This document shows, one piece after another, positions 1 through 40,174 of a stretch of DNA of 40,174 nt. Within the stretch, counting starts at the first letter, position 1, and every line of letters begins with the position of its first letter. A model generated the notes under the pieces. It made no database searches. It was not told the DNA's origin and saw only the letters and a list, made by a program, of their open reading frames with translations. Made by a program: the position numbers and the translations under genes. This stretch comes from a virus. The stretch spans positions 1 to 40,174 of the IMG/VR virus record IMGVR_UViG_3300049846_001705, one strand, 5' to 3'.

Positions 1-139
1 TGGCCTTAAAAGTGGCCTTAAAAGTGGCCTTAAAAGTGGCCTTAAAAGTGGCCTTAAAAGTGGCCTTAAAAGTGGCCTTAAAAGTGGCCTTAAAAGTGGC
101 CTTAAAAGTGGCCTTAAAAGTGGCCTTAAAAGTGGCCTT
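1..139. repeat. 12-bp minisatellite, 11 perfect copies
   Basis: The unit TGGCCTTAAAAG is repeated eleven times without a mismatch (1-132), followed by a partial copy; it probably continues beyond the left edge. The period equals that of the coding repeats to its right, and its complement shares the AAGGCCA core with units such as CTAAGGGGCCAA. In the frame used by the neighbouring genes it has a stop (TAA) in every unit, so it is not coding in that register; two other frames are open but have no start inside the window. Confidence 0.95.
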
Positions 140-153
140 TCAGGATGTCAGGA

Positions 154-204
154 TTACCCCATTATAATAGATTTATTAGTTCCTCCATATTCATAAATGT
201 TCAT
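154..204 (-). pseudogene. Truncated array unit (16 codons)
   Basis: An ATG overlapping the stop of the preceding gene opens MNIYEYGGTNKSIIMG and stops at once. A GGAGGA follows the start codon but no ATG-AAT comes after it. It looks like the broken last unit of the leftward block, lying just before the minisatellite. It may be untranslated. Confidence 0.4.
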
Positions 205-377
205 ATATCATCCTTTATTTGACTACTTAATTGGGAATCTATCTGGTTACATAGTTGTTCCACCAGTTGGCTCCATATATGACCAGATAGTTGGTTCGAT
301 ATTTGACCCCTTAGATACCATAATGGGTCCCTAAGTTGATACCATAATTTCTGCTTTAATTGCTCCTGAATGTTCAT
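201..377 (-). CDS. xQLx-repeat small protein, partly degenerate
   Basis: 58 codons beginning MNIQEQLKQKLWYQL and ending KDDI. Tetrads are visible as WYQL, SNQL, WSQL, VEQL, CNQI, DSQL and SSQI, with more substitutions than in the next gene upstream. The ATG at 377 overlaps the TGA of that gene, and GGAGGATTT precedes it, which fixes this start rather than an in-frame ATG four codons earlier. Function unknown; a leucine-rich amphipathic repeat protein by composition. Confidence 0.7.
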   Translation of the reverse strand: MNIQEQLKQKLWYQLRDPLWYLRGQISNQLSGHIWSQLVEQLCNQIDSQLSSQIKDDI

Positions 378-541
378 AAATCCTCCCATAGTTGGTCCAA
401 TAGTTGGCCTCTTAGTTGGTTATCTAGTTGGTTCCTTAGTTGGTCCAATAGTTGGTCCCATAGTTGGTGCAAGAGTTGGTAATCTAGTTGGCCATATAGT
501 TGCTCCCTTAGTTGGCCATATAATTGGTTATTAATGTTCAT
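374..541 (-). CDS. xQLx-repeat small protein, near-perfect
   Basis: 55 residues: MNIN, twelve tetrads (NQLY, GQLR, EQLY, GQLD, YQLL, HQLW, DQLW-like units) and a terminal EDL. Gln and Leu are invariant (CAA CTA or CAA CTC), while the residue after Leu varies among Tyr, Arg, Asp, Leu and Trp. It overlaps the upstream gene by 11 bases and the downstream one by four. It is among the least decayed members of the leftward block. The antisense strand is also open but lacks start signals. Confidence 0.75.
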   Translation of the reverse strand: MNINNQLYGQLREQLYGQLDYQLLHQLWDQLLDQLRNQLDNQLRGQLLDQLWEDL

Positions 542-728
542 AGTCTTCCATTAGTTGGTAATCTAGTTGGTCCAATAGTTGGTCCGATAGTTGGACATAT
601 AATTGGTCCAATAGTTGGTTATCTAGTTGCCAATATAGTTGGTCCCCTAGTTGGTCCCTTAATTGAGTATATAATTGGTCCAAGAGTTGGTTATCTAGTT
701 GGTTCCATAATTGGTTATTAATGTTCAT
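531..728 (-). CDS. xQLx-repeat small protein, near-perfect
   Basis: 65 residues beginning MNINNQLWNQL, followed by about fourteen tetrads and ending MEDYEH. The C-terminus diverges from the usual EDL because the coupling motif has shifted: the next ATG lies inside the last codons. Blocks such as DNQLLDQLY occur twice, indicating internal duplication. A 20-base gap separates it from the upstream gene. Function unknown. Confidence 0.75.
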   Translation of the reverse strand: MNINNQLWNQLDNQLLDQLYTQLRDQLGDQLYWQLDNQLLDQLYVQLSDQLLDQLDYQLMEDYEH

Positions 729-748
729 AGTCTAATCCCATAAATTTG

Positions 749-910
749 TCAATTGAAATATAATTCGTCATACAGGACCTTTAATATACGATATGGTTCG
801 CCAAATATTTCGTTATATAGTGAATCATCTAATTGATCATACACTTGGCACCATAGTTGCTCCCCCACTTGGCTATATAAGTGATTCCATAATTGATCTC
901 TAATACTCAT
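749..910 (-). CDS. Array member, half repeat and half unique
   Basis: 53 residues from ATG 910. The first 30 keep the pattern (MSIRDQLWNHLYSQVGEQLW, then CQVYDQLDDSLY); the last 20 are unique sequence. The chosen start matches the family start context and lies three bases after the upstream stop; a longer in-frame reading to 949 would run into that gene. This member shows a repeat passing into unrelated sequence within one gene. Confidence 0.65.
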   Translation of the reverse strand: MSIRDQLWNHLYSQVGEQLWCQVYDQLDDSLYNEIFGEPYRILKVLYDELYFN

Positions 911-911
911 A

Positions 912-1076
912 TCATATCCAATTAGTAACCACCCTTTGATACAACACAATAAACATCTCCCACCTTATCCTATTACAATACATTTGAGCAGAATGTTCAG
1001 TAGCAACTATAAACACACGATCCAATTCATGGTACATAGAAGACTTGTTATGATCTAATTCAAGAGAGATATTCAT
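912..1076 (-). CDS. Small array protein without clear tetrads
   Basis: 54 codons beginning MNISLELDHNKSSMY and ending RVVTNWI. Its ATG overlaps the TGA of the upstream frame and is preceded by GAGGATA, so the coupling signal survives although the xQLx repeat is gone. Only the start and position tie it to the family. Function unknown. Confidence 0.55.
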   Translation of the reverse strand: MNISLELDHNKSSMYHELDRVFIVATEHSAQMYCNRIRWEMFIVLYQRVVTNWI

Positions 1077-1252
1077 ACATTATCCTCAAATTGGTGCCGA
1101 TATAATTGATCCATTAGTAGGTCCTGCATTTGGTCCCTCAAAGGAATGTACAGTTTGGTATATTGTTCAGGCACCAGTATCACCTCAAGTTGGTCATATA
1201 GTTTGTACTGTAGATGATAATATATCCTCCGGTAGAAGATAGATGTGGTCAT
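1073..1252 (-). CDS. Possible array member overlapping its neighbour
   Basis: A 59-codon frame running to a stop that overlaps the next ATG. It contains YDQLEVIL, LRDQMQDLLMDQLY and ends QFEDNV, which are recognisable family remnants. The only ATG lies 59 bases inside the upstream gene and has no ribosome-binding site, and the canonical start after GGAGGA at about 1223 appears mutated. It may therefore be a unit that lost its start and is read from an internal GTG, or not at all. Confidence 0.4.
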   Translation of the reverse strand: MTTSIFYRRIYYHLQYKLYDQLEVILVPEQYTKLYIPLRDQMQDLLMDQLYRHQFEDNV

Positions 1253-1382
1253 ATATTTGGTTCTTCAGGGTCCAATATATTTCCTGCCTGACTGGCCTAA
1301 TTAGAATTTCATAGTCCAATAGATAATATAGTTCGGCATGTAGCCGACAGCGCCACTCTCTTAGTTTACAATCAATATCCAT
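1194..1382 (-). CDS. Array member, diverged
   Basis: 62 residues from ATG 1382 (MDIDCKLREWRCRLHAELYY). MDID corresponds to the family MNIE, and the start overlaps the upstream stop by 11 bases, so this start is preferred over in-frame ATGs at 1415 and 1463. Leu/Trp/Tyr-rich spacing persists (ELYYLLDYEI, KNQIYDHIY), and LPEDI stands in a position like the usual terminal EDL, with GGAGGA encoded beneath it. Function unknown. Confidence 0.55.
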   Translation of the reverse strand: MDIDCKLREWRCRLHAELYYLLDYEILIRPVRQEIYWTLKNQIYDHIYLLPEDILSSTVQTI

Positions 1383-1521
1383 GGTCATCCACTCCAAATA
1401 TACATTCCATTTCATACTCAAACCTTGCAATGTCGCCCCACCATATAGGAGGCATCTCCACATTCCTCATTACATAACCCCTTAAAGCCCAATATAAATC
1501 AATTCTACAATAAATTTCCAT
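1372..1521 (-). CDS. Small array protein, diverged
   Basis: 49 residues beginning MEIYCRIDLYWALRGYV and ending VDDHGY. AAAGG lies six bases before the ATG. The N-terminus still resembles the family (MEI, alternating Leu/Tyr), and the 3' end overlaps the next start. About 100 bases separate it from the upstream gene and hold no supported frame beyond 17 codons. Confidence 0.5.
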   Translation of the reverse strand: MEIYCRIDLYWALRGYVMRNVEMPPIWWGDIARFEYEMECIFGVDDHGY

Positions 1522-1622
1522 ATAAAGCCTTTACTGAAAGTTTCACTATTACAATCATATCATATTACAAAGCACTAGTGCAATATAAATCTCCCTTACC
1601 CTGTGGGCTGTTATGCAATATA

Positions 1623-1814
1623 TCACCGATGTTTTTTATTTCTTTCAAGGGTATCATTCCTCAATTGCATCATTAATTCTTGCCTAAGCGGATACAGTGC
1701 ATTGTATAGATCATTTCTAGGTTGTTTTATATTTTGGTTCATAGTATGCCATAGAGTAGTATGCAACCACTCTAAGGCGTTTAGTTTATCTACAAGGTTT
1801 ATTTCTCTCCTCAT
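1623..1814 (-). CDS. Small Leu/Trp-rich protein at the head of the leftward array
   Basis: 63 residues from an ATG that overlaps the stop of the 202-residue gene (ATGA). The sequence is basic, with weak tetrad-like spacing (LEWLHTTLWHTM, LYNALYPLRQELMMQLRND). It could be an old, decayed array member co-translated with its larger neighbour. Function unknown. Confidence 0.55.
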   Translation of the reverse strand: MRREINLVDKLNALEWLHTTLWHTMNQNIKQPRNDLYNALYPLRQELMMQLRNDTLERNKKHR

Positions 1815-2419
1815 AATCGTGCAAGCCCTCCACTTTCTACAAATGCAAGAGATCTCTCAATAATCTCTTTAGCATCTGTAGGATTGAATACCCAATGATA
1901 GTATACTGCTATTTGATGATATAAAGAATGCCCTTCTGGAAATTCATCATCTGTGAATACTCTCATGGGCTTTACGGTATTAGGACTGTGCCCTCCCCAT
2001 TGCCCCCATAATGTAACAGTTCTTTTAGTAAATCGTCTCTCGTATACACTATTATTATGCCAGGTGTATACTTCTATAGGATCGGTTTCTATATATCTAC
2101 CCTCAATATCAGGTATTCTATTAAGTGCATCTAGGAAACTAATGTTTTCTTTTTTTGCGAGTCTTAATGCTTGGTTATGTCTTTTGTTTAGTCTTCTATG
2201 TATTTCTTTAGTAAATGTTAGTTTATCTAGTTTAGGATTTGTATTTCTATCATATTCTTCTTGTGCTTCATACATTAATTGTAAATTTAGAATACTTGAG
2301 TTTTTTGAGTCGAGATTTGAATAATCTACTAAATCATAGTTTTTGGTTAGGTGTTGTTGGTATATTAGTGTATCGACATTGAGTACATCATCTTTTTCTT
2401 TTTGTGTGAGGGATTTCAT
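1811..2419 (-). CDS. Hypothetical protein, 202 aa
   Basis: A soluble, charged protein beginning MKSLTQKEKDDVLNVDTL. The start at 2419 is chosen because AGGAG sits seven bases before it; the frame stays open 22 codons further but without a site. The N-terminal half is helical and Lys/Asn-rich (about residues 55-90, KEIHRRLNKRHNQALRLAKK); the C-terminal half is Trp/Tyr/His-rich (TLWGQWGGHSPN, HQIAVYYHWVFNP). It is the only full-size gene in the leftward block and leads it, so its promoter probably drives the tiny genes downstream. I recognise no family. Confidence 0.7.
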   Translation of the reverse strand: MKSLTQKEKDDVLNVDTLIYQQHLTKNYDLVDYSNLDSKNSSILNLQLMYEAQEEYDRNTNPKLDKLTFTKEIHRRLNKRHNQALRLAKKENISFLDALNRIPDIEGRYIETDPIEVYTWHNNSVYERRFTKRTVTLWGQWGGHSPNTVKPMRVFTDDEFPEGHSLYHQIAVYYHWVFNPTDAKEIIERSLAFVESGGLARL

Positions 2420-2450
2420 AATAATCTCCTGAATCTCCAAAATAGTCATT

Positions 2451-2480
2451 AATATAATAATAGCAGAAATTGGGTGACAA
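2451..2480 (-). promoter_or_regulatory. Sigma70-type promoter for the leftward array
   Basis: On the minus strand TTGTCA (2480-2475) and TATATT (2456-2451) are separated by 18 bases, about 30 bases before the start at 2419. The interval 2420-2596 between the divergent blocks holds no gene. A TATAAT at about 2540 on the plus strand could serve the rightward block but lacks a good -35. Confidence 0.5.
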
Positions 2481-2596
2481 TACAAATAGTATTTTATGGA
2501 TTTGCAAATATTTCTTAGATGGTGAATTGTGTTTGCAATGTATAATATGGTATGTTATGCTTAATTGTAGGTCGGTAATTCATTTGAGGAAGATTT

Positions 2597-2776
2597 ATGA
2601 ATATTGAGAGGCAACTAGCGGACCAACTATATGGCCAACTATGGGACCAACTATGGGTCCAACTATGGGTCCAACTATATGACCAAGTAGGCGACCAATT
2701 ATGGATCCAACTAAGGGGCCAACTATGGCTCCAACTATGGGTCCAACTATGGGGCCAACTAGAGGAGGATTTATGA
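2597..2776 (+). CDS. xQLx-repeat small protein, near-perfect (head of rightward array)
   Basis: 59 residues: MNIERQLA, thirteen further tetrads (DQLY, GQLW, DQLW, VQLW, VQLY, DQVG, DQLW, IQLR and so on) and EEDL. The ribosome site GAGGAAGATTT precedes the ATG. Trp dominates the fourth position here. The terminal GAGGAGGATTTATGA encodes EEDL-stop and supplies the site and start of the next gene. Another frame through the same bases reads Pro-Thr-Met-Gly and is a shadow. Confidence 0.75.
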   Translation: MNIERQLADQLYGQLWDQLWVQLWVQLYDQVGDQLWIQLRGQLWLQLWVQLWGQLEEDL

Positions 2777-2982
2777 ACCTCAGAGACGAATTTTATAAAG
2801 GCATTCGTGGTAAAGAAAGTTTATATTCCGACTTGGATGATATACTTACAGAGGCTACAAATTATGAAGTTAATAATTTTCTTTGTTATGAAATACGGTG
2901 GCCTATGACTGATATATTATTTTATACCATTGAGGTGCCAATAAAGGGGTATGGTGCTGAATATTTAAGGAATGACATATGA
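2773..2982 (+). CDS. Array member, unique sequence
   Basis: 69 residues beginning MNLRDEFYKGIRGKESLY. The tetrads are gone, but the start context (GGAGGATTTATGAAC) is intact and the end RNDI-TGA overlaps the next ATG. Acidic and aromatic. The longer in-frame reading from 2701 runs through the repeat of the previous gene and is rejected. Function unknown. Confidence 0.65.
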   Translation: MNLRDEFYKGIRGKESLYSDLDDILTEATNYEVNNFLCYEIRWPMTDILFYTIEVPIKGYGAEYLRNDI

Positions 2983-3182
2983 ATATTTATAAAGAATTAC
3001 TTGAACGGGGCTCCTATTTAGGCAATCTGTTGAGGGGCCTGGCCACAAATGATTTCACGATGACCGGAACTCAATCGGTAACAGCAATCTTTTATGTACC
3101 TTTACATGGAAAATTGTACCTTGGGTTAAGTGATCATATTGAGAATGATATATTCCATTATCGGATGTTGGGGGATTTATGA
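2979..3182 (+). CDS. Array member, unique sequence
   Basis: 67 residues: MNIYKELLERGSYLGNLLRG at the start and MLGDL at the end. Both flanking overlaps are ATGA. GDL (GGG GAT TTA TGA) is a relic of the EDL/ribosome-site module. Interior is unlike its neighbours. Function unknown. Confidence 0.6.
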   Translation: MNIYKELLERGSYLGNLLRGLATNDFTMTGTQSVTAIFYVPLHGKLYLGLSDHIENDIFHYRMLGDL

Positions 3183-3379
3183 GTAATTTTGCAGTGAGAT
3201 TACATAAGGTTGTGCCATGCCGAATATCTGAGGATTTGGGATGGAGTTTGCGAGACGACTTGGAACTGAAAATAGTGAAAAGGCTTGAGGAAGAGATTTA
3301 TACATTACTCCAGAATATTCTATGGCACGATATATCAGATGAATTAAAAAATCAACTAAAGGTTGTGTATGAATCTTGA
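3179..3379 (+). CDS. Array member with faint tetrads
   Basis: 66 residues beginning MSNFAVRLHKVVPCR. Residues 20-63 form a probable amphipathic helix with spaced Leu/Trp (WSLRDDLELKIVKRLEEEIY, LKNQLKVV). It overlaps the gene before it by four bases and the next by 11. Function unknown. Confidence 0.6.
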   Translation: MSNFAVRLHKVVPCRISEDLGWSLRDDLELKIVKRLEEEIYTLLQNILWHDISDELKNQLKVVYES

Positions 3380-3566
3380 GATTAATACATGGAAGACTAG
3401 AGACCCGTTGTGGTGTGAGTTATGCAATCAGTGCGGTGACATACCATGGGAATACTTATGGTATGGGCCATGGGAAGAACTATGTGAACAATTGGGCGAT
3501 CAACTGAAAGAACAGTTGGATAATCAATTGAGGAAAGATTTATATCTACATAAAACTTATATTTAA
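3369..3566 (+). CDS. Array member with C-terminal tetrads
   Basis: 65 residues. MNLEINTWKTRDPLWCEL opens the protein, a Trp-rich unique middle follows (WEYLWYGPWEEL), and the C-terminal third returns to tetrads (CEQL, GDQL, KEQL, DNQL). Start 3369 is preferred over TTG 3363 because ATGAAT sits in the usual overlap. It shows mixing of repeat and non-repeat segments inside one frame. Confidence 0.65.
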   Translation: MNLEINTWKTRDPLWCELCNQCGDIPWEYLWYGPWEELCEQLGDQLKEQLDNQLRKDLYLHKTYI

Positions 3567-3577
3567 GGATTGTTATC

Positions 3578-3724
3578 ATGAATGTCTCGTTAAATTTCAT
3601 TGATCATTTACATGACGATTTGAACCGTATGGTTAAAGCGGATATACAGGGCCCGGTTTGGGTATATTTTAGTGATCTACGATGGGAGATGTATCTCGTA
3701 TTAAGTTGGATAGGATGTTGTTGA
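3578..3724 (+). CDS. Small array protein, 48 aa
   Basis: MNVSLNFIDHLHDDLNRMV opens a frame ending VLSWIGCC. AAGGA lies eight bases before the ATG. It fills the gap between two coupled neighbours and keeps the MNx start. Function unknown. Confidence 0.5.
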   Translation: MNVSLNFIDHLHDDLNRMVKADIQGPVWVYFSDLRWEMYLVLSWIGCC

Positions 3725-3743
3725 TTTGTGTATAAGTATTTTA

Positions 3744-4013
3744 ATGGAATATTGTATGGAAAGTGAGTTATCTCCTTTGGTTCAACCTAAGGAGTGGCAA
3801 AGTATGATCAATATATACCATGCTCTTAAAGTAAAGCATGTTAGATCTTTAACATCTCAATTATATAATATTTGGTGGTTTTGGCAGCTCAGTTATTTGA
3901 AGGAGCCTAGTCTAGATAGAATAAGCCCTAATGAGGAGTTGTTTGAAATTCTATATTGCCGCATAGAAGATGAATTGTATATAGCTATAATGGAGGATTT
4001 AAATGAATATTGA
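3744..4013 (+). CDS. Array member, 89 aa
   Basis: MEYCMESELSPLVQPKEWQ at the start; the end is EDELYIAIMEDLNEY, where GAGGATTTAAATGAAT is a slightly shifted form of the array coupling motif. Start is uncertain (TTG 3726, ATG 3744 or ATG 3756). Function unknown. Confidence 0.55.
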   Translation: MEYCMESELSPLVQPKEWQSMINIYHALKVKHVRSLTSQLYNIWWFWQLSYLKEPSLDRISPNEELFEILYCRIEDELYIAIMEDLNEY

Positions 4014-4041
4014 ACTTTTGGTGATATTTAGGGGTGAGTAA
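4003..4041 (+). pseudogene. Truncated array unit (12 codons)
   Basis: MNIELLVIFRGE follows the expected ribosome site and ATGAATATTGA start, then stops at TAA, which overlaps the next ATG by one base. It is an intact start module with almost no body; it may serve only to carry ribosomes to the next gene. Confidence 0.4.
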
Positions 4042-4322
4042 TGGGAGTATCTAATGGTAATATTCGAACATCATTAAGAAATGAAATTTCATATGGTTAT
4101 GGGAGTAATTATGTGAATCCTTTTGATGAAAACCCTACGAGGAAAACAAAACACAAATCCTTAGCACCATATTGCGGCAAATTTGAAAGAGAGGATGACT
4201 TATATCTTTGGAGGTTACATATTTTGGAACTTAAAACAAAATTATGTGATAGTGTACATCACAACGTTGAACGTAACCTGAAAGGAGAGGATGGGGATTC
4301 ATTTTGGATGGATGGAGATTGA
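4041..4322 (+). CDS. Array member, 93 aa
   Basis: MGVSNGNIRTSLRNEISYG opens a basic N-terminal half (PTRKTKHKSLAPYCGK); the C-terminal half is acidic (EDGDSFWMDGD). Start overlaps the preceding TAA. No tetrads and no recognised domain. Confidence 0.5.
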   Translation: MGVSNGNIRTSLRNEISYGYGSNYVNPFDENPTRKTKHKSLAPYCGKFEREDDLYLWRLHILELKTKLCDSVHHNVERNLKGEDGDSFWMDGD

Positions 4323-4380
4323 TGTGTGGAAACCAAATATAAAAGCCATTGATGATGAATTGTATATGTATATAATATAA
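4312..4380 (+). pseudogene. Truncated array unit (22 codons)
   Basis: MEIDVWKPNIKAIDDELYMY resembles the MNIE start and overlaps the previous gene's 3' end. It ends at TAA just before the next ribosome site. Probably a decayed unit, possibly still translated by coupling. Confidence 0.35.
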
Positions 4381-4390
4381 GGTTAATGTT

Positions 4391-4582
4391 ATGTTTAATA
4401 TTTGTGACAATTTAAGACAGAAATCATCTAAGAATAGTATATGGAATTATATCAATTTTAACATTTCAAATGATATATGGTGCTCGTTATATGAAAATTT
4501 ATATAACAAATTTGCAACATCATCACATTTGGTTATTCGTGATCTTGGGCACACAATTAGGCAACAACAGGATGACTTATGA
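4391..4582 (+). CDS. Array member, 63 aa
   Basis: MFNICDNLRQKSSKNSIWNY at the start, ending RQQQDDL with an ATGA overlap. AAGG precedes the start by eight bases. Asn/Ser-rich interior; no domain recognised. Confidence 0.55.
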   Translation: MFNICDNLRQKSSKNSIWNYINFNISNDIWCSLYENLYNKFATSSHLVIRDLGHTIRQQQDDL

Positions 4583-4740
4583 ATATTGAACAATCATTAT
4601 ATCAATATAACAAATTAAGGTATCAATTGGGAAATAATGTGAGGGTACATTTGAATGATACATCATGGAGTAAATTGGTTTCTAATTTATGGCGACCATT
4701 AAGAACAACATTAAAAGTCCAACTGGAGGAGGATTTATGA
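4579..4740 (+). CDS. Array member, 53 aa
   Basis: MNIEQSLYQYNKLRYQLGNN opens the frame; it ends RTTLKVQLEEDL with the fully preserved stop/site/start module. Here the two ends of the family are conserved while the middle has diverged. Confidence 0.6.
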   Translation: MNIEQSLYQYNKLRYQLGNNVRVHLNDTSWSKLVSNLWRPLRTTLKVQLEEDL

Positions 4741-4883
4741 ATATTGAAAGCCAACTAGGGAACCAACTATATGGCCAACTATATGGCCAACTATGGGTCC
4801 AAATAAGGGGCCGACTATATTGGCAACTATGGGACCAACTATGGGACCAACTAGAGGTCCAACTATGGGATGGTTATGAATAA
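4737..4883 (+). CDS. xQLx-repeat small protein
   Basis: 48 residues: MNIESQLG then NQLY, GQLY, GQLW, VQIR, GRLY, WQLW, DQLW, DQLE, VQLW and a changed end DGYE. The start at 4737 follows GGAGGATTT and overlaps the upstream TGA; the in-frame ATG at 4689 belongs to a shadow reading of the previous gene. Confidence 0.7.
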   Translation: MNIESQLGNQLYGQLYGQLWVQIRGRLYWQLWDQLWDQLEVQLWDGYE

Positions 4884-5088
4884 AATAAACGATCACTTAC
4901 TAACTCAAAATTTGATAAACTTAAAATTTTCAATAGCCGTTGATTTATATGACTATAGCCCATTCAAAGATACAAATAGAGATAATTTGGCAATTTCATT
5001 TCCAATGGGTGGTGCACTTTATCAAATTAATCAATTAATCTTTTCTGAATTGTCTTTAAAACGGAATAATTTATCTGAGGAATTATGA
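4876..5088 (+). CDS. Array member, 70 aa
   Basis: MNKINDHLLTQNLINLKFS opens the frame inside the last codons of the repeat gene before it; it ends NNLSEEL with TTATGA overlapping the next start. Hydrophobic/Asn-rich, no tetrads, no family recognised. An ATG two codons earlier is equally possible. Confidence 0.55.
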   Translation: MNKINDHLLTQNLINLKFSIAVDLYDYSPFKDTNRDNLAISFPMGGALYQINQLIFSELSLKRNNLSEEL

Positions 5089-5279
5089 AAGACATTTCAC
5101 GCCAAATATATGCAATTAGATATAAAAAAATATGTGCACCTATAGATAAATTCCTGAAAATTCAAAATCCAGATAATAATTGGCAAAACCGAGGCTGGCA
5201 AGATGACATTATCAGAAAACTTTACGGTGAATTGGAATTGAACATAAAACTATCATTATCAGATATATTTAAAGCATAA
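5085..5279 (+). CDS. Array member, 64 aa, last of its run
   Basis: Basic protein beginning MKDISRQIYAIRYKKICAP and ending LSLSDIFKA. ATGA overlap at the start. Its stop overlaps the 3' end of a convergent gene by 11 bases, so transcription from both sides meets here. Confidence 0.55.
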   Translation: MKDISRQIYAIRYKKICAPIDKFLKIQNPDNNWQNRGWQDDIIRKLYGELELNIKLSLSDIFKA

Positions 5280-5460
5280 AAGAATTTGGATTATTTGGAT
5301 CCAATAAATCATCAATAATATGTAAAGCCAATTCATCAAAAAATTTATCATGTAAAGGACCACAAAGTTTGGCATGATTAGCAGGACCAACTACATTTTC
5401 AACCACTGTAATCAATTTAGCATATAATCTATAATAAATCAATGCTTCAAAATCGGTCAT
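5269..5460 (-). CDS. Small protein of the inserted leftward pair
   Basis: 63 residues, MTDFEALIYYRLYAKLITVV at the start. GGAGGACTTGAATT lies before the ATG and at the same time encodes the end of the upstream gene (SEDLNYDRF), the same stop/site/start logic as elsewhere in the array but on the opposite strand. Function unknown. Confidence 0.6.
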   Translation of the reverse strand: MTDFEALIYYRLYAKLITVVENVVGPANHAKLCGPLHDKFFDELALHIIDDLLDPNNPNSFML

Positions 5461-5665
5461 AATTCAAGTCCTCCGATAATTGTTGAAGAAGGTTTCCCTT
5501 ATATCTAGTGACAAAAATATCAAACATCTCACATTTCGTATTGCACAACCATTCATAGGGAATATAATCGGATAAAATGGAACCATTAAGAGCAGGCATT
5601 TTGGATTGAATTTCTTTATGAACTAACAAATATAATTTTATCGTTATATAGTTATCAAATTCCAT
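5447..5665 (-). CDS. Small protein of the inserted leftward pair
   Basis: 72 residues beginning MEFDNYITIKLYLLVHKEIQ, with GAGG just before the start. It contains the array-like end LLQQLSEDLNYDRF. It is led by a good sigma70-type promoter, so this two-gene island is transcribed separately from the flanking rightward genes. Confidence 0.6.
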   Translation of the reverse strand: MEFDNYITIKLYLLVHKEIQSKMPALNGSILSDYIPYEWLCNTKCEMFDIFVTRYKGNLLQQLSEDLNYDRF

Positions 5666-5689
5666 ATTACCTCATATTGTTTTTATTTT

Positions 5690-5719
5690 ATCATATCACA
5701 AAAAAGCAGAACTAGTCAA
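5690..5719 (-). promoter_or_regulatory. Sigma70-type promoter for the leftward pair
   Basis: TTGACT (5719-5714) and TATGAT (5695-5690) on the minus strand with an 18-base spacer, about 25 bases before the start at 5665. Confidence 0.6.
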
Positions 5720-5726
5720 ATATTTG

Positions 5727-5756
5727 TTGATTTCTAGATTAAAAGTGTTGTAAAAT
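5727..5756 (+). promoter_or_regulatory. Possible sigma70-type promoter restarting the rightward array
   Basis: TTGATT (5727-5732) and TAAAAT (5751-5756) with an 18-base spacer, 40 bases before the start at 5796. It lies in the 130-base divergent gap and is weaker than the opposite promoter. Confidence 0.4.
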
Positions 5757-5795
5757 AGAAATAGTGTGAAATGATACTATATTTGATGGATTTTT

Positions 5796-6020
5796 ATGGA
5801 AACAAATTATATTGAATACAGTGATAGATTTGGATATATTATAGGAACCATACCCGGAGTGCAACTATTGAAATATATTGCTTCACAACATAACATAAAA
5901 TTACTGAATATAACCGAGGAAAGAGGATGGGTTCGAACAACATTATACTTTACTTTGGGTGGTGATGTTGATGACATAAAAAATGCAATGTTTCATTTAT
6001 GTAATATTTTAAAGAAATGA
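5796..6020 (+). CDS. Small protein, 74 aa
   Basis: METNYIEYSDRFGYIIGTI opens the frame; it ends MFHLCNILKK. The region GIIGT..LKYIASQHNIKLLNI..RGWVRTTLYFTLGGD looks like a compact alpha/beta fold. GGATTTTT precedes the start. It does not carry the repeat and differs in composition from the tetrad genes. Confidence 0.6.
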   Translation: METNYIEYSDRFGYIIGTIPGVQLLKYIASQHNIKLLNITEERGWVRTTLYFTLGGDVDDIKNAMFHLCNILKK

Positions 6021-6214
6021 TTATGTTAATCGTTGATTGGGTTACTTCTGATTTAGTTTTTACATTAAGAAATCCCTTAATCATTGAATTATATTATGAG
6101 GCAAAAATGTATGGCGAATATTTAAGATGGCCATGGGGTGTCATGATTTTTGATTCCATTTTAGACGATGCAATAAGATATGGTGACATAAAAAACGAGG
6201 AAAAAGGCCCTTAA
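6017..6214 (+). CDS. Small protein, 65 aa
   Basis: MIMLIVDWVTSDLVFTLRNP at the start with an ATGA overlap to the gene before. Hydrophobic N-terminus, not clearly a membrane segment. Ends NEEKGP, 12 bases before the next start. Function unknown. Confidence 0.55.
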   Translation: MIMLIVDWVTSDLVFTLRNPLIIELYYEAKMYGEYLRWPWGVMIFDSILDDAIRYGDIKNEEKGP

Positions 6215-6226
6215 AAGGAATTTAAT

Positions 6227-6478
6227 ATGAATATCAATGATCAAATATATACTAATTTTCGACATGAATTGAGGGAACAAATACGGAGCCAACTATGGGG
6301 CCAACTAGGGGGCCAATTATGGGACCAATTAGGAAGTCAAGTATGGGACCAACTATGGGACCAAGTAGGAGATCAAATATATGACCTATTATGGGGCCAA
6401 CTAGATAACCAACTATTGGGCCAACTATATGCCCAACTAAGGGGCCAACTATTGGGCCAACTATGGGAGGATTTATGA
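6227..6478 (+). CDS. xQLx-repeat small protein, longest perfect run
   Basis: 83 residues. MNINDQIYTNFRHELREQI is followed by about fifteen tetrads (SQLW, GQLG, GQLW, DQLG, SQVW, DQLW, DQVG, DQIY, DLLW and so on) and WEDL. AAAAGGAATTTAAT precedes the start. The last 60 bases are nearly identical to those of the next gene, showing recent duplication. Confidence 0.75.
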   Translation: MNINDQIYTNFRHELREQIRSQLWGQLGGQLWDQLGSQVWDQLWDQVGDQIYDLLWGQLDNQLLGQLYAQLRGQLLGQLWEDL

Positions 6479-6826
6479 ATATTGAGAGGCAACTAATAGG
6501 CCAACTAAGGGGCCAACTAGGGGCCCAACTATATTGGCAACTAGATAACCAACTATTGGGCCAACTATATTGGCAACTAGATAACCAACTATTGGGCCAA
6601 CTATATGCCCAACTAAGGGGCCAACTATTGGGCCAACTAAGGGACCAACTACGGGAGGATTTATGAATATTGAGAGGCAACTAAGGGGCCAACTATATAC
6701 CCAACTAAGGGGCCAACTAAGGGACCAACTATATGGCCAACTATGGGGCCAACTGTTGGGCCAAATAGGGTGGCAACTAGGAAACCAACTAGGGGGCCAA
6801 CTAAGCGGGCAACTGGAGGAGGATTT
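6261..6826 (+). repeat. Dense block of 12-bp coding repeats with segmental duplications
   Basis: About 45 units of the CAACTANNNNNC type run through three consecutive genes, interrupted only by the stop/site/start modules at about 6466 and 6653. Multi-unit segments recur: the stretch encoding DNQLLGQLY occurs at about 6399, 6541 and 6577. Differences fall mainly on codons 1 and 4 of each unit. Confidence 0.85.
6475..6666 (+). CDS. xQLx-repeat small protein, near-perfect
   Basis: 63 residues: MNIERQLI, then GQLR, GQLG, AQLY, WQLD, NQLL, GQLY, WQLD, NQLL, GQLY and so on to REDL. The eight-residue block WQLDNQLL is present twice in tandem. Start fixed by GGAGGATTT and ATGA overlap. Confidence 0.75.
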   Translation: MNIERQLIGQLRGQLGAQLYWQLDNQLLGQLYWQLDNQLLGQLYAQLRGQLLGQLRDQLREDL

Positions 6827-6830
6827 ATGA
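6663..6830 (+). CDS. xQLx-repeat small protein, near-perfect
   Basis: 55 residues: MNIERQLR, GQLY, TQLR, GQLR, DQLY, GQLW, GQLL, GQIG, WQLG, NQLG, GQLS, GQLE, EDL. The fourth residue samples Arg, Tyr, Trp, Leu, Gly and Ser while Gln-Leu stays fixed. Coupled at both ends. Confidence 0.75.
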   Translation: MNIERQLRGQLYTQLRGQLRDQLYGQLWGQLLGQIGWQLGNQLGGQLSGQLEEDL

Positions 6831-7024
6831 ATATTAAGAAAAATCGATTTACAATTCAAATGGAAACCCGACGTGTTTGCATTTCAAATGAAATTTTTGA
6901 TGAAATATCCAAAAAAATCGGTAGGAAATTATATTGGAATATAATGCAAACCCAAATAAGTTATACAAGGCTATATGCTAATGTTCAGTTAAATATAGAA
7001 TCACAACTAAAGGAGGATTTATGA
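6827..7024 (+). CDS. Array member, unique middle, conserved ends
   Basis: 65 residues. MNIKKNRFTIQMETRRVC begins a basic unique region; the last twelve residues (LNIESQLKEDL) again match the family. It sits between two near-perfect repeat genes, so a diverged body is flanked by intact start and stop modules. The frame open from 6743 is a shadow. Confidence 0.65.
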   Translation: MNIKKNRFTIQMETRRVCISNEIFDEISKKIGRKLYWNIMQTQISYTRLYANVQLNIESQLKEDL

Positions 7025-7137
7025 ACATTAATAACCAACTGGACCAACTATCGGACCAACTATATGCCCAACTATGGGGCCAACTAGGGGACCAATTAGG
7101 AAGTCAAGTATGGGACCAACTGGAGGGCCAACTATAG
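7021..7137 (+). CDS. xQLx-repeat small protein, short
   Basis: 38 residues: MNINNQLDQL, SDQLYAQLWG, QLGDQLGSQV, WDQLEGQL, ending in TAG. The TAG is the first base-level break of the EDL module: CTATAGGAGGATTT keeps the ribosome site, but the frame stops nine bases before the next ATG instead of overlapping it. Confidence 0.65.
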   Translation: MNINNQLDQLSDQLYAQLWGQLGDQLGSQVWDQLEGQL

Positions 7138-7145
7138 GAGGATTT

Positions 7146-7349
7146 ATGAATATTGAATATAAATTATGGAAAACAAAAACACAATATGAAATAGAGCATC
7201 CTTTATATGACTCACTACACAATCAATTGGATGACACCATACACGAATCTTTATATGAATCATTTTTTGAAATATTGGAGTTTTCATTAATAGATCAACT
7301 CTATAATCATATAATATGGCAAATATCAGAATCATTAGAATTATTATGA
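7146..7349 (+). CDS. Array member with faint tetrads
   Basis: 67 residues from MNIEYKLWKTKTQYEIEHPL to SESLELL. Spaced motifs LHNQLDDTI and LIDQLYNHI recall the repeat. Start follows GGAGGATTT; the end TTATTATGA overlaps the next ATG. Confidence 0.65.
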   Translation: MNIEYKLWKTKTQYEIEHPLYDSLHNQLDDTIHESLYESFFEILEFSLIDQLYNHIIWQISESLELL

Positions 7350-7558
7350 AAATTATAGCAATTTACAATGATAAAAAAACACTATCAACAAAATACTTGA
7401 CAACTAAACAGGATTTGCTATTATACTGTAAAAGTATATTTGAAATGAATCCTGGTCACATTAAAGTATATCATGATAAGCATGATATCAAAATTTTTGA
7501 TTTTATTAACGGTAATAGGCTTGTAGTTGGATTAACTAAAACCGATGAGTTTAACTAA
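7346..7558 (+). CDS. Small protein, 70 aa
   Basis: MKIIAIYNDKKTLSTKYLTT opens a small alpha/beta-like protein ending LTKTDEFN. ATGA overlap at the start, 14-base overlap with the next gene. Lys-rich, without repeats, so a conventional small phage gene rather than a tetrad gene. Function unknown. Confidence 0.6.
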   Translation: MKIIAIYNDKKTLSTKYLTTKQDLLLYCKSIFEMNPGHIKVYHDKHDIKIFDFINGNRLVVGLTKTDEFN

Positions 7559-7832
7559 ATTTCTTTGCCAAAACAGAAGTGACATCCATACAATCTTTAG
7601 AAAGATTCCCGACTGGTCTATTAGCATAAAGCAATTCTTTATCATTTTAACAAAGGATGATTTATTCATCAAGGTTCAACTCGTTAATGAGCCATCAGTG
7701 GTTTATTCATATAAAGGAAATCATATCCATATCATTTTAAATAATGATGAAGAGGTTATTGTTTCTTGTATCGGCGATCCTAGAGTTATACAAACCAAAA
7801 TAACAGAGGCATTGGAGAATGTAGATGCATAA
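7545..7832 (+). CDS. Small protein, 95 aa
   Basis: Begins MSLTKFLCQNRSDIHTIFRK; the middle (LFIKVQLVNEPSVVYSYKGN) looks like beta strands and the end (VIQTKITEALENVDA) like a helix. Overlaps both neighbours. No family recognised. Confidence 0.6.
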   Translation: MSLTKFLCQNRSDIHTIFRKIPDWSISIKQFFIILTKDDLFIKVQLVNEPSVVYSYKGNHIHIILNNDEEVIVSCIGDPRVIQTKITEALENVDA

Positions 7833-8082
7833 GTTAAAATCCTTAGAATTGAATAATATTATACTCATAGGAGCATTTAGATATAGTCTAATAAAGGGGA
7901 ATTACATGACCGATATGGTCATTGCTTCCATTGAAGCGTCTTGGCACCTATTAGATGAATTGGATAAAGAAACAATTTATAATGAACTAATGGCAGCAAA
8001 AAAAGAGAATAAAATAAACAAACATAACCTTATTTGTTGGTCTAAGATTATCTCAAAATGTGAGGAAGAAAATGTTGAATAG
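7825..8082 (+). CDS. Small protein, 85 aa
   Basis: MHKLKSLELNNIILIGAFRY at the start; the rest is helical and charged (SIEASWHLLDELDKETIYNE). An alternative start is the ATG at 7906 (MTDMVIAS), preceded by AAAGGGGAATTAC. Overlaps the next gene by about 10 bases. Function unknown. Confidence 0.55.
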   Translation: MHKLKSLELNNIILIGAFRYSLIKGNYMTDMVIASIEASWHLLDELDKETIYNELMAAKKENKINKHNLICWSKIISKCEEENVE

Positions 8083-8413
8083 TATAACCAGAATTACGGA
8101 AAATAATCCATCTCAATGGAAAGCATTTGATGGAGATTATAACTTAATTTACATCATCTATAATAATGGCATACTCAAATTTCAAAAAATAGAAGATGGT
8201 GCATATCAATATGACACACTGATGTCTTGGAGTTCTGATGAGGTTTTTAGAATCAAATCTTCTCATTCTTCATATCTAAGTGAGGCAGAATTGCTTTATT
8301 ACCTCATAAAATTGGAAAAAGTCAAAATGCCATTATTGATAAAATGGTGGCATCTTTTGACATGGAAAATTCAAAGATACTTTGAGGTTAAACAATTGGA
8401 AAATAGTTTATAG
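8072..8413 (+). CDS. Small protein, 113 aa
   Basis: MLNSITRITENNPSQWKAFD follows GAGGAAGAAA; GTG 8060 is an alternative. The middle is beta-like (YNLIYIIYNNGILKFQKIED) and the C-terminus is Trp/Lys-rich (LIKWWHLLTWKIQRYF), possibly membrane-associated. Its stop lies inside the palindromic tandem repeat described separately. Confidence 0.6.
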   Translation: MLNSITRITENNPSQWKAFDGDYNLIYIIYNNGILKFQKIEDGAYQYDTLMSWSSDEVFRIKSSHSSYLSEAELLYYLIKLEKVKMPLLIKWWHLLTWKIQRYFEVKQLENSL

Positions 8414-8433
8414 TAAACTGTTTATAGTAAACT
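8405..8433. promoter_or_regulatory. Tandem palindromic 14-bp repeat, operator-like
   Basis: GTTTATAGTAAACT occurs twice without a gap (8406-8419 and 8420-8433). Each copy is a dyad (GTTTA-TAG-TAAAC; the first extends to AGTTTA/TAAACT). Each contains TATAGT, a possible -10. It lies 12 bases before the start at 8445. This geometry suits a dimeric repressor site, but no regulator is evident in the window. Confidence 0.45.
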
Positions 8434-8444
8434 ATGGAAAAATA

Positions 8445-8609
8445 ATGACAAATAATGAAAAAAATATTGATTCTACTAAAATAAAGGAATATAATGATGA
8501 GTATGAGTATTTTTTATATTTAGAATATCAGAAAACATTAAATGAAATGGAAGAATTCTATGCCAACTTGGATGAATACCTTCAAACTGAAGAACAATAT
8601 AGATCTTAA
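8445..8609 (+). CDS. Small acidic protein, 54 aa
   Basis: MTNNEKNIDSTKIKEYNDEY at the start; strongly acidic and Tyr-rich (EYEYFLYLEYQKTLNEMEEF). Start chosen downstream of the palindromes with GGAAAA before it; the frame is open further upstream through the previous gene's end. Function unknown. Confidence 0.5.
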   Translation: MTNNEKNIDSTKIKEYNDEYEYFLYLEYQKTLNEMEEFYANLDEYLQTEEQYRS

Positions 8610-8793
8610 ATCAGAAGATATAGCCTCATACAATGGAGAATTGTACCGAGTAATGAAAACTATGCCCTCAAGGGGTTTAGTCAGATTACATAAAACTGAT
8701 GCACCATGTGGAATTACAGTAAATCTGTCTGAAGTGGTATTTGTTGGTAGAACTTTAACATATCAAATGATTATAAGTAAAAAATTTGAGTAA
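8572..8793 (+). CDS. Small protein, 73 aa
   Basis: MNTFKLKNNIDLKSEDIASY, then a compact beta-rich stretch (NGELYRVMKTMPSRGLVRLH, GITVNLSEVVFVGRTL). The start is not certain: ATG 8542 and 8560 are in frame. Overlaps the upstream gene. No family recognised. Confidence 0.55.
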   Translation: MNTFKLKNNIDLKSEDIASYNGELYRVMKTMPSRGLVRLHKTDAPCGITVNLSEVVFVGRTLTYQMIISKKFE

Positions 8794-8849
8794 AGATAAA
8801 TTTATGGGCACCGCACCAACTATGGGGCCAACCAAAGGAGGATTTATGA
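8794..8849 (+). pseudogene. 3' remnant of an array unit
   Basis: Read in the family frame this stretch gives NLWAPHQLWGQPKEDL-stop, the end of a tetrad gene with no start codon in front of it, directly upstream of an intact unit. It indicates loss of the 5' part by recombination or fusion with the upstream gene's 3' end. Confidence 0.45.
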
Positions 8850-9001
8850 ATATTGAGGGGCAATTATATGCCCAACTAAGGGACCAACTAAGGGACCAAC
8901 TATGGGACCAACTAAGGGACCAACTATGGGACCAACTATGTGACCGACTATTGGACCAACTATATGGCCAACTATATGGCCAACTATGGGAGGATTTATG
9001 A
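8846..9001 (+). CDS. xQLx-repeat small protein, near-perfect
   Basis: 51 residues: MNIEGQLY, AQLR, DQLR, DQLW, DQLR, DQLW, DQLC, DRLL, DQLY, GQLY, GQLW, EDL. AAAGGAGGATTT precedes the ATG. Regular alternation of DQLR and DQLW suggests recent duplication of a two-unit (24-base) block. Confidence 0.75.
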   Translation: MNIEGQLYAQLRDQLRDQLWDQLRDQLWDQLCDRLLDQLYGQLYGQLWEDL

Positions 9002-9168
9002 ATATTGAGAGGCAACTAAGAGGGGAACTATATTGGCAACTAAGGGACCAACTAAGAGAAGAAATAAAAAACTCATTATGGTTTCAAGTAGAAGCCCGAT
9101 TATGGCGGCAATTATGTGAGAAACTATGGACCCTAGAAGATGAGTTATGGATACAAACAAAGGATTAA
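8998..9168 (+). CDS. Array member, tetrads fading to unique sequence; last of the array
   Basis: 56 residues: MNIERQLRGELYWQLRDQL, then EEIKNSLWFQVEARLWRQLCEKLW and ending DELWIQTKD. The stop lies two bases before the ATG of the metallophosphoesterase gene, so that ordinary enzyme is carried on the same message as the array. Confidence 0.65.
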   Translation: MNIERQLRGELYWQLRDQLREEIKNSLWFQVEARLWRQLCEKLWTLEDELWIQTKD

Positions 9169-9170
9169 AG

Positions 9171-9842
9171 ATGAAAGCCGTTGTAATTAGTGATACACAT
9201 AGATACCACAGACAATTAAAGAAATTACCAGAAGGCGATCTATTAATCCATTGTGGTGATATTACTGACGTTGGCGAAGAATATCAATTTGATGATTTTT
9301 TAGATTGGTTTAAATCTCAAAAACAATTTCAGTATAAGTTATTCATTGCCGGTAACCATGATTTTTGTTTCGAAACAAACAACCGATATTATGCTAGTGT
9401 AATGAAAAATATCAAGTATTATCAGAAAAAGGATAAAAATTTACACTATTTGTTCAACAATACAATAGAAATTGAAGGTATTAAGTTTTATGGTTCTCCT
9501 TATACAAAATGGTTTCATAATTGGGCATTTAATGTAAAACCAGAACATCTTGAATCCTGTTGGTCTCAAATTCCAGATGATACTCAAGTATTAATTACTC
9601 ATGGCCCTTGTTTTGAAATATTAGACCAAAATGTTGCAGGTGAATACTGCGGAGATTCTTTCTTATATGATAGAGTAATGAGTATACCATCAATTAAATA
9701 TCATATGTTTGGTCATATACATACACACTTTACAGAAACTCAGGTAATCGAAAAAAATGGAAAAACATTTATAAATGCATCTGTGTTAAATGAAAATTAT
9801 CTTATGACAAACCCACCTGTGGTAATTGATCTGAATTTTTAA
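9171..9842 (+). CDS. Calcineurin-like metallophosphoesterase
   Basis: 223 residues from MKAVVISDTH. All metallophosphoesterase motifs are present in order: SDTH (D-x-H, residues 7-10), HCGDITD (G-D-x-x-D), AGNHDF (G-N-H-D), THGP and FGHIHTH (G-H-x-H) near the C-terminus. The family uses a two-metal centre to hydrolyse phosphomono- or diesters. The arrangement is close to small UPF0046-type phosphodiesterases; substrate unknown. The start at 9171 is preferred over 9147 because the protein then begins directly with the first beta strand. In T4-like phages such enzymes often act on nucleotides or RNA ends, but that is inference here. Confidence 0.85.
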   Translation: MKAVVISDTHRYHRQLKKLPEGDLLIHCGDITDVGEEYQFDDFLDWFKSQKQFQYKLFIAGNHDFCFETNNRYYASVMKNIKYYQKKDKNLHYLFNNTIEIEGIKFYGSPYTKWFHNWAFNVKPEHLESCWSQIPDDTQVLITHGPCFEILDQNVAGEYCGDSFLYDRVMSIPSIKYHMFGHIHTHFTETQVIEKNGKTFINASVLNENYLMTNPPVVIDLNF

Positions 9843-9859
9843 TATTATTGGAGGATAAA

Positions 9860-10129
9860 ATGTTACCATTTCTTGATTTGAAAAAAAATAAAAGTGATAT
9901 TCTTTTTTTCATCAAACTAATATTAATCATCTTTTTCACTATATTAGCCGTTGTTGGTGCTACTTTATTGTTATTGTTGGCACAATCGGCACTACTTATG
10001 CTATTTTGGAATATAATAGCAGATAATTTTGGATTAATCAAGATACCATCAATATGGGTATCATTATCAATTGTTGCCATATTAAACTTCATTGCAAGCG
10101 TTTTTCGTACACCATCAAATAAAGATTGA
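9860..10129 (+). CDS. Small membrane protein, 89 aa
   Basis: MLPFLDLKKNKSDILFFIKL begins the frame, with GGAGG five bases before the ATG. Two or three hydrophobic segments (about residues 16-45, LIIFFTILAVVGATLLLLLA, and 60-80, VSLSIVAILNFIASVF) separated by a short polar loop. Its stop codon lies within the -35 of the tmRNA promoter. Could be an inner-membrane or superinfection-exclusion protein; nothing identifies it further. Confidence 0.65.
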   Translation: MLPFLDLKKNKSDILFFIKLILIIFFTILAVVGATLLLLLAQSALLMLFWNIIADNFGLIKIPSIWVSLSIVAILNFIASVFRTPSNKD

Positions 10130-10155
10130 CATTTGATTGTTCTATGATATATACT
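10126..10155 (+). promoter_or_regulatory. Sigma70-type promoter of the tmRNA
   Basis: A consensus TTGACA (10126-10131) and TATACT (10150-10155) with an 18-base spacer. Transcription would begin within a few bases of the tmRNA 5' end (10165), so little 5' trimming would be needed. The -35 overlaps the stop codon of the upstream gene. Confidence 0.7.
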
Positions 10156-10164
10156 ATAAGAAAT

Positions 10165-10538
10165 GGGTCCAACTAGATTTCGACAGAATGACAGAAACCC
10201 ACATTTACAACACAATGATGATACTTGGCATTGTAAAAATGTATCAAATTCTAAGTGTAGACGAAAGTTTCACTGATTACGCACTGGCTGCGTGATCTGT
10301 ATCTTGTAGAGATGTTGGTGGTATACAAGGTGCATCATTCACAATCAACATATTGGATTGAATATTCATCAAATAGATCCAATATTACTAAATGATGAAG
10401 ATTGCAGTAACCTGCACTTTTATCTTGAAAGTTGGTTCAGTTTGATATAAGATAAGAGTAAAAAGAAATTGGACTATTGTTGTATACGATGTGATAGAAA
10501 CATTTTGGACGAGGGTGCGAATCCCTCTGGATCCACCA
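10165..10538 (+). ncRNA. ssrA: Transfer-messenger RNA (one-piece tmRNA)
   Basis: The 374-base RNA starts GGGTCCAACTAGATTTCGAC, which resembles the conserved tmRNA 5' end. The 5' GGGTCCA pairs with TGGATCC before the discriminator A and an encoded CCA (10536-10538). The T arm is GAGGG-TGCGAAT-CCCTC (10511-10527). The internal tag frame ends in ALAA-stop. tmRNA is alanylated on its tRNA-like half and, with SmpB, frees stalled ribosomes and tags the unfinished protein. No smpB gene is seen here, so host SmpB would be used. Phage-borne tmRNAs are known but uncommon. The T-loop has G where U55 is expected. Confidence 0.9.
10257..10295 (+). other. tmRNA proteolysis-tag reading frame
   Basis: GTA GAC GAA AGT TTC ACT GAT TAC GCA CTG GCT GCG TGA reads VDESFTDYALAA. 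The end YALAA matches the degron recognised by ClpXP-type proteases in many bacteria. The resume codon is inferred to be GTA, placed after TAAGT by analogy with the spacing in E. coli tmRNA; a resume one codon earlier or later cannot be excluded. Confidence 0.8.
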
Positions 10539-10558
10539 CATTAATTATAAGGTGATAT

Positions 10559-10819
10559 ATGACTATATTGATTACTTCAAAAAAGAATCCGCTAGATATT
10601 AAATGCAACAACTCAACATTATGTGCAATATCCTGTATTCCGGATGCAGGTGATACTAGGGTTGAATTTCACTTTGAACATGGTCCAAAATTGTGGGTTG
10701 CGTATTATCAACAAGATTCTGATACAATAGTATCATTGATTAATGCTTATGCTAGAAATGCGGTAATTCCTCGTGACAGTAAATTTCACATAGGAAATCA
10801 TATAATAACTTTTTCATAA
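10559..10819 (+). CDS. Hypothetical protein, 86 aa
   Basis: MTILITSKKNPLDIKCNNST opens a small beta-rich protein with strands such as TRVEFHFEHGPKLWVAYY and an end KFHIGNHIITFS. AAGGTGATAT precedes the ATG. It lies 20 bases after the tmRNA and 14 before the next gene. No family recognised. Confidence 0.65.
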   Translation: MTILITSKKNPLDIKCNNSTLCAISCIPDAGDTRVEFHFEHGPKLWVAYYQQDSDTIVSLINAYARNAVIPRDSKFHIGNHIITFS

Positions 10820-10833
10820 AATAGGAGAATAAA

Positions 10834-11190
10834 ATGACAGTAGAACTAAAATTTACCTTTGAAGATCAAGATGATTTATCTAAATTTGCCACAAAATTAG
10901 AAGATCAACAAAAAGTAAGGAGAGTGCTATATGATTTTTACATAAAATTACGGGCTATGTGTAAATATGGTATCGATTCCGATTTGAGAATCACACCAAA
11001 AAATATTCAAGATGAGTTTTTAAATAAAGAGCATCTTGAATCCTTTATGAAAGAAAATGGCGTATCTTCTCCGGAGACTATTTGTAATATAATTGCATTT
11101 GGTCAAGAAGTAATGGCAAACAAAATACGAGATCTTTTCCATGAAGAACTCAATAAAGAAAATATTGACGTTTATGATGAATTCCTATAA
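10834..11190 (+). CDS. Hypothetical helical protein, 118 aa
   Basis: MTVELKFTFEDQDDLSKFAT at the start, with TAGGAG seven bases before the ATG. A short strand is followed by long charged helices (KLEDQQKVRRVLYDFYIKLR; EVMANKIRDLFHEELNKENI). Acidic overall. It ends 12 bases before a strong terminator and is the last gene of the rightward unit. Function unknown. Confidence 0.65.
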   Translation: MTVELKFTFEDQDDLSKFATKLEDQQKVRRVLYDFYIKLRAMCKYGIDSDLRITPKNIQDEFLNKEHLESFMKENGVSSPETICNIIAFGQEVMANKIRDLFHEELNKENIDVYDEFL

Positions 11191-11202
11191 GATACTACAA
11201 TA

Positions 11203-11235
11203 AATACCCTAAGGATTTAGGGTATTTTCCTTTTT
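11203..11235 (+). terminator. Intrinsic terminator
   Basis: A perfect 10-base stem AATACCCTAA / TTAGGGTATT with loop GGAT, followed by TTCCTTTTT. It ends the rightward transcription unit of the array, tmRNA and following genes. Confidence 0.85.
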
Positions 11236-11316
11236 ATGAAAACATTCACAACATTTTTAGAAGCAACTTCATACAATAATTGGATTCAGCCAAATACAGA
11301 TGATCTAGAACTTTAA
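11236..11316 (+). CDS. Micro-ORF, 26 codons
   Basis: MKTFTTFLEATSYNNWIQP opens right after the terminator and stops at 11316, four bases into the convergent oxidoreductase gene. Its first residues resemble the MKTF..FLE starts common in T4-like structural proteins, which suggests a relic of such a gene. No ribosome site. Confidence 0.25.
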   Translation: MKTFTTFLEATSYNNWIQPNTDDLEL

Positions 11317-12437
11317 GATAATATCAATTCAGCAGCATCTTTTCCCATAGCACTCCCTAGCGCCACACCCATGCCACTTGTGCGGATAGCAATATAAACG
11401 TTAGGTTCAACTTCTTTGATTATGGGCAATTGACCACATTCGGCCCCCATACCTAATATACCCGCCCATTTCATGTCAATAGTGAATGGTTTATTAGGAA
11501 ACACTACTGTTTTTAGCAAATTTATTAAAATTCCCTGTATGTTTTCTGTAGTGGACATTTCGTTGGTATTTTCTGAATCAGGATAATGATGTCTACCACC
11601 ACCGATTAATATCCTACTATCAATTTCCCTAAAAAAGAAATAACCACGGTCAAAATGGAATCCACCATTAAATGGTATATTTTCGAGTTGATTTGTTATA
11701 GCGACCTGCACTCGATATGGATTAATTTCATTTGGAAAAAACTTTCCAGAGAAGCCGTCAGTTGCAAATAATAATTTATGGGACTTAAATATTCCAATAT
11801 TAGTCTCAAGGTTAGTACCGTTATATGACTGCACCTCAACACCTGTTAATATAGTTGTACCTAGTTTGGTTGCGTTCCTGTAAAGGCTATTAAACAGTTT
11901 ACCTGTATTAATTGTACCCTCACCTACACTACTTATAAGATTTTCCACATTTTGAAACCCAAAAGCATTTATAGATTCATTACTTAGTTTATAGTTATTT
12001 TCAATTCCAAAACGTCGATAAATTTCCGTATTGGCTGTGTCCATAAAATGGATTGAATCGTCAAATAAAGTTTTTTCATTTTTGGTAAATATTTCATAAT
12101 TGCCACATTGAGAAAATCCAATATCTTCAATTTCACTTAACAATAAACCAAGACCATTATATCGCCGTTCAACTAAGGAGAATACTTCGTCTATAGATTT
12201 TCCTATTTTGATCATTTCATATAATTCAGAGAGACTACCAAAACAAGCAAAACCAGCATTTCTTGTTGTGGCGCCGTATGGTATAGGGGATCTTTCTAAT
12301 ATTGTGACATTTAATTTTGGCTGGGATTTGAGTATCCAGTATGCTGAAGTTAGTCCGACTATGCCAGCACCAACTATTATGACATCAGACGAATTTAATA
12401 TATACTCACTCTCCCAATAAGACAAATTTCGGTTCAT
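11313..12437 (-). CDS. FAD-dependent oxidoreductase (DAO family)
   Basis: 374 residues. The N-terminus has the Rossmann motif VGAGIVG (G23-x-G25-x-x-G28), an acidic residue ending strand 2 (E48) and the signature TTRNAGFACFGS (about 57-68); the C-terminus carries the second FAD-binding glycines (RTSGMGVALGSAMG). DAO-family enzymes oxidise amine or amino-acid C-N bonds with FAD; the substrate is not predictable. The opening NLSYWE and NAGFACFGS closely recall Bacteroidota homologues as I remember them. It is flanked by small phage genes on the same strand, has no clear ribosome site, and is a likely acquired metabolic gene. Confidence 0.85.
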   Translation of the reverse strand: MNRNLSYWESEYILNSSDVIIVGAGIVGLTSAYWILKSQPKLNVTILERSPIPYGATTRNAGFACFGSLSELYEMIKIGKSIDEVFSLVERRYNGLGLLLSEIEDIGFSQCGNYEIFTKNEKTLFDDSIHFMDTANTEIYRRFGIENNYKLSNESINAFGFQNVENLISSVGEGTINTGKLFNSLYRNATKLGTTILTGVEVQSYNGTNLETNIGIFKSHKLLFATDGFSGKFFPNEINPYRVQVAITNQLENIPFNGGFHFDRGYFFFREIDSRILIGGGRHHYPDSENTNEMSTTENIQGILINLLKTVVFPNKPFTIDMKWAGILGMGAECGQLPIIKEVEPNVYIAIRTSGMGVALGSAMGKDAAELILS

Positions 12438-12466
12438 TGTGTAAAAATCAATTTTGTATTATAGAG

Positions 12467-12736
12467 TTATTGTTGCTGTTGTGTTATATTCCATTGACTA
12501 TGATCGACATCATCAATTAGTGAATTTAGCAATTCTTTCATCATATCCAACATGTGTAATTTTTTTTCTGATGGTATGTCCGAAACGCATACGTTTTTTT
12601 CAATTTCAACTATGTCATTATATAACTTTAATTTATTCTCCAAATGGGGGTTACCTTCTACTTTAATCAAACATTCTTTGATTAAATCACCTACTTTTGT
12701 TAGGTCTTTACTTAGTTCTTGTAATTTCCTTTTCAT
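12467..12736 (-). CDS. Hypothetical coiled-coil protein, 89 aa
   Basis: MKRKLQELSKDLTKVGDLIK, then helical throughout (ENKLKLYNDIVEIEKNVC, EKKLHMLDMMKELLNSLIDD) and a Gln-rich end. The start ATG lies inside the 3' end of the small membrane gene. Acidic and probably soluble. Function unknown. Confidence 0.6.
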   Translation of the reverse strand: MKRKLQELSKDLTKVGDLIKECLIKVEGNPHLENKLKLYNDIVEIEKNVCVSDIPSEKKLHMLDMMKELLNSLIDDVDHSQWNITQQQQ

Positions 12737-12857
12737 CAAAGCACCCGTTTTCCTTTTTTATAAAATTCTCCGATAAAGCAGCAAAAAGAATAATCACCAT
12801 TAATACTAAAAGAACTACACCAACATCCACTAAAAAATTCTTATTCTCACTATTCAT
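12708..12857 (-). CDS. Single-pass membrane peptide, 49 aa
   Basis: MNSENKNFLVDVGVVLLVLM; residues 9-28 form one hydrophobic segment (LVDVGVVLLVLMVIILFAAL), followed by a charged tail ending EITRTK. It overlaps the gene before by eight bases and the one after by 29. Function unknown. Confidence 0.5.
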   Translation of the reverse strand: MNSENKNFLVDVGVVLLVLMVIILFAALSENFIKKENGCFDEKEITRTK

Positions 12858-13065
12858 TTTCTATTTCCAATAATTCCACTATAATATGATTTTCTTTCCA
12901 TACTATTTCATATTTATTTGGATTAATTTCCTTAACATCCGCATTTAATACTTTAGAAAAAAATGTAATATAAGAATCTAATGCCTTTTTTGCCATTTCA
13001 AAAGTTTCATGGATTTTACTTTCTTTTTTTATGCCATCAACTTCTTCAACTACCTTATATTTCAT
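12850..13065 (-). CDS. Hypothetical protein, 71 aa
   Basis: MKYKVVEEVDGIKKESKIHE at the start and NHIIVELLEIENE at the end: a strand, a helix (FEMAKKALDSYITFFSKVLN) and two strands. The ATG overlaps the upstream stop (ATATGA). Part of the small-gene operon led from about 13937. Confidence 0.6.
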   Translation of the reverse strand: MKYKVVEEVDGIKKESKIHETFEMAKKALDSYITFFSKVLNADVKEINPNKYEIVWKENHIIVELLEIENE

Positions 13066-13274
13066 ATGTTATTAGCCTCTTTTAATCGTTTAATAGTTTC
13101 TTTATAAACTTCCGTATATTCATTAAGCCCTTCATTTGAAATAAATGCATAAAATTCATCAAATGTTTTATATTTGTGTTTATATCGTTTAATCATAACG
13201 ACAATTGCATGATTTTTTATTTCTAAATCAAGTTTTTGTATTAATTGTGCAACAGATTCATCGGACATCTCCAT
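13062..13274 (-). CDS. Hypothetical protein, 70 aa
   Basis: MEMSDESVAQLIQKLDLEIK opens a helical, basic protein (VVMIKRYKHKYKTFDEFYAF; ETIKRLKEANNI). It overlaps the preceding gene by 17 bases and the following one by four. No family recognised. Confidence 0.6.
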   Translation of the reverse strand: MEMSDESVAQLIQKLDLEIKNHAIVVMIKRYKHKYKTFDEFYAFISNEGLNEYTEVYKETIKRLKEANNI

Positions 13275-13536
13275 TCTCCATAATCTTTATATCTTCATAT
13301 GGTCCAATTTTACGGCGATATAGTTCCAACTTACAACATTCCAAAGATCCTATAATCTCATTCCAATCTGAATAAGATAGTTTGCGGTCACTATAGATTT
13401 CTAATATCAATTTTGTTATAGTATAATTCAATAAACCACAAATTTGTGTATTGGCGGCTTCCACATGGATGTCATTTGCTAATGATTTAATGCTATCATC
13501 TAATGATTTTCTAAGTTCATCTTTTATGTAGGGCAT
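13258..13536 (-). CDS. Conserved phage protein (DUF6899-like)
   Basis: 92 residues. MPYIKDELRKSLDDSIKSLA, GLLNYTITKLILEIY, WNEIIGSLECCKLELYRRKI and the end PYEDIKIMENGDVR follow the pattern of a widespread phage family of unknown function (LNY.I..L, IG.LE..K.E.YRR, PYED.K...NGDV), which I remember as DUF6899. Overlaps genes on both sides. Role unknown. Confidence 0.7.
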   Translation of the reverse strand: MPYIKDELRKSLDDSIKSLANDIHVEAANTQICGLLNYTITKLILEIYSDRKLSYSDWNEIIGSLECCKLELYRRKIGPYEDIKIMENGDVR

Positions 13537-13910
13537 ATAGACTCCAATATACTTTTTAAAATACCAGAATCAACATCATTTGGTGTGATATGATAAACCG
13601 GTATATCAATCTGATGTGCAAATTCTATTTCGGCCTTTACTCCAATAGATTTATCCCAACCCTCTAACCTTAAAACAAATATACCATCACATTTTGTTAT
13701 GAATGTTTTATCAAAATCTTCCCAAAATGAAAATTCATGAGGTAAATTATATTTTTCCCAGGGTCCATTATATGAAATCGGAGAAAATACATAAATTCCT
13801 TGTTTTAGCAATTCTACTGCAATTCTGGTAACTTCTTCCAATCTTGCATCCATTATTTTTCTATCTGGGTGTGTGTATGGGCAAGCCAAATAGTATAATT
13901 TATTCTTCAT
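13524..13910 (-). CDS. DUF1937-like protein (nucleoside deoxyribosyltransferase fold)
   Basis: 128 residues beginning MKNKLYYLACPYTHPDRKIM. The LACPYTH loop, a central helix (RLEEVTRIAVELLKQGIYVF), SPISYNGPW, and the C-terminal CDGIFVLRLEGWDKSIGVKA-EIEFA segment match DUF1937 and nucleoside 2-deoxyribosyltransferase-like folds; the EIEFA glutamate is in the usual catalytic place. The start at 13910 has GGAG eight bases upstream; the GTG at 13922 is part of that site. It could act in nucleotide salvage or sugar-nucleotide chemistry; activity is unproven. Confidence 0.75.
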   Translation of the reverse strand: MKNKLYYLACPYTHPDRKIMDARLEEVTRIAVELLKQGIYVFSPISYNGPWEKYNLPHEFSFWEDFDKTFITKCDGIFVLRLEGWDKSIGVKAEIEFAHQIDIPVYHITPNDVDSGILKSILESICPT

Positions 13911-13943
13911 AGTAAGCTCCACACGTTAATAATTCTAAAAAGT

Positions 13944-13972
13944 AAAATAACACACCAAATGTATTATGTCAA
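13944..13972 (-). promoter_or_regulatory. Sigma70-type promoter of the 13910-12467 operon
   Basis: TTGACA (13972-13967) and TATTTT (13949-13944) on the minus strand with a 17-base spacer, about 30 bases before the start at 13910 and just after the stop of the baseplate hub gene. Confidence 0.55.
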
Positions 13973-13974
13973 TA

Positions 13975-15315
13975 CTAAACACTATTTTTATATCTTTCGA
14001 TCGGATCTTCGTGTTCTATTTCTTGATAAAAGCTATCTCTAGCCAATTCAACGTCTATGGTATACGCCGAAAATGATATATGGTGCTTCATGGCAATTGC
14101 AAGATAGTTTCCATAGTAGTATCTATTTGGCTTTTCTGGGCGATTTTCATCAACATCACCAGCCTCTTCCGGTAATTCTAATTTTAAAACTTCTCCTACT
14201 TTTCTTCTTGGATCACCTGCTATACTCATAGAGAATCTAGTATGGAACATTTGAGCCAATTTTGATGTTCTTTCTAATAGATAAGATTCAATATTGGTTG
14301 AAGTTTCATCTGGAGAAAGGGCCTCAATTCCTTGATTTGTATAAACCAATTTTCTATGTGCCATGGTTGCATCTAATAGTTGATTTGAGTCCGTGAATAC
14401 TTTTTCCTTTTCAAGAGTATTCATTTTTCCCCAATCGGTAGATATTTTAAATTCCTTTTTAGTAAACTTTCTTTGTATAGGGTCTAGCAATATTGCCTCT
14501 TGACCATAAAATCCCATATCCATTAATCTCATCGTATCCCACCAACCAACCCAATCAATGAATTCTATTGCTTTATATGCTTTATCAATGTTTTGTGAAT
14601 TTGTTTTAGGATCTCGTTCGTTAGCAATTCTTCTTGTAAATGTTTGGCTAGGGCTTTTTAATAAAAGAGAATCTAAACTAACAAAATTGAAACCATCTCT
14701 ATCTTCATAAAATAATACTGGCGGTGTATGTTTTTTGCCAGAGGTTGAGCCTGTAGGCAAGGATCTAGAAGCCAACATATTAATTGCTTCCAATGGGTTT
14801 TTGTTTCCTATAACCATATCAAACTCACCTTGAGTTTCTTCAATTTTGATGGGTCTAGTTATTTTGATATTATCATCAAAAATATTTTGTGCCATCTCCG
14901 AATATTTTACCTTTTTCCAGGATTTAAATATTCTCGTTTTATATGATTTCATCGCTTCTGAGGAAAGTAAATGTAGCACATAATTTTGAGTTTTGGTATT
15001 CATTACAGTTCTACCCGTAACTTTAAACACATCAAATTCTAGACTCACATCATCCAAATATCCCCCAGAGGGGCTTTCTGGATCTTGTTTTGTGAATATA
15101 ACTCTAACTTTCTCTTCCCCTATAAAAGGAAAAAGAGTAGCCATATCCATTGTATCAGTTAATTCAAGTTCGGCGGTCATTATAGGAGAAAATATATCCT
15201 CATATATTAATAAATTTCCACGTAAGGCAGAAACATCATATCCTTTACCATTATAAGCAACCAATTCAAGTTTTCTAAGATAATAATCTTTAGTATTACG
15301 TATCTGCTCTGACAT
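13975..15315 (-). CDS. Baseplate hub protein (gp27-like, putative)
   Basis: 446 residues beginning MSEQIRNTKDYYLRKLELVA. A first beta domain contains LLIYEDIFSPIMTAELELTD and FDVFKVTGRTVMNTKTQNYV-LHLLS; helices follow (YSEMAQNIFDDNIKI) and the C-terminus contains DPRRKVGEVLKLELPEE and YYGNYLAIAMKHHISF. The latter is the pattern of hub proteins (gp27, gpD, VgrG N-half), which end in a swivelling beta domain. T4 gp27 is 391 residues. It directly follows gp53 and gp48 in the same direction. The domain match is recalled rather than computed, so the specific T4 number is tentative. Confidence 0.6.
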   Translation of the reverse strand: MSEQIRNTKDYYLRKLELVAYNGKGYDVSALRGNLLIYEDIFSPIMTAELELTDTMDMATLFPFIGEEKVRVIFTKQDPESPSGGYLDDVSLEFDVFKVTGRTVMNTKTQNYVLHLLSSEAMKSYKTRIFKSWKKVKYSEMAQNIFDDNIKITRPIKIEETQGEFDMVIGNKNPLEAINMLASRSLPTGSTSGKKHTPPVLFYEDRDGFNFVSLDSLLLKSPSQTFTRRIANERDPKTNSQNIDKAYKAIEFIDWVGWWDTMRLMDMGFYGQEAILLDPIQRKFTKKEFKISTDWGKMNTLEKEKVFTDSNQLLDATMAHRKLVYTNQGIEALSPDETSTNIESYLLERTSKLAQMFHTRFSMSIAGDPRRKVGEVLKLELPEEAGDVDENRPEKPNRYYYGNYLAIAMKHHISFSAYTIDVELARDSFYQEIEHEDPIERYKNSV

Positions 15316-15316
15316 A

Positions 15317-16066
15317 TTATTTTTTGAATATCGTTAAAAGTTCATTATATAGTGACGCTGCCTCGGATTTACTAATTACTTGAATTTTTCGTTTGTTTTC
15401 GTTTAATTCAAATTCATATTCATAGTATGTTTTTATTTTGCGCCTGTTGGCATTTAATGTCAACCATGTAGAATAATCAATTTGATGGCCAGTTCTAAGA
15501 TCCCAAAATGAATGAATATTTGTATATATTTCTGCATATTCCATTTGACTAGCACTATTTGGAAATGGTTGCGAAAATATTGAGTCAATTACGAAACTAT
15601 ATTCATTTATGATATCTATTACCTTCCTATATTCATCCCTAAATGGGTGTTTTATTGTTTGCCCAATTTCTATAGGGGTATATCGTTTTGATGTAAAATT
15701 AACAATTCTTTGATCTTCAGTATTATCAATCCAAACATTGCCGATTTTACCTAAAGGTTTAAATACCCGTTCGGGTACATTTGTTTGATATTTTTGCGAA
15801 ATATAATCATTGAAAGCATTAGACTCTAATGGCCAATCAAGAATTGGATCTTGAATATCATTTGCATAAAAAAATAACCACTCTAAATCCACATCCCGAT
15901 AATATTCAAATGCCAAGTTATCTGCCCTACCACCATCTATGATCCTAATATCACTATAAATGGCTTGTACGTTTTTAACTTTAGGGTGCAAAACTGCACG
16001 CCTAAAAATATCAGTTACGCTTTCATTATCATATTCTATTTTTGGGAAAAACTTAAAATGTTTCAT
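15317..16066 (-). CDS. gp53: Baseplate wedge protein gp53
   Basis: 249 residues. The N-terminus MKHFKFFPKIEYDNESVTDI-FRRAV and the segment LAFEYYRDVDLEWLFFYAND-IQDP match the gp53 signature (a protein that picks up the wedge after gp6 and gp25), and the C-terminus ENKRKIQVISKSEAASLYNE parallels T4 gp53 (LRQIKIIAKSDINSFMNDL). T4 gp53 is 196 residues; this one has an extra beta insert (about 100-180). Its ATG overlaps the gp48 stop (TAATG). Confidence 0.85.
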   Translation of the reverse strand: MKHFKFFPKIEYDNESVTDIFRRAVLHPKVKNVQAIYSDIRIIDGGRADNLAFEYYRDVDLEWLFFYANDIQDPILDWPLESNAFNDYISQKYQTNVPERVFKPLGKIGNVWIDNTEDQRIVNFTSKRYTPIEIGQTIKHPFRDEYRKVIDIINEYSFVIDSIFSQPFPNSASQMEYAEIYTNIHSFWDLRTGHQIDYSTWLTLNANRRKIKTYYEYEFELNENKRKIQVISKSEAASLYNELLTIFKK

Positions 16067-17046
16067 TATAGCCCCAAACTCGGATCTCTTAAATGTTGTT
16101 TTGTTAATTGGAAAGTTTCTTGGAATTCTAATGTTAAATTAATGTGGACGGGTGCTCCGGTTGCACCAAAAAATGCGGCTTGATTTGGTCCATAATTTGT
16201 GCTCATATTAAGTAAAATACATGGTCCAAAATTAAACATATATTTACTTTTTTCTCTTGTTGAAGATAATGGTAGCATTCTTATTGTAAATTGGTCTGGG
16301 TACATAAATGTACTTGCGGCTTCAGCGGCGGTGCCGCCGGCTAAATCGGGATGGGCGGCATATTTAAATGCATTAATGATTTTTGCGATTGCATCACTTT
16401 CATCTTTTGATTTTGCATACATATCAAAAGATAAGGATAAATTTCTAAATGTGTGCCCCTGATATAATAATGCTTTATGTGGATTTAATGCCCTTCTTGT
16501 TTTAAATCCACCCTGATTAGAAGTAACCGCATCAATTGTATTGACCAATGAACCAGTAATTGTTGATGAAGCACTGGTTCCAGGGTTTGTTATTGCCTCG
16601 TATGTAGTTGTGGCTGCATTTGTCATTTCATTAATAGCACCACTTGCCCCACCTAAGGATTCTTCGGCCCAACTTGCCGCACTACTATCAATAACACCAG
16701 GTGGCATGTAAAGTGCTATAGTTTGCACAAGAGCTGGACTATTAGTTCCGCCTATTATATCAAATTCAACCCTTGAATTATTTGACATTGGAGAAAATAA
16801 ATCTAGTGGAAAAAATAAACCAGGTTTAGTCCCTAAACTCTTTTTACCTAATCCAAAAATTTCAGCAACTTGGGCTGCACTATTATATGGATTGGTTCCG
16901 GATTCTATTGCGGCTGTAACCGATTCTCCGGCACCTTGAACAGCAGCATTAGCAACACCACTAGCAAAATCGGTCACGCTTTTATTTGCAGATTCAAGAT
17001 TATCAAAAAAATTCCCGAAATTAAAAAAAGAACTATAATCTCCCAT
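16066..17046 (-). CDS. gp48: Baseplate tail tube cap gp48
   Basis: 326 residues beginning MGDYSSFFNFGNFFDNLESA. The N-terminal third is Ala/Ser-rich, as in gp48. The C-terminal part contains RALNPHKALLYQGHTFRNLS, FDMYAKSKDESDAIAKIINA-FKYAAHP, MFNFGPCILLNMSTNYGP and HINLTLEFQETFQLTK, matching the tube-like domain of gp48. gp48 caps the baseplate hub and starts the tail tube together with gp54. The start at 17046 is chosen because the longer frame (to 17115) would run through the divergent gp4 start. Confidence 0.8.
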   Translation of the reverse strand: MGDYSSFFNFGNFFDNLESANKSVTDFASGVANAAVQGAGESVTAAIESGTNPYNSAAQVAEIFGLGKKSLGTKPGLFFPLDLFSPMSNNSRVEFDIIGGTNSPALVQTIALYMPPGVIDSSAASWAEESLGGASGAINEMTNAATTTYEAITNPGTSASSTITGSLVNTIDAVTSNQGGFKTRRALNPHKALLYQGHTFRNLSLSFDMYAKSKDESDAIAKIINAFKYAAHPDLAGGTAAEAASTFMYPDQFTIRMLPLSSTREKSKYMFNFGPCILLNMSTNYGPNQAAFFGATGAPVHINLTLEFQETFQLTKQHLRDPSLGL

Positions 17047-17071
17047 CTGTTTGTATTGCCTAAATATTTGT

Positions 17072-17509
17072 ATGAAATACCATAAAGGTTGCTTTAAACC
17101 AATCAACAAATCCAAGTATCTCGGTGATTATAGTAAAATATACTATAGATCTAGATTGGAACTCATGGTATTTATATGGTGTGATAAGAATTCTGGCATA
17201 CAAAAATGGGTATCTGAAGAAATAATAATACCATATAGATGCCCAGTTGATGGTAAATTTCATAGATATTTTGTGGATTTATTAATTCAATTTAAAAACG
17301 GCAAAACAGTGTTAATAGAAATTAAACCTAAAAGGTTCACAAAACCCCCAGAAAGAAAAAAACGTTCTACCAAAAAACTATTAAGAGAAACGGCCGACTA
17401 TGCTAGAAATTTAGCAAAATGGGAAGCTGCAAGTGCATTTGCCAAACAAAATAATATTACATTTGAAGTTTGGACTGAAGAGAATTTAAAAAATTTAGGG
17501 ATAATGTGA
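17072..17509 (+). CDS. gp4: Head completion protein gp4
   Basis: 145 residues. After a short start (MKYHKGCFKP) the sequence KSKYLGDYSKIYYRSRLEL-, W-VSEEIIIPYRCPVDGKFHRY-FVD, and TVLIEIKPKRFTKPP aligns along its whole length with T4 gp4 (150 aa). The E, D and E-x-K residues correspond to a TnsA/PD-(D/E)XK-type nuclease fold. gp4 acts late in head maturation, before head-tail joining. The start at 17072 reproduces the T4 N-terminal length. Only 25 bases separate it from the divergent gp48 gene. Confidence 0.9.
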   Translation: MKYHKGCFKPINKSKYLGDYSKIYYRSRLELMVFIWCDKNSGIQKWVSEEIIIPYRCPVDGKFHRYFVDLLIQFKNGKTVLIEIKPKRFTKPPERKKRSTKKLLRETADYARNLAKWEAASAFAKQNNITFEVWTEENLKNLGIM

Positions 17510-18090
17510 AACCTAATGTCAAAAAACAGCTAGAAACCCTGGAAGAAATATATAACTCGAAACCAAACTCGGATTCTGATTTATTAGGTAAATATCTATG
17601 GTTCCAATCACAACTTAAAGGCACTATAACAACATTTGCCGAATTAAAATTAACACTAGAAGCACACAAAAGACCACAAATGGGATATATGTATTTTTTC
17701 AATTATATGCCATTAAACAAAGATTTAAATGTCTACGATAAGTATCCTTTAATATTTCCCATATTGCCAAAAATATCTGATGGCTTTTATGGTCTAAATT
17801 TACATTATCTGCCACCTAGAGTTAGAGCATATTTTCTTTTTAGGCTAATAACAGAATTTGGAGAAGGAATAGATGATGAAAACTATAGAGTAATGACATA
17901 TAGAAAAATACTTAAACAGAAAAAATTATGGCACTACAAATATACCATAAAACACTATAAATATAAACAAATGAAAAGCCCTTTGTATATTATACCAACA
18001 AGCCATTGGCATAGTATACCGTTTTTACCTTTTCAAAAATTTATAGGAGCAACTTCAAAAGAAGTTTGGTCGGATAAAAATAAGATATAA
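17506..18090 (+). CDS. Conserved T4-like virion assembly protein
   Basis: 194 residues from a GTG that overlaps the gp4 stop (GTGA). Key segments: MGYMYFFNYMPLNKDLNVYD, YPLIFPI, SDGFYGLNLHYLPPRVRAYF and the C-terminal SHWHSIPFLPFQKFIGATSK. This MYFF-YDxxPLIFPI-GFxGLNxHYLPP pattern is conserved next to gp4 in T4-like marine phages, where I recall it being annotated variably (including as a gp2-type DNA end protector). It is unrelated in obvious sequence to T4 gp2, so the role stays open. Confidence 0.6.
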   Translation: MKPNVKKQLETLEEIYNSKPNSDSDLLGKYLWFQSQLKGTITTFAELKLTLEAHKRPQMGYMYFFNYMPLNKDLNVYDKYPLIFPILPKISDGFYGLNLHYLPPRVRAYFLFRLITEFGEGIDDENYRVMTYRKILKQKKLWHYKYTIKHYKYKQMKSPLYIIPTSHWHSIPFLPFQKFIGATSKEVWSDKNKI

Positions 18091-18095
18091 CTAAA

Positions 18096-18899
18096 ATGCC
18101 AACACCACCAAATTATTGGTCATTTCTTGCCGCACTAGGAACTGGAGTCCAAAGACCATGGAGGTATTATGTTATGTTTTCACCACCTAGTGGTTTAGGT
18201 TCAGGAAAAGGTGATGCAAGATTCATTCCCGCATTAGCACAAAAGGTTGGATTACCCGGAAGAGAAATGGAAACAGCCGAATTTAGGCATTTAGGTCAAA
18301 TTAGACATATGCCAGGCTATGCTCTATATGCGCCAGTGCAGTTTACATTTATCTGCGATGAGGGCATGAAAATGAAAAAATTGATGGATGCTTGGCAAAA
18401 TTTAATATGCGAACCAGGCAACAACTATATGGGATATTATGATGACTATGCTAGAGGAAGTTGCACAGTAATATCCTTAGATAATAGAGGGCTACCTACT
18501 TATGGTGTAAGATTAAATGAGTTTTATCCAAGAAGAGTTGATGAAATAGTTTTTGAAGCGGCCGGTTCGACAAATTACGCCACATTGGAGGTCGAGTTTG
18601 TAATGAAAAGTTGGGAAAATGTGGATGCCCTATCAAATAGCCCACAAGCAAATAGCAAAGATTTTGCAGCAGCACTTGGTTTTGATGTCGAATCATATAT
18701 TAACACACTACCTAATAATGACCCAAGTCTCAATAAAGCCGAACTTTTAACTGAAGCCAGAAATAGTGTGCAGAATTTAAAATCCGGATACAAATCTTTA
18801 GTATTTGGGGAGGGGGTATTGCAGTCATTAGAAACCATTACGGCAATAGCAGCAAATTCTTTATCAAAAACAGCAAAGCCAACAAAAACTGGCTCATAA
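18096..18899 (+). CDS. gp54: Baseplate tail tube initiator (gp54-like)
   Basis: 267 residues. MPTPPNYWSFLAALGTGVQR begins a tail-tube-fold domain: KVGLPGREMETAEFRHLGQ, PVQFTFICDEGMKMKKLMDA-WQN, Y-DDYARGSCTVISLDNRGLPT and VRLNEFYPRRVDEIVFEAAG-STNYATLEVEFVMKSWE. This is the pattern shared by T4 gp19 and the N-terminal half of gp54. The additional 70-residue C-terminal tail and the neighbours gp48 and gp26 favour gp54 (initiator between cap and tube) over the tube protein itself. No ribosome site is evident six bases after the upstream stop. Confidence 0.65.
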   Translation: MPTPPNYWSFLAALGTGVQRPWRYYVMFSPPSGLGSGKGDARFIPALAQKVGLPGREMETAEFRHLGQIRHMPGYALYAPVQFTFICDEGMKMKKLMDAWQNLICEPGNNYMGYYDDYARGSCTVISLDNRGLPTYGVRLNEFYPRRVDEIVFEAAGSTNYATLEVEFVMKSWENVDALSNSPQANSKDFAAALGFDVESYINTLPNNDPSLNKAELLTEARNSVQNLKSGYKSLVFGEGVLQSLETITAIAANSLSKTAKPTKTGS

Positions 18900-18930
18900 A
18901 TTATTATATAAACTTTAGTGAGGATTCATT

Positions 18931-19668
18931 ATGTTACCAAAAATTAATTTACCAATATATGATATTGTGTTGCCGGTTATAGAAAAAAGAATACGCATTA
19001 GACCATTTACAGTAAAGGAAAATAAAATATTGATGATGGCCATTGAAACGGGAGATGAGAATCAGATTATCACATCAACAAAACAAATAGTTAATAACTG
19101 CATTGTCACAGAAGGCATCGATATAGATAAACTCGCATATTATCAAATAGAGTTTATATTACTCAATATTAGGGCAGCAAGCATATCGGAAATACTAACA
19201 TTAAATTTCATGGGAATTGAAAATTCTGAGTGCCCCACTTGTAAAGAACCCAAAACGGTAAAGATAAATCTCAATGATGTTAAAGTTTCAGCATCAGAAT
19301 TACACAACCCTAAAATTAAGTTAGATTGTGGACTAACTATTATGATGAAAGAACCAACTTATGATATTATGGCAAACCTCAAAAAACAAAGTCTCACATT
19401 AGAAGGAATACAAGCCTCAAATATGGTAGATTTTGTTGGCTCATGCATTGAAAGTATTTCAGATGAAGAAAATGTATATGTTGTTGATGAAATATCAAAA
19501 AGTGAATTAACAGAGTTTATTGAAAGTATACCTATTAATGATTTTAAGAAAATTGAAAAGTTTTTTGAAACTATTCCAAGATTAAAGCATAGAATTGATA
19601 TGAAATGCCCAACTTGTTCATTTGAACAATACTATGAATTGGAGGGAATACACTCTTTTTTAGACTAA
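18931..19668 (+). CDS. gp26: Baseplate hub assembly protein gp26
   Basis: 245 residues starting MLPKINLPIYDIVLPVIEKR. The stretch IRIRPFTVKENKILMMAIET and QIVNNCIVTEGIDIDKLAYY-QIEFILLNIRAASI is the signature of the T4 gp26 / T4_baseplate family (T4 gp26 is 208 aa). Two CxxC pairs, SECPTCKE (about residue 97) and KCPTCSFE (about 230), could bind zinc. gp26 helps build the hub. GAGG lies eight bases before the ATG; the next gene starts on its stop codon. Confidence 0.85.
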   Translation: MLPKINLPIYDIVLPVIEKRIRIRPFTVKENKILMMAIETGDENQIITSTKQIVNNCIVTEGIDIDKLAYYQIEFILLNIRAASISEILTLNFMGIENSECPTCKEPKTVKINLNDVKVSASELHNPKIKLDCGLTIMMKEPTYDIMANLKKQSLTLEGIQASNMVDFVGSCIESISDEENVYVVDEISKSELTEFIESIPINDFKKIEKFFETIPRLKHRIDMKCPTCSFEQYYELEGIHSFLD

Positions 19669-19856
19669 TGGTAGGGCATGAATCCCTATTCAGCTACTAC
19701 CAAAACAACTTTAATTTAACACACCATCATAAATATTCATTAACTGAGATTGAGGAAATGATTCCTATGGAAAGGGAGATATACATCTCTTTATTGAATA
19801 ATTGGATAGAACAAGAAAATACTAGAATACAACAACAAATAAATTCGAGAAAATAA
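19668..19856 (+). CDS. gp51: gp51-like small baseplate assembly protein
   Basis: 62 residues. MVGHESLFSYYQNNFNLTHH and HKYSLTEIEEMIPMEREIYI resemble the short protein that follows gp26 in T4-like phages of environmental origin, treated as the gp51 hub-assembly catalyst; T4 gp51 itself is 249 residues. The ATG overlaps the gp26 stop. A 26-51 pair of this kind resembles the GT chaperones of other phages, but no frameshift site was seen. Confidence 0.6.
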   Translation: MVGHESLFSYYQNNFNLTHHHKYSLTEIEEMIPMEREIYISLLNNWIEQENTRIQQQINSRK

Positions 19857-19858
19857 AG

Positions 19859-20149
19859 TTGGCCAAAGACAAGAAAGAAGATATTGCGGAAGAAAATACA
19901 GAAAACAGAGAAACTTGTGAGGTTCATCAAACCGACACATGGAGAAACCGGCGGCGTATGGCATATTTTTCTTTATTTTCTATAATTTTGGTAACATATT
20001 GGGTATTATTTTCTGTTCCAGAATCAAGGCTAAAATTATTAGATGAAGTTATAACTTGGTTTTATTTTGTAATGGGATCAATTATTGGCGCCTATATGGG
20101 GTTTTCGGCTTTTGAAAAAAAATGGAATAAATCGGGAGGAACAAAATAA
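19859..20149 (+). CDS. Small membrane protein, holin-like
   Basis: 96 residues from a TTG two bases after the upstream stop. A charged N-terminus (KEDIAEENTENRETCEVHQT) leads to TWRNRRRMAYFSLFSIILVT, a first membrane segment (about 36-52), then a second (VITWFYFVMGSIIGAYMGFS, about 67-87) and a basic end. Two membrane spans with flanking Arg/Lys suit a class II holin or a tail-associated membrane protein. Its stop overlaps the start of the large tail protein, itself lysozyme-like, which fits a lytic or DNA-entry role. Unproven. Confidence 0.6.
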   Translation: MAKDKKEDIAEENTENRETCEVHQTDTWRNRRRMAYFSLFSIILVTYWVLFSVPESRLKLLDEVITWFYFVMGSIIGAYMGFSAFEKKWNKSGGTK

Positions 20150-22380
20150 TGGCAGAAGGTGCACGGTCATTAGATTCCGCAATAAGCAAATTAAAATCTC
20201 AAAATGTTGATAATTACTCTGAAGAAATGGTGACAGGCCAAGATGCCAGTGGCAAGCCAGAAAGAACACCATTTGCAACGGCAGATGGTTTAAAATCCGC
20301 TATGGGTTCTATTTTAGGTGTATTAGGTGCTGTAATAGGTCCAAATTTGTTTGCAGGGGACCACACCCAAAAATTAGCATTACAATTAGGTGCTATAATG
20401 GCAGCAGGATCAAACCTAAAATCAAAATATACCGGTATAGGAGGAAGCAGTAAGACATCCACCTCCGGCTCAACATCAAAATTATCAAAATTATTATCAG
20501 ATCCAAACACACCCAATAATGTCCAAGGACTAGATGAGGAATATCAAGAATCGCAAGGAGGAACAGAAGTTGCACAAGCAATAAGGGATACTGGCGATAA
20601 AAAAGTTGTCCAAATGTCTGAATATAATAAAATTGCAAGAGAAAATCTTGATTTTTTGCAAGATCAACGGTTACCAAAATCTACAGGAAGTGGTAATAAA
20701 TTGCAATTATTAAAAGGAGGAAAACCAGAAAAAGATGAGACTGAAGTTCCCAGTAAACCAAAAAAACCAAGAACTTGGATGGAATGGCTTTCAGAAAAAG
20801 CCGGAGAAATATTAGAAGATGCTACTAAGATATTTTTAGGTGGAGGTGCGTTGGCTGCACTTTTAGGGGGTGGAGGAATTATGGCCGCTATGCTCCCCAT
20901 ATTAGGTGTTGGTTTAGCAGCTCTTGGAGGATATGCAATAGGTACATTGGTTAATGATCTTTTGATGAGTGAAGAATTTCAAAATGGCATTAAAGCCATT
21001 GGTAAATGGATAGGTGATGCTGGAACTTATATCACTGATTTGGTTGATAGTTATATTTCACCTGCCTTAAAAAGTGCAAACGAAGCACTTGGCATTAAAA
21101 TGGGAGAAGGGCCAGTTGCTGAAGCATTAGATACTGTTGGCATTACAAATTTTTCTGGACAAGAGGCTAAAGAAAACGAAGAAAATGCTAAGGTAGGGCT
21201 TTACAATACATTATTACATGCAGCAAACCATAAACCTATAGAAAAATTTAAAGAAATTAGGGAATCCGCTAAAAGAGGGCGGGAGATGGGAAGTCTAACA
21301 AATGAAGAATCTAATGATATCGTTAAAATTTTGATTATTCGTGAGGCAAAAAACGATACGAGTGAAAGGGGTGCTACCGATACATCATCCATGTTTACTA
21401 CAGAAACACCAAGTGCAAGTAATACTAATTCTGGTAATGCTTCTGAGGGAGCTAATGGAAGTTGGGCACCAAGTTCTAGTACATCTAATGTTTCCAATAA
21501 TATACCATTAAAAGGATATAGTGGTTTAGGTTCCATTGCGACAAAATATGAAACTGGTGGGAGAGGTGCCGGTGTCATTTCAACGGGTCATGGGGATTTT
21601 GGAGGAAAATCATACGGAAAATATCAATTAGCATCAAAACAAGGTCAAGTTGACGCCTTTCTTAAAAGTTCTGGATATGCCTCTCAGTTTTCTGGCATGA
21701 GAGTTGGTAGTGCGGAATTTGATAATAAATGGAAACAATTGGCAAATTTAGATCCCAATTTTGGAAATGCACAACAGGAATATATTAAAAATACACATTA
21801 TGATCCACAGATGAGAAAATTGCAAAAGGCGGGCATCGATTTAACAGGAAAGGGTGCAGCCGTACAAGAAGCAGTATTCTCAACATCAGTTCAACATGGA
21901 CCAAATGCATCAATAATACAAAAAGCACTAGCAGGAAAAAATATCTCAGGAATGAGTGATGCCGATATTGTTTCTACAATACAAGATTATAAAGCAGCAA
22001 ATGTTAATACTAATTTTAGAAGCTCCTCAGCAGGTGTTAGAAAAAGTGTTGCTAGAAGAATTCAAAATGAAAAACAAGATCTTCTAAAACTTGCGGCATT
22101 GGGCACTAGTAATAATAATGTTCCTCCACTATTAGCCGCACCAACACCAGCATTAGAAGCAACACAAGCACCCGCATTAAATGCCGCTGTATCTAAAAAT
22201 GCAGAATTACAAAGCACACAATCAGCCACACCCATAACACCAACCATTATTAACAATAACACATCCAATGGGGGTGGTGGAACAATTCCAGCTCCTAAAA
22301 CAGGAAAAGTTGATACTAGACCAACAGAACCAATGTTTTACACATTACAACAAAAATCCTTTATGAGTTCGGTGGGATAA
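20149..22380 (+). CDS. Large tail protein with membrane-spanning region and lysozyme-like domain
   Basis: 743 residues; GGAGG sits eight bases before the ATG. Residues 1-220 are polar and low-complexity. Residues 227-270 (GGGALAALLGGGGIMAAMLP-ILGVGLAALGGYAIGT) are very hydrophobic. Residues about 457-645 hold a lysozyme/chitosanase-like domain starting SIATKYETGGRGAGVIS (Glu 467 a candidate catalytic residue) with GKSYGKYQLAS, VFSTSVQHGPNA and a helical end. A Pro/Ala/Asn-rich tail follows. Tape-measure and hub proteins carry such hydrophobic spans and murein hydrolases for DNA injection. Likely a gp29-type or tail-tip lysin; no gp5-like beta helix is seen. Confidence 0.65.
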   Translation: MAEGARSLDSAISKLKSQNVDNYSEEMVTGQDASGKPERTPFATADGLKSAMGSILGVLGAVIGPNLFAGDHTQKLALQLGAIMAAGSNLKSKYTGIGGSSKTSTSGSTSKLSKLLSDPNTPNNVQGLDEEYQESQGGTEVAQAIRDTGDKKVVQMSEYNKIARENLDFLQDQRLPKSTGSGNKLQLLKGGKPEKDETEVPSKPKKPRTWMEWLSEKAGEILEDATKIFLGGGALAALLGGGGIMAAMLPILGVGLAALGGYAIGTLVNDLLMSEEFQNGIKAIGKWIGDAGTYITDLVDSYISPALKSANEALGIKMGEGPVAEALDTVGITNFSGQEAKENEENAKVGLYNTLLHAANHKPIEKFKEIRESAKRGREMGSLTNEESNDIVKILIIREAKNDTSERGATDTSSMFTTETPSASNTNSGNASEGANGSWAPSSSTSNVSNNIPLKGYSGLGSIATKYETGGRGAGVISTGHGDFGGKSYGKYQLASKQGQVDAFLKSSGYASQFSGMRVGSAEFDNKWKQLANLDPNFGNAQQEYIKNTHYDPQMRKLQKAGIDLTGKGAAVQEAVFSTSVQHGPNASIIQKALAGKNISGMSDADIVSTIQDYKAANVNTNFRSSSAGVRKSVARRIQNEKQDLLKLAALGTSNNNVPPLLAAPTPALEATQAPALNAAVSKNAELQSTQSATPITPTIINNNTSNGGGGTIPAPKTGKVDTRPTEPMFYTLQQKSFMSSVG

Positions 22381-22398
22381 TCTCCCATAAATATTATT

Positions 22399-23154
22399 AT
22401 GAAAAATGAAGTGATTATAAAAGAACATTGTGGAATTGATGTCGCTAGGGATGATCTATATCCAGGAGGAACAAAGCGGCGTATTTTAATGCCACTAATA
22501 AGCAATAGTGAATATAAAGAGTTTGCATATCCATCAACTGCATTTGGTGCGGCCATGGTTGCAATTGCATATACAACAAATCAATTAAACAAAAAGGGAC
22601 ACATTTTTCTAGCCGAAAGGAAAAAGTCTACACCATTCATCGAAGAAATGGTTGAAGCGGGGAAAGATTCTATAGAAATTCATTATGTAAAAGGTGGATT
22701 ATATAATATTGTCAAAGCAGCAGCCAATAAATTTTGCCAAAATAATCCAAATGTTAAACTATTACCTTGTGGTTTAAATTTTCCAGAAGCAATTGATATA
22801 TTGGCAAACGAAATGAAAAATGTTAGACAAGCGTATGGTCAATATGATATAGTTATAAGTGCATGTAGTTCCGGTGCATTGCAATTGGCATTACAAAAAT
22901 CAGAACTTGGAAATGAATATGTAGCGGTTGGAACTGGAATGAAAAATCCACCACACGGAAAGGCAAAACTTATAGAGCATTATTTGATAGAGAAATTTGA
23001 AAAGGAAACAAAGGTTTTGCCACCCTTTCCTACTGTAAGAAATTACGATGGAAAAGTTTGGCAATATGCATTGAAATTGAAAGAAGAAAATCCAGATAAA
23101 AAAATATTGATGTGGAATGTATCCTGCACTAAAGATGATTTGAAAAGAATATGA
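22399..23154 (+). CDS. PLP-dependent fold-type II enzyme homologue
   Basis: 251 residues. VARDDLYPGGTKRRIL (about residues 15-30) is the motif R-D-D-L-x-x-G-G-[N/T]-K-x-R of ACC deaminase and D-cysteine desulfhydrase, in which the Lys forms the Schiff base with PLP. CSSGALQLALQKSELGNEYV (about 155) fits the glycine/serine-rich phosphate-binding loop. The family is normally 320-340 residues, so this copy is compact. The next gene overlaps by four bases (ATGA), implying joint function. A hairpin (TGGGA/TCCCA, 22373-22387) sits just upstream in place of a ribosome site. Reaction unknown; eliminase or transfer chemistry is possible. Confidence 0.65.
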   Translation: MKNEVIIKEHCGIDVARDDLYPGGTKRRILMPLISNSEYKEFAYPSTAFGAAMVAIAYTTNQLNKKGHIFLAERKKSTPFIEEMVEAGKDSIEIHYVKGGLYNIVKAAANKFCQNNPNVKLLPCGLNFPEAIDILANEMKNVRQAYGQYDIVISACSSGALQLALQKSELGNEYVAVGTGMKNPPHGKAKLIEHYLIEKFEKETKVLPPFPTVRNYDGKVWQYALKLKEENPDKKILMWNVSCTKDDLKRI

Positions 23155-24149
23155 AAACTATAGCAATTGCAAGATTAAGGTCAAAAGTAAATTACACTGG
23201 CCCAATGAAAGATATATTGGATTCATTTTATTGGTGTCTAAACAACTTTATTGCCGATCACCCAGAATATAAGTACACCTACTATAACTTTTCATGGGGG
23301 ACGAGACCAAAAAGAGATGTGGATAGCATAAAAGATGCCGATGTTATTATTATACCAACCGAAAATGAATTCCATGCTTGGGTTCCCAATTATTTACACC
23401 CATTGAATTTAAAGAAATGCAATGAGCATATCGATAAGATCAAACCATATATCAATAACAAGAAAGTCATATTACTCAGATCTGATCGTGCCGACACAGA
23501 AGAACTATATCAAAACAATACATTTAGTGGATGTTCGATTGATATCGACACAGTTGATGAGGATGATTTTCCTATGGGAATTCATGTTTTGAAATCATAT
23601 TTTCCTCACGAAGTAAACTATCTAGATTATCAATATGCAACACCTTCGGATTTTGTATATTGGGGAACAGATAAAAGAAAACTTCCAGGTGGAATTAACT
23701 CAAATGATGAACGCCATATTATACTCAAAAAAATAAAAAAAGATTCGGAAATTTCTAGCATATTCATCGGAAGATTTAACAATATCAATCGTGATCACGC
23801 AATGATGAAGATGTACCAACTACACCCAATTCTTTCAAAATCTCGCACCACGCTTTGTTTTAACTGGTTATCTAATACAGCAGTCACATCTAGATATCAT
23901 GAAGCCATGACAACAAATTGGATGATTCCATTGGTATGGAAAGATTATGACTCAACCGGAAGATTGGGAATAGAACCATGGCAAAGGTGTCATAATGCTG
24001 AAGAAGTTGTGGATAAAATCAAATTTTTGAAAAATAATGCAGAAAATTTACATAGAGAATTATATAATAAGTGGATTCAAAATAGACCATCTAAAGAATC
24101 CACTTATAAAACCTTTGAGTCATTATTATTAGATAAAATCAAAAAATGA
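23151..24149 (+). CDS. Glycosyltransferase-like protein (putative)
   Basis: 332 residues, MKTIAIARLRSKVNYTGPMK at the start. A first alpha/beta half (DADVIIIPTENEFHAWVPNY; VILLRSDRADTEELY) and a second half with SSIFIGRFNNINRDHAMMKM, FNWLSNTAVTSRYHEAMTTN-WMIPLVW and CHNAEEVVDKIKFLKNNAEN resemble the GT-B layout, where an E near R-Y-H-E-A contacts a nucleotide sugar. The match is by pattern only. Translationally coupled to the PLP-enzyme homologue, so the pair may modify a sugar, nucleotide or virion component. Confidence 0.45.
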   Translation: MKTIAIARLRSKVNYTGPMKDILDSFYWCLNNFIADHPEYKYTYYNFSWGTRPKRDVDSIKDADVIIIPTENEFHAWVPNYLHPLNLKKCNEHIDKIKPYINNKKVILLRSDRADTEELYQNNTFSGCSIDIDTVDEDDFPMGIHVLKSYFPHEVNYLDYQYATPSDFVYWGTDKRKLPGGINSNDERHIILKKIKKDSEISSIFIGRFNNINRDHAMMKMYQLHPILSKSRTTLCFNWLSNTAVTSRYHEAMTTNWMIPLVWKDYDSTGRLGIEPWQRCHNAEEVVDKIKFLKNNAENLHRELYNKWIQNRPSKESTYKTFESLLLDKIKK

Positions 24150-24168
24150 TGGGCTATTAACCCATCAT
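24141..24168 (-). terminator. Intrinsic terminator after gp32
   Basis: ATGATGGG / CCCATCAT forms a perfect 8-base stem with a 7-base loop (24146-24168), followed on the minus strand by TTTTTTGATTTT. It ends the gp33-gp59-gp32 unit and overlaps the stop codon of the convergent gene; in the other direction there is no T run. Confidence 0.75.
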
Positions 24169-24174
24169 CAAATA

Positions 24175-25113
24175 TTACACACCATCAACCTTTTTTCTTA
24201 ACTTTGCCAAGAAATCATATTCACTACTTGCCTCGGTATCATCCATTTCATCTTCGATATCATCGGAACTTTCATCCTTAAATTTAGAACTTTCATTTAG
24301 GCTAGATAGTGATTTAGCGGCTGCATTTACTGGAGCATTTGCAGGATTAATCACTTTTAAAAACCTTCTTTCCAATTCTTCATATGTTTTAAAATTAGAA
24401 GGATCTATTATTGCTTGAAGTGAATATTGTTTTTCCCACAATTTCTGATAATCTTCATCAGACCCATTAGGAAAAATAGGGGTTGGTTTATGCCACTCAG
24501 ATGATGCATAATTTGTATAGCCATCAACCTTTTTAATTCTAAGAACAAAATTTCTACCTTCCCAGAAATCAAATGGATTTGACGGGGATACTGATTCTTT
24601 AAATTCATCAACTTCGGGAGATATTAATGATTTAATCAAATCAAATATTTTTGCACCGTATTTAAAAAGAAAAACCTTTCCATCATTTTCCGGATTGGCG
24701 GCATCTTTTAATACCAAAACATTTGATACATAGACAAGTTTTCTTTTTCGTTCTCTGGCTGTTTTTCTTTCCTCAGATTTATCATCTTGGTTTGTTTTCC
24801 ATAATATAGTATTTGCATCCGCAACTGGATCTTTTTTACCAAGAGTCGTCAAACATAATTCATTATAATATCCACCCGGACCAGAAAAAACATGTTCAAA
24901 ATATTTAACAAATGGTGCATTTTCCCCAATAGGTGCCGGCAAAAATCTAATCAATGCACTTGCGTTTCCTGATTTATCTTGTGTTGCTCTCCAATATCTC
25001 TGATCTCCTATGTATTCCTTTTCTTTCTGATTTGAAAGTTTTTCAAGTTCAGATTGAAGGTTGGCCAAATCGGCGCTTTTTTTATTTTTAAGGTCTGAAA
25101 TAGATAATGCCAT
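24175..25113 (-). CDS. gp32: Single-stranded DNA-binding protein gp32
   Basis: 312 residues. The N-terminal domain has MALSISDLKNKKSADLANLQ; the core contains DQRYWRATQDKSGNASALIR-FLPAP, HVFSGPGGYYNELCLTTLG, KRKLVYVSNVLVLKDAANPE and KVFLFKYGAKIFDLI; the C-terminal tail is acidic (DDIEDEMDDTE), used in T4 to contact other replisome proteins. T4 gp32 is 301 residues. The zinc ligands of T4 (His and three Cys) are missing, with one Cys left, as in some marine relatives. GAGG precedes the start. It follows gp33 and gp59 as in T4. Confidence 0.95.
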   Translation of the reverse strand: MALSISDLKNKKSADLANLQSELEKLSNQKEKEYIGDQRYWRATQDKSGNASALIRFLPAPIGENAPFVKYFEHVFSGPGGYYNELCLTTLGKKDPVADANTILWKTNQDDKSEERKTARERKRKLVYVSNVLVLKDAANPENDGKVFLFKYGAKIFDLIKSLISPEVDEFKESVSPSNPFDFWEGRNFVLRIKKVDGYTNYASSEWHKPTPIFPNGSDEDYQKLWEKQYSLQAIIDPSNFKTYEELERRFLKVINPANAPVNAAAKSLSSLNESSKFKDESSDDIEDEMDDTEASSEYDFLAKLRKKVDGV

Positions 25114-25137
25114 ATTTTCCTCTCATATTTTGTCGTA

Positions 25138-25716
25138 TTAGGTCTTACATAACTGTAATGTTATTTGATTATATCTTGAAAGATCATTTATGTCAATGAA
25201 TTTACTGTATTTTTTCCATGTGTTTATGTAATTGTTCATAATTATATTACTATTATCTTTCAACCACAAATTGAATAGATCAAATATTTTATCCAATATG
25301 ATAATAGATTCCAATTTTATATCATTACATTTTGTTAATTTATATGCAATAGGTTCACTTTCATATTGCAAAACGCCGTTCAGTGTTCCATAACGCAATA
25401 ATATATCTAGATCATTTTTAAAGTTATACTCAATCGAATGAACGCAAGACATCCTCTTATAATAGATTTCATGTGATTTTGCATCCAATAATTCTGTTAT
25501 CCATAATTTTGGTTTGAGTAATAAATTTGCGATACATAACCACTTAAATTCTTCTGGCTTATTGAATTGCATTTTTAATTTTTTACATGCATATTCATTT
25601 ACTTTAAAGTATTTTTCTGAAATTTTAACTTTACCGTGATATTTAACATAATCATATGATGTGTTGAAGTGACGTTGGATCCCTACAAAGGTTTCATAAT
25701 ATTGTCTTTCATTCAC
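25138..25716 (-). CDS. gp59: Helicase loader gp59
   Basis: 192 residues from a GTG overlapping the gp33 stop. HFNTSYDYVKYHGKVKISEK, EFKWLCIANLLLKPKLWITE-LLDAK and EIYYKRMSCVHSIEYNFKND-LDILL align with T4 gp59 (217 aa), the all-helical protein that brings gp41 helicase onto gp32-coated forks. No gp41 gene lies in this window. Downstream spacing to gp32 is 24 bases. Confidence 0.85.
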   Translation of the reverse strand: MNERQYYETFVGIQRHFNTSYDYVKYHGKVKISEKYFKVNEYACKKLKMQFNKPEEFKWLCIANLLLKPKLWITELLDAKSHEIYYKRMSCVHSIEYNFKNDLDILLRYGTLNGVLQYESEPIAYKLTKCNDIKLESIIILDKIFDLFNLWLKDNSNIIMNNYINTWKKYSKFIDINDLSRYNQITLQLCKT

Positions 25717-25985
25717 ATTAAACTCCGGGTTTTCTTTCTTTTGGTGCCCTTAATCATATTTAAACTAATTGCTTCATCCATTAATGATGTTGATATATTA
25801 TGTGATATCAATTTTTTAATTACACTATATTCAACATCATATAATTGCACAAATTCTATAATAGCCTCAATATAACTTAGCCCATTTACAACCCTCTCTT
25901 CTATCATTAATGCAAATTTTTCAGGTGTTAAAATTTGAATCTGATTTGTTTCGATATTTGTTAGTTCCATCTTTTTTTTGTTCAT
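25713..25985 (-). CDS. gp33: Late transcription coactivator gp33
   Basis: 90 residues. FALMIEERVVNGLSYIEAII-EFVQLYDVEYSVIKKLIS and the basic tail GTKRKKTRS match the gp33 pattern (T4: IEKMVEEFGMSYLEATTAF). gp33 bridges RNA polymerase and the sliding clamp at late promoters. An ATG five codons in (25970) is an alternative start. The sequence just upstream, read on the other strand, is a TATAAATA element. Confidence 0.75.
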   Translation of the reverse strand: MNKKKMELTNIETNQIQILTPEKFALMIEERVVNGLSYIEAIIEFVQLYDVEYSVIKKLISHNISTSLMDEAISLNMIKGTKRKKTRSLM

Positions 25986-25992
25986 ATAAATA
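25985..25992 (+). promoter_or_regulatory. T4-type late promoter element TATAAATA
   Basis: An exact copy of the T4 late -10 consensus, oriented rightward, 48 bases before the start at 26040. The sequence has no -35 element, as expected for a late promoter, and gp33 is encoded immediately alongside. Confidence 0.55.
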
Positions 25993-26039
25993 GTTTTATT
26001 GCTTTTATTATATCTTATTCTATAAAAAACTCAAGATGT

Positions 26040-26450
26040 ATGAGAAAAAATGTTCAAAAATTATACGAAACGGGGCTACAATTTGATAAATTGACCGACA
26101 CCCAAAAGACATTTTTCTTAGAAGAGTTATGGAATGGGGTTGGTAGTCGTTCATATCCAATAGATCCACCCGACAGTATTTTTAAAGGTCCATCTATTTA
26201 TCATGACTTTTGGTACTTCCGAGGAGGCCCAGATGAGTTGAGAAAGATGGCCGATCTTGATTTTTATTATAGATGTTTAGATAAAATTAAAGAAAGAAAA
26301 AAGCCATTACATAAACCATTCTTTTACATATTGGCCTTTATATATTATTATGGCTTAAAATTTTTAGGTAAAAAGGCCTGGGAATATCACGAAAAACCGG
26401 CTAAAACTTGGGATGAGTTCATTAGCCGGAGTCAAAAATTTATCAACTAA
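26040..26450 (+). CDS. Phospholipase A2-like protein (putative)
   Basis: 136 residues. The central stretch NGVGSRSYPIDPPDSIFKGP-SIYHDFWYFRGGPDELRKMA-DLDFYYRCL follows the layout of phage and bacterial PLA2-like proteins: an Asn-Gly turn, a His-Asp pair in a helix (the catalytic dyad), then an aspartate and F-Y in the facing helix. The disulfide cysteines of secreted PLA2 are missing. A hydrophobic segment follows (FFYILAFIYYYGLKFLG). It lies behind a late-promoter element and is the only rightward gene within a leftward region, so a late role in virion or lysis is plausible. Confidence 0.5.
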   Translation: MRKNVQKLYETGLQFDKLTDTQKTFFLEELWNGVGSRSYPIDPPDSIFKGPSIYHDFWYFRGGPDELRKMADLDFYYRCLDKIKERKKPLHKPFFYILAFIYYYGLKFLGKKAWEYHEKPAKTWDEFISRSQKFIN

Positions 26451-26833
26451 TCTTCAGTATCTTTAATATACTGATCTATATTTTTCTTACTCCATGCAAT
26501 TGCCTGATCCATTTTAGGAAAAGCGGGAACATTCAAATATGGCTCACCTGTATCATTATCACCAATAAACAATGTACCAAAACTAGTAGTTACAGATTGA
26601 ACTTTAATTTCAAAGCCCTTATAGTTTAAGGTTTTAACAACGGCAGCTTCATTCACATTTTTTTTTTGGGTTTCACTCATCATTTTTTTAGCCACATCCT
26701 TTTTTAGTTCACCTAATGCACTAATGACTCTATTTCCCATTAACTTTTTAAATAACAATTCAGCATTAGCGACTTTATTATTATTAATAGATCTGATAAA
26801 TTGGCTAATATTAACTTTATTTTGATCGGTCAT
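26447..26833 (-). CDS. Prohead-core-like protein (putative)
   Basis: 128 residues from MTDQNKVNISQFIRSINNNK. The N-terminal 50 residues (AELLFKKLMGNRVISALGEL-KKDVAKKMM) have the charged-helix pattern of T4-type prohead core and scaffold proteins; the C-terminus (NYKGFEIKVQSVTTSFGTLF, FPKMDQAIAWSKKNIDQYI) is a small alpha/beta module. AGGA is placed before the ATG at 26833. The assignment is weak. Confidence 0.4.
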   Translation of the reverse strand: MTDQNKVNISQFIRSINNNKVANAELLFKKLMGNRVISALGELKKDVAKKMMSETQKKNVNEAAVVKTLNYKGFEIKVQSVTTSFGTLFIGDNDTGEPYLNVPAFPKMDQAIAWSKKNIDQYIKDTED

Positions 26834-26869
26834 TGTTTTTCCTAAAAAATACAAAATTTATAATAATAT

Positions 26870-27478
26870 TTAGTAAGGTTGGGATTTATAACATTCCAAT
26901 AATGCAGAATATTGTAATGAATATTCCATATGTTTAACCTTTTTTGTTAAATCATCGATAGTGCCATCATTTGAAATTGTATAATCCCAATCTAAAAATC
27001 CATCAAGAGCAGTTTCAGATATATTATCACATCCAGGTGTTTTTTGGCACTCTAAACTAGGTCTAATTACCTTTACTACATTAATCAGTGTTGGTGTATC
27101 TTTAAAATATTGCTTTATATACTGAACTTCATTCGGAAACCTAAAATCGGTAATGATATAATTTCCAACATCTTTTGACATACCCTCACAAACTATTCTA
27201 GTCCAAATATTTGGATCACGGATACGCTGTTCTTGGCCAAAGTCCTGTAACATTTTTCTAGGGGTAATCCCATATCTAGGATCTATATCAGATTTTAACT
27301 CTGTATACATTTGTTCATAAGAAAGAGAATATAATCGCTGAACATGGTCCTTTAATGCATCCGCAAAGGCCGCACGTTTCCATTTATATTTTGAATTGGA
27401 TATTAAACATTGTGCTATTGTATCTTTACCTCGATACATTTTATGCCCTAACAAAATTATATGACGTTCAAATAGCAT
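26870..27478 (-). CDS. Deoxynucleoside monophosphate kinase
   Basis: 202 residues beginning MLFERHIILLGHKMYRGKDT. The P-loop (G-x4-GKDT, about residues 11-20), RKMLQDFGQEQRI, WTRIVCEG and NYIITDFRFPNEVQYIKQYF followed by VIRP and SNDGTIDDLTKKV match T4 gp1-type dNMP kinases (T4: LSGVKRSGKDT, VITNDGSLEELFSKI). The enzyme phosphorylates dNMPs for DNA synthesis; related kinases act on modified bases. The start is set by the family length. Confidence 0.75.
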   Translation of the reverse strand: MLFERHIILLGHKMYRGKDTIAQCLISNSKYKWKRAAFADALKDHVQRLYSLSYEQMYTELKSDIDPRYGITPRKMLQDFGQEQRIRDPNIWTRIVCEGMSKDVGNYIITDFRFPNEVQYIKQYFKDTPTLINVVKVIRPSLECQKTPGCDNISETALDGFLDWDYTISNDGTIDDLTKKVKHMEYSLQYSALLECYKSQPY

Positions 27479-27552
27479 AATTGCCCACCAAGTTAAATTA
27501 ATTACTAACCACAATTTATTTTACTACAAAACAAAAAAACAATCAAGACATT

Positions 27553-28296
27553 TTATGAATTTTCATACTTATGTCTGGCTAATAAGTATTCTCTGACCAA
27601 TCCACTTCTTACGATATCATCAATACTAAATTGCACAGAACGAAATGAAGGCATCATGTTTATAATATTCATAAACGTTTCAACTCCATCCCTTTCATTT
27701 TTCTTACTCAAATCACTCTGTTTTGTGTCACCACAGAAAATAATTCTACTATTGAGACCAACTCTGGTTATTATCGAATCAAGTTCATGTAAAGTTAAAT
27801 TGGAAAACTCATCTACAATAATCACCGCATTATCAATTGTCATTCCCCTAATGTAAGAAGTTGACATAAACTCATATAAACCCTTTTCTTTTAAGATATC
27901 ATAGACATCGCCTCGGTTTGTTAGGGTCTTGAATATGTCCCTATATGGCACCTCATACATTGCCATTTTTTCGGCCAATGAGCCAGGCAAGAACCCCTGT
28001 TCTCTGGTTGGGACGGCACTTCGAACGATATAAATTGATTCTGTTTTTCCTAATTTTAATTCTTGTAAGGCAAAATATATAGCCAAAAAGGTTTTACCGC
28101 TCCCGGCCGAGCCATACATCATTAAATTTTTCCCATTTCTCCAAAAATCAAAACATTTTGCCTGATTATTGGTCATCGGCTCTATCGTCGTAACATCATA
28201 TAACCTATTCAATAATTTTTTCTGTCTCTTTTTTTTCAAATTATCCAAATCACTCTCTTCATCATCAACCATTGGCGATTTGATATTCTGTTTCAT
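27553..28296 (-). CDS. phoH: PhoH-like P-loop ATPase
   Basis: 247 residues from MKQNIKSPMVDDEESDLDNL. Walker A is MYGSAGSGKTFLA, the RSAVPTREQGFLPGSLAEKM stretch is typical of PhoH, Walker B is AVIIVDEFSNLT, and RIIFCGDTKQSDLSKKNERD is the sensor region. PhoH proteins are widespread in marine phages; the activity may be RNA/DNA helicase-like. TTG 28329 in frame is a less likely start because it overlaps the upstream gene. Confidence 0.9.
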   Translation of the reverse strand: MKQNIKSPMVDDEESDLDNLKKKRQKKLLNRLYDVTTIEPMTNNQAKCFDFWRNGKNLMMYGSAGSGKTFLAIYFALQELKLGKTESIYIVRSAVPTREQGFLPGSLAEKMAMYEVPYRDIFKTLTNRGDVYDILKEKGLYEFMSTSYIRGMTIDNAVIIVDEFSNLTLHELDSIITRVGLNSRIIFCGDTKQSDLSKKNERDGVETFMNIINMMPSFRSVQFSIDDIVRSGLVREYLLARHKYENS

Positions 28297-28300
28297 TTGT

Positions 28301-28555
28301 TTAGATTTGTATGTTAGCCTTAGGTCCAAGTCTCTTTTTCATTTCAGTCATTCTTTCAGTAAAAGAGCCACACGGCTTTTTTATTCCTAGTCTTATTGGA
28401 TCACCAATTAAGGGCGCACCAATACATAATTCAATTGTCGATTCTGATTTACAAACTGGGCAAGGAGAATTAGTAGGAACATCTCTATCATCGATTTTAT
28501 AGACCCCCTCAAAGGTGTGATTGCAACTGGTACATTTATAATCATACATTGGCAT
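28301..28555 (-). CDS. Zinc ribbon protein (FmdB-like)
   Basis: 84 residues. MPMYDYKCTSCNHTFEGVYK and SPCPVCKSE supply four cysteines (CxxC ... CxxC) as in FmdB-type ribbons; the C-terminal LGIKKPCGSFTERMTEMKKR-LG is a conserved phage extension. Such small ribbons often bind nucleic acid or proteins. Its stop lies four bases from the PhoH start. Confidence 0.75.
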   Translation of the reverse strand: MPMYDYKCTSCNHTFEGVYKIDDRDVPTNSPCPVCKSESTIELCIGAPLIGDPIRLGIKKPCGSFTERMTEMKKRLGPKANIQI

Positions 28556-28570
28556 AGTTGTGCTCTTGTT

Positions 28571-28578
28571 TATTTATA
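28571..28578 (-). promoter_or_regulatory. T4-type late promoter element (minus strand)
   Basis: TATAAATA on the minus strand, 16 bases before the start at 28555. The distance allows only a short leader, which weakens the case. Confidence 0.35.
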
Positions 28579-28587
28579 AGAATTGGT

Positions 28588-29235
28588 CTATTTAACCTGC
28601 ATATGTTCCAATTTAAGTATTGAATCAATCAAGTCGGATTGCGCTTGGGATGTAGTGTGCTCTTTGGGTTCACATTTTTCCCAAATTGTTCCAGCGTGTT
28701 CATTGTTTAACTTTCTATCCAGATTTAAACTATCAATAAAATAATGTTGCAATTCGTGCCGATATATTTCCGCTATATCATAATTCTCGACAAGAAATAT
28801 TGTATCTGATGAATTTAAATAAAACCCCAAAATTATATAAATCTCCCCAAACATGACATGAATAATGGCATTTGTTTTATATGTCAAAACAAACTGAACA
28901 TCAGGTGCATCCCATGGTATGACAAAACATCTGGGTGGGTTTAATGACATTGATAATTCTTTATCATACTCTTCTTTTAGAACTGGAGATGCACATTTAA
29001 ATGCCCTTGTATATTCTTCATTTTCATCAAAATATGCACCACAGGCTCTTAATTGACTCCATGTGGTATTTGGGATTTCATTAGCAACACGATTCGGATA
29101 CCAAAATTCTTGGGTTTTTATGCCGGGGGCATTATCATATTTTATACTAAAGATGCACAAGAAAAACAAAACACAACAAAACAAACCAAGAATAAAAGTT
29201 ATCAACACCGAAACAAATCTTAAAAATTTTGTCAT
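28588..29235 (-). CDS. Membrane-anchored HExxH protein (putative metallopeptidase)
   Basis: 215 residues. The N-terminus (FLRFVSVLITFILGLFCCVL-FFLCIF) is a signal anchor. In the C-terminal third, IYRHELQHYFIDSLNL has H-E-L-Q-H, the zinc-binding and catalytic motif of gluzincin/metzincin peptidases, followed by NNEHAGTIWEKCEP, whose Glu or His could be a third ligand. Cysteines at LRACGAYF, FKCASP, RCFVIPW and EKCEP suit an extracytoplasmic domain. The remainder is unlike known families to me, so substrate and activity are open. It is placed between replication genes. Confidence 0.55.
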   Translation of the reverse strand: MTKFLRFVSVLITFILGLFCCVLFFLCIFSIKYDNAPGIKTQEFWYPNRVANEIPNTTWSQLRACGAYFDENEEYTRAFKCASPVLKEEYDKELSMSLNPPRCFVIPWDAPDVQFVLTYKTNAIIHVMFGEIYIILGFYLNSSDTIFLVENYDIAEIYRHELQHYFIDSLNLDRKLNNEHAGTIWEKCEPKEHTTSQAQSDLIDSILKLEHMQVK

Positions 29236-29238
29236 ATA

Positions 29239-29670
29239 TTATCCAAATATATCAGGAAATACGGATTGGATTTCCTTTTTTGTTAGCCCTAAATTTAATT
29301 TTTTATCTTTCACTTCAATCAAAATATTAGCATCATTACTATTTAAGCGTCCTAGAATTCGCAAAAACATCGATTCTTTTTTTATCTGATTATGTGGTGC
29401 ATTTTTAAGAAAATGTACATAATGCCTATAGGAATTTGTTAAATTGGCGGGAGCCTCTTCATTAGGCCATTGAATGATCGCCCCCTCTGGTATTCCCGGA
29501 GGCAATTCGTGTTCAACCCTACTATCAAATTGTAGTCTTAATAAGGTCCTCAATGCTAAACTATCGCCCATTTTTAATATTGATTTTTTCTCTTTTTTAT
29601 CAGAAGTTTCCCTTACGGTATTGATAACATAACCAACATCTTTTACATTGCGTCTTTTATTAGAATTCAT
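29239..29670 (-). CDS. Conserved T4-like protein of unknown function (DUF6433-like)
   Basis: 143 residues. SLALRTLLRLQFDSRVEHEL-PPGIPEGAI and WPNEEAPANLTNSYRHYVHF followed by KKESMFLRILGRL are conserved in T4-like phages, where I recall the family as DUF6433. It overlaps the RNase H stop by 11 bases, as expected for a co-translated replication or recombination accessory protein. No catalytic motif is apparent. Confidence 0.65.
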   Translation of the reverse strand: MNSNKRRNVKDVGYVINTVRETSDKKEKKSILKMGDSLALRTLLRLQFDSRVEHELPPGIPEGAIIQWPNEEAPANLTNSYRHYVHFLKNAPHNQIKKESMFLRILGRLNSNDANILIEVKDKKLNLGLTKKEIQSVFPDIFG

Positions 29671-30508
29671 TAATATTCTCCATAAGTAAGGTTAACCTAT
29701 TTTCTATAAAATAAGGAAATAATTTAGATCTATCGGGAAAATTATAATCGTTATATTTTTCTAATATTTTAAATTTAAGTTCTGAAGGAATTTTTGATAA
29801 ATCAATAAGTTGTTCATTTCTTCTATAATTTCTTAACATAATATCATCACAAAATTCTTCGGGTTCCATTTTCAGCCATACTTGAATTTTACTTTCAAAT
29901 AACCCCTTTTGGCGCTTACCTGAAACAAATACATCATCAGTAGATAGGAAATTTGGTATACCATCACCTCGATCACCCTGTAATATATGGCGCTTCAGCA
30001 TTTCTTCCGGATTAGAATGGACCAATAATTTCTTCATAAAAGGAGAATATTGACTAACTCTATCGTATCTTTGTAATTGAAGGAAATCTTTATCAGCAGA
30101 TATAATCATAACCGGCTCACCCCTTTGGGATGCATACACACTTAAAGTTGCAATAATATCATCAGCCTCGGCGCTTTCAACTTTAATCACTTTATATTGA
30201 AATGTATCAAGCAATTCATCTCTAATTTTATTGAGTAAATTGAATATGACATTCCAATCATATTCAGAATCTTCTCTCCACTTTTTACGATGTGCTTTAT
30301 AATAAGGAAAAACAGATTTGCGCCAATAATTTTTATCATCGGCTGCCAGTATTACCTCACCATACTCAGAAAACTTACGTTTGAAATAAAGTATATTTGA
30401 TAATATAATGTGTCTCACCAAGTTTTCATTAATTTCAGAATTTTTATCACCCTTTAATTGTACCATTAAAGCCGATATTATTGTTTGATTGAAGTCAATT
30501 ATCAACAT
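29660..30508 (-). CDS. rnh: RNase H / 5'-3' exonuclease (T4 rnh type)
   Basis: 282 residues. Acidic FEN-1-type residues appear in order: IIDFNQ, AADDKNYWRKSVFPYYKAHR, VESAEADDIIATL, MIISADKDFLQLQRY and ILQGDRGDGIPNFLSTDD. This matches T4 RNase H (305 aa), which removes RNA primers from lagging-strand fragments. It overlaps the upstream small membrane gene by 14 bases. Confidence 0.9.
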   Translation of the reverse strand: MLIIDFNQTIISALMVQLKGDKNSEINENLVRHIILSNILYFKRKFSEYGEVILAADDKNYWRKSVFPYYKAHRKKWREDSEYDWNVIFNLLNKIRDELLDTFQYKVIKVESAEADDIIATLSVYASQRGEPVMIISADKDFLQLQRYDRVSQYSPFMKKLLVHSNPEEMLKRHILQGDRGDGIPNFLSTDDVFVSGKRQKGLFESKIQVWLKMEPEEFCDDIMLRNYRRNEQLIDLSKIPSELKFKILEKYNDYNFPDRSKLFPYFIENRLTLLMENINEF

Positions 30509-30785
30509 TTGATTCTTCTTTTGTTAGAAGATCAATATCTAAAGTTTCTCTCCATTTATCAAATGTATTTCTTGATGATCTTATCGAATATTTCTCAATT
30601 TCATCATTCCAATCTTCAGCACCTAAACACTCCCATAAACAGAATTTCCAAGCATCTTTCCATATTCTTCTCAATTTACTTTCCAATAAATTAGAATAAT
30701 ATTCCTTTAAGGAATGAAAAGATACATAAAATCCCAATAAGGCCCCAAATAATACACCAACTATGAAAAATAAAACTTCATACAT
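30495..30785 (-). CDS. Small N-terminally anchored membrane protein, 96 aa
   Basis: MYEVLFFIVGVLFGALLGFY is one membrane segment, followed by a soluble charged domain with many Trp residues (RRIWKDAWKFCLWECLGAED-W). Coupled to RNase H. Function unknown. Confidence 0.6.
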   Translation of the reverse strand: MYEVLFFIVGVLFGALLGFYVSFHSLKEYYSNLLESKLRRIWKDAWKFCLWECLGAEDWNDEIEKYSIRSSRNTFDKWRETLDIDLLTKEESNVDN

Positions 30786-30818
30786 ATTAATCTTAATTTA
30801 TTTACATATGTATATATA

Positions 30819-32090
30819 TCATGTAGAAATTTTTATGTCAAATTTTTTTATGAAAAACAGGTATAAATCTTTTAGTGCATTTAATGATGGGTGTGGATCT
30901 TTTTCCGATAAAGCATCCAAGCATTTATTATATTCCTCTTCTATTTTCCAATGGGTGTGTGTTTTATCCCATTTACTCAATATAAAATTAGATGAATTAT
31001 AACGATAATTTACATATTCATGTAATATATCCAAATTTGTTCCTATTTGCATTAGATGTCGCAAAAATAATTTAACACAATAATCTGAACAATTAATCAT
31101 TGCATTTCTGTTATCATTATAAATTGCACTATATAATAATTGAATATCGTTTAATGGTAGCATATAAATGTGCTGTTCTATATCACAAACCGGAGTCTGA
31201 AAATAAGTTTCAATATTATAAAATGGTTCATCATTCTCCATAATAAAATTAAAGCATTCTTTAATTTTTTCAATATTAACTTCTAATGTATTATCTTTAT
31301 AGAATTCACCAAACCCCTTTTTTACTAATTTAACTGCATTTCTACCTAATTCTTTATAAGAATTCATATTCAAAAATAGAGAATATGATTTATCTTCAGA
31401 TATCATTAGATATGGAGTGGAAACTATTTCACCATTTACAAATTCATATCTATATACAGCATTTCCTACTTTTATAGAATTATCATATGTTTTACTATTA
31501 ACATTAACACCATTATCATCCAAAAATTTTAATAATCTAATAGTATGATCGACATCATCTACTGAATTGTGAAACCTATCGCCTAGTTCCAAATTAAAAT
31601 TTACAATTAAATCTGACAATTTTAATGAAATAGGACTTTTTATAGAATTTCTGATTTTTTCATTAAAGATTAGTAGTTTTTTAGTAAGAAATATTGTATC
31701 CGCATATTTGAGGTTTTTCCTAAAATAAGGAAATAGGCCATTACGAATAAATGATGTACGCAAAAACTCAAGGTCAAATCTAGCAATATTATGACCAACC
31801 AATGTAACTGGTTCATTTGAATCTTCAACTATATTAGATATGTATCTATGAATTTTATTAACAGCCGCTTGCTCCGAATCATATAAACCCATTCTATGTT
31901 TTGATATGTCAATATTTGTACTCATAATTGCAGAAACGGATGGTAATTGATGTGGTGATAACTCGATATTGCCATCCAATCTAGATAGGTGTGGTTGATT
32001 ATAATCTGATAAGTGTACAAAACTATAATTTAAAATTTGGCCACATGTTAATAAATCTGTTGTCTCCAGATCAAATACGATAATATTCAT
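30819..32090 (-). CDS. DnaQ-superfamily 3'-5' exonuclease
   Basis: 423 residues. The DEDDh motifs are visible: VFDLETTDL (D7, E9), LVGHNIARFDLEFLR (third acidic) and FHNSVDDVDHTIRLLKF (His and final Asp). The exonuclease domain covers about residues 1-190; the remaining 230 residues resemble the C-terminal half of exonuclease I in being helical but are not clearly assignable. Likely a DNA 3'-5' exonuclease in replication or recombination, or a nuclease that degrades host DNA. GAGAATTAA precedes the start. Confidence 0.8.
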   Translation of the reverse strand: MNIIVFDLETTDLLTCGQILNYSFVHLSDYNQPHLSRLDGNIELSPHQLPSVSAIMSTNIDISKHRMGLYDSEQAAVNKIHRYISNIVEDSNEPVTLVGHNIARFDLEFLRTSFIRNGLFPYFRKNLKYADTIFLTKKLLIFNEKIRNSIKSPISLKLSDLIVNFNLELGDRFHNSVDDVDHTIRLLKFLDDNGVNVNSKTYDNSIKVGNAVYRYEFVNGEIVSTPYLMISEDKSYSLFLNMNSYKELGRNAVKLVKKGFGEFYKDNTLEVNIEKIKECFNFIMENDEPFYNIETYFQTPVCDIEQHIYMLPLNDIQLLYSAIYNDNRNAMINCSDYCVKLFLRHLMQIGTNLDILHEYVNYRYNSSNFILSKWDKTHTHWKIEEEYNKCLDALSEKDPHPSLNALKDLYLFFIKKFDIKIST

Positions 32091-32098
32091 TTAATTCT

Positions 32099-32395
32099 CT
32101 ATGATATTGGTGTTGTGGGGGTTAATCCATAATATGTTAAAAGAAAATCAGCTATAGCCTGTTTTACTTGCAAATCACTTTCTATAGCAGCCTTAACTTT
32201 ACCATTGAATTGTGCATTTGCTGTACCAACTGCATCACCAACTGCATCGGATATGCTACCATTAATTGATGTTTGAAAGGCATCCGTATCTAAAATTTTA
32301 TTAGTTAATGTATCCAAATAATCTAACTCTGATACTTCTTTATAAACATTTTGAATGCCTTTAGATTTTACTTTATAAATTGGCTCATTTTTCAT
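32099..32395 (-). CDS. Hypothetical protein, 98 aa
   Basis: MKNEPIYKVKSKGIQNVYKE opens the frame; the middle is Ala/Gly/Asp-rich (SISDAVGDAVGTANAQFNGK) and the end QAIADFLLTYYGLTPTTPIS. Lies directly behind the RuvC-like gene (AAAGGGAAAG site). Could be a small virion or scaffold protein; nothing identifies it. Confidence 0.6.
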   Translation of the reverse strand: MKNEPIYKVKSKGIQNVYKEVSELDYLDTLTNKILDTDAFQTSINGSISDAVGDAVGTANAQFNGKVKAAIESDLQVKQAIADFLLTYYGLTPTTPIS

Positions 32396-32965
32396 TTACT
32401 TTCCCTTTAGGTCATAAAATGCATATTTACATATAAAATACGAATCAACAATATCAGAACATGGGCTTTTATTTTCATTTTTAATGCTCAAAGTATCACA
32501 CAAATTTAAAGATGTGTCAACACAAAACGCCCTATACATATCATCTTTTTTCGAATTTCCTTTTCCTGTGGCAAATTTTTTAATTGAAGATGGATCTATA
32601 ATCCCAAAATCATAACCCATATCATATAATTTCCATTTTAATATTCCACCATTTTCCCCAATACTAAAAACTTGACCTTTAGAAGAATATGAATAGCCCT
32701 CAATATAAATTAAATTAACTTTGTTGTGATTAATGTGCATTAAAAAGAATTCCGAAAGATTACAAAACCTTTCTATATTATTTTCCCAAGGTTCATATAA
32801 TTTTCCTACAAATTTATCCGATGGAAATAAAGATTTCTTTTCACTAGTATAATAGTAAAATTTACAATTATCAAAAGACCACTCATTGCCAGTATGAATG
32901 GTCATTGCTGGGCAAGTCATTGAATAATCAATCCCGGCAATAACTAGTTTTTTATCTTGTTTCAC
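32396..32965 (-). CDS. RuvC-like Holliday junction resolvase
   Basis: 189 residues. The RNase H-fold acidic residues appear in the RuvC order: GIDYSMTCPA (first Asp), LIYIEGYSYSSKG (Glu), KGNSKKDDM (basic helix) and CSDIVDSYFICKYA (paired Asp). Phages without T4 endonuclease VII often use such a resolvase to resolve branched DNA before packaging. E. coli RuvC is 173 residues. Confidence 0.75.
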   Translation of the reverse strand: MKQDKKLVIAGIDYSMTCPAMTIHTGNEWSFDNCKFYYYTSEKKSLFPSDKFVGKLYEPWENNIERFCNLSEFFLMHINHNKVNLIYIEGYSYSSKGQVFSIGENGGILKWKLYDMGYDFGIIDPSSIKKFATGKGNSKKDDMYRAFCVDTSLNLCDTLSIKNENKSPCSDIVDSYFICKYAFYDLKGK

Positions 32966-32966
32966 T

Positions 32967-33200
32967 TTAATCCCAATTATCGGGTAAATTTTTATCTTCT
33001 GCTATTGGGATCTCCAATATATCTTCTAAAGAAAGCCCATATTCATTTGCCAATCGCATGTCGCAGTTGATTAGAACCAATTCCCTTTCTATATCATTCA
33101 TTTTAGACCAATTGCGTATTTCTTCGGCTGTACGATAACAACCAACACAAGTTGAATTTTCTATTTTACATTTACTAATACATGGTGATATTGTTTTCAT
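32967..33200 (-). CDS. DUF1289 protein (Cys-rich)
   Basis: 77 residues. PCISKCKIENSTCVGCYRTA-EEIRNWSKM is the DUF1289 signature, with Cys residues (C-x3-C-x6-C-x2-C) likely to bind an Fe-S cluster or zinc. Coupled by ATGA to the ribonucleotide reductase upstream, so it may support that enzyme, for instance by supplying electrons; this is inference. Confidence 0.75.
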   Translation of the reverse strand: MKTISPCISKCKIENSTCVGCYRTAEEIRNWSKMNDIERELVLINCDMRLANEYGLSLEDILEIPIAEDKNLPDNWD

Positions 33201-35110
33201 ATAATTTCACACTGCCCACCAGTACATGCCAATTCTTGTGTCGAGGTTGTCGTGTCTGTTTTTTCATATTCAGATAACTTGGACCAATCCACATTAACTG
33301 GCATCAAAGCCAACAAACTTTCATATTCTTCTTTGCTACATTCTTGAAATGGTGCCTGTTTATATACATGATCACTATGGGGCAAAAACGATATACCACA
33401 AATTTGATCAAAATTATCATATACCCAAGATGCAACAGATATCCACTCACTCTCCTTAACGCTTATGGTTACGGATGGGTTATGTTCACACCAATGCATA
33501 TAATAAATTTGCCATAACTTCAAATGAGATATGGCATCAACCGCATCCTTTGTTATACAATCGTCTGGGGCTTTGATTGGAAATGAAAATACCGTAGAAT
33601 GTTCTGGCTTTGTTACATCAGGTTCGAATGGGAATCCCAAATCTTTCATCATACTACATAGTGGATCTTTATTATCAGCTCTAACAGTTCTTATATAATA
33701 TTGGGAATGCCTTGGGTGAATACCAGATGCACTATTAACCAATGCACTAACAGTGCCGGACGGCTTTACGCAAGTTATGCCAACTGATGCTGGTATGTTT
33801 AGTTTTTTGGCCCATTCAGCATTTACTGCAACAGCATAATCACGCATTTCTTCCAAGAAATCCCGCAAATCGTGACCAGGAGTAGACATATAAACATTAT
33901 CTAATATACCAGTGAATGATACACCTAATAATCTTTCTTCTTCACAATTTAATTTCCACTTCTTTGAAATATATTTGAAGTCTGTTAATGATGATTGTAT
34001 TGTACCCAGTATCGTAGCTAATCTAACCTTTTTCTTAATACTTTCTTTGGTATCATCGACCCTAAGGATGACTTCCGACAAGTTGCAGAATTGGGAATTC
34101 CTCAACAAAATTTCGCCACACGGGTTTACACCAAAATCATGTTCTGAATCTCTTCGACCCAATCTGTTCATTTGTTTTTGAGCAGCATTACGATTAAATA
34201 TTCCTCTTTCACCAGATCTAGAATCGTATAATGATTTCCATTCGTCTAAAAATACACTAACATCAGGCTTTTCTGTGTATGCGCTCGAATTATTCGCCAA
34301 AGCCCTTTGACCGTTTTCTATCCACCATTGTCCATTCTTTGCATGGCGCATTCTATCATCAGACAAATTACTTAGTGATATTAAAGCACTCCTTCGGACG
34401 CCACCTACTACCACAATTTCTGCTATCTTACAAACAATATCATGACATTCAATTGATTGTAATTTTCTACCTTTTGCCTGATTGAAAGTACGGATGATAA
34501 ATTTAAACAATTCAACTAGTGGTTCGGGTCCGGAAGCCCTACCACCAAAAGTTTTAAGAGGTGCTCCGGCGGGTCTAACTTTTGAAACATCCCATTTTGG
34601 GATTTGACCGGTATATAACATTGCTATTAATTCTTTAAGTGATTTCGCCCAACCAATTTTAGAATCATCAACCACGATTATTGTATCAGTGGGAAATAAT
34701 TCATCAGGTACTTCTGGTAATTTTGCAACATATTGCCGTTCAACACTAAACCCAACACCCGTACCACACATAAGAACATACAAAATTTCATCAAAGGCTC
34801 TGGGAGAGTCAATTCTACGAAAAGAGCAATTATATCCTGCCACATTACACCTCTCCAAGGCCGGCCCAGCGGTCATTAATGCCCGCATAGATGGCATTAC
34901 TTCTAATGATAATACGGCATTTTCTAATTCTTCCCTTTCATTAGGAGTTAATTGATATTTTTGGTTGTTATTGAGGGATTTTTCAAAGAAATCAAAATAC
35001 CTAGAAACCGTTTCATTCCAAGTTTCCCTACGATTTTCATTAGGCAACCATCTAGCGTATCTTGATATAAAAATGTAATGTTGGTAATCGGAGGGTAAAG
35101 TTGCGGTCAC
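33197..35110 (-). CDS. nrdJ: B12-dependent (class II) ribonucleotide reductase
   Basis: 637 residues from a GTG with AGGAG seven bases before it; TTG 35134 is in frame but has no site. Active-site motif NPCGEILLRNSQFC corresponds to Asn406-Cys408-Glu410 and Cys419 of the Lactobacillus enzyme, ERCNVAGYNC supplies the N-terminal redox Cys, and KGRKLQSIECHDIVCKIAEI-VVVGGVRRSALIS and CVKPSGTVSAL are conserved. The C-terminal ELACTGGQCEII carries the reducing cysteine pair. It makes deoxyribonucleotides using adenosylcobalamin, without oxygen or a second subunit, so the host must supply B12. Confidence 0.9.
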   Translation of the reverse strand: MTATLPSDYQHYIFISRYARWLPNENRRETWNETVSRYFDFFEKSLNNNQKYQLTPNEREELENAVLSLEVMPSMRALMTAGPALERCNVAGYNCSFRRIDSPRAFDEILYVLMCGTGVGFSVERQYVAKLPEVPDELFPTDTIIVVDDSKIGWAKSLKELIAMLYTGQIPKWDVSKVRPAGAPLKTFGGRASGPEPLVELFKFIIRTFNQAKGRKLQSIECHDIVCKIAEIVVVGGVRRSALISLSNLSDDRMRHAKNGQWWIENGQRALANNSSAYTEKPDVSVFLDEWKSLYDSRSGERGIFNRNAAQKQMNRLGRRDSEHDFGVNPCGEILLRNSQFCNLSEVILRVDDTKESIKKKVRLATILGTIQSSLTDFKYISKKWKLNCEEERLLGVSFTGILDNVYMSTPGHDLRDFLEEMRDYAVAVNAEWAKKLNIPASVGITCVKPSGTVSALVNSASGIHPRHSQYYIRTVRADNKDPLCSMMKDLGFPFEPDVTKPEHSTVFSFPIKAPDDCITKDAVDAISHLKLWQIYYMHWCEHNPSVTISVKESEWISVASWVYDNFDQICGISFLPHSDHVYKQAPFQECSKEEYESLLALMPVNVDWSKLSEYEKTDTTTSTQELACTGGQCEII

Positions 35111-35172
35111 AAGGCATCTCCTAATTAGGTTCAATTAATACTTTCTAATTTGTTTTATTTAGCAATTTAATT

Positions 35173-35268
35173 TCATGAACCATCTTCATCAGATAACATA
35201 TCCAATGCCATCCATATAGTCACAATAAGAGCAAAGATTGCTAATGGGGCAAACTGTGAATCATCCAT
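35173..35268 (-). CDS. Single-span membrane peptide, 31 aa
   Basis: MDDSQFAPLAIFALIVTIWM then ALDMLSDEDGS: one hydrophobic helix between two acidic ends. Lies between ThyX-side genes and nrdJ, six bases after the upstream stop. Too short to assign. Confidence 0.4.
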   Translation of the reverse strand: MDDSQFAPLAIFALIVTIWMALDMLSDEDGS

Positions 35269-35271
35269 AAG

Positions 35272-35448
35272 TTAATCATCCTTTACTATTAAACATTTGG
35301 TGTAAACCTCATATTCACCACTTCTTGCAAAATCCATATCTATTTGTTTTTCATATTCCATACAAACTTCTAATGAGGACATCTTTAGTTCTTTAATGGC
35401 AGGTTGACCACCATGATAATTAATAAACATAATCAACAGTATTACCAT
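35272..35448 (-). CDS. Small protein, 58 aa
   Basis: MVILLIMFINYHGGQPAIKE, then EVCMEYEKQIDMDFARSGEY-E and KCLIVKDD. GAGGTG is placed before the ATG, immediately after the ThyX stop. The N-terminus is hydrophobic. Function unknown. Confidence 0.5.
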   Translation of the reverse strand: MVILLIMFINYHGGQPAIKELKMSSLEVCMEYEKQIDMDFARSGEYEVYTKCLIVKDD

Positions 35449-35454
35449 ATCACC

Positions 35455-36411
35455 TCAAGCATTTATAAGTTTATTCATTTTATCGATAAATTCTTTTCTT
35501 TCTCTTTTATTAGAAAATAAATTCAAAGCAATCTCTTCAATATTAGAATTTCCGCCCAACAACATTTGAAGGCCTTGAATATCTTTCCCGTTCAACTTAA
35601 TTGAATTAAGTGTATATTCTTTAAATGCCTCAACACTTATTGGCACAACATCGGAAATTAATTTCAATATGGCTTCAGCATAAACTCTAATTTCATATTG
35701 TGCATGATCATCGAGTCTCAATTTTAGAAAATGAAAAAGATTATGAAGATCCACCGTAGCATACATTTCGGTATACTGTGCTAGTGGCAGATTAATTCTT
35801 GCCAGTTCCCTTCTCATCCCACAGTCCAACATTTGTTCATATGTCGTTCGAATTGCTTCCTGCTCCCTTTCAAATAATTCACGCCAATCTTTGGCGTATT
35901 TACTATCACCCTCTGACATTAAATCAAAAGTATGCTCACCAAATACATCACCACCAGGATATACAACCCCCTCATCGGTTCCACCCTGTTTATTGTGTGG
36001 ATTTTGTTTTGTAACTTTATCCAATTCGGGTACATAATAAGCATCTTCCATCTGAGAATATCTACCACTGATCTGATTAAACGACCATGTGCGATGTCTT
36101 ACCCATTGATTGGAAACAAAAATCGGTAAACGTACCCTGAAGGTAAATGTTACCATTTCAAATGGACTAGTATGTGAATTCCTCATCAAATAACGGATCA
36201 AGTTTTCATCATCACTAATGCTTTTTGTTCCGGCGGCATAGGACACCCTTGCAGATTGCGCAACACGAGAATCATTGCCCATATGATCTATTAGTTGGAC
36301 ATATCCACTATCCAGAACTCTAACAATTTTCATTTCAGGTGTATCATAAAAGCCCATTGCCTGACTAAGTTGAACCATTTCATCTAATGGTGCTTTTTTA
36401 TTTGTTTTCAT
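35455..36411 (-). CDS. thyX: Flavin-dependent thymidylate synthase
   Basis: 318 residues. The ThyX signature RHRxxSxNxxSxRY is intact as RHRTWSFNQISGRYS; NDSRVAQSARVSY, HTSPFEMVTFTFRVRLPIFV, and ELARINLPLAQYTEMYATVD-LHNLFHFLKLRL complete the fold. ThyX makes dTMP from dUMP with FAD and methylenetetrahydrofolate. About 100 residues longer than many homologues because of an N-terminal extension, a loop (about 140-185) and a C-terminal tail. With nrdJ it forms a nucleotide-synthesis pair. Confidence 0.95.
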   Translation of the reverse strand: MKTNKKAPLDEMVQLSQAMGFYDTPEMKIVRVLDSGYVQLIDHMGNDSRVAQSARVSYAAGTKSISDDENLIRYLMRNSHTSPFEMVTFTFRVRLPIFVSNQWVRHRTWSFNQISGRYSQMEDAYYVPELDKVTKQNPHNKQGGTDEGVVYPGGDVFGEHTFDLMSEGDSKYAKDWRELFEREQEAIRTTYEQMLDCGMRRELARINLPLAQYTEMYATVDLHNLFHFLKLRLDDHAQYEIRVYAEAILKLISDVVPISVEAFKEYTLNSIKLNGKDIQGLQMLLGGNSNIEEIALNLFSNKRERKEFIDKMNKLINA

Positions 36412-36622
36412 TTATTTTGTTTCCATCAATAAATTTTGTCAGTTCCTCTTGCAATTTCTGATACTCAAGATAATCATCCACAGGCATAGAAACCACGCTA
36501 GGGCTTCCATCATCATTATAAAAAAGTATTGTAAAATTTGTCATCAAATATTCAATCTGATCTTCAGTCAGTAACTCTACTTCTTTATTATCAATCTTAA
36601 TAGTCGGCCTCTTAGCATTCAT
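36398..36622 (-). CDS. Hypothetical protein, 74 aa
   Basis: MNAKRPTIKIDNKEVELLTE at the start; acidic middle and the end KFIDGNKINENK. AAAGGA precedes the start at 36622 by seven bases. It overlaps the ThyX start by 14 bases. Function unknown. Confidence 0.6.
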   Translation of the reverse strand: MNAKRPTIKIDNKEVELLTEDQIEYLMTNFTILFYNDDGSPSVVSMPVDDYLEYQKLQEELTKFIDGNKINENK

Positions 36623-36624
36623 AT

Positions 36625-37110
36625 TTAATCCTTTACATACCAATAAGGTTTTTCTCTTTTAGTCCACACGGCAAACTTACTTTTTTCATTTATATAATAT
36701 TGTCGATACGCAATAACTGGATTTTCATTTTTATATTGTTCTGGCATTGCTTGGGCAATTGGTGTTAACCCAATTTGTGGTATACCTTTAGGATGAGTAT
36801 TTAATATTTTACGGAATTTTGTATCACACAAATGAATTTTACCATATCTAAATGTGTATTCATCACACAAACAAACAAATAACTCATATAACCATTGATA
36901 GTTATTCGCTGAAGCCCTACACCACTTAGAACATGGGTGATTTACATGTGTCGATTTATATAACAAATCGGCGTGAAATGGTTCTGGATCTAATAAACGA
37001 TGGGCGGTTGATAATAATTGCGCCGATTCTAAAACCATTTTGACTACATGGCGATCAACATGCCAACGGGCCGATTCTTCAGGATAAGTTGAAAGGTGGA
37101 ATATGTTCAT
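36625..37110 (-). CDS. Conserved phage protein of unknown function, 161 aa
   Basis: MNIFHLSTYPEESARWHVDR-HVVKMVLESAQLLSTAHRL, KSTHVNHPCSKWCRASANNY-QWL and YTFRYGKIHL form a pattern I recognise from many T4-like phages (VDKHVVKM, ESAQLLSTAH, HPC..W.R.S..NY.WL). His, Cys and Trp are unusually conserved, suggesting a metal site or nucleic-acid contact, but no activity is known to me. It lies one base from the primase gene. Confidence 0.65.
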   Translation of the reverse strand: MNIFHLSTYPEESARWHVDRHVVKMVLESAQLLSTAHRLLDPEPFHADLLYKSTHVNHPCSKWCRASANNYQWLYELFVCLCDEYTFRYGKIHLCDTKFRKILNTHPKGIPQIGLTPIAQAMPEQYKNENPVIAYRQYYINEKSKFAVWTKREKPYWYVKD

Positions 37111-37111
37111 A

Positions 37112-38101
37112 TTATACTTTACACCATTGCGAAAATCTCAATCTAGCAGATAACCCAGAATATACATTTTCTGATATTAATAAATTGATGTCATAGTTTA
37201 AGTTTACAGCATCATTTATATCTTTGCAAGATATTTCGTCGGGCCAGATGAAAATATTGTATCCATTTTCAATACAAGCGTTCATTAACTTGGATATCTC
37301 TTTACTCCTTGGTTCATTATCCCAAATGAACACCGTGGTTGCAATAACCAATGAAGGTACGACCTTCACTATGCGTAATAAATCAGAGGAAGCAACGGCT
37401 AGCCCATTTTTCAAGAACAATGAGTCTATAGGACCCTCACATACCAAAGTTGGTAAAGTTCTATTCCAAGCATCCAAACCAAAGATTGCATAGTCAACAT
37501 CAGGGTGTTTTGCGGTCTCATACCTCAGAAAGCAATTTGGATCAATCGAACGACCTTGTGCACCAACAAGATTACCAGAAATATCCAAAAAAGGCAAGAC
37601 CATTCGAGGCTCATCTTTAAGTTTAGCATATCTTTCTCCAAAATGCTCAACACACCAGCTTCCATAATTATCACAATGGTATGCCCTAGATAACTGTTCC
37701 TCAGTGAATCCTCGGCTAATGGCATAGTCCTTAATTGCACCCGTACACACACTTAGGGGCTTTAAATCGAGAGGCTTAAATTGGGATTCGACTTTAACTT
37801 TTGGAATTTTAACTTCTCTATTAGATTTGCCTTCTTTAAATTTTTCAAAACTATATTCTCCATATTTAACATCATCAAAATCCTTTAAGAATTTGGAAAA
37901 AGTAGATGAATATGAACAATTATGACATTTATAGGAAAGCCCTCTTTGGGTTTCAAAAAAATATCCTCTAGTTTTTATTTTACTTTTGGATGAATCTCCA
38001 CAAATTGGGCATCTACATTGATAAACATTATTTCCCTTGTCGGAGAACCTCTCTAACTTTGGTGCTATTAATAATAGATACTTCAAATCAATATATGACA
38101 T
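37112..38101 (-). CDS. gp61: DNA primase gp61
   Basis: 329 residues. The N-terminal zinc ribbon is CRCPICGDSSKSKIKTRGYF- followed by YKCHNCSYSSTFSKFLKD; a TOPRIM-type core has PTLVCEGPIDSLFL (Glu), VFIWDNEPRSKEI (Asp) and DINDAV. This matches T4 gp61 (342 aa), which makes RNA primers with the gp41 helicase. It is the first gene of the leftward replication region after the tRNA locus and has no evident ribosome site. Confidence 0.9.
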   Translation of the reverse strand: MSYIDLKYLLLIAPKLERFSDKGNNVYQCRCPICGDSSKSKIKTRGYFFETQRGLSYKCHNCSYSSTFSKFLKDFDDVKYGEYSFEKFKEGKSNREVKIPKVKVESQFKPLDLKPLSVCTGAIKDYAISRGFTEEQLSRAYHCDNYGSWCVEHFGERYAKLKDEPRMVLPFLDISGNLVGAQGRSIDPNCFLRYETAKHPDVDYAIFGLDAWNRTLPTLVCEGPIDSLFLKNGLAVASSDLLRIVKVVPSLVIATTVFIWDNEPRSKEISKLMNACIENGYNIFIWPDEISCKDINDAVNLNYDINLLISENVYSGLSARLRFSQWCKV

Positions 38102-38114
38102 AATATTTTAAAAA

Positions 38115-38190
38115 TGGTGGCACTACCTTGATTTGCACAAGGGACCGGTTGGATATGAATCAACTGTTCTACTACCTGAACTATAGTGCC
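38115..38190 (-). tRNA. tRNA-Met (anticodon CAT)
   Basis: The 76-base RNA folds as acceptor GGCACTA/TAGTGCC, D arm GTTC-AGGTAGTA-GAAC, anticodon arm GTTGA-TTCATAT-CCAAC (one A-C mismatch at 31-39), variable CGGTC, T arm CCTTG-TGCAAAT-CAAGG, discriminator A and encoded CCA. The full 1-72 pair argues against an initiator; elongator Met or, if modified to lysidine, Ile(AUA) is possible. T-loop position 55 is G rather than U. Confidence 0.9.
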
Positions 38191-38220
38191 GTTATTTACT
38201 TTCCTGAATTTTAAAAAAAG

Positions 38221-38296
38221 TGGGGGTCCTTGGATTTGCACCAAGCCTCAGACGTAGTATCCGGTCTAGCTGACGCTCACTATGAGCTAAACCCCC
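38221..38296 (-). tRNA. tRNA-like element with aberrant anticodon arm
   Basis: It has a 7-base acceptor (GGGGGTT/GACCCCC), a D arm GCTC-ATAGT-GAGC with a very short loop lacking GG, and a perfect T arm CTTGG-TGCAAAT-CCAAG. It has A73 but no encoded CCA. The anticodon arm is irregular: TAGAC/GTCTG pair but enclose a 10-base loop, so no anticodon can be assigned. It may be a decaying tRNA, a tRNA with an inserted segment, or a structured RNA with another role. Confidence 0.6.
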
Positions 38297-38301
38297 ATTA
38301 T

Positions 38302-38628
38302 TTACTTTTCGTAATAGTTCTTATACAGTATAATAATTTTTCTTTGTTCACGCAAGTAATTTTCTATCTTTTTAATGTTTAGTGATAAATTCTTGTAGTC
38401 ATTTGGGGATAATGATATTAATACAGGTTCTTGACCATTCTGTATTGCTTTTTGGATAACTTGGTCAAAGTTATCCTTTGTCACCACTATAAATTTAATA
38501 TTATCCAATTCAAGTTGATTGGGAAAGGGCAAATTCAATTTTGGTTTTTCTACTTTAAAGGTGGTCTTATTCGAAGAACATCCCATTAATAAGAGACAAA
38601 ATATTAAACTCATGCAAAATTTATTCAT
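38302..38628 (-). CDS. Outer-membrane spanin lipoprotein (Rz1-like)
   Basis: 108 residues beginning MNKFCMSLIFCLLLMGCSSN: a lipoprotein signal with the lipobox LLMG-C. The mature part has PNQLELDNIKFIVVTKDN and ISLSPNDYKNLSLNIKKIEN-YLREQRKIIILYKNYYEK, a pattern I recall from T4-like marine phages. It overlaps the coiled-coil membrane gene upstream by 8 bases. Such pairs act after holin and endolysin to fuse inner and outer membranes, implying a Gram-negative host. Confidence 0.65.
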   Translation of the reverse strand: MNKFCMSLIFCLLLMGCSSNKTTFKVEKPKLNLPFPNQLELDNIKFIVVTKDNFDQVIQKAIQNGQEPVLISLSPNDYKNLSLNIKKIENYLREQRKIIILYKNYYEK

Positions 38629-39055
38629 TTGTACATTCCCTATTTTCACTTAAATTTTCAATACAGCCTAAAATATTTTTGGTGGCGTTGTTAATTCTTC
38701 TTTCAATCAAAGAACTTTTTTTAGTTGCCAAAGATTCTAAACTTTTTTTATTTCTATTTTCCCTAAACAGCACATTTCTTAACTTTTCTATTTCTGTTAA
38801 ATTTTTATTGTGCTCATCATTTAGTTCCTTAATATCTTTAATTATTCCGTCATAAGTTTTTACGGTATCTTTAATAGATTCCTGTAAATTATAAATTTCT
38901 TGGGCCTGGTGTCGATTTTCATCCCTTAAATACGATATTGTATAATTAGTCCATTTATAATATCCATATAATGAGGATAATATTATGGCATACCAAAATA
39001 TCCTTGAGGTTGCAAGTTTAACAACAACTTTACTTATCAATACCGCATCAATCAT
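38621..39055 (-). CDS. Inner-membrane spanin (Rz-like)
   Basis: 144 residues with one N-terminal membrane segment (IFWYAIILSSLYGYYKW, about 19-35) and a long coiled coil (about 40-110; RHQAQEIYNLQESIKDTVKT and EIEKLRNVLFRENRNKKSLE). This type II topology and the adjacent lipoprotein fit an i-spanin. The end contains two Cys (LGCIENLSENRECTNE). Confidence 0.65.
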   Translation of the reverse strand: MIDAVLISKVVVKLATSRIFWYAIILSSLYGYYKWTNYTISYLRDENRHQAQEIYNLQESIKDTVKTYDGIIKDIKELNDEHNKNLTEIEKLRNVLFRENRNKKSLESLATKKSSLIERRINNATKNILGCIENLSENRECTNE

Positions 39056-39059
39056 AAAT

Positions 39060-39452
39060 CTATAATCTTTTTAATTGCCACTTTCCATCTTTTATAATTT
39101 TATATTCACTCTTAATAGTATTTAGTGTATAAACTATACAATCTAGTTCTTCATTTATCATATCAGCGGAACTATGTATTGTGACTTTTTTTCTCTTTGG
39201 TGAGGTTATATTGGGATAACCCAAAAACTCATTTAACTCTAATAATTGATTTGGATATTCCGTAATCCATATTTGACCATATACATTATTCAAACCAATT
39301 TCAGTATAACCAGCATCTACGCCCAAATCCCATAATGTTCCATGCAAAAAACTTTCATGTTCCCATGTTAGAATTTCAAATCCAGGAAATGGTGCATCTT
39401 TTAAGTGAAACGTATCTACTTTTAAATTATTAAAAATAAAAACTGCATCCAT
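39060..39452 (-). CDS. Gamma-glutamylcyclotransferase-like protein (putative)
   Basis: 130 residues. VFIFNNLKVDTFHLKDAPFP, FLHGTLWDLGVDAGYTEIG, VYGQIWITEYPNQLLELNEF-LGY and the end DCIVYTLNTIKSEYKIIKDG-KW follow the GGCT/AIG2 fold (VFVYGTL..., G.LYDLG...P, V.GE.Y, L...EG). The YGSL nucleotide-like loop is altered to FNNL and the catalytic Glu position is uncertain, so activity may be lost. It begins 10 bases after a terminator's T run and has no clear ribosome site. Confidence 0.5.
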   Translation of the reverse strand: MDAVFIFNNLKVDTFHLKDAPFPGFEILTWEHESFLHGTLWDLGVDAGYTEIGLNNVYGQIWITEYPNQLLELNEFLGYPNITSPKRKKVTIHSSADMINEELDCIVYTLNTIKSEYKIIKDGKWQLKRL

Positions 39453-39461
39453 ATAAAGAAT

Positions 39462-39485
39462 AAAAAAAGGGGGCTATAAGCCCCC
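39462..39485 (-). terminator. Intrinsic terminator
   Basis: GGGGGCT/AGCCCCC with a three-base loop (39469-39485), followed on the minus strand by TTTTTTT. It ends the Thr/Pro-rich gene upstream. Confidence 0.85.
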
Positions 39486-39517
39486 AAAACCTTGTTTAAC
39501 CTAGATAGAACATTTAT

Positions 39518-40174
39518 TTAATAACAAATGTGCGTCGGGCAACTACTAATTGTATTTAGTAAGTTTGCTAAATTTGATTTTGTTTCAGGAACACCAGGTA
39601 AAGTGTTTTTACACTTTATTCTTGCAAGGTGTTGTGCCTCTGAAGAATATTTATACAAAGTTCTAGATAAGGCTTTTAATTTAAGTATTTCATCTTTATT
39701 GATATAAAGACTACATTCTCCTGGGCACAATAACATTGATGTAACTAAACTATCTACTACTTTTTTATAGTTATTCAACACTTTTTCACTATTTTTTATT
39801 TTACCGTTAAGATTGGATTTGGCACAAAAACTTGCTTGGTTGAAATATTTTATGGTTTTATCATGTATAATCGTTGCTCTTTTTATTAATTTAGATTTCT
39901 CCACTTTTACCGAAACAACTTCACATTGAGGTGATTGTGGCGTTTCTAAAACCTCTACTGTAGGTATTATGGTAATAGTAGCAGTGGCAGTAGGGGTATT
40001 TGTTGGAGTAAATGTAGGCACTTCAGTTGGTGTTTCTGTCACAATTTCCGTAGGAGTTAAGGTTGGCGTTTGCGTAAATGTAGGAACTTCAGTTGGTGTT
40101 TCTGTTACTATTTTTGTCGGTGTTGGTGTATTGGTCCTTGTTGGGGTTAAGGTTGGTGTATTGGTCCTTGTTGG
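39518..40174 (-). CDS. Thr/Pro-rich protein with Cys-rich C-terminal domain, N-terminus outside window
   Basis: The frame is open from the right edge; 218 residues are visible. The first ~75 are low complexity (TPT, TNTP, and a repeated [11 protein letters not shown]) and look like a linker or stalk. The C-terminal ~130 residues contain helices ([20 protein letters not shown]) and eight or so Cys residues ([30 protein letters not shown]), suitable for disulfides outside the cytoplasm. Possibly a secreted or virion-surface protein. No family recognised; the internal GTG at 40042 is not needed as a start. Confidence 0.6.

Follow-up and report, generated by a model that had tools for sequence, protein, structure and literature searches.

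An intact one-piece tmRNA gene in a fragment of a T4-like phage genome

The window analyzed here is a 40,174-nucleotide stretch of viral DNA (IMG/VR record IMGVR_UViG_3300049846_001705) that carries a one-piece tmRNA gene (ssrA) on its plus strand at 10165-10538. Judged by its sequence the gene is real and intact, and we think it likely, by analogy with known tmRNAs, that its product is a functional phage tmRNA that rescues stalled ribosomes together with host SmpB during infection. A one-piece tmRNA with the tag VDESFTDYALAA is predicted by ARAGORN over 10165-10538 (+). Over the same interval the Rfam model for tmRNA, RF00023, gives an end-to-end match (model positions 1-374 of 374; 90.4 bits, E 5.1e-34, against a gathering cut-off of 47 bits). 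An initial annotation of the region 10126-10538, a span that comprises promoter and tmRNA, had proposed a full one-piece tmRNA with an encoded CCA and suggested a covariance-model search as a check; that search, the ARAGORN call and the CCA at 10536-10538 all bear the proposal out. The match is the lowest of three compared, at 90 bits for the window tmRNA, 124 for that of G015 and 132 for that of L121, a distantly related T4-like phage. A search for DNA relatives, near or distant, among 50,697 phage records gave no match.

Two other origins were considered and set aside. The model for permuted two-piece tmRNA (RF04321) reaches 17.7 bits, under its cut-off of 47, and the order of parts is that of a one-piece gene; because this order is unpermuted, derivation from an alphaproteobacterial two-piece tmRNA was rejected. 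A remnant of integration into a host ssrA would be a truncated 3' end accompanied by an integrase; the gene here is full length, and no integrase occurs among the scanned proteins, which represent part of the open reading frames.

Anatomy of the predicted RNA

The ends of the RNA form the tRNA-like domain expected of a tmRNA. The 5' acceptor strand GGGTCCA (10165-10171, +) pairs along its whole length with TGGATCC at 10528-10534, and the stem includes G3:U70, the alanine identity pair read by alanyl-tRNA synthetase. The 3' part (10506-10538, +), delimited by the RF00023 match and base pairing, consists of the T-arm GAGGG-TGCGAAT-CCCTC, with G at position 55, followed by the acceptor 3' strand and ACCA. 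The acceptor strand departs from that of standard bacterial tmRNAs, among which GGGG was near universal in the set seen. Its exact form (pattern GGACGNGGGTGCRANTCCCNCNNNATCCACCA) was found in a single viral contig, L121, and in none of the bacterial genome contigs searched.

The tag frame (10257-10295, +; ARAGORN, RF00023) encodes VDESFTDYALAA and has the features expected of a tmRNA tag: it resumes at GTA (10257), follows a U and an A at -5 and -4 (10252 and 10253), ends in the hydrophobic residues YALAA and closes with TGA. The A is equivalent to A86 of E. coli tmRNA, which sets the frame and whose mutation abolishes activity (PMC2481249). The valine resume codon is unusual, as the first tag residue is mostly alanine among the one-piece tmRNAs listed, with valine in the window, L475 and L515. 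The tag region proposed in the initial annotation is thus supported by both programs and by a stop-terminated frame with the YALAA end. Its statement that the tag fits no host group was not overturned either: a degenerate coding pattern for DESFTDYALAA had no exact match in the viral contigs (viral_contigs), and tag interiors are highly variable among the tmRNAs collected here.

Pseudoknots, of which tmRNAs typically have four, were checked stem by stem because the covariance model leaves them unscored. A 9-bp helix, P5, can form around the tag stop codon (10275-10297, +). Upstream of the tag, PK1 (10213-10245, +; CAATG-AT-GATAC-TTGG-CATTG-TAAAAAT-GTATC) consists of stems 10213-10217/10229-10233 and 10220-10224/10241-10245, and all 10 pairs form. 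Downstream, complementarity points to PK2 at 10298-10351 (+), with stems 10298-10301/10331-10334 and 10304-10308/10324-10328 and a further helix at 10312-10317/10346-10351, and to PK3 at 10350-10399 (+), with stems at about 10350-10358/10377-10385 and 10365-10371/10393-10399, its first 2 nt being shared with the end of PK2. In the PK4 region (10408-10458, +) one stem of 10 bp is clear (10417-10426/10449-10458); the candidate for the other, AACC/GGTT at 10409-10412/10434-10437, has only 4 bp, and a hairpin at 10403-10416 would compete with it. Such pair counts are weak evidence in AT-rich sequence, as the pseudoknot pair total by itself is equaled or exceeded in 21 of 500 shuffles. Comparison of PK1 with its counterpart in L121 is more telling. 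Five of the ten pairs are altered on both sides and one on one side, yet 10/10 pair in both RNAs, and the loops are identical; these compensatory changes are evidence against decay. Of the pseudoknots that the initial annotation had named as a check, PK1-3 have complementary stems, which in PK1 covary, and PK4 is less certain.

The usual nucleotides at the elbow of the tRNA fold are G18 and U55. The window tmRNA has G at 55 and A at 18, the latter by our placement of the D-loop. Among fetched tmRNAs with G55 and a classifiable D-loop, A18 is present in 169 of 169 and G18 in none, an association that was not built in, because the search patterns left the D-loop out. tmRNAs with U55 mostly have G18 (67), and 16 read as A18, some of them ambiguous in the pattern used. 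The same T-loop pattern occurs in many one-piece tmRNAs of Elusimicrobia, Patescibacteria, Omnitrophota and Acidobacteria MAGs, and the A18/G55 variant also occurs in phage two-piece tmRNAs. We therefore dropped the elbow as a novelty, since it is widespread in bacterial and phage tmRNAs rather than peculiar to this phage. A limited literature search found no description of the variant, which is no proof that it is undescribed. The sole tRNA in the window, a tRNA-Met(CAT) at 38115-38190 (-), has the T-loop TGCAAAT, hence G55, and a probable A18. A TGC T-loop was present in only 5 of 219 tRNAs parsed from the first 402 sequences, one of the five being probably part of a tmRNA, and the combination in this tRNA is rarer than the tmRNA variant itself.

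Promoter and genomic surroundings

A sigma-70-like promoter lies directly upstream of the gene (10126-10155, +), with TTGACA at 10126-10131, an 18-nt spacer and TATACT at 10150-10155, for 11 of 12 consensus matches. The initial annotation had credited the tmRNA with its own strong promoter, and a site of this kind does stand ahead of it. Equally good sites number 3 in the AT-rich 40-kb window against a shuffle mean of 1.5, and a rough estimate from site density puts the chance of one occurring 9 nt before an RNA 5' end at ~2e-4. The quality of the promoter is thus unremarkable within the whole window, and it is the position that is telling and unlikely to be due to chance. As TATACT ends 9 nt 5' of the mature end, the start site would fall within a few bases of it. 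Our scans gave a single 12/12 site, at 25196-25168 (-), immediately ahead of the gp32-like gene; this suggests that the phage uses host-type promoters for strongly expressed genes.

Downstream of the tmRNA are two open reading frames without family matches, of 86 aa (10559-10819, +) and 118 aa (10834-11190, +), the latter with a weak homologue in the relative G001. No terminator was found between the tmRNA and these frames; the first good one is an intrinsic-terminator-like hairpin with a T-rich tail at 11202-11227 (+), the likely end of the unit. Both frames are therefore likely on the same transcript, and the tmRNA probably heads a short unit. The suggestion of a separately promoted copy accordingly holds only in part, for the promoter directly upstream but not for a separation from the two frames.

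The window itself is, on its gene content, a fragment of a T4-like myovirus genome, with genes for a gp32-like protein, tail tube, baseplate cap, ribonucleotide reductase, thymidylate synthase, PhoH, primase and spanin. Over 13258-39452 the window is collinear with G001 (156.9 kb), which has the ribonucleotide reductase at 77%. No tmRNA was found in G001, in which the model has no match and ARAGORN gives two tRNAs only; its absence from a collinear relative indicates that the gene is accessory and dispensable in the lineage. Compared with G001, the block at 7.5-9.8 kb has the opposite orientation, marking the tmRNA region as variable, again as expected of an accessory gene. The phosphoesterase gene adjoining the tmRNA has homologues at 46% in G001 and G002; among viral contigs its relatives could not be confirmed. 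An FAD-dependent oxidoreductase of the DAO family is encoded at 11313-12437 (-), after the tmRNA unit and before the structural genes; it had no match in PHROG, and a homologue in G001 was not found. No SmpB gene was found in the window, which covers a fragment of the genome, or in any other phage record tested, so the tmRNA would depend on host SmpB.

The left part of the window is rich in repeats. In 1-9000, short open reading frames are traversed by tandem arrays with a 12-bp unit (about CCAACTATGGGA). One repeat frame reads (xxQL)n and ends WEDL-stop, the stop overlapping the next ATG, with GGAGG in front; these frames resemble small genes coupled in a chain. The 5' end of the tmRNA (10163-10175) carries the 13-mer ATGGGTCCAACTA, which recurs in a repeat array at 2653, 2665 and 2737, perhaps by chance. 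Positions 1-139, the left end of the contig, are a perfect TGGCCTTAAAAG array of 11.6 copies, and the contig may have broken there.

Relation to known tmRNAs and probable function

Phage tmRNAs are more common than the "few lineages" of the initial annotation: a survey from 2022 detected them in 402 of 18,146 phage genomes (PMC9004378), so the window tmRNA is not categorically new. Examples are known from mycobacteriophages including Bxz1 and Wildcat and from Bacillus phage G (PMC4131195), and huge phages carry tmRNA and in some cases also SmpB (PMC7162821), which was not found in the window. The find is sound but ordinary, as many phages are already known to carry such a gene. Like these, the window has a complete ssrA, and the phages concerned are virulent or large. 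In OM43 phage Melnitz an early promoter immediately precedes the tmRNA (PMC9004378), an arrangement like that in the window. The Melnitz RNA, however, is two-piece, of alphaproteobacterial type and under a glutamine riboswitch, whereas the window RNA is one-piece, with no riboswitch detected nearby or upstream.

Measured against a standard one-piece bacterial tmRNA, the layout is the same, with the G3:U70 domain, a tag followed by P5, pseudoknots and CCA. The differences are the Val (GTA) resume codon in place of the usual Ala, the A18/G55 elbow, a variant common in some bacterial phyla, and residence in a phage. The tmRNA of L121 (IMGVR_UViG_3300019487_000003), which is T4-like with a gp32 homologue, is likewise one-piece with a TGC T-loop and shares the GGGTC/GATCC acceptor, the PK1 loops and the tag end EYALAA. 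It differs in its tag (ANQDDYFEYALAA), its Ala resume codon and its location beside a tRNA cluster, RNase P RNA and tRNA nucleotidyltransferase. The 167.8-kb L121 record encodes a class A RNase P RNA at 8629-8905 (+; RF00010, 187.7 bits), nine tRNAs, the nucleotidyltransferase and an RNA-repair-type HAD protein.

In the reading we favor, host-type RNA polymerase would transcribe the tmRNA from its own promoter, and trimming would yield an RNA of 374 nt that already ends in CCA; host alanyl-tRNA synthetase would charge it with alanine via G3:U70. With host SmpB, the RNA would enter ribosomes stalled on broken messages; translation would switch to the GTA codon, VDESFTDYALAA would be added and the ribosome freed. 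Where messages are cut during infection, such rescue may keep ribosomes free to make phage proteins. The initial annotation had suggested this role and an altered tag as functions, and both seem plausible. The sequence itself shows the anatomy; for charging, SmpB binding, tagging and a gain to the phage we argue from what is known of tmRNA biology. Function is supported by the full-length RF00023 match, the tag call, the acceptor stem and T-arm, PK1-3 and P5, the U/A signal, the paired changes in PK1 and the putative promoter, and further by the retention of a one-piece tmRNA in L121 and, by analogy, the position of the Melnitz gene behind an early promoter. Against it would count the failure to find SmpB, the lack of a tmRNA in G001, a score below those of L121 and G015, and the unclear PK4.

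The same absence from G001 would suit a passenger gene, recombined in from a host or another phage, playing no part in infection and perhaps decaying, as would the variable surroundings, with the 7.5-9.8-kb inversion and an oxidoreductase unmatched in G001. We consider this unlikely, as the essential elements are all intact, the promoter is rightly placed and PK1 has been kept by paired changes relative to L121. The AANDENY segment of the E. coli-type tag is read by the adaptor SspB, and VDESFTDYALAA keeps the protease-facing YALAA end without that segment. Competition with the host's tmRNA could change what becomes of tagged proteins, for instance through different degradation, and the lack of an exact tag match among viral contigs fits this idea; but tag interiors vary so widely among tmRNAs here that a private one needs no special purpose, and we regard tag replacement as doubtful, somewhat more so than a passenger gene. 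A bolder version, in which the RNA is tuned to replace host tagging with a tag evading adaptor-mediated degradation and forms, with the G55 tRNA-Met, an altered-elbow RNA set escaping host T-loop enzymes, strikes us as improbable.

A phage RNA that resembles tmRNA and acts against that of the host also has a precedent: the RNA of mycobacteriophage DS6A, with a tRNA-like domain only, is proposed to inhibit host trans-translation (PMC4131195; PMC11915505). By sequestering host SmpB, the window RNA could block host trans-translation in the same manner. The DS6A RNA, however, is hardly more than a tRNA-like domain, while the window tmRNA keeps its tag frame, resume signal and pseudoknots, and a decoy seems to us very improbable, the least probable of these readings. 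Ribosome rescue by a functional tmRNA remains our preferred account.

A phage rescue RNA working with borrowed host SmpB is an idea already in the literature, for which we found little experimental support. The window adds an intact one-piece tmRNA to a T4-like lineage in which a collinear relative has none. This phage, with the gene, and G001, lacking it, make a clean pair in which to ask what a phage gains from a tmRNA.
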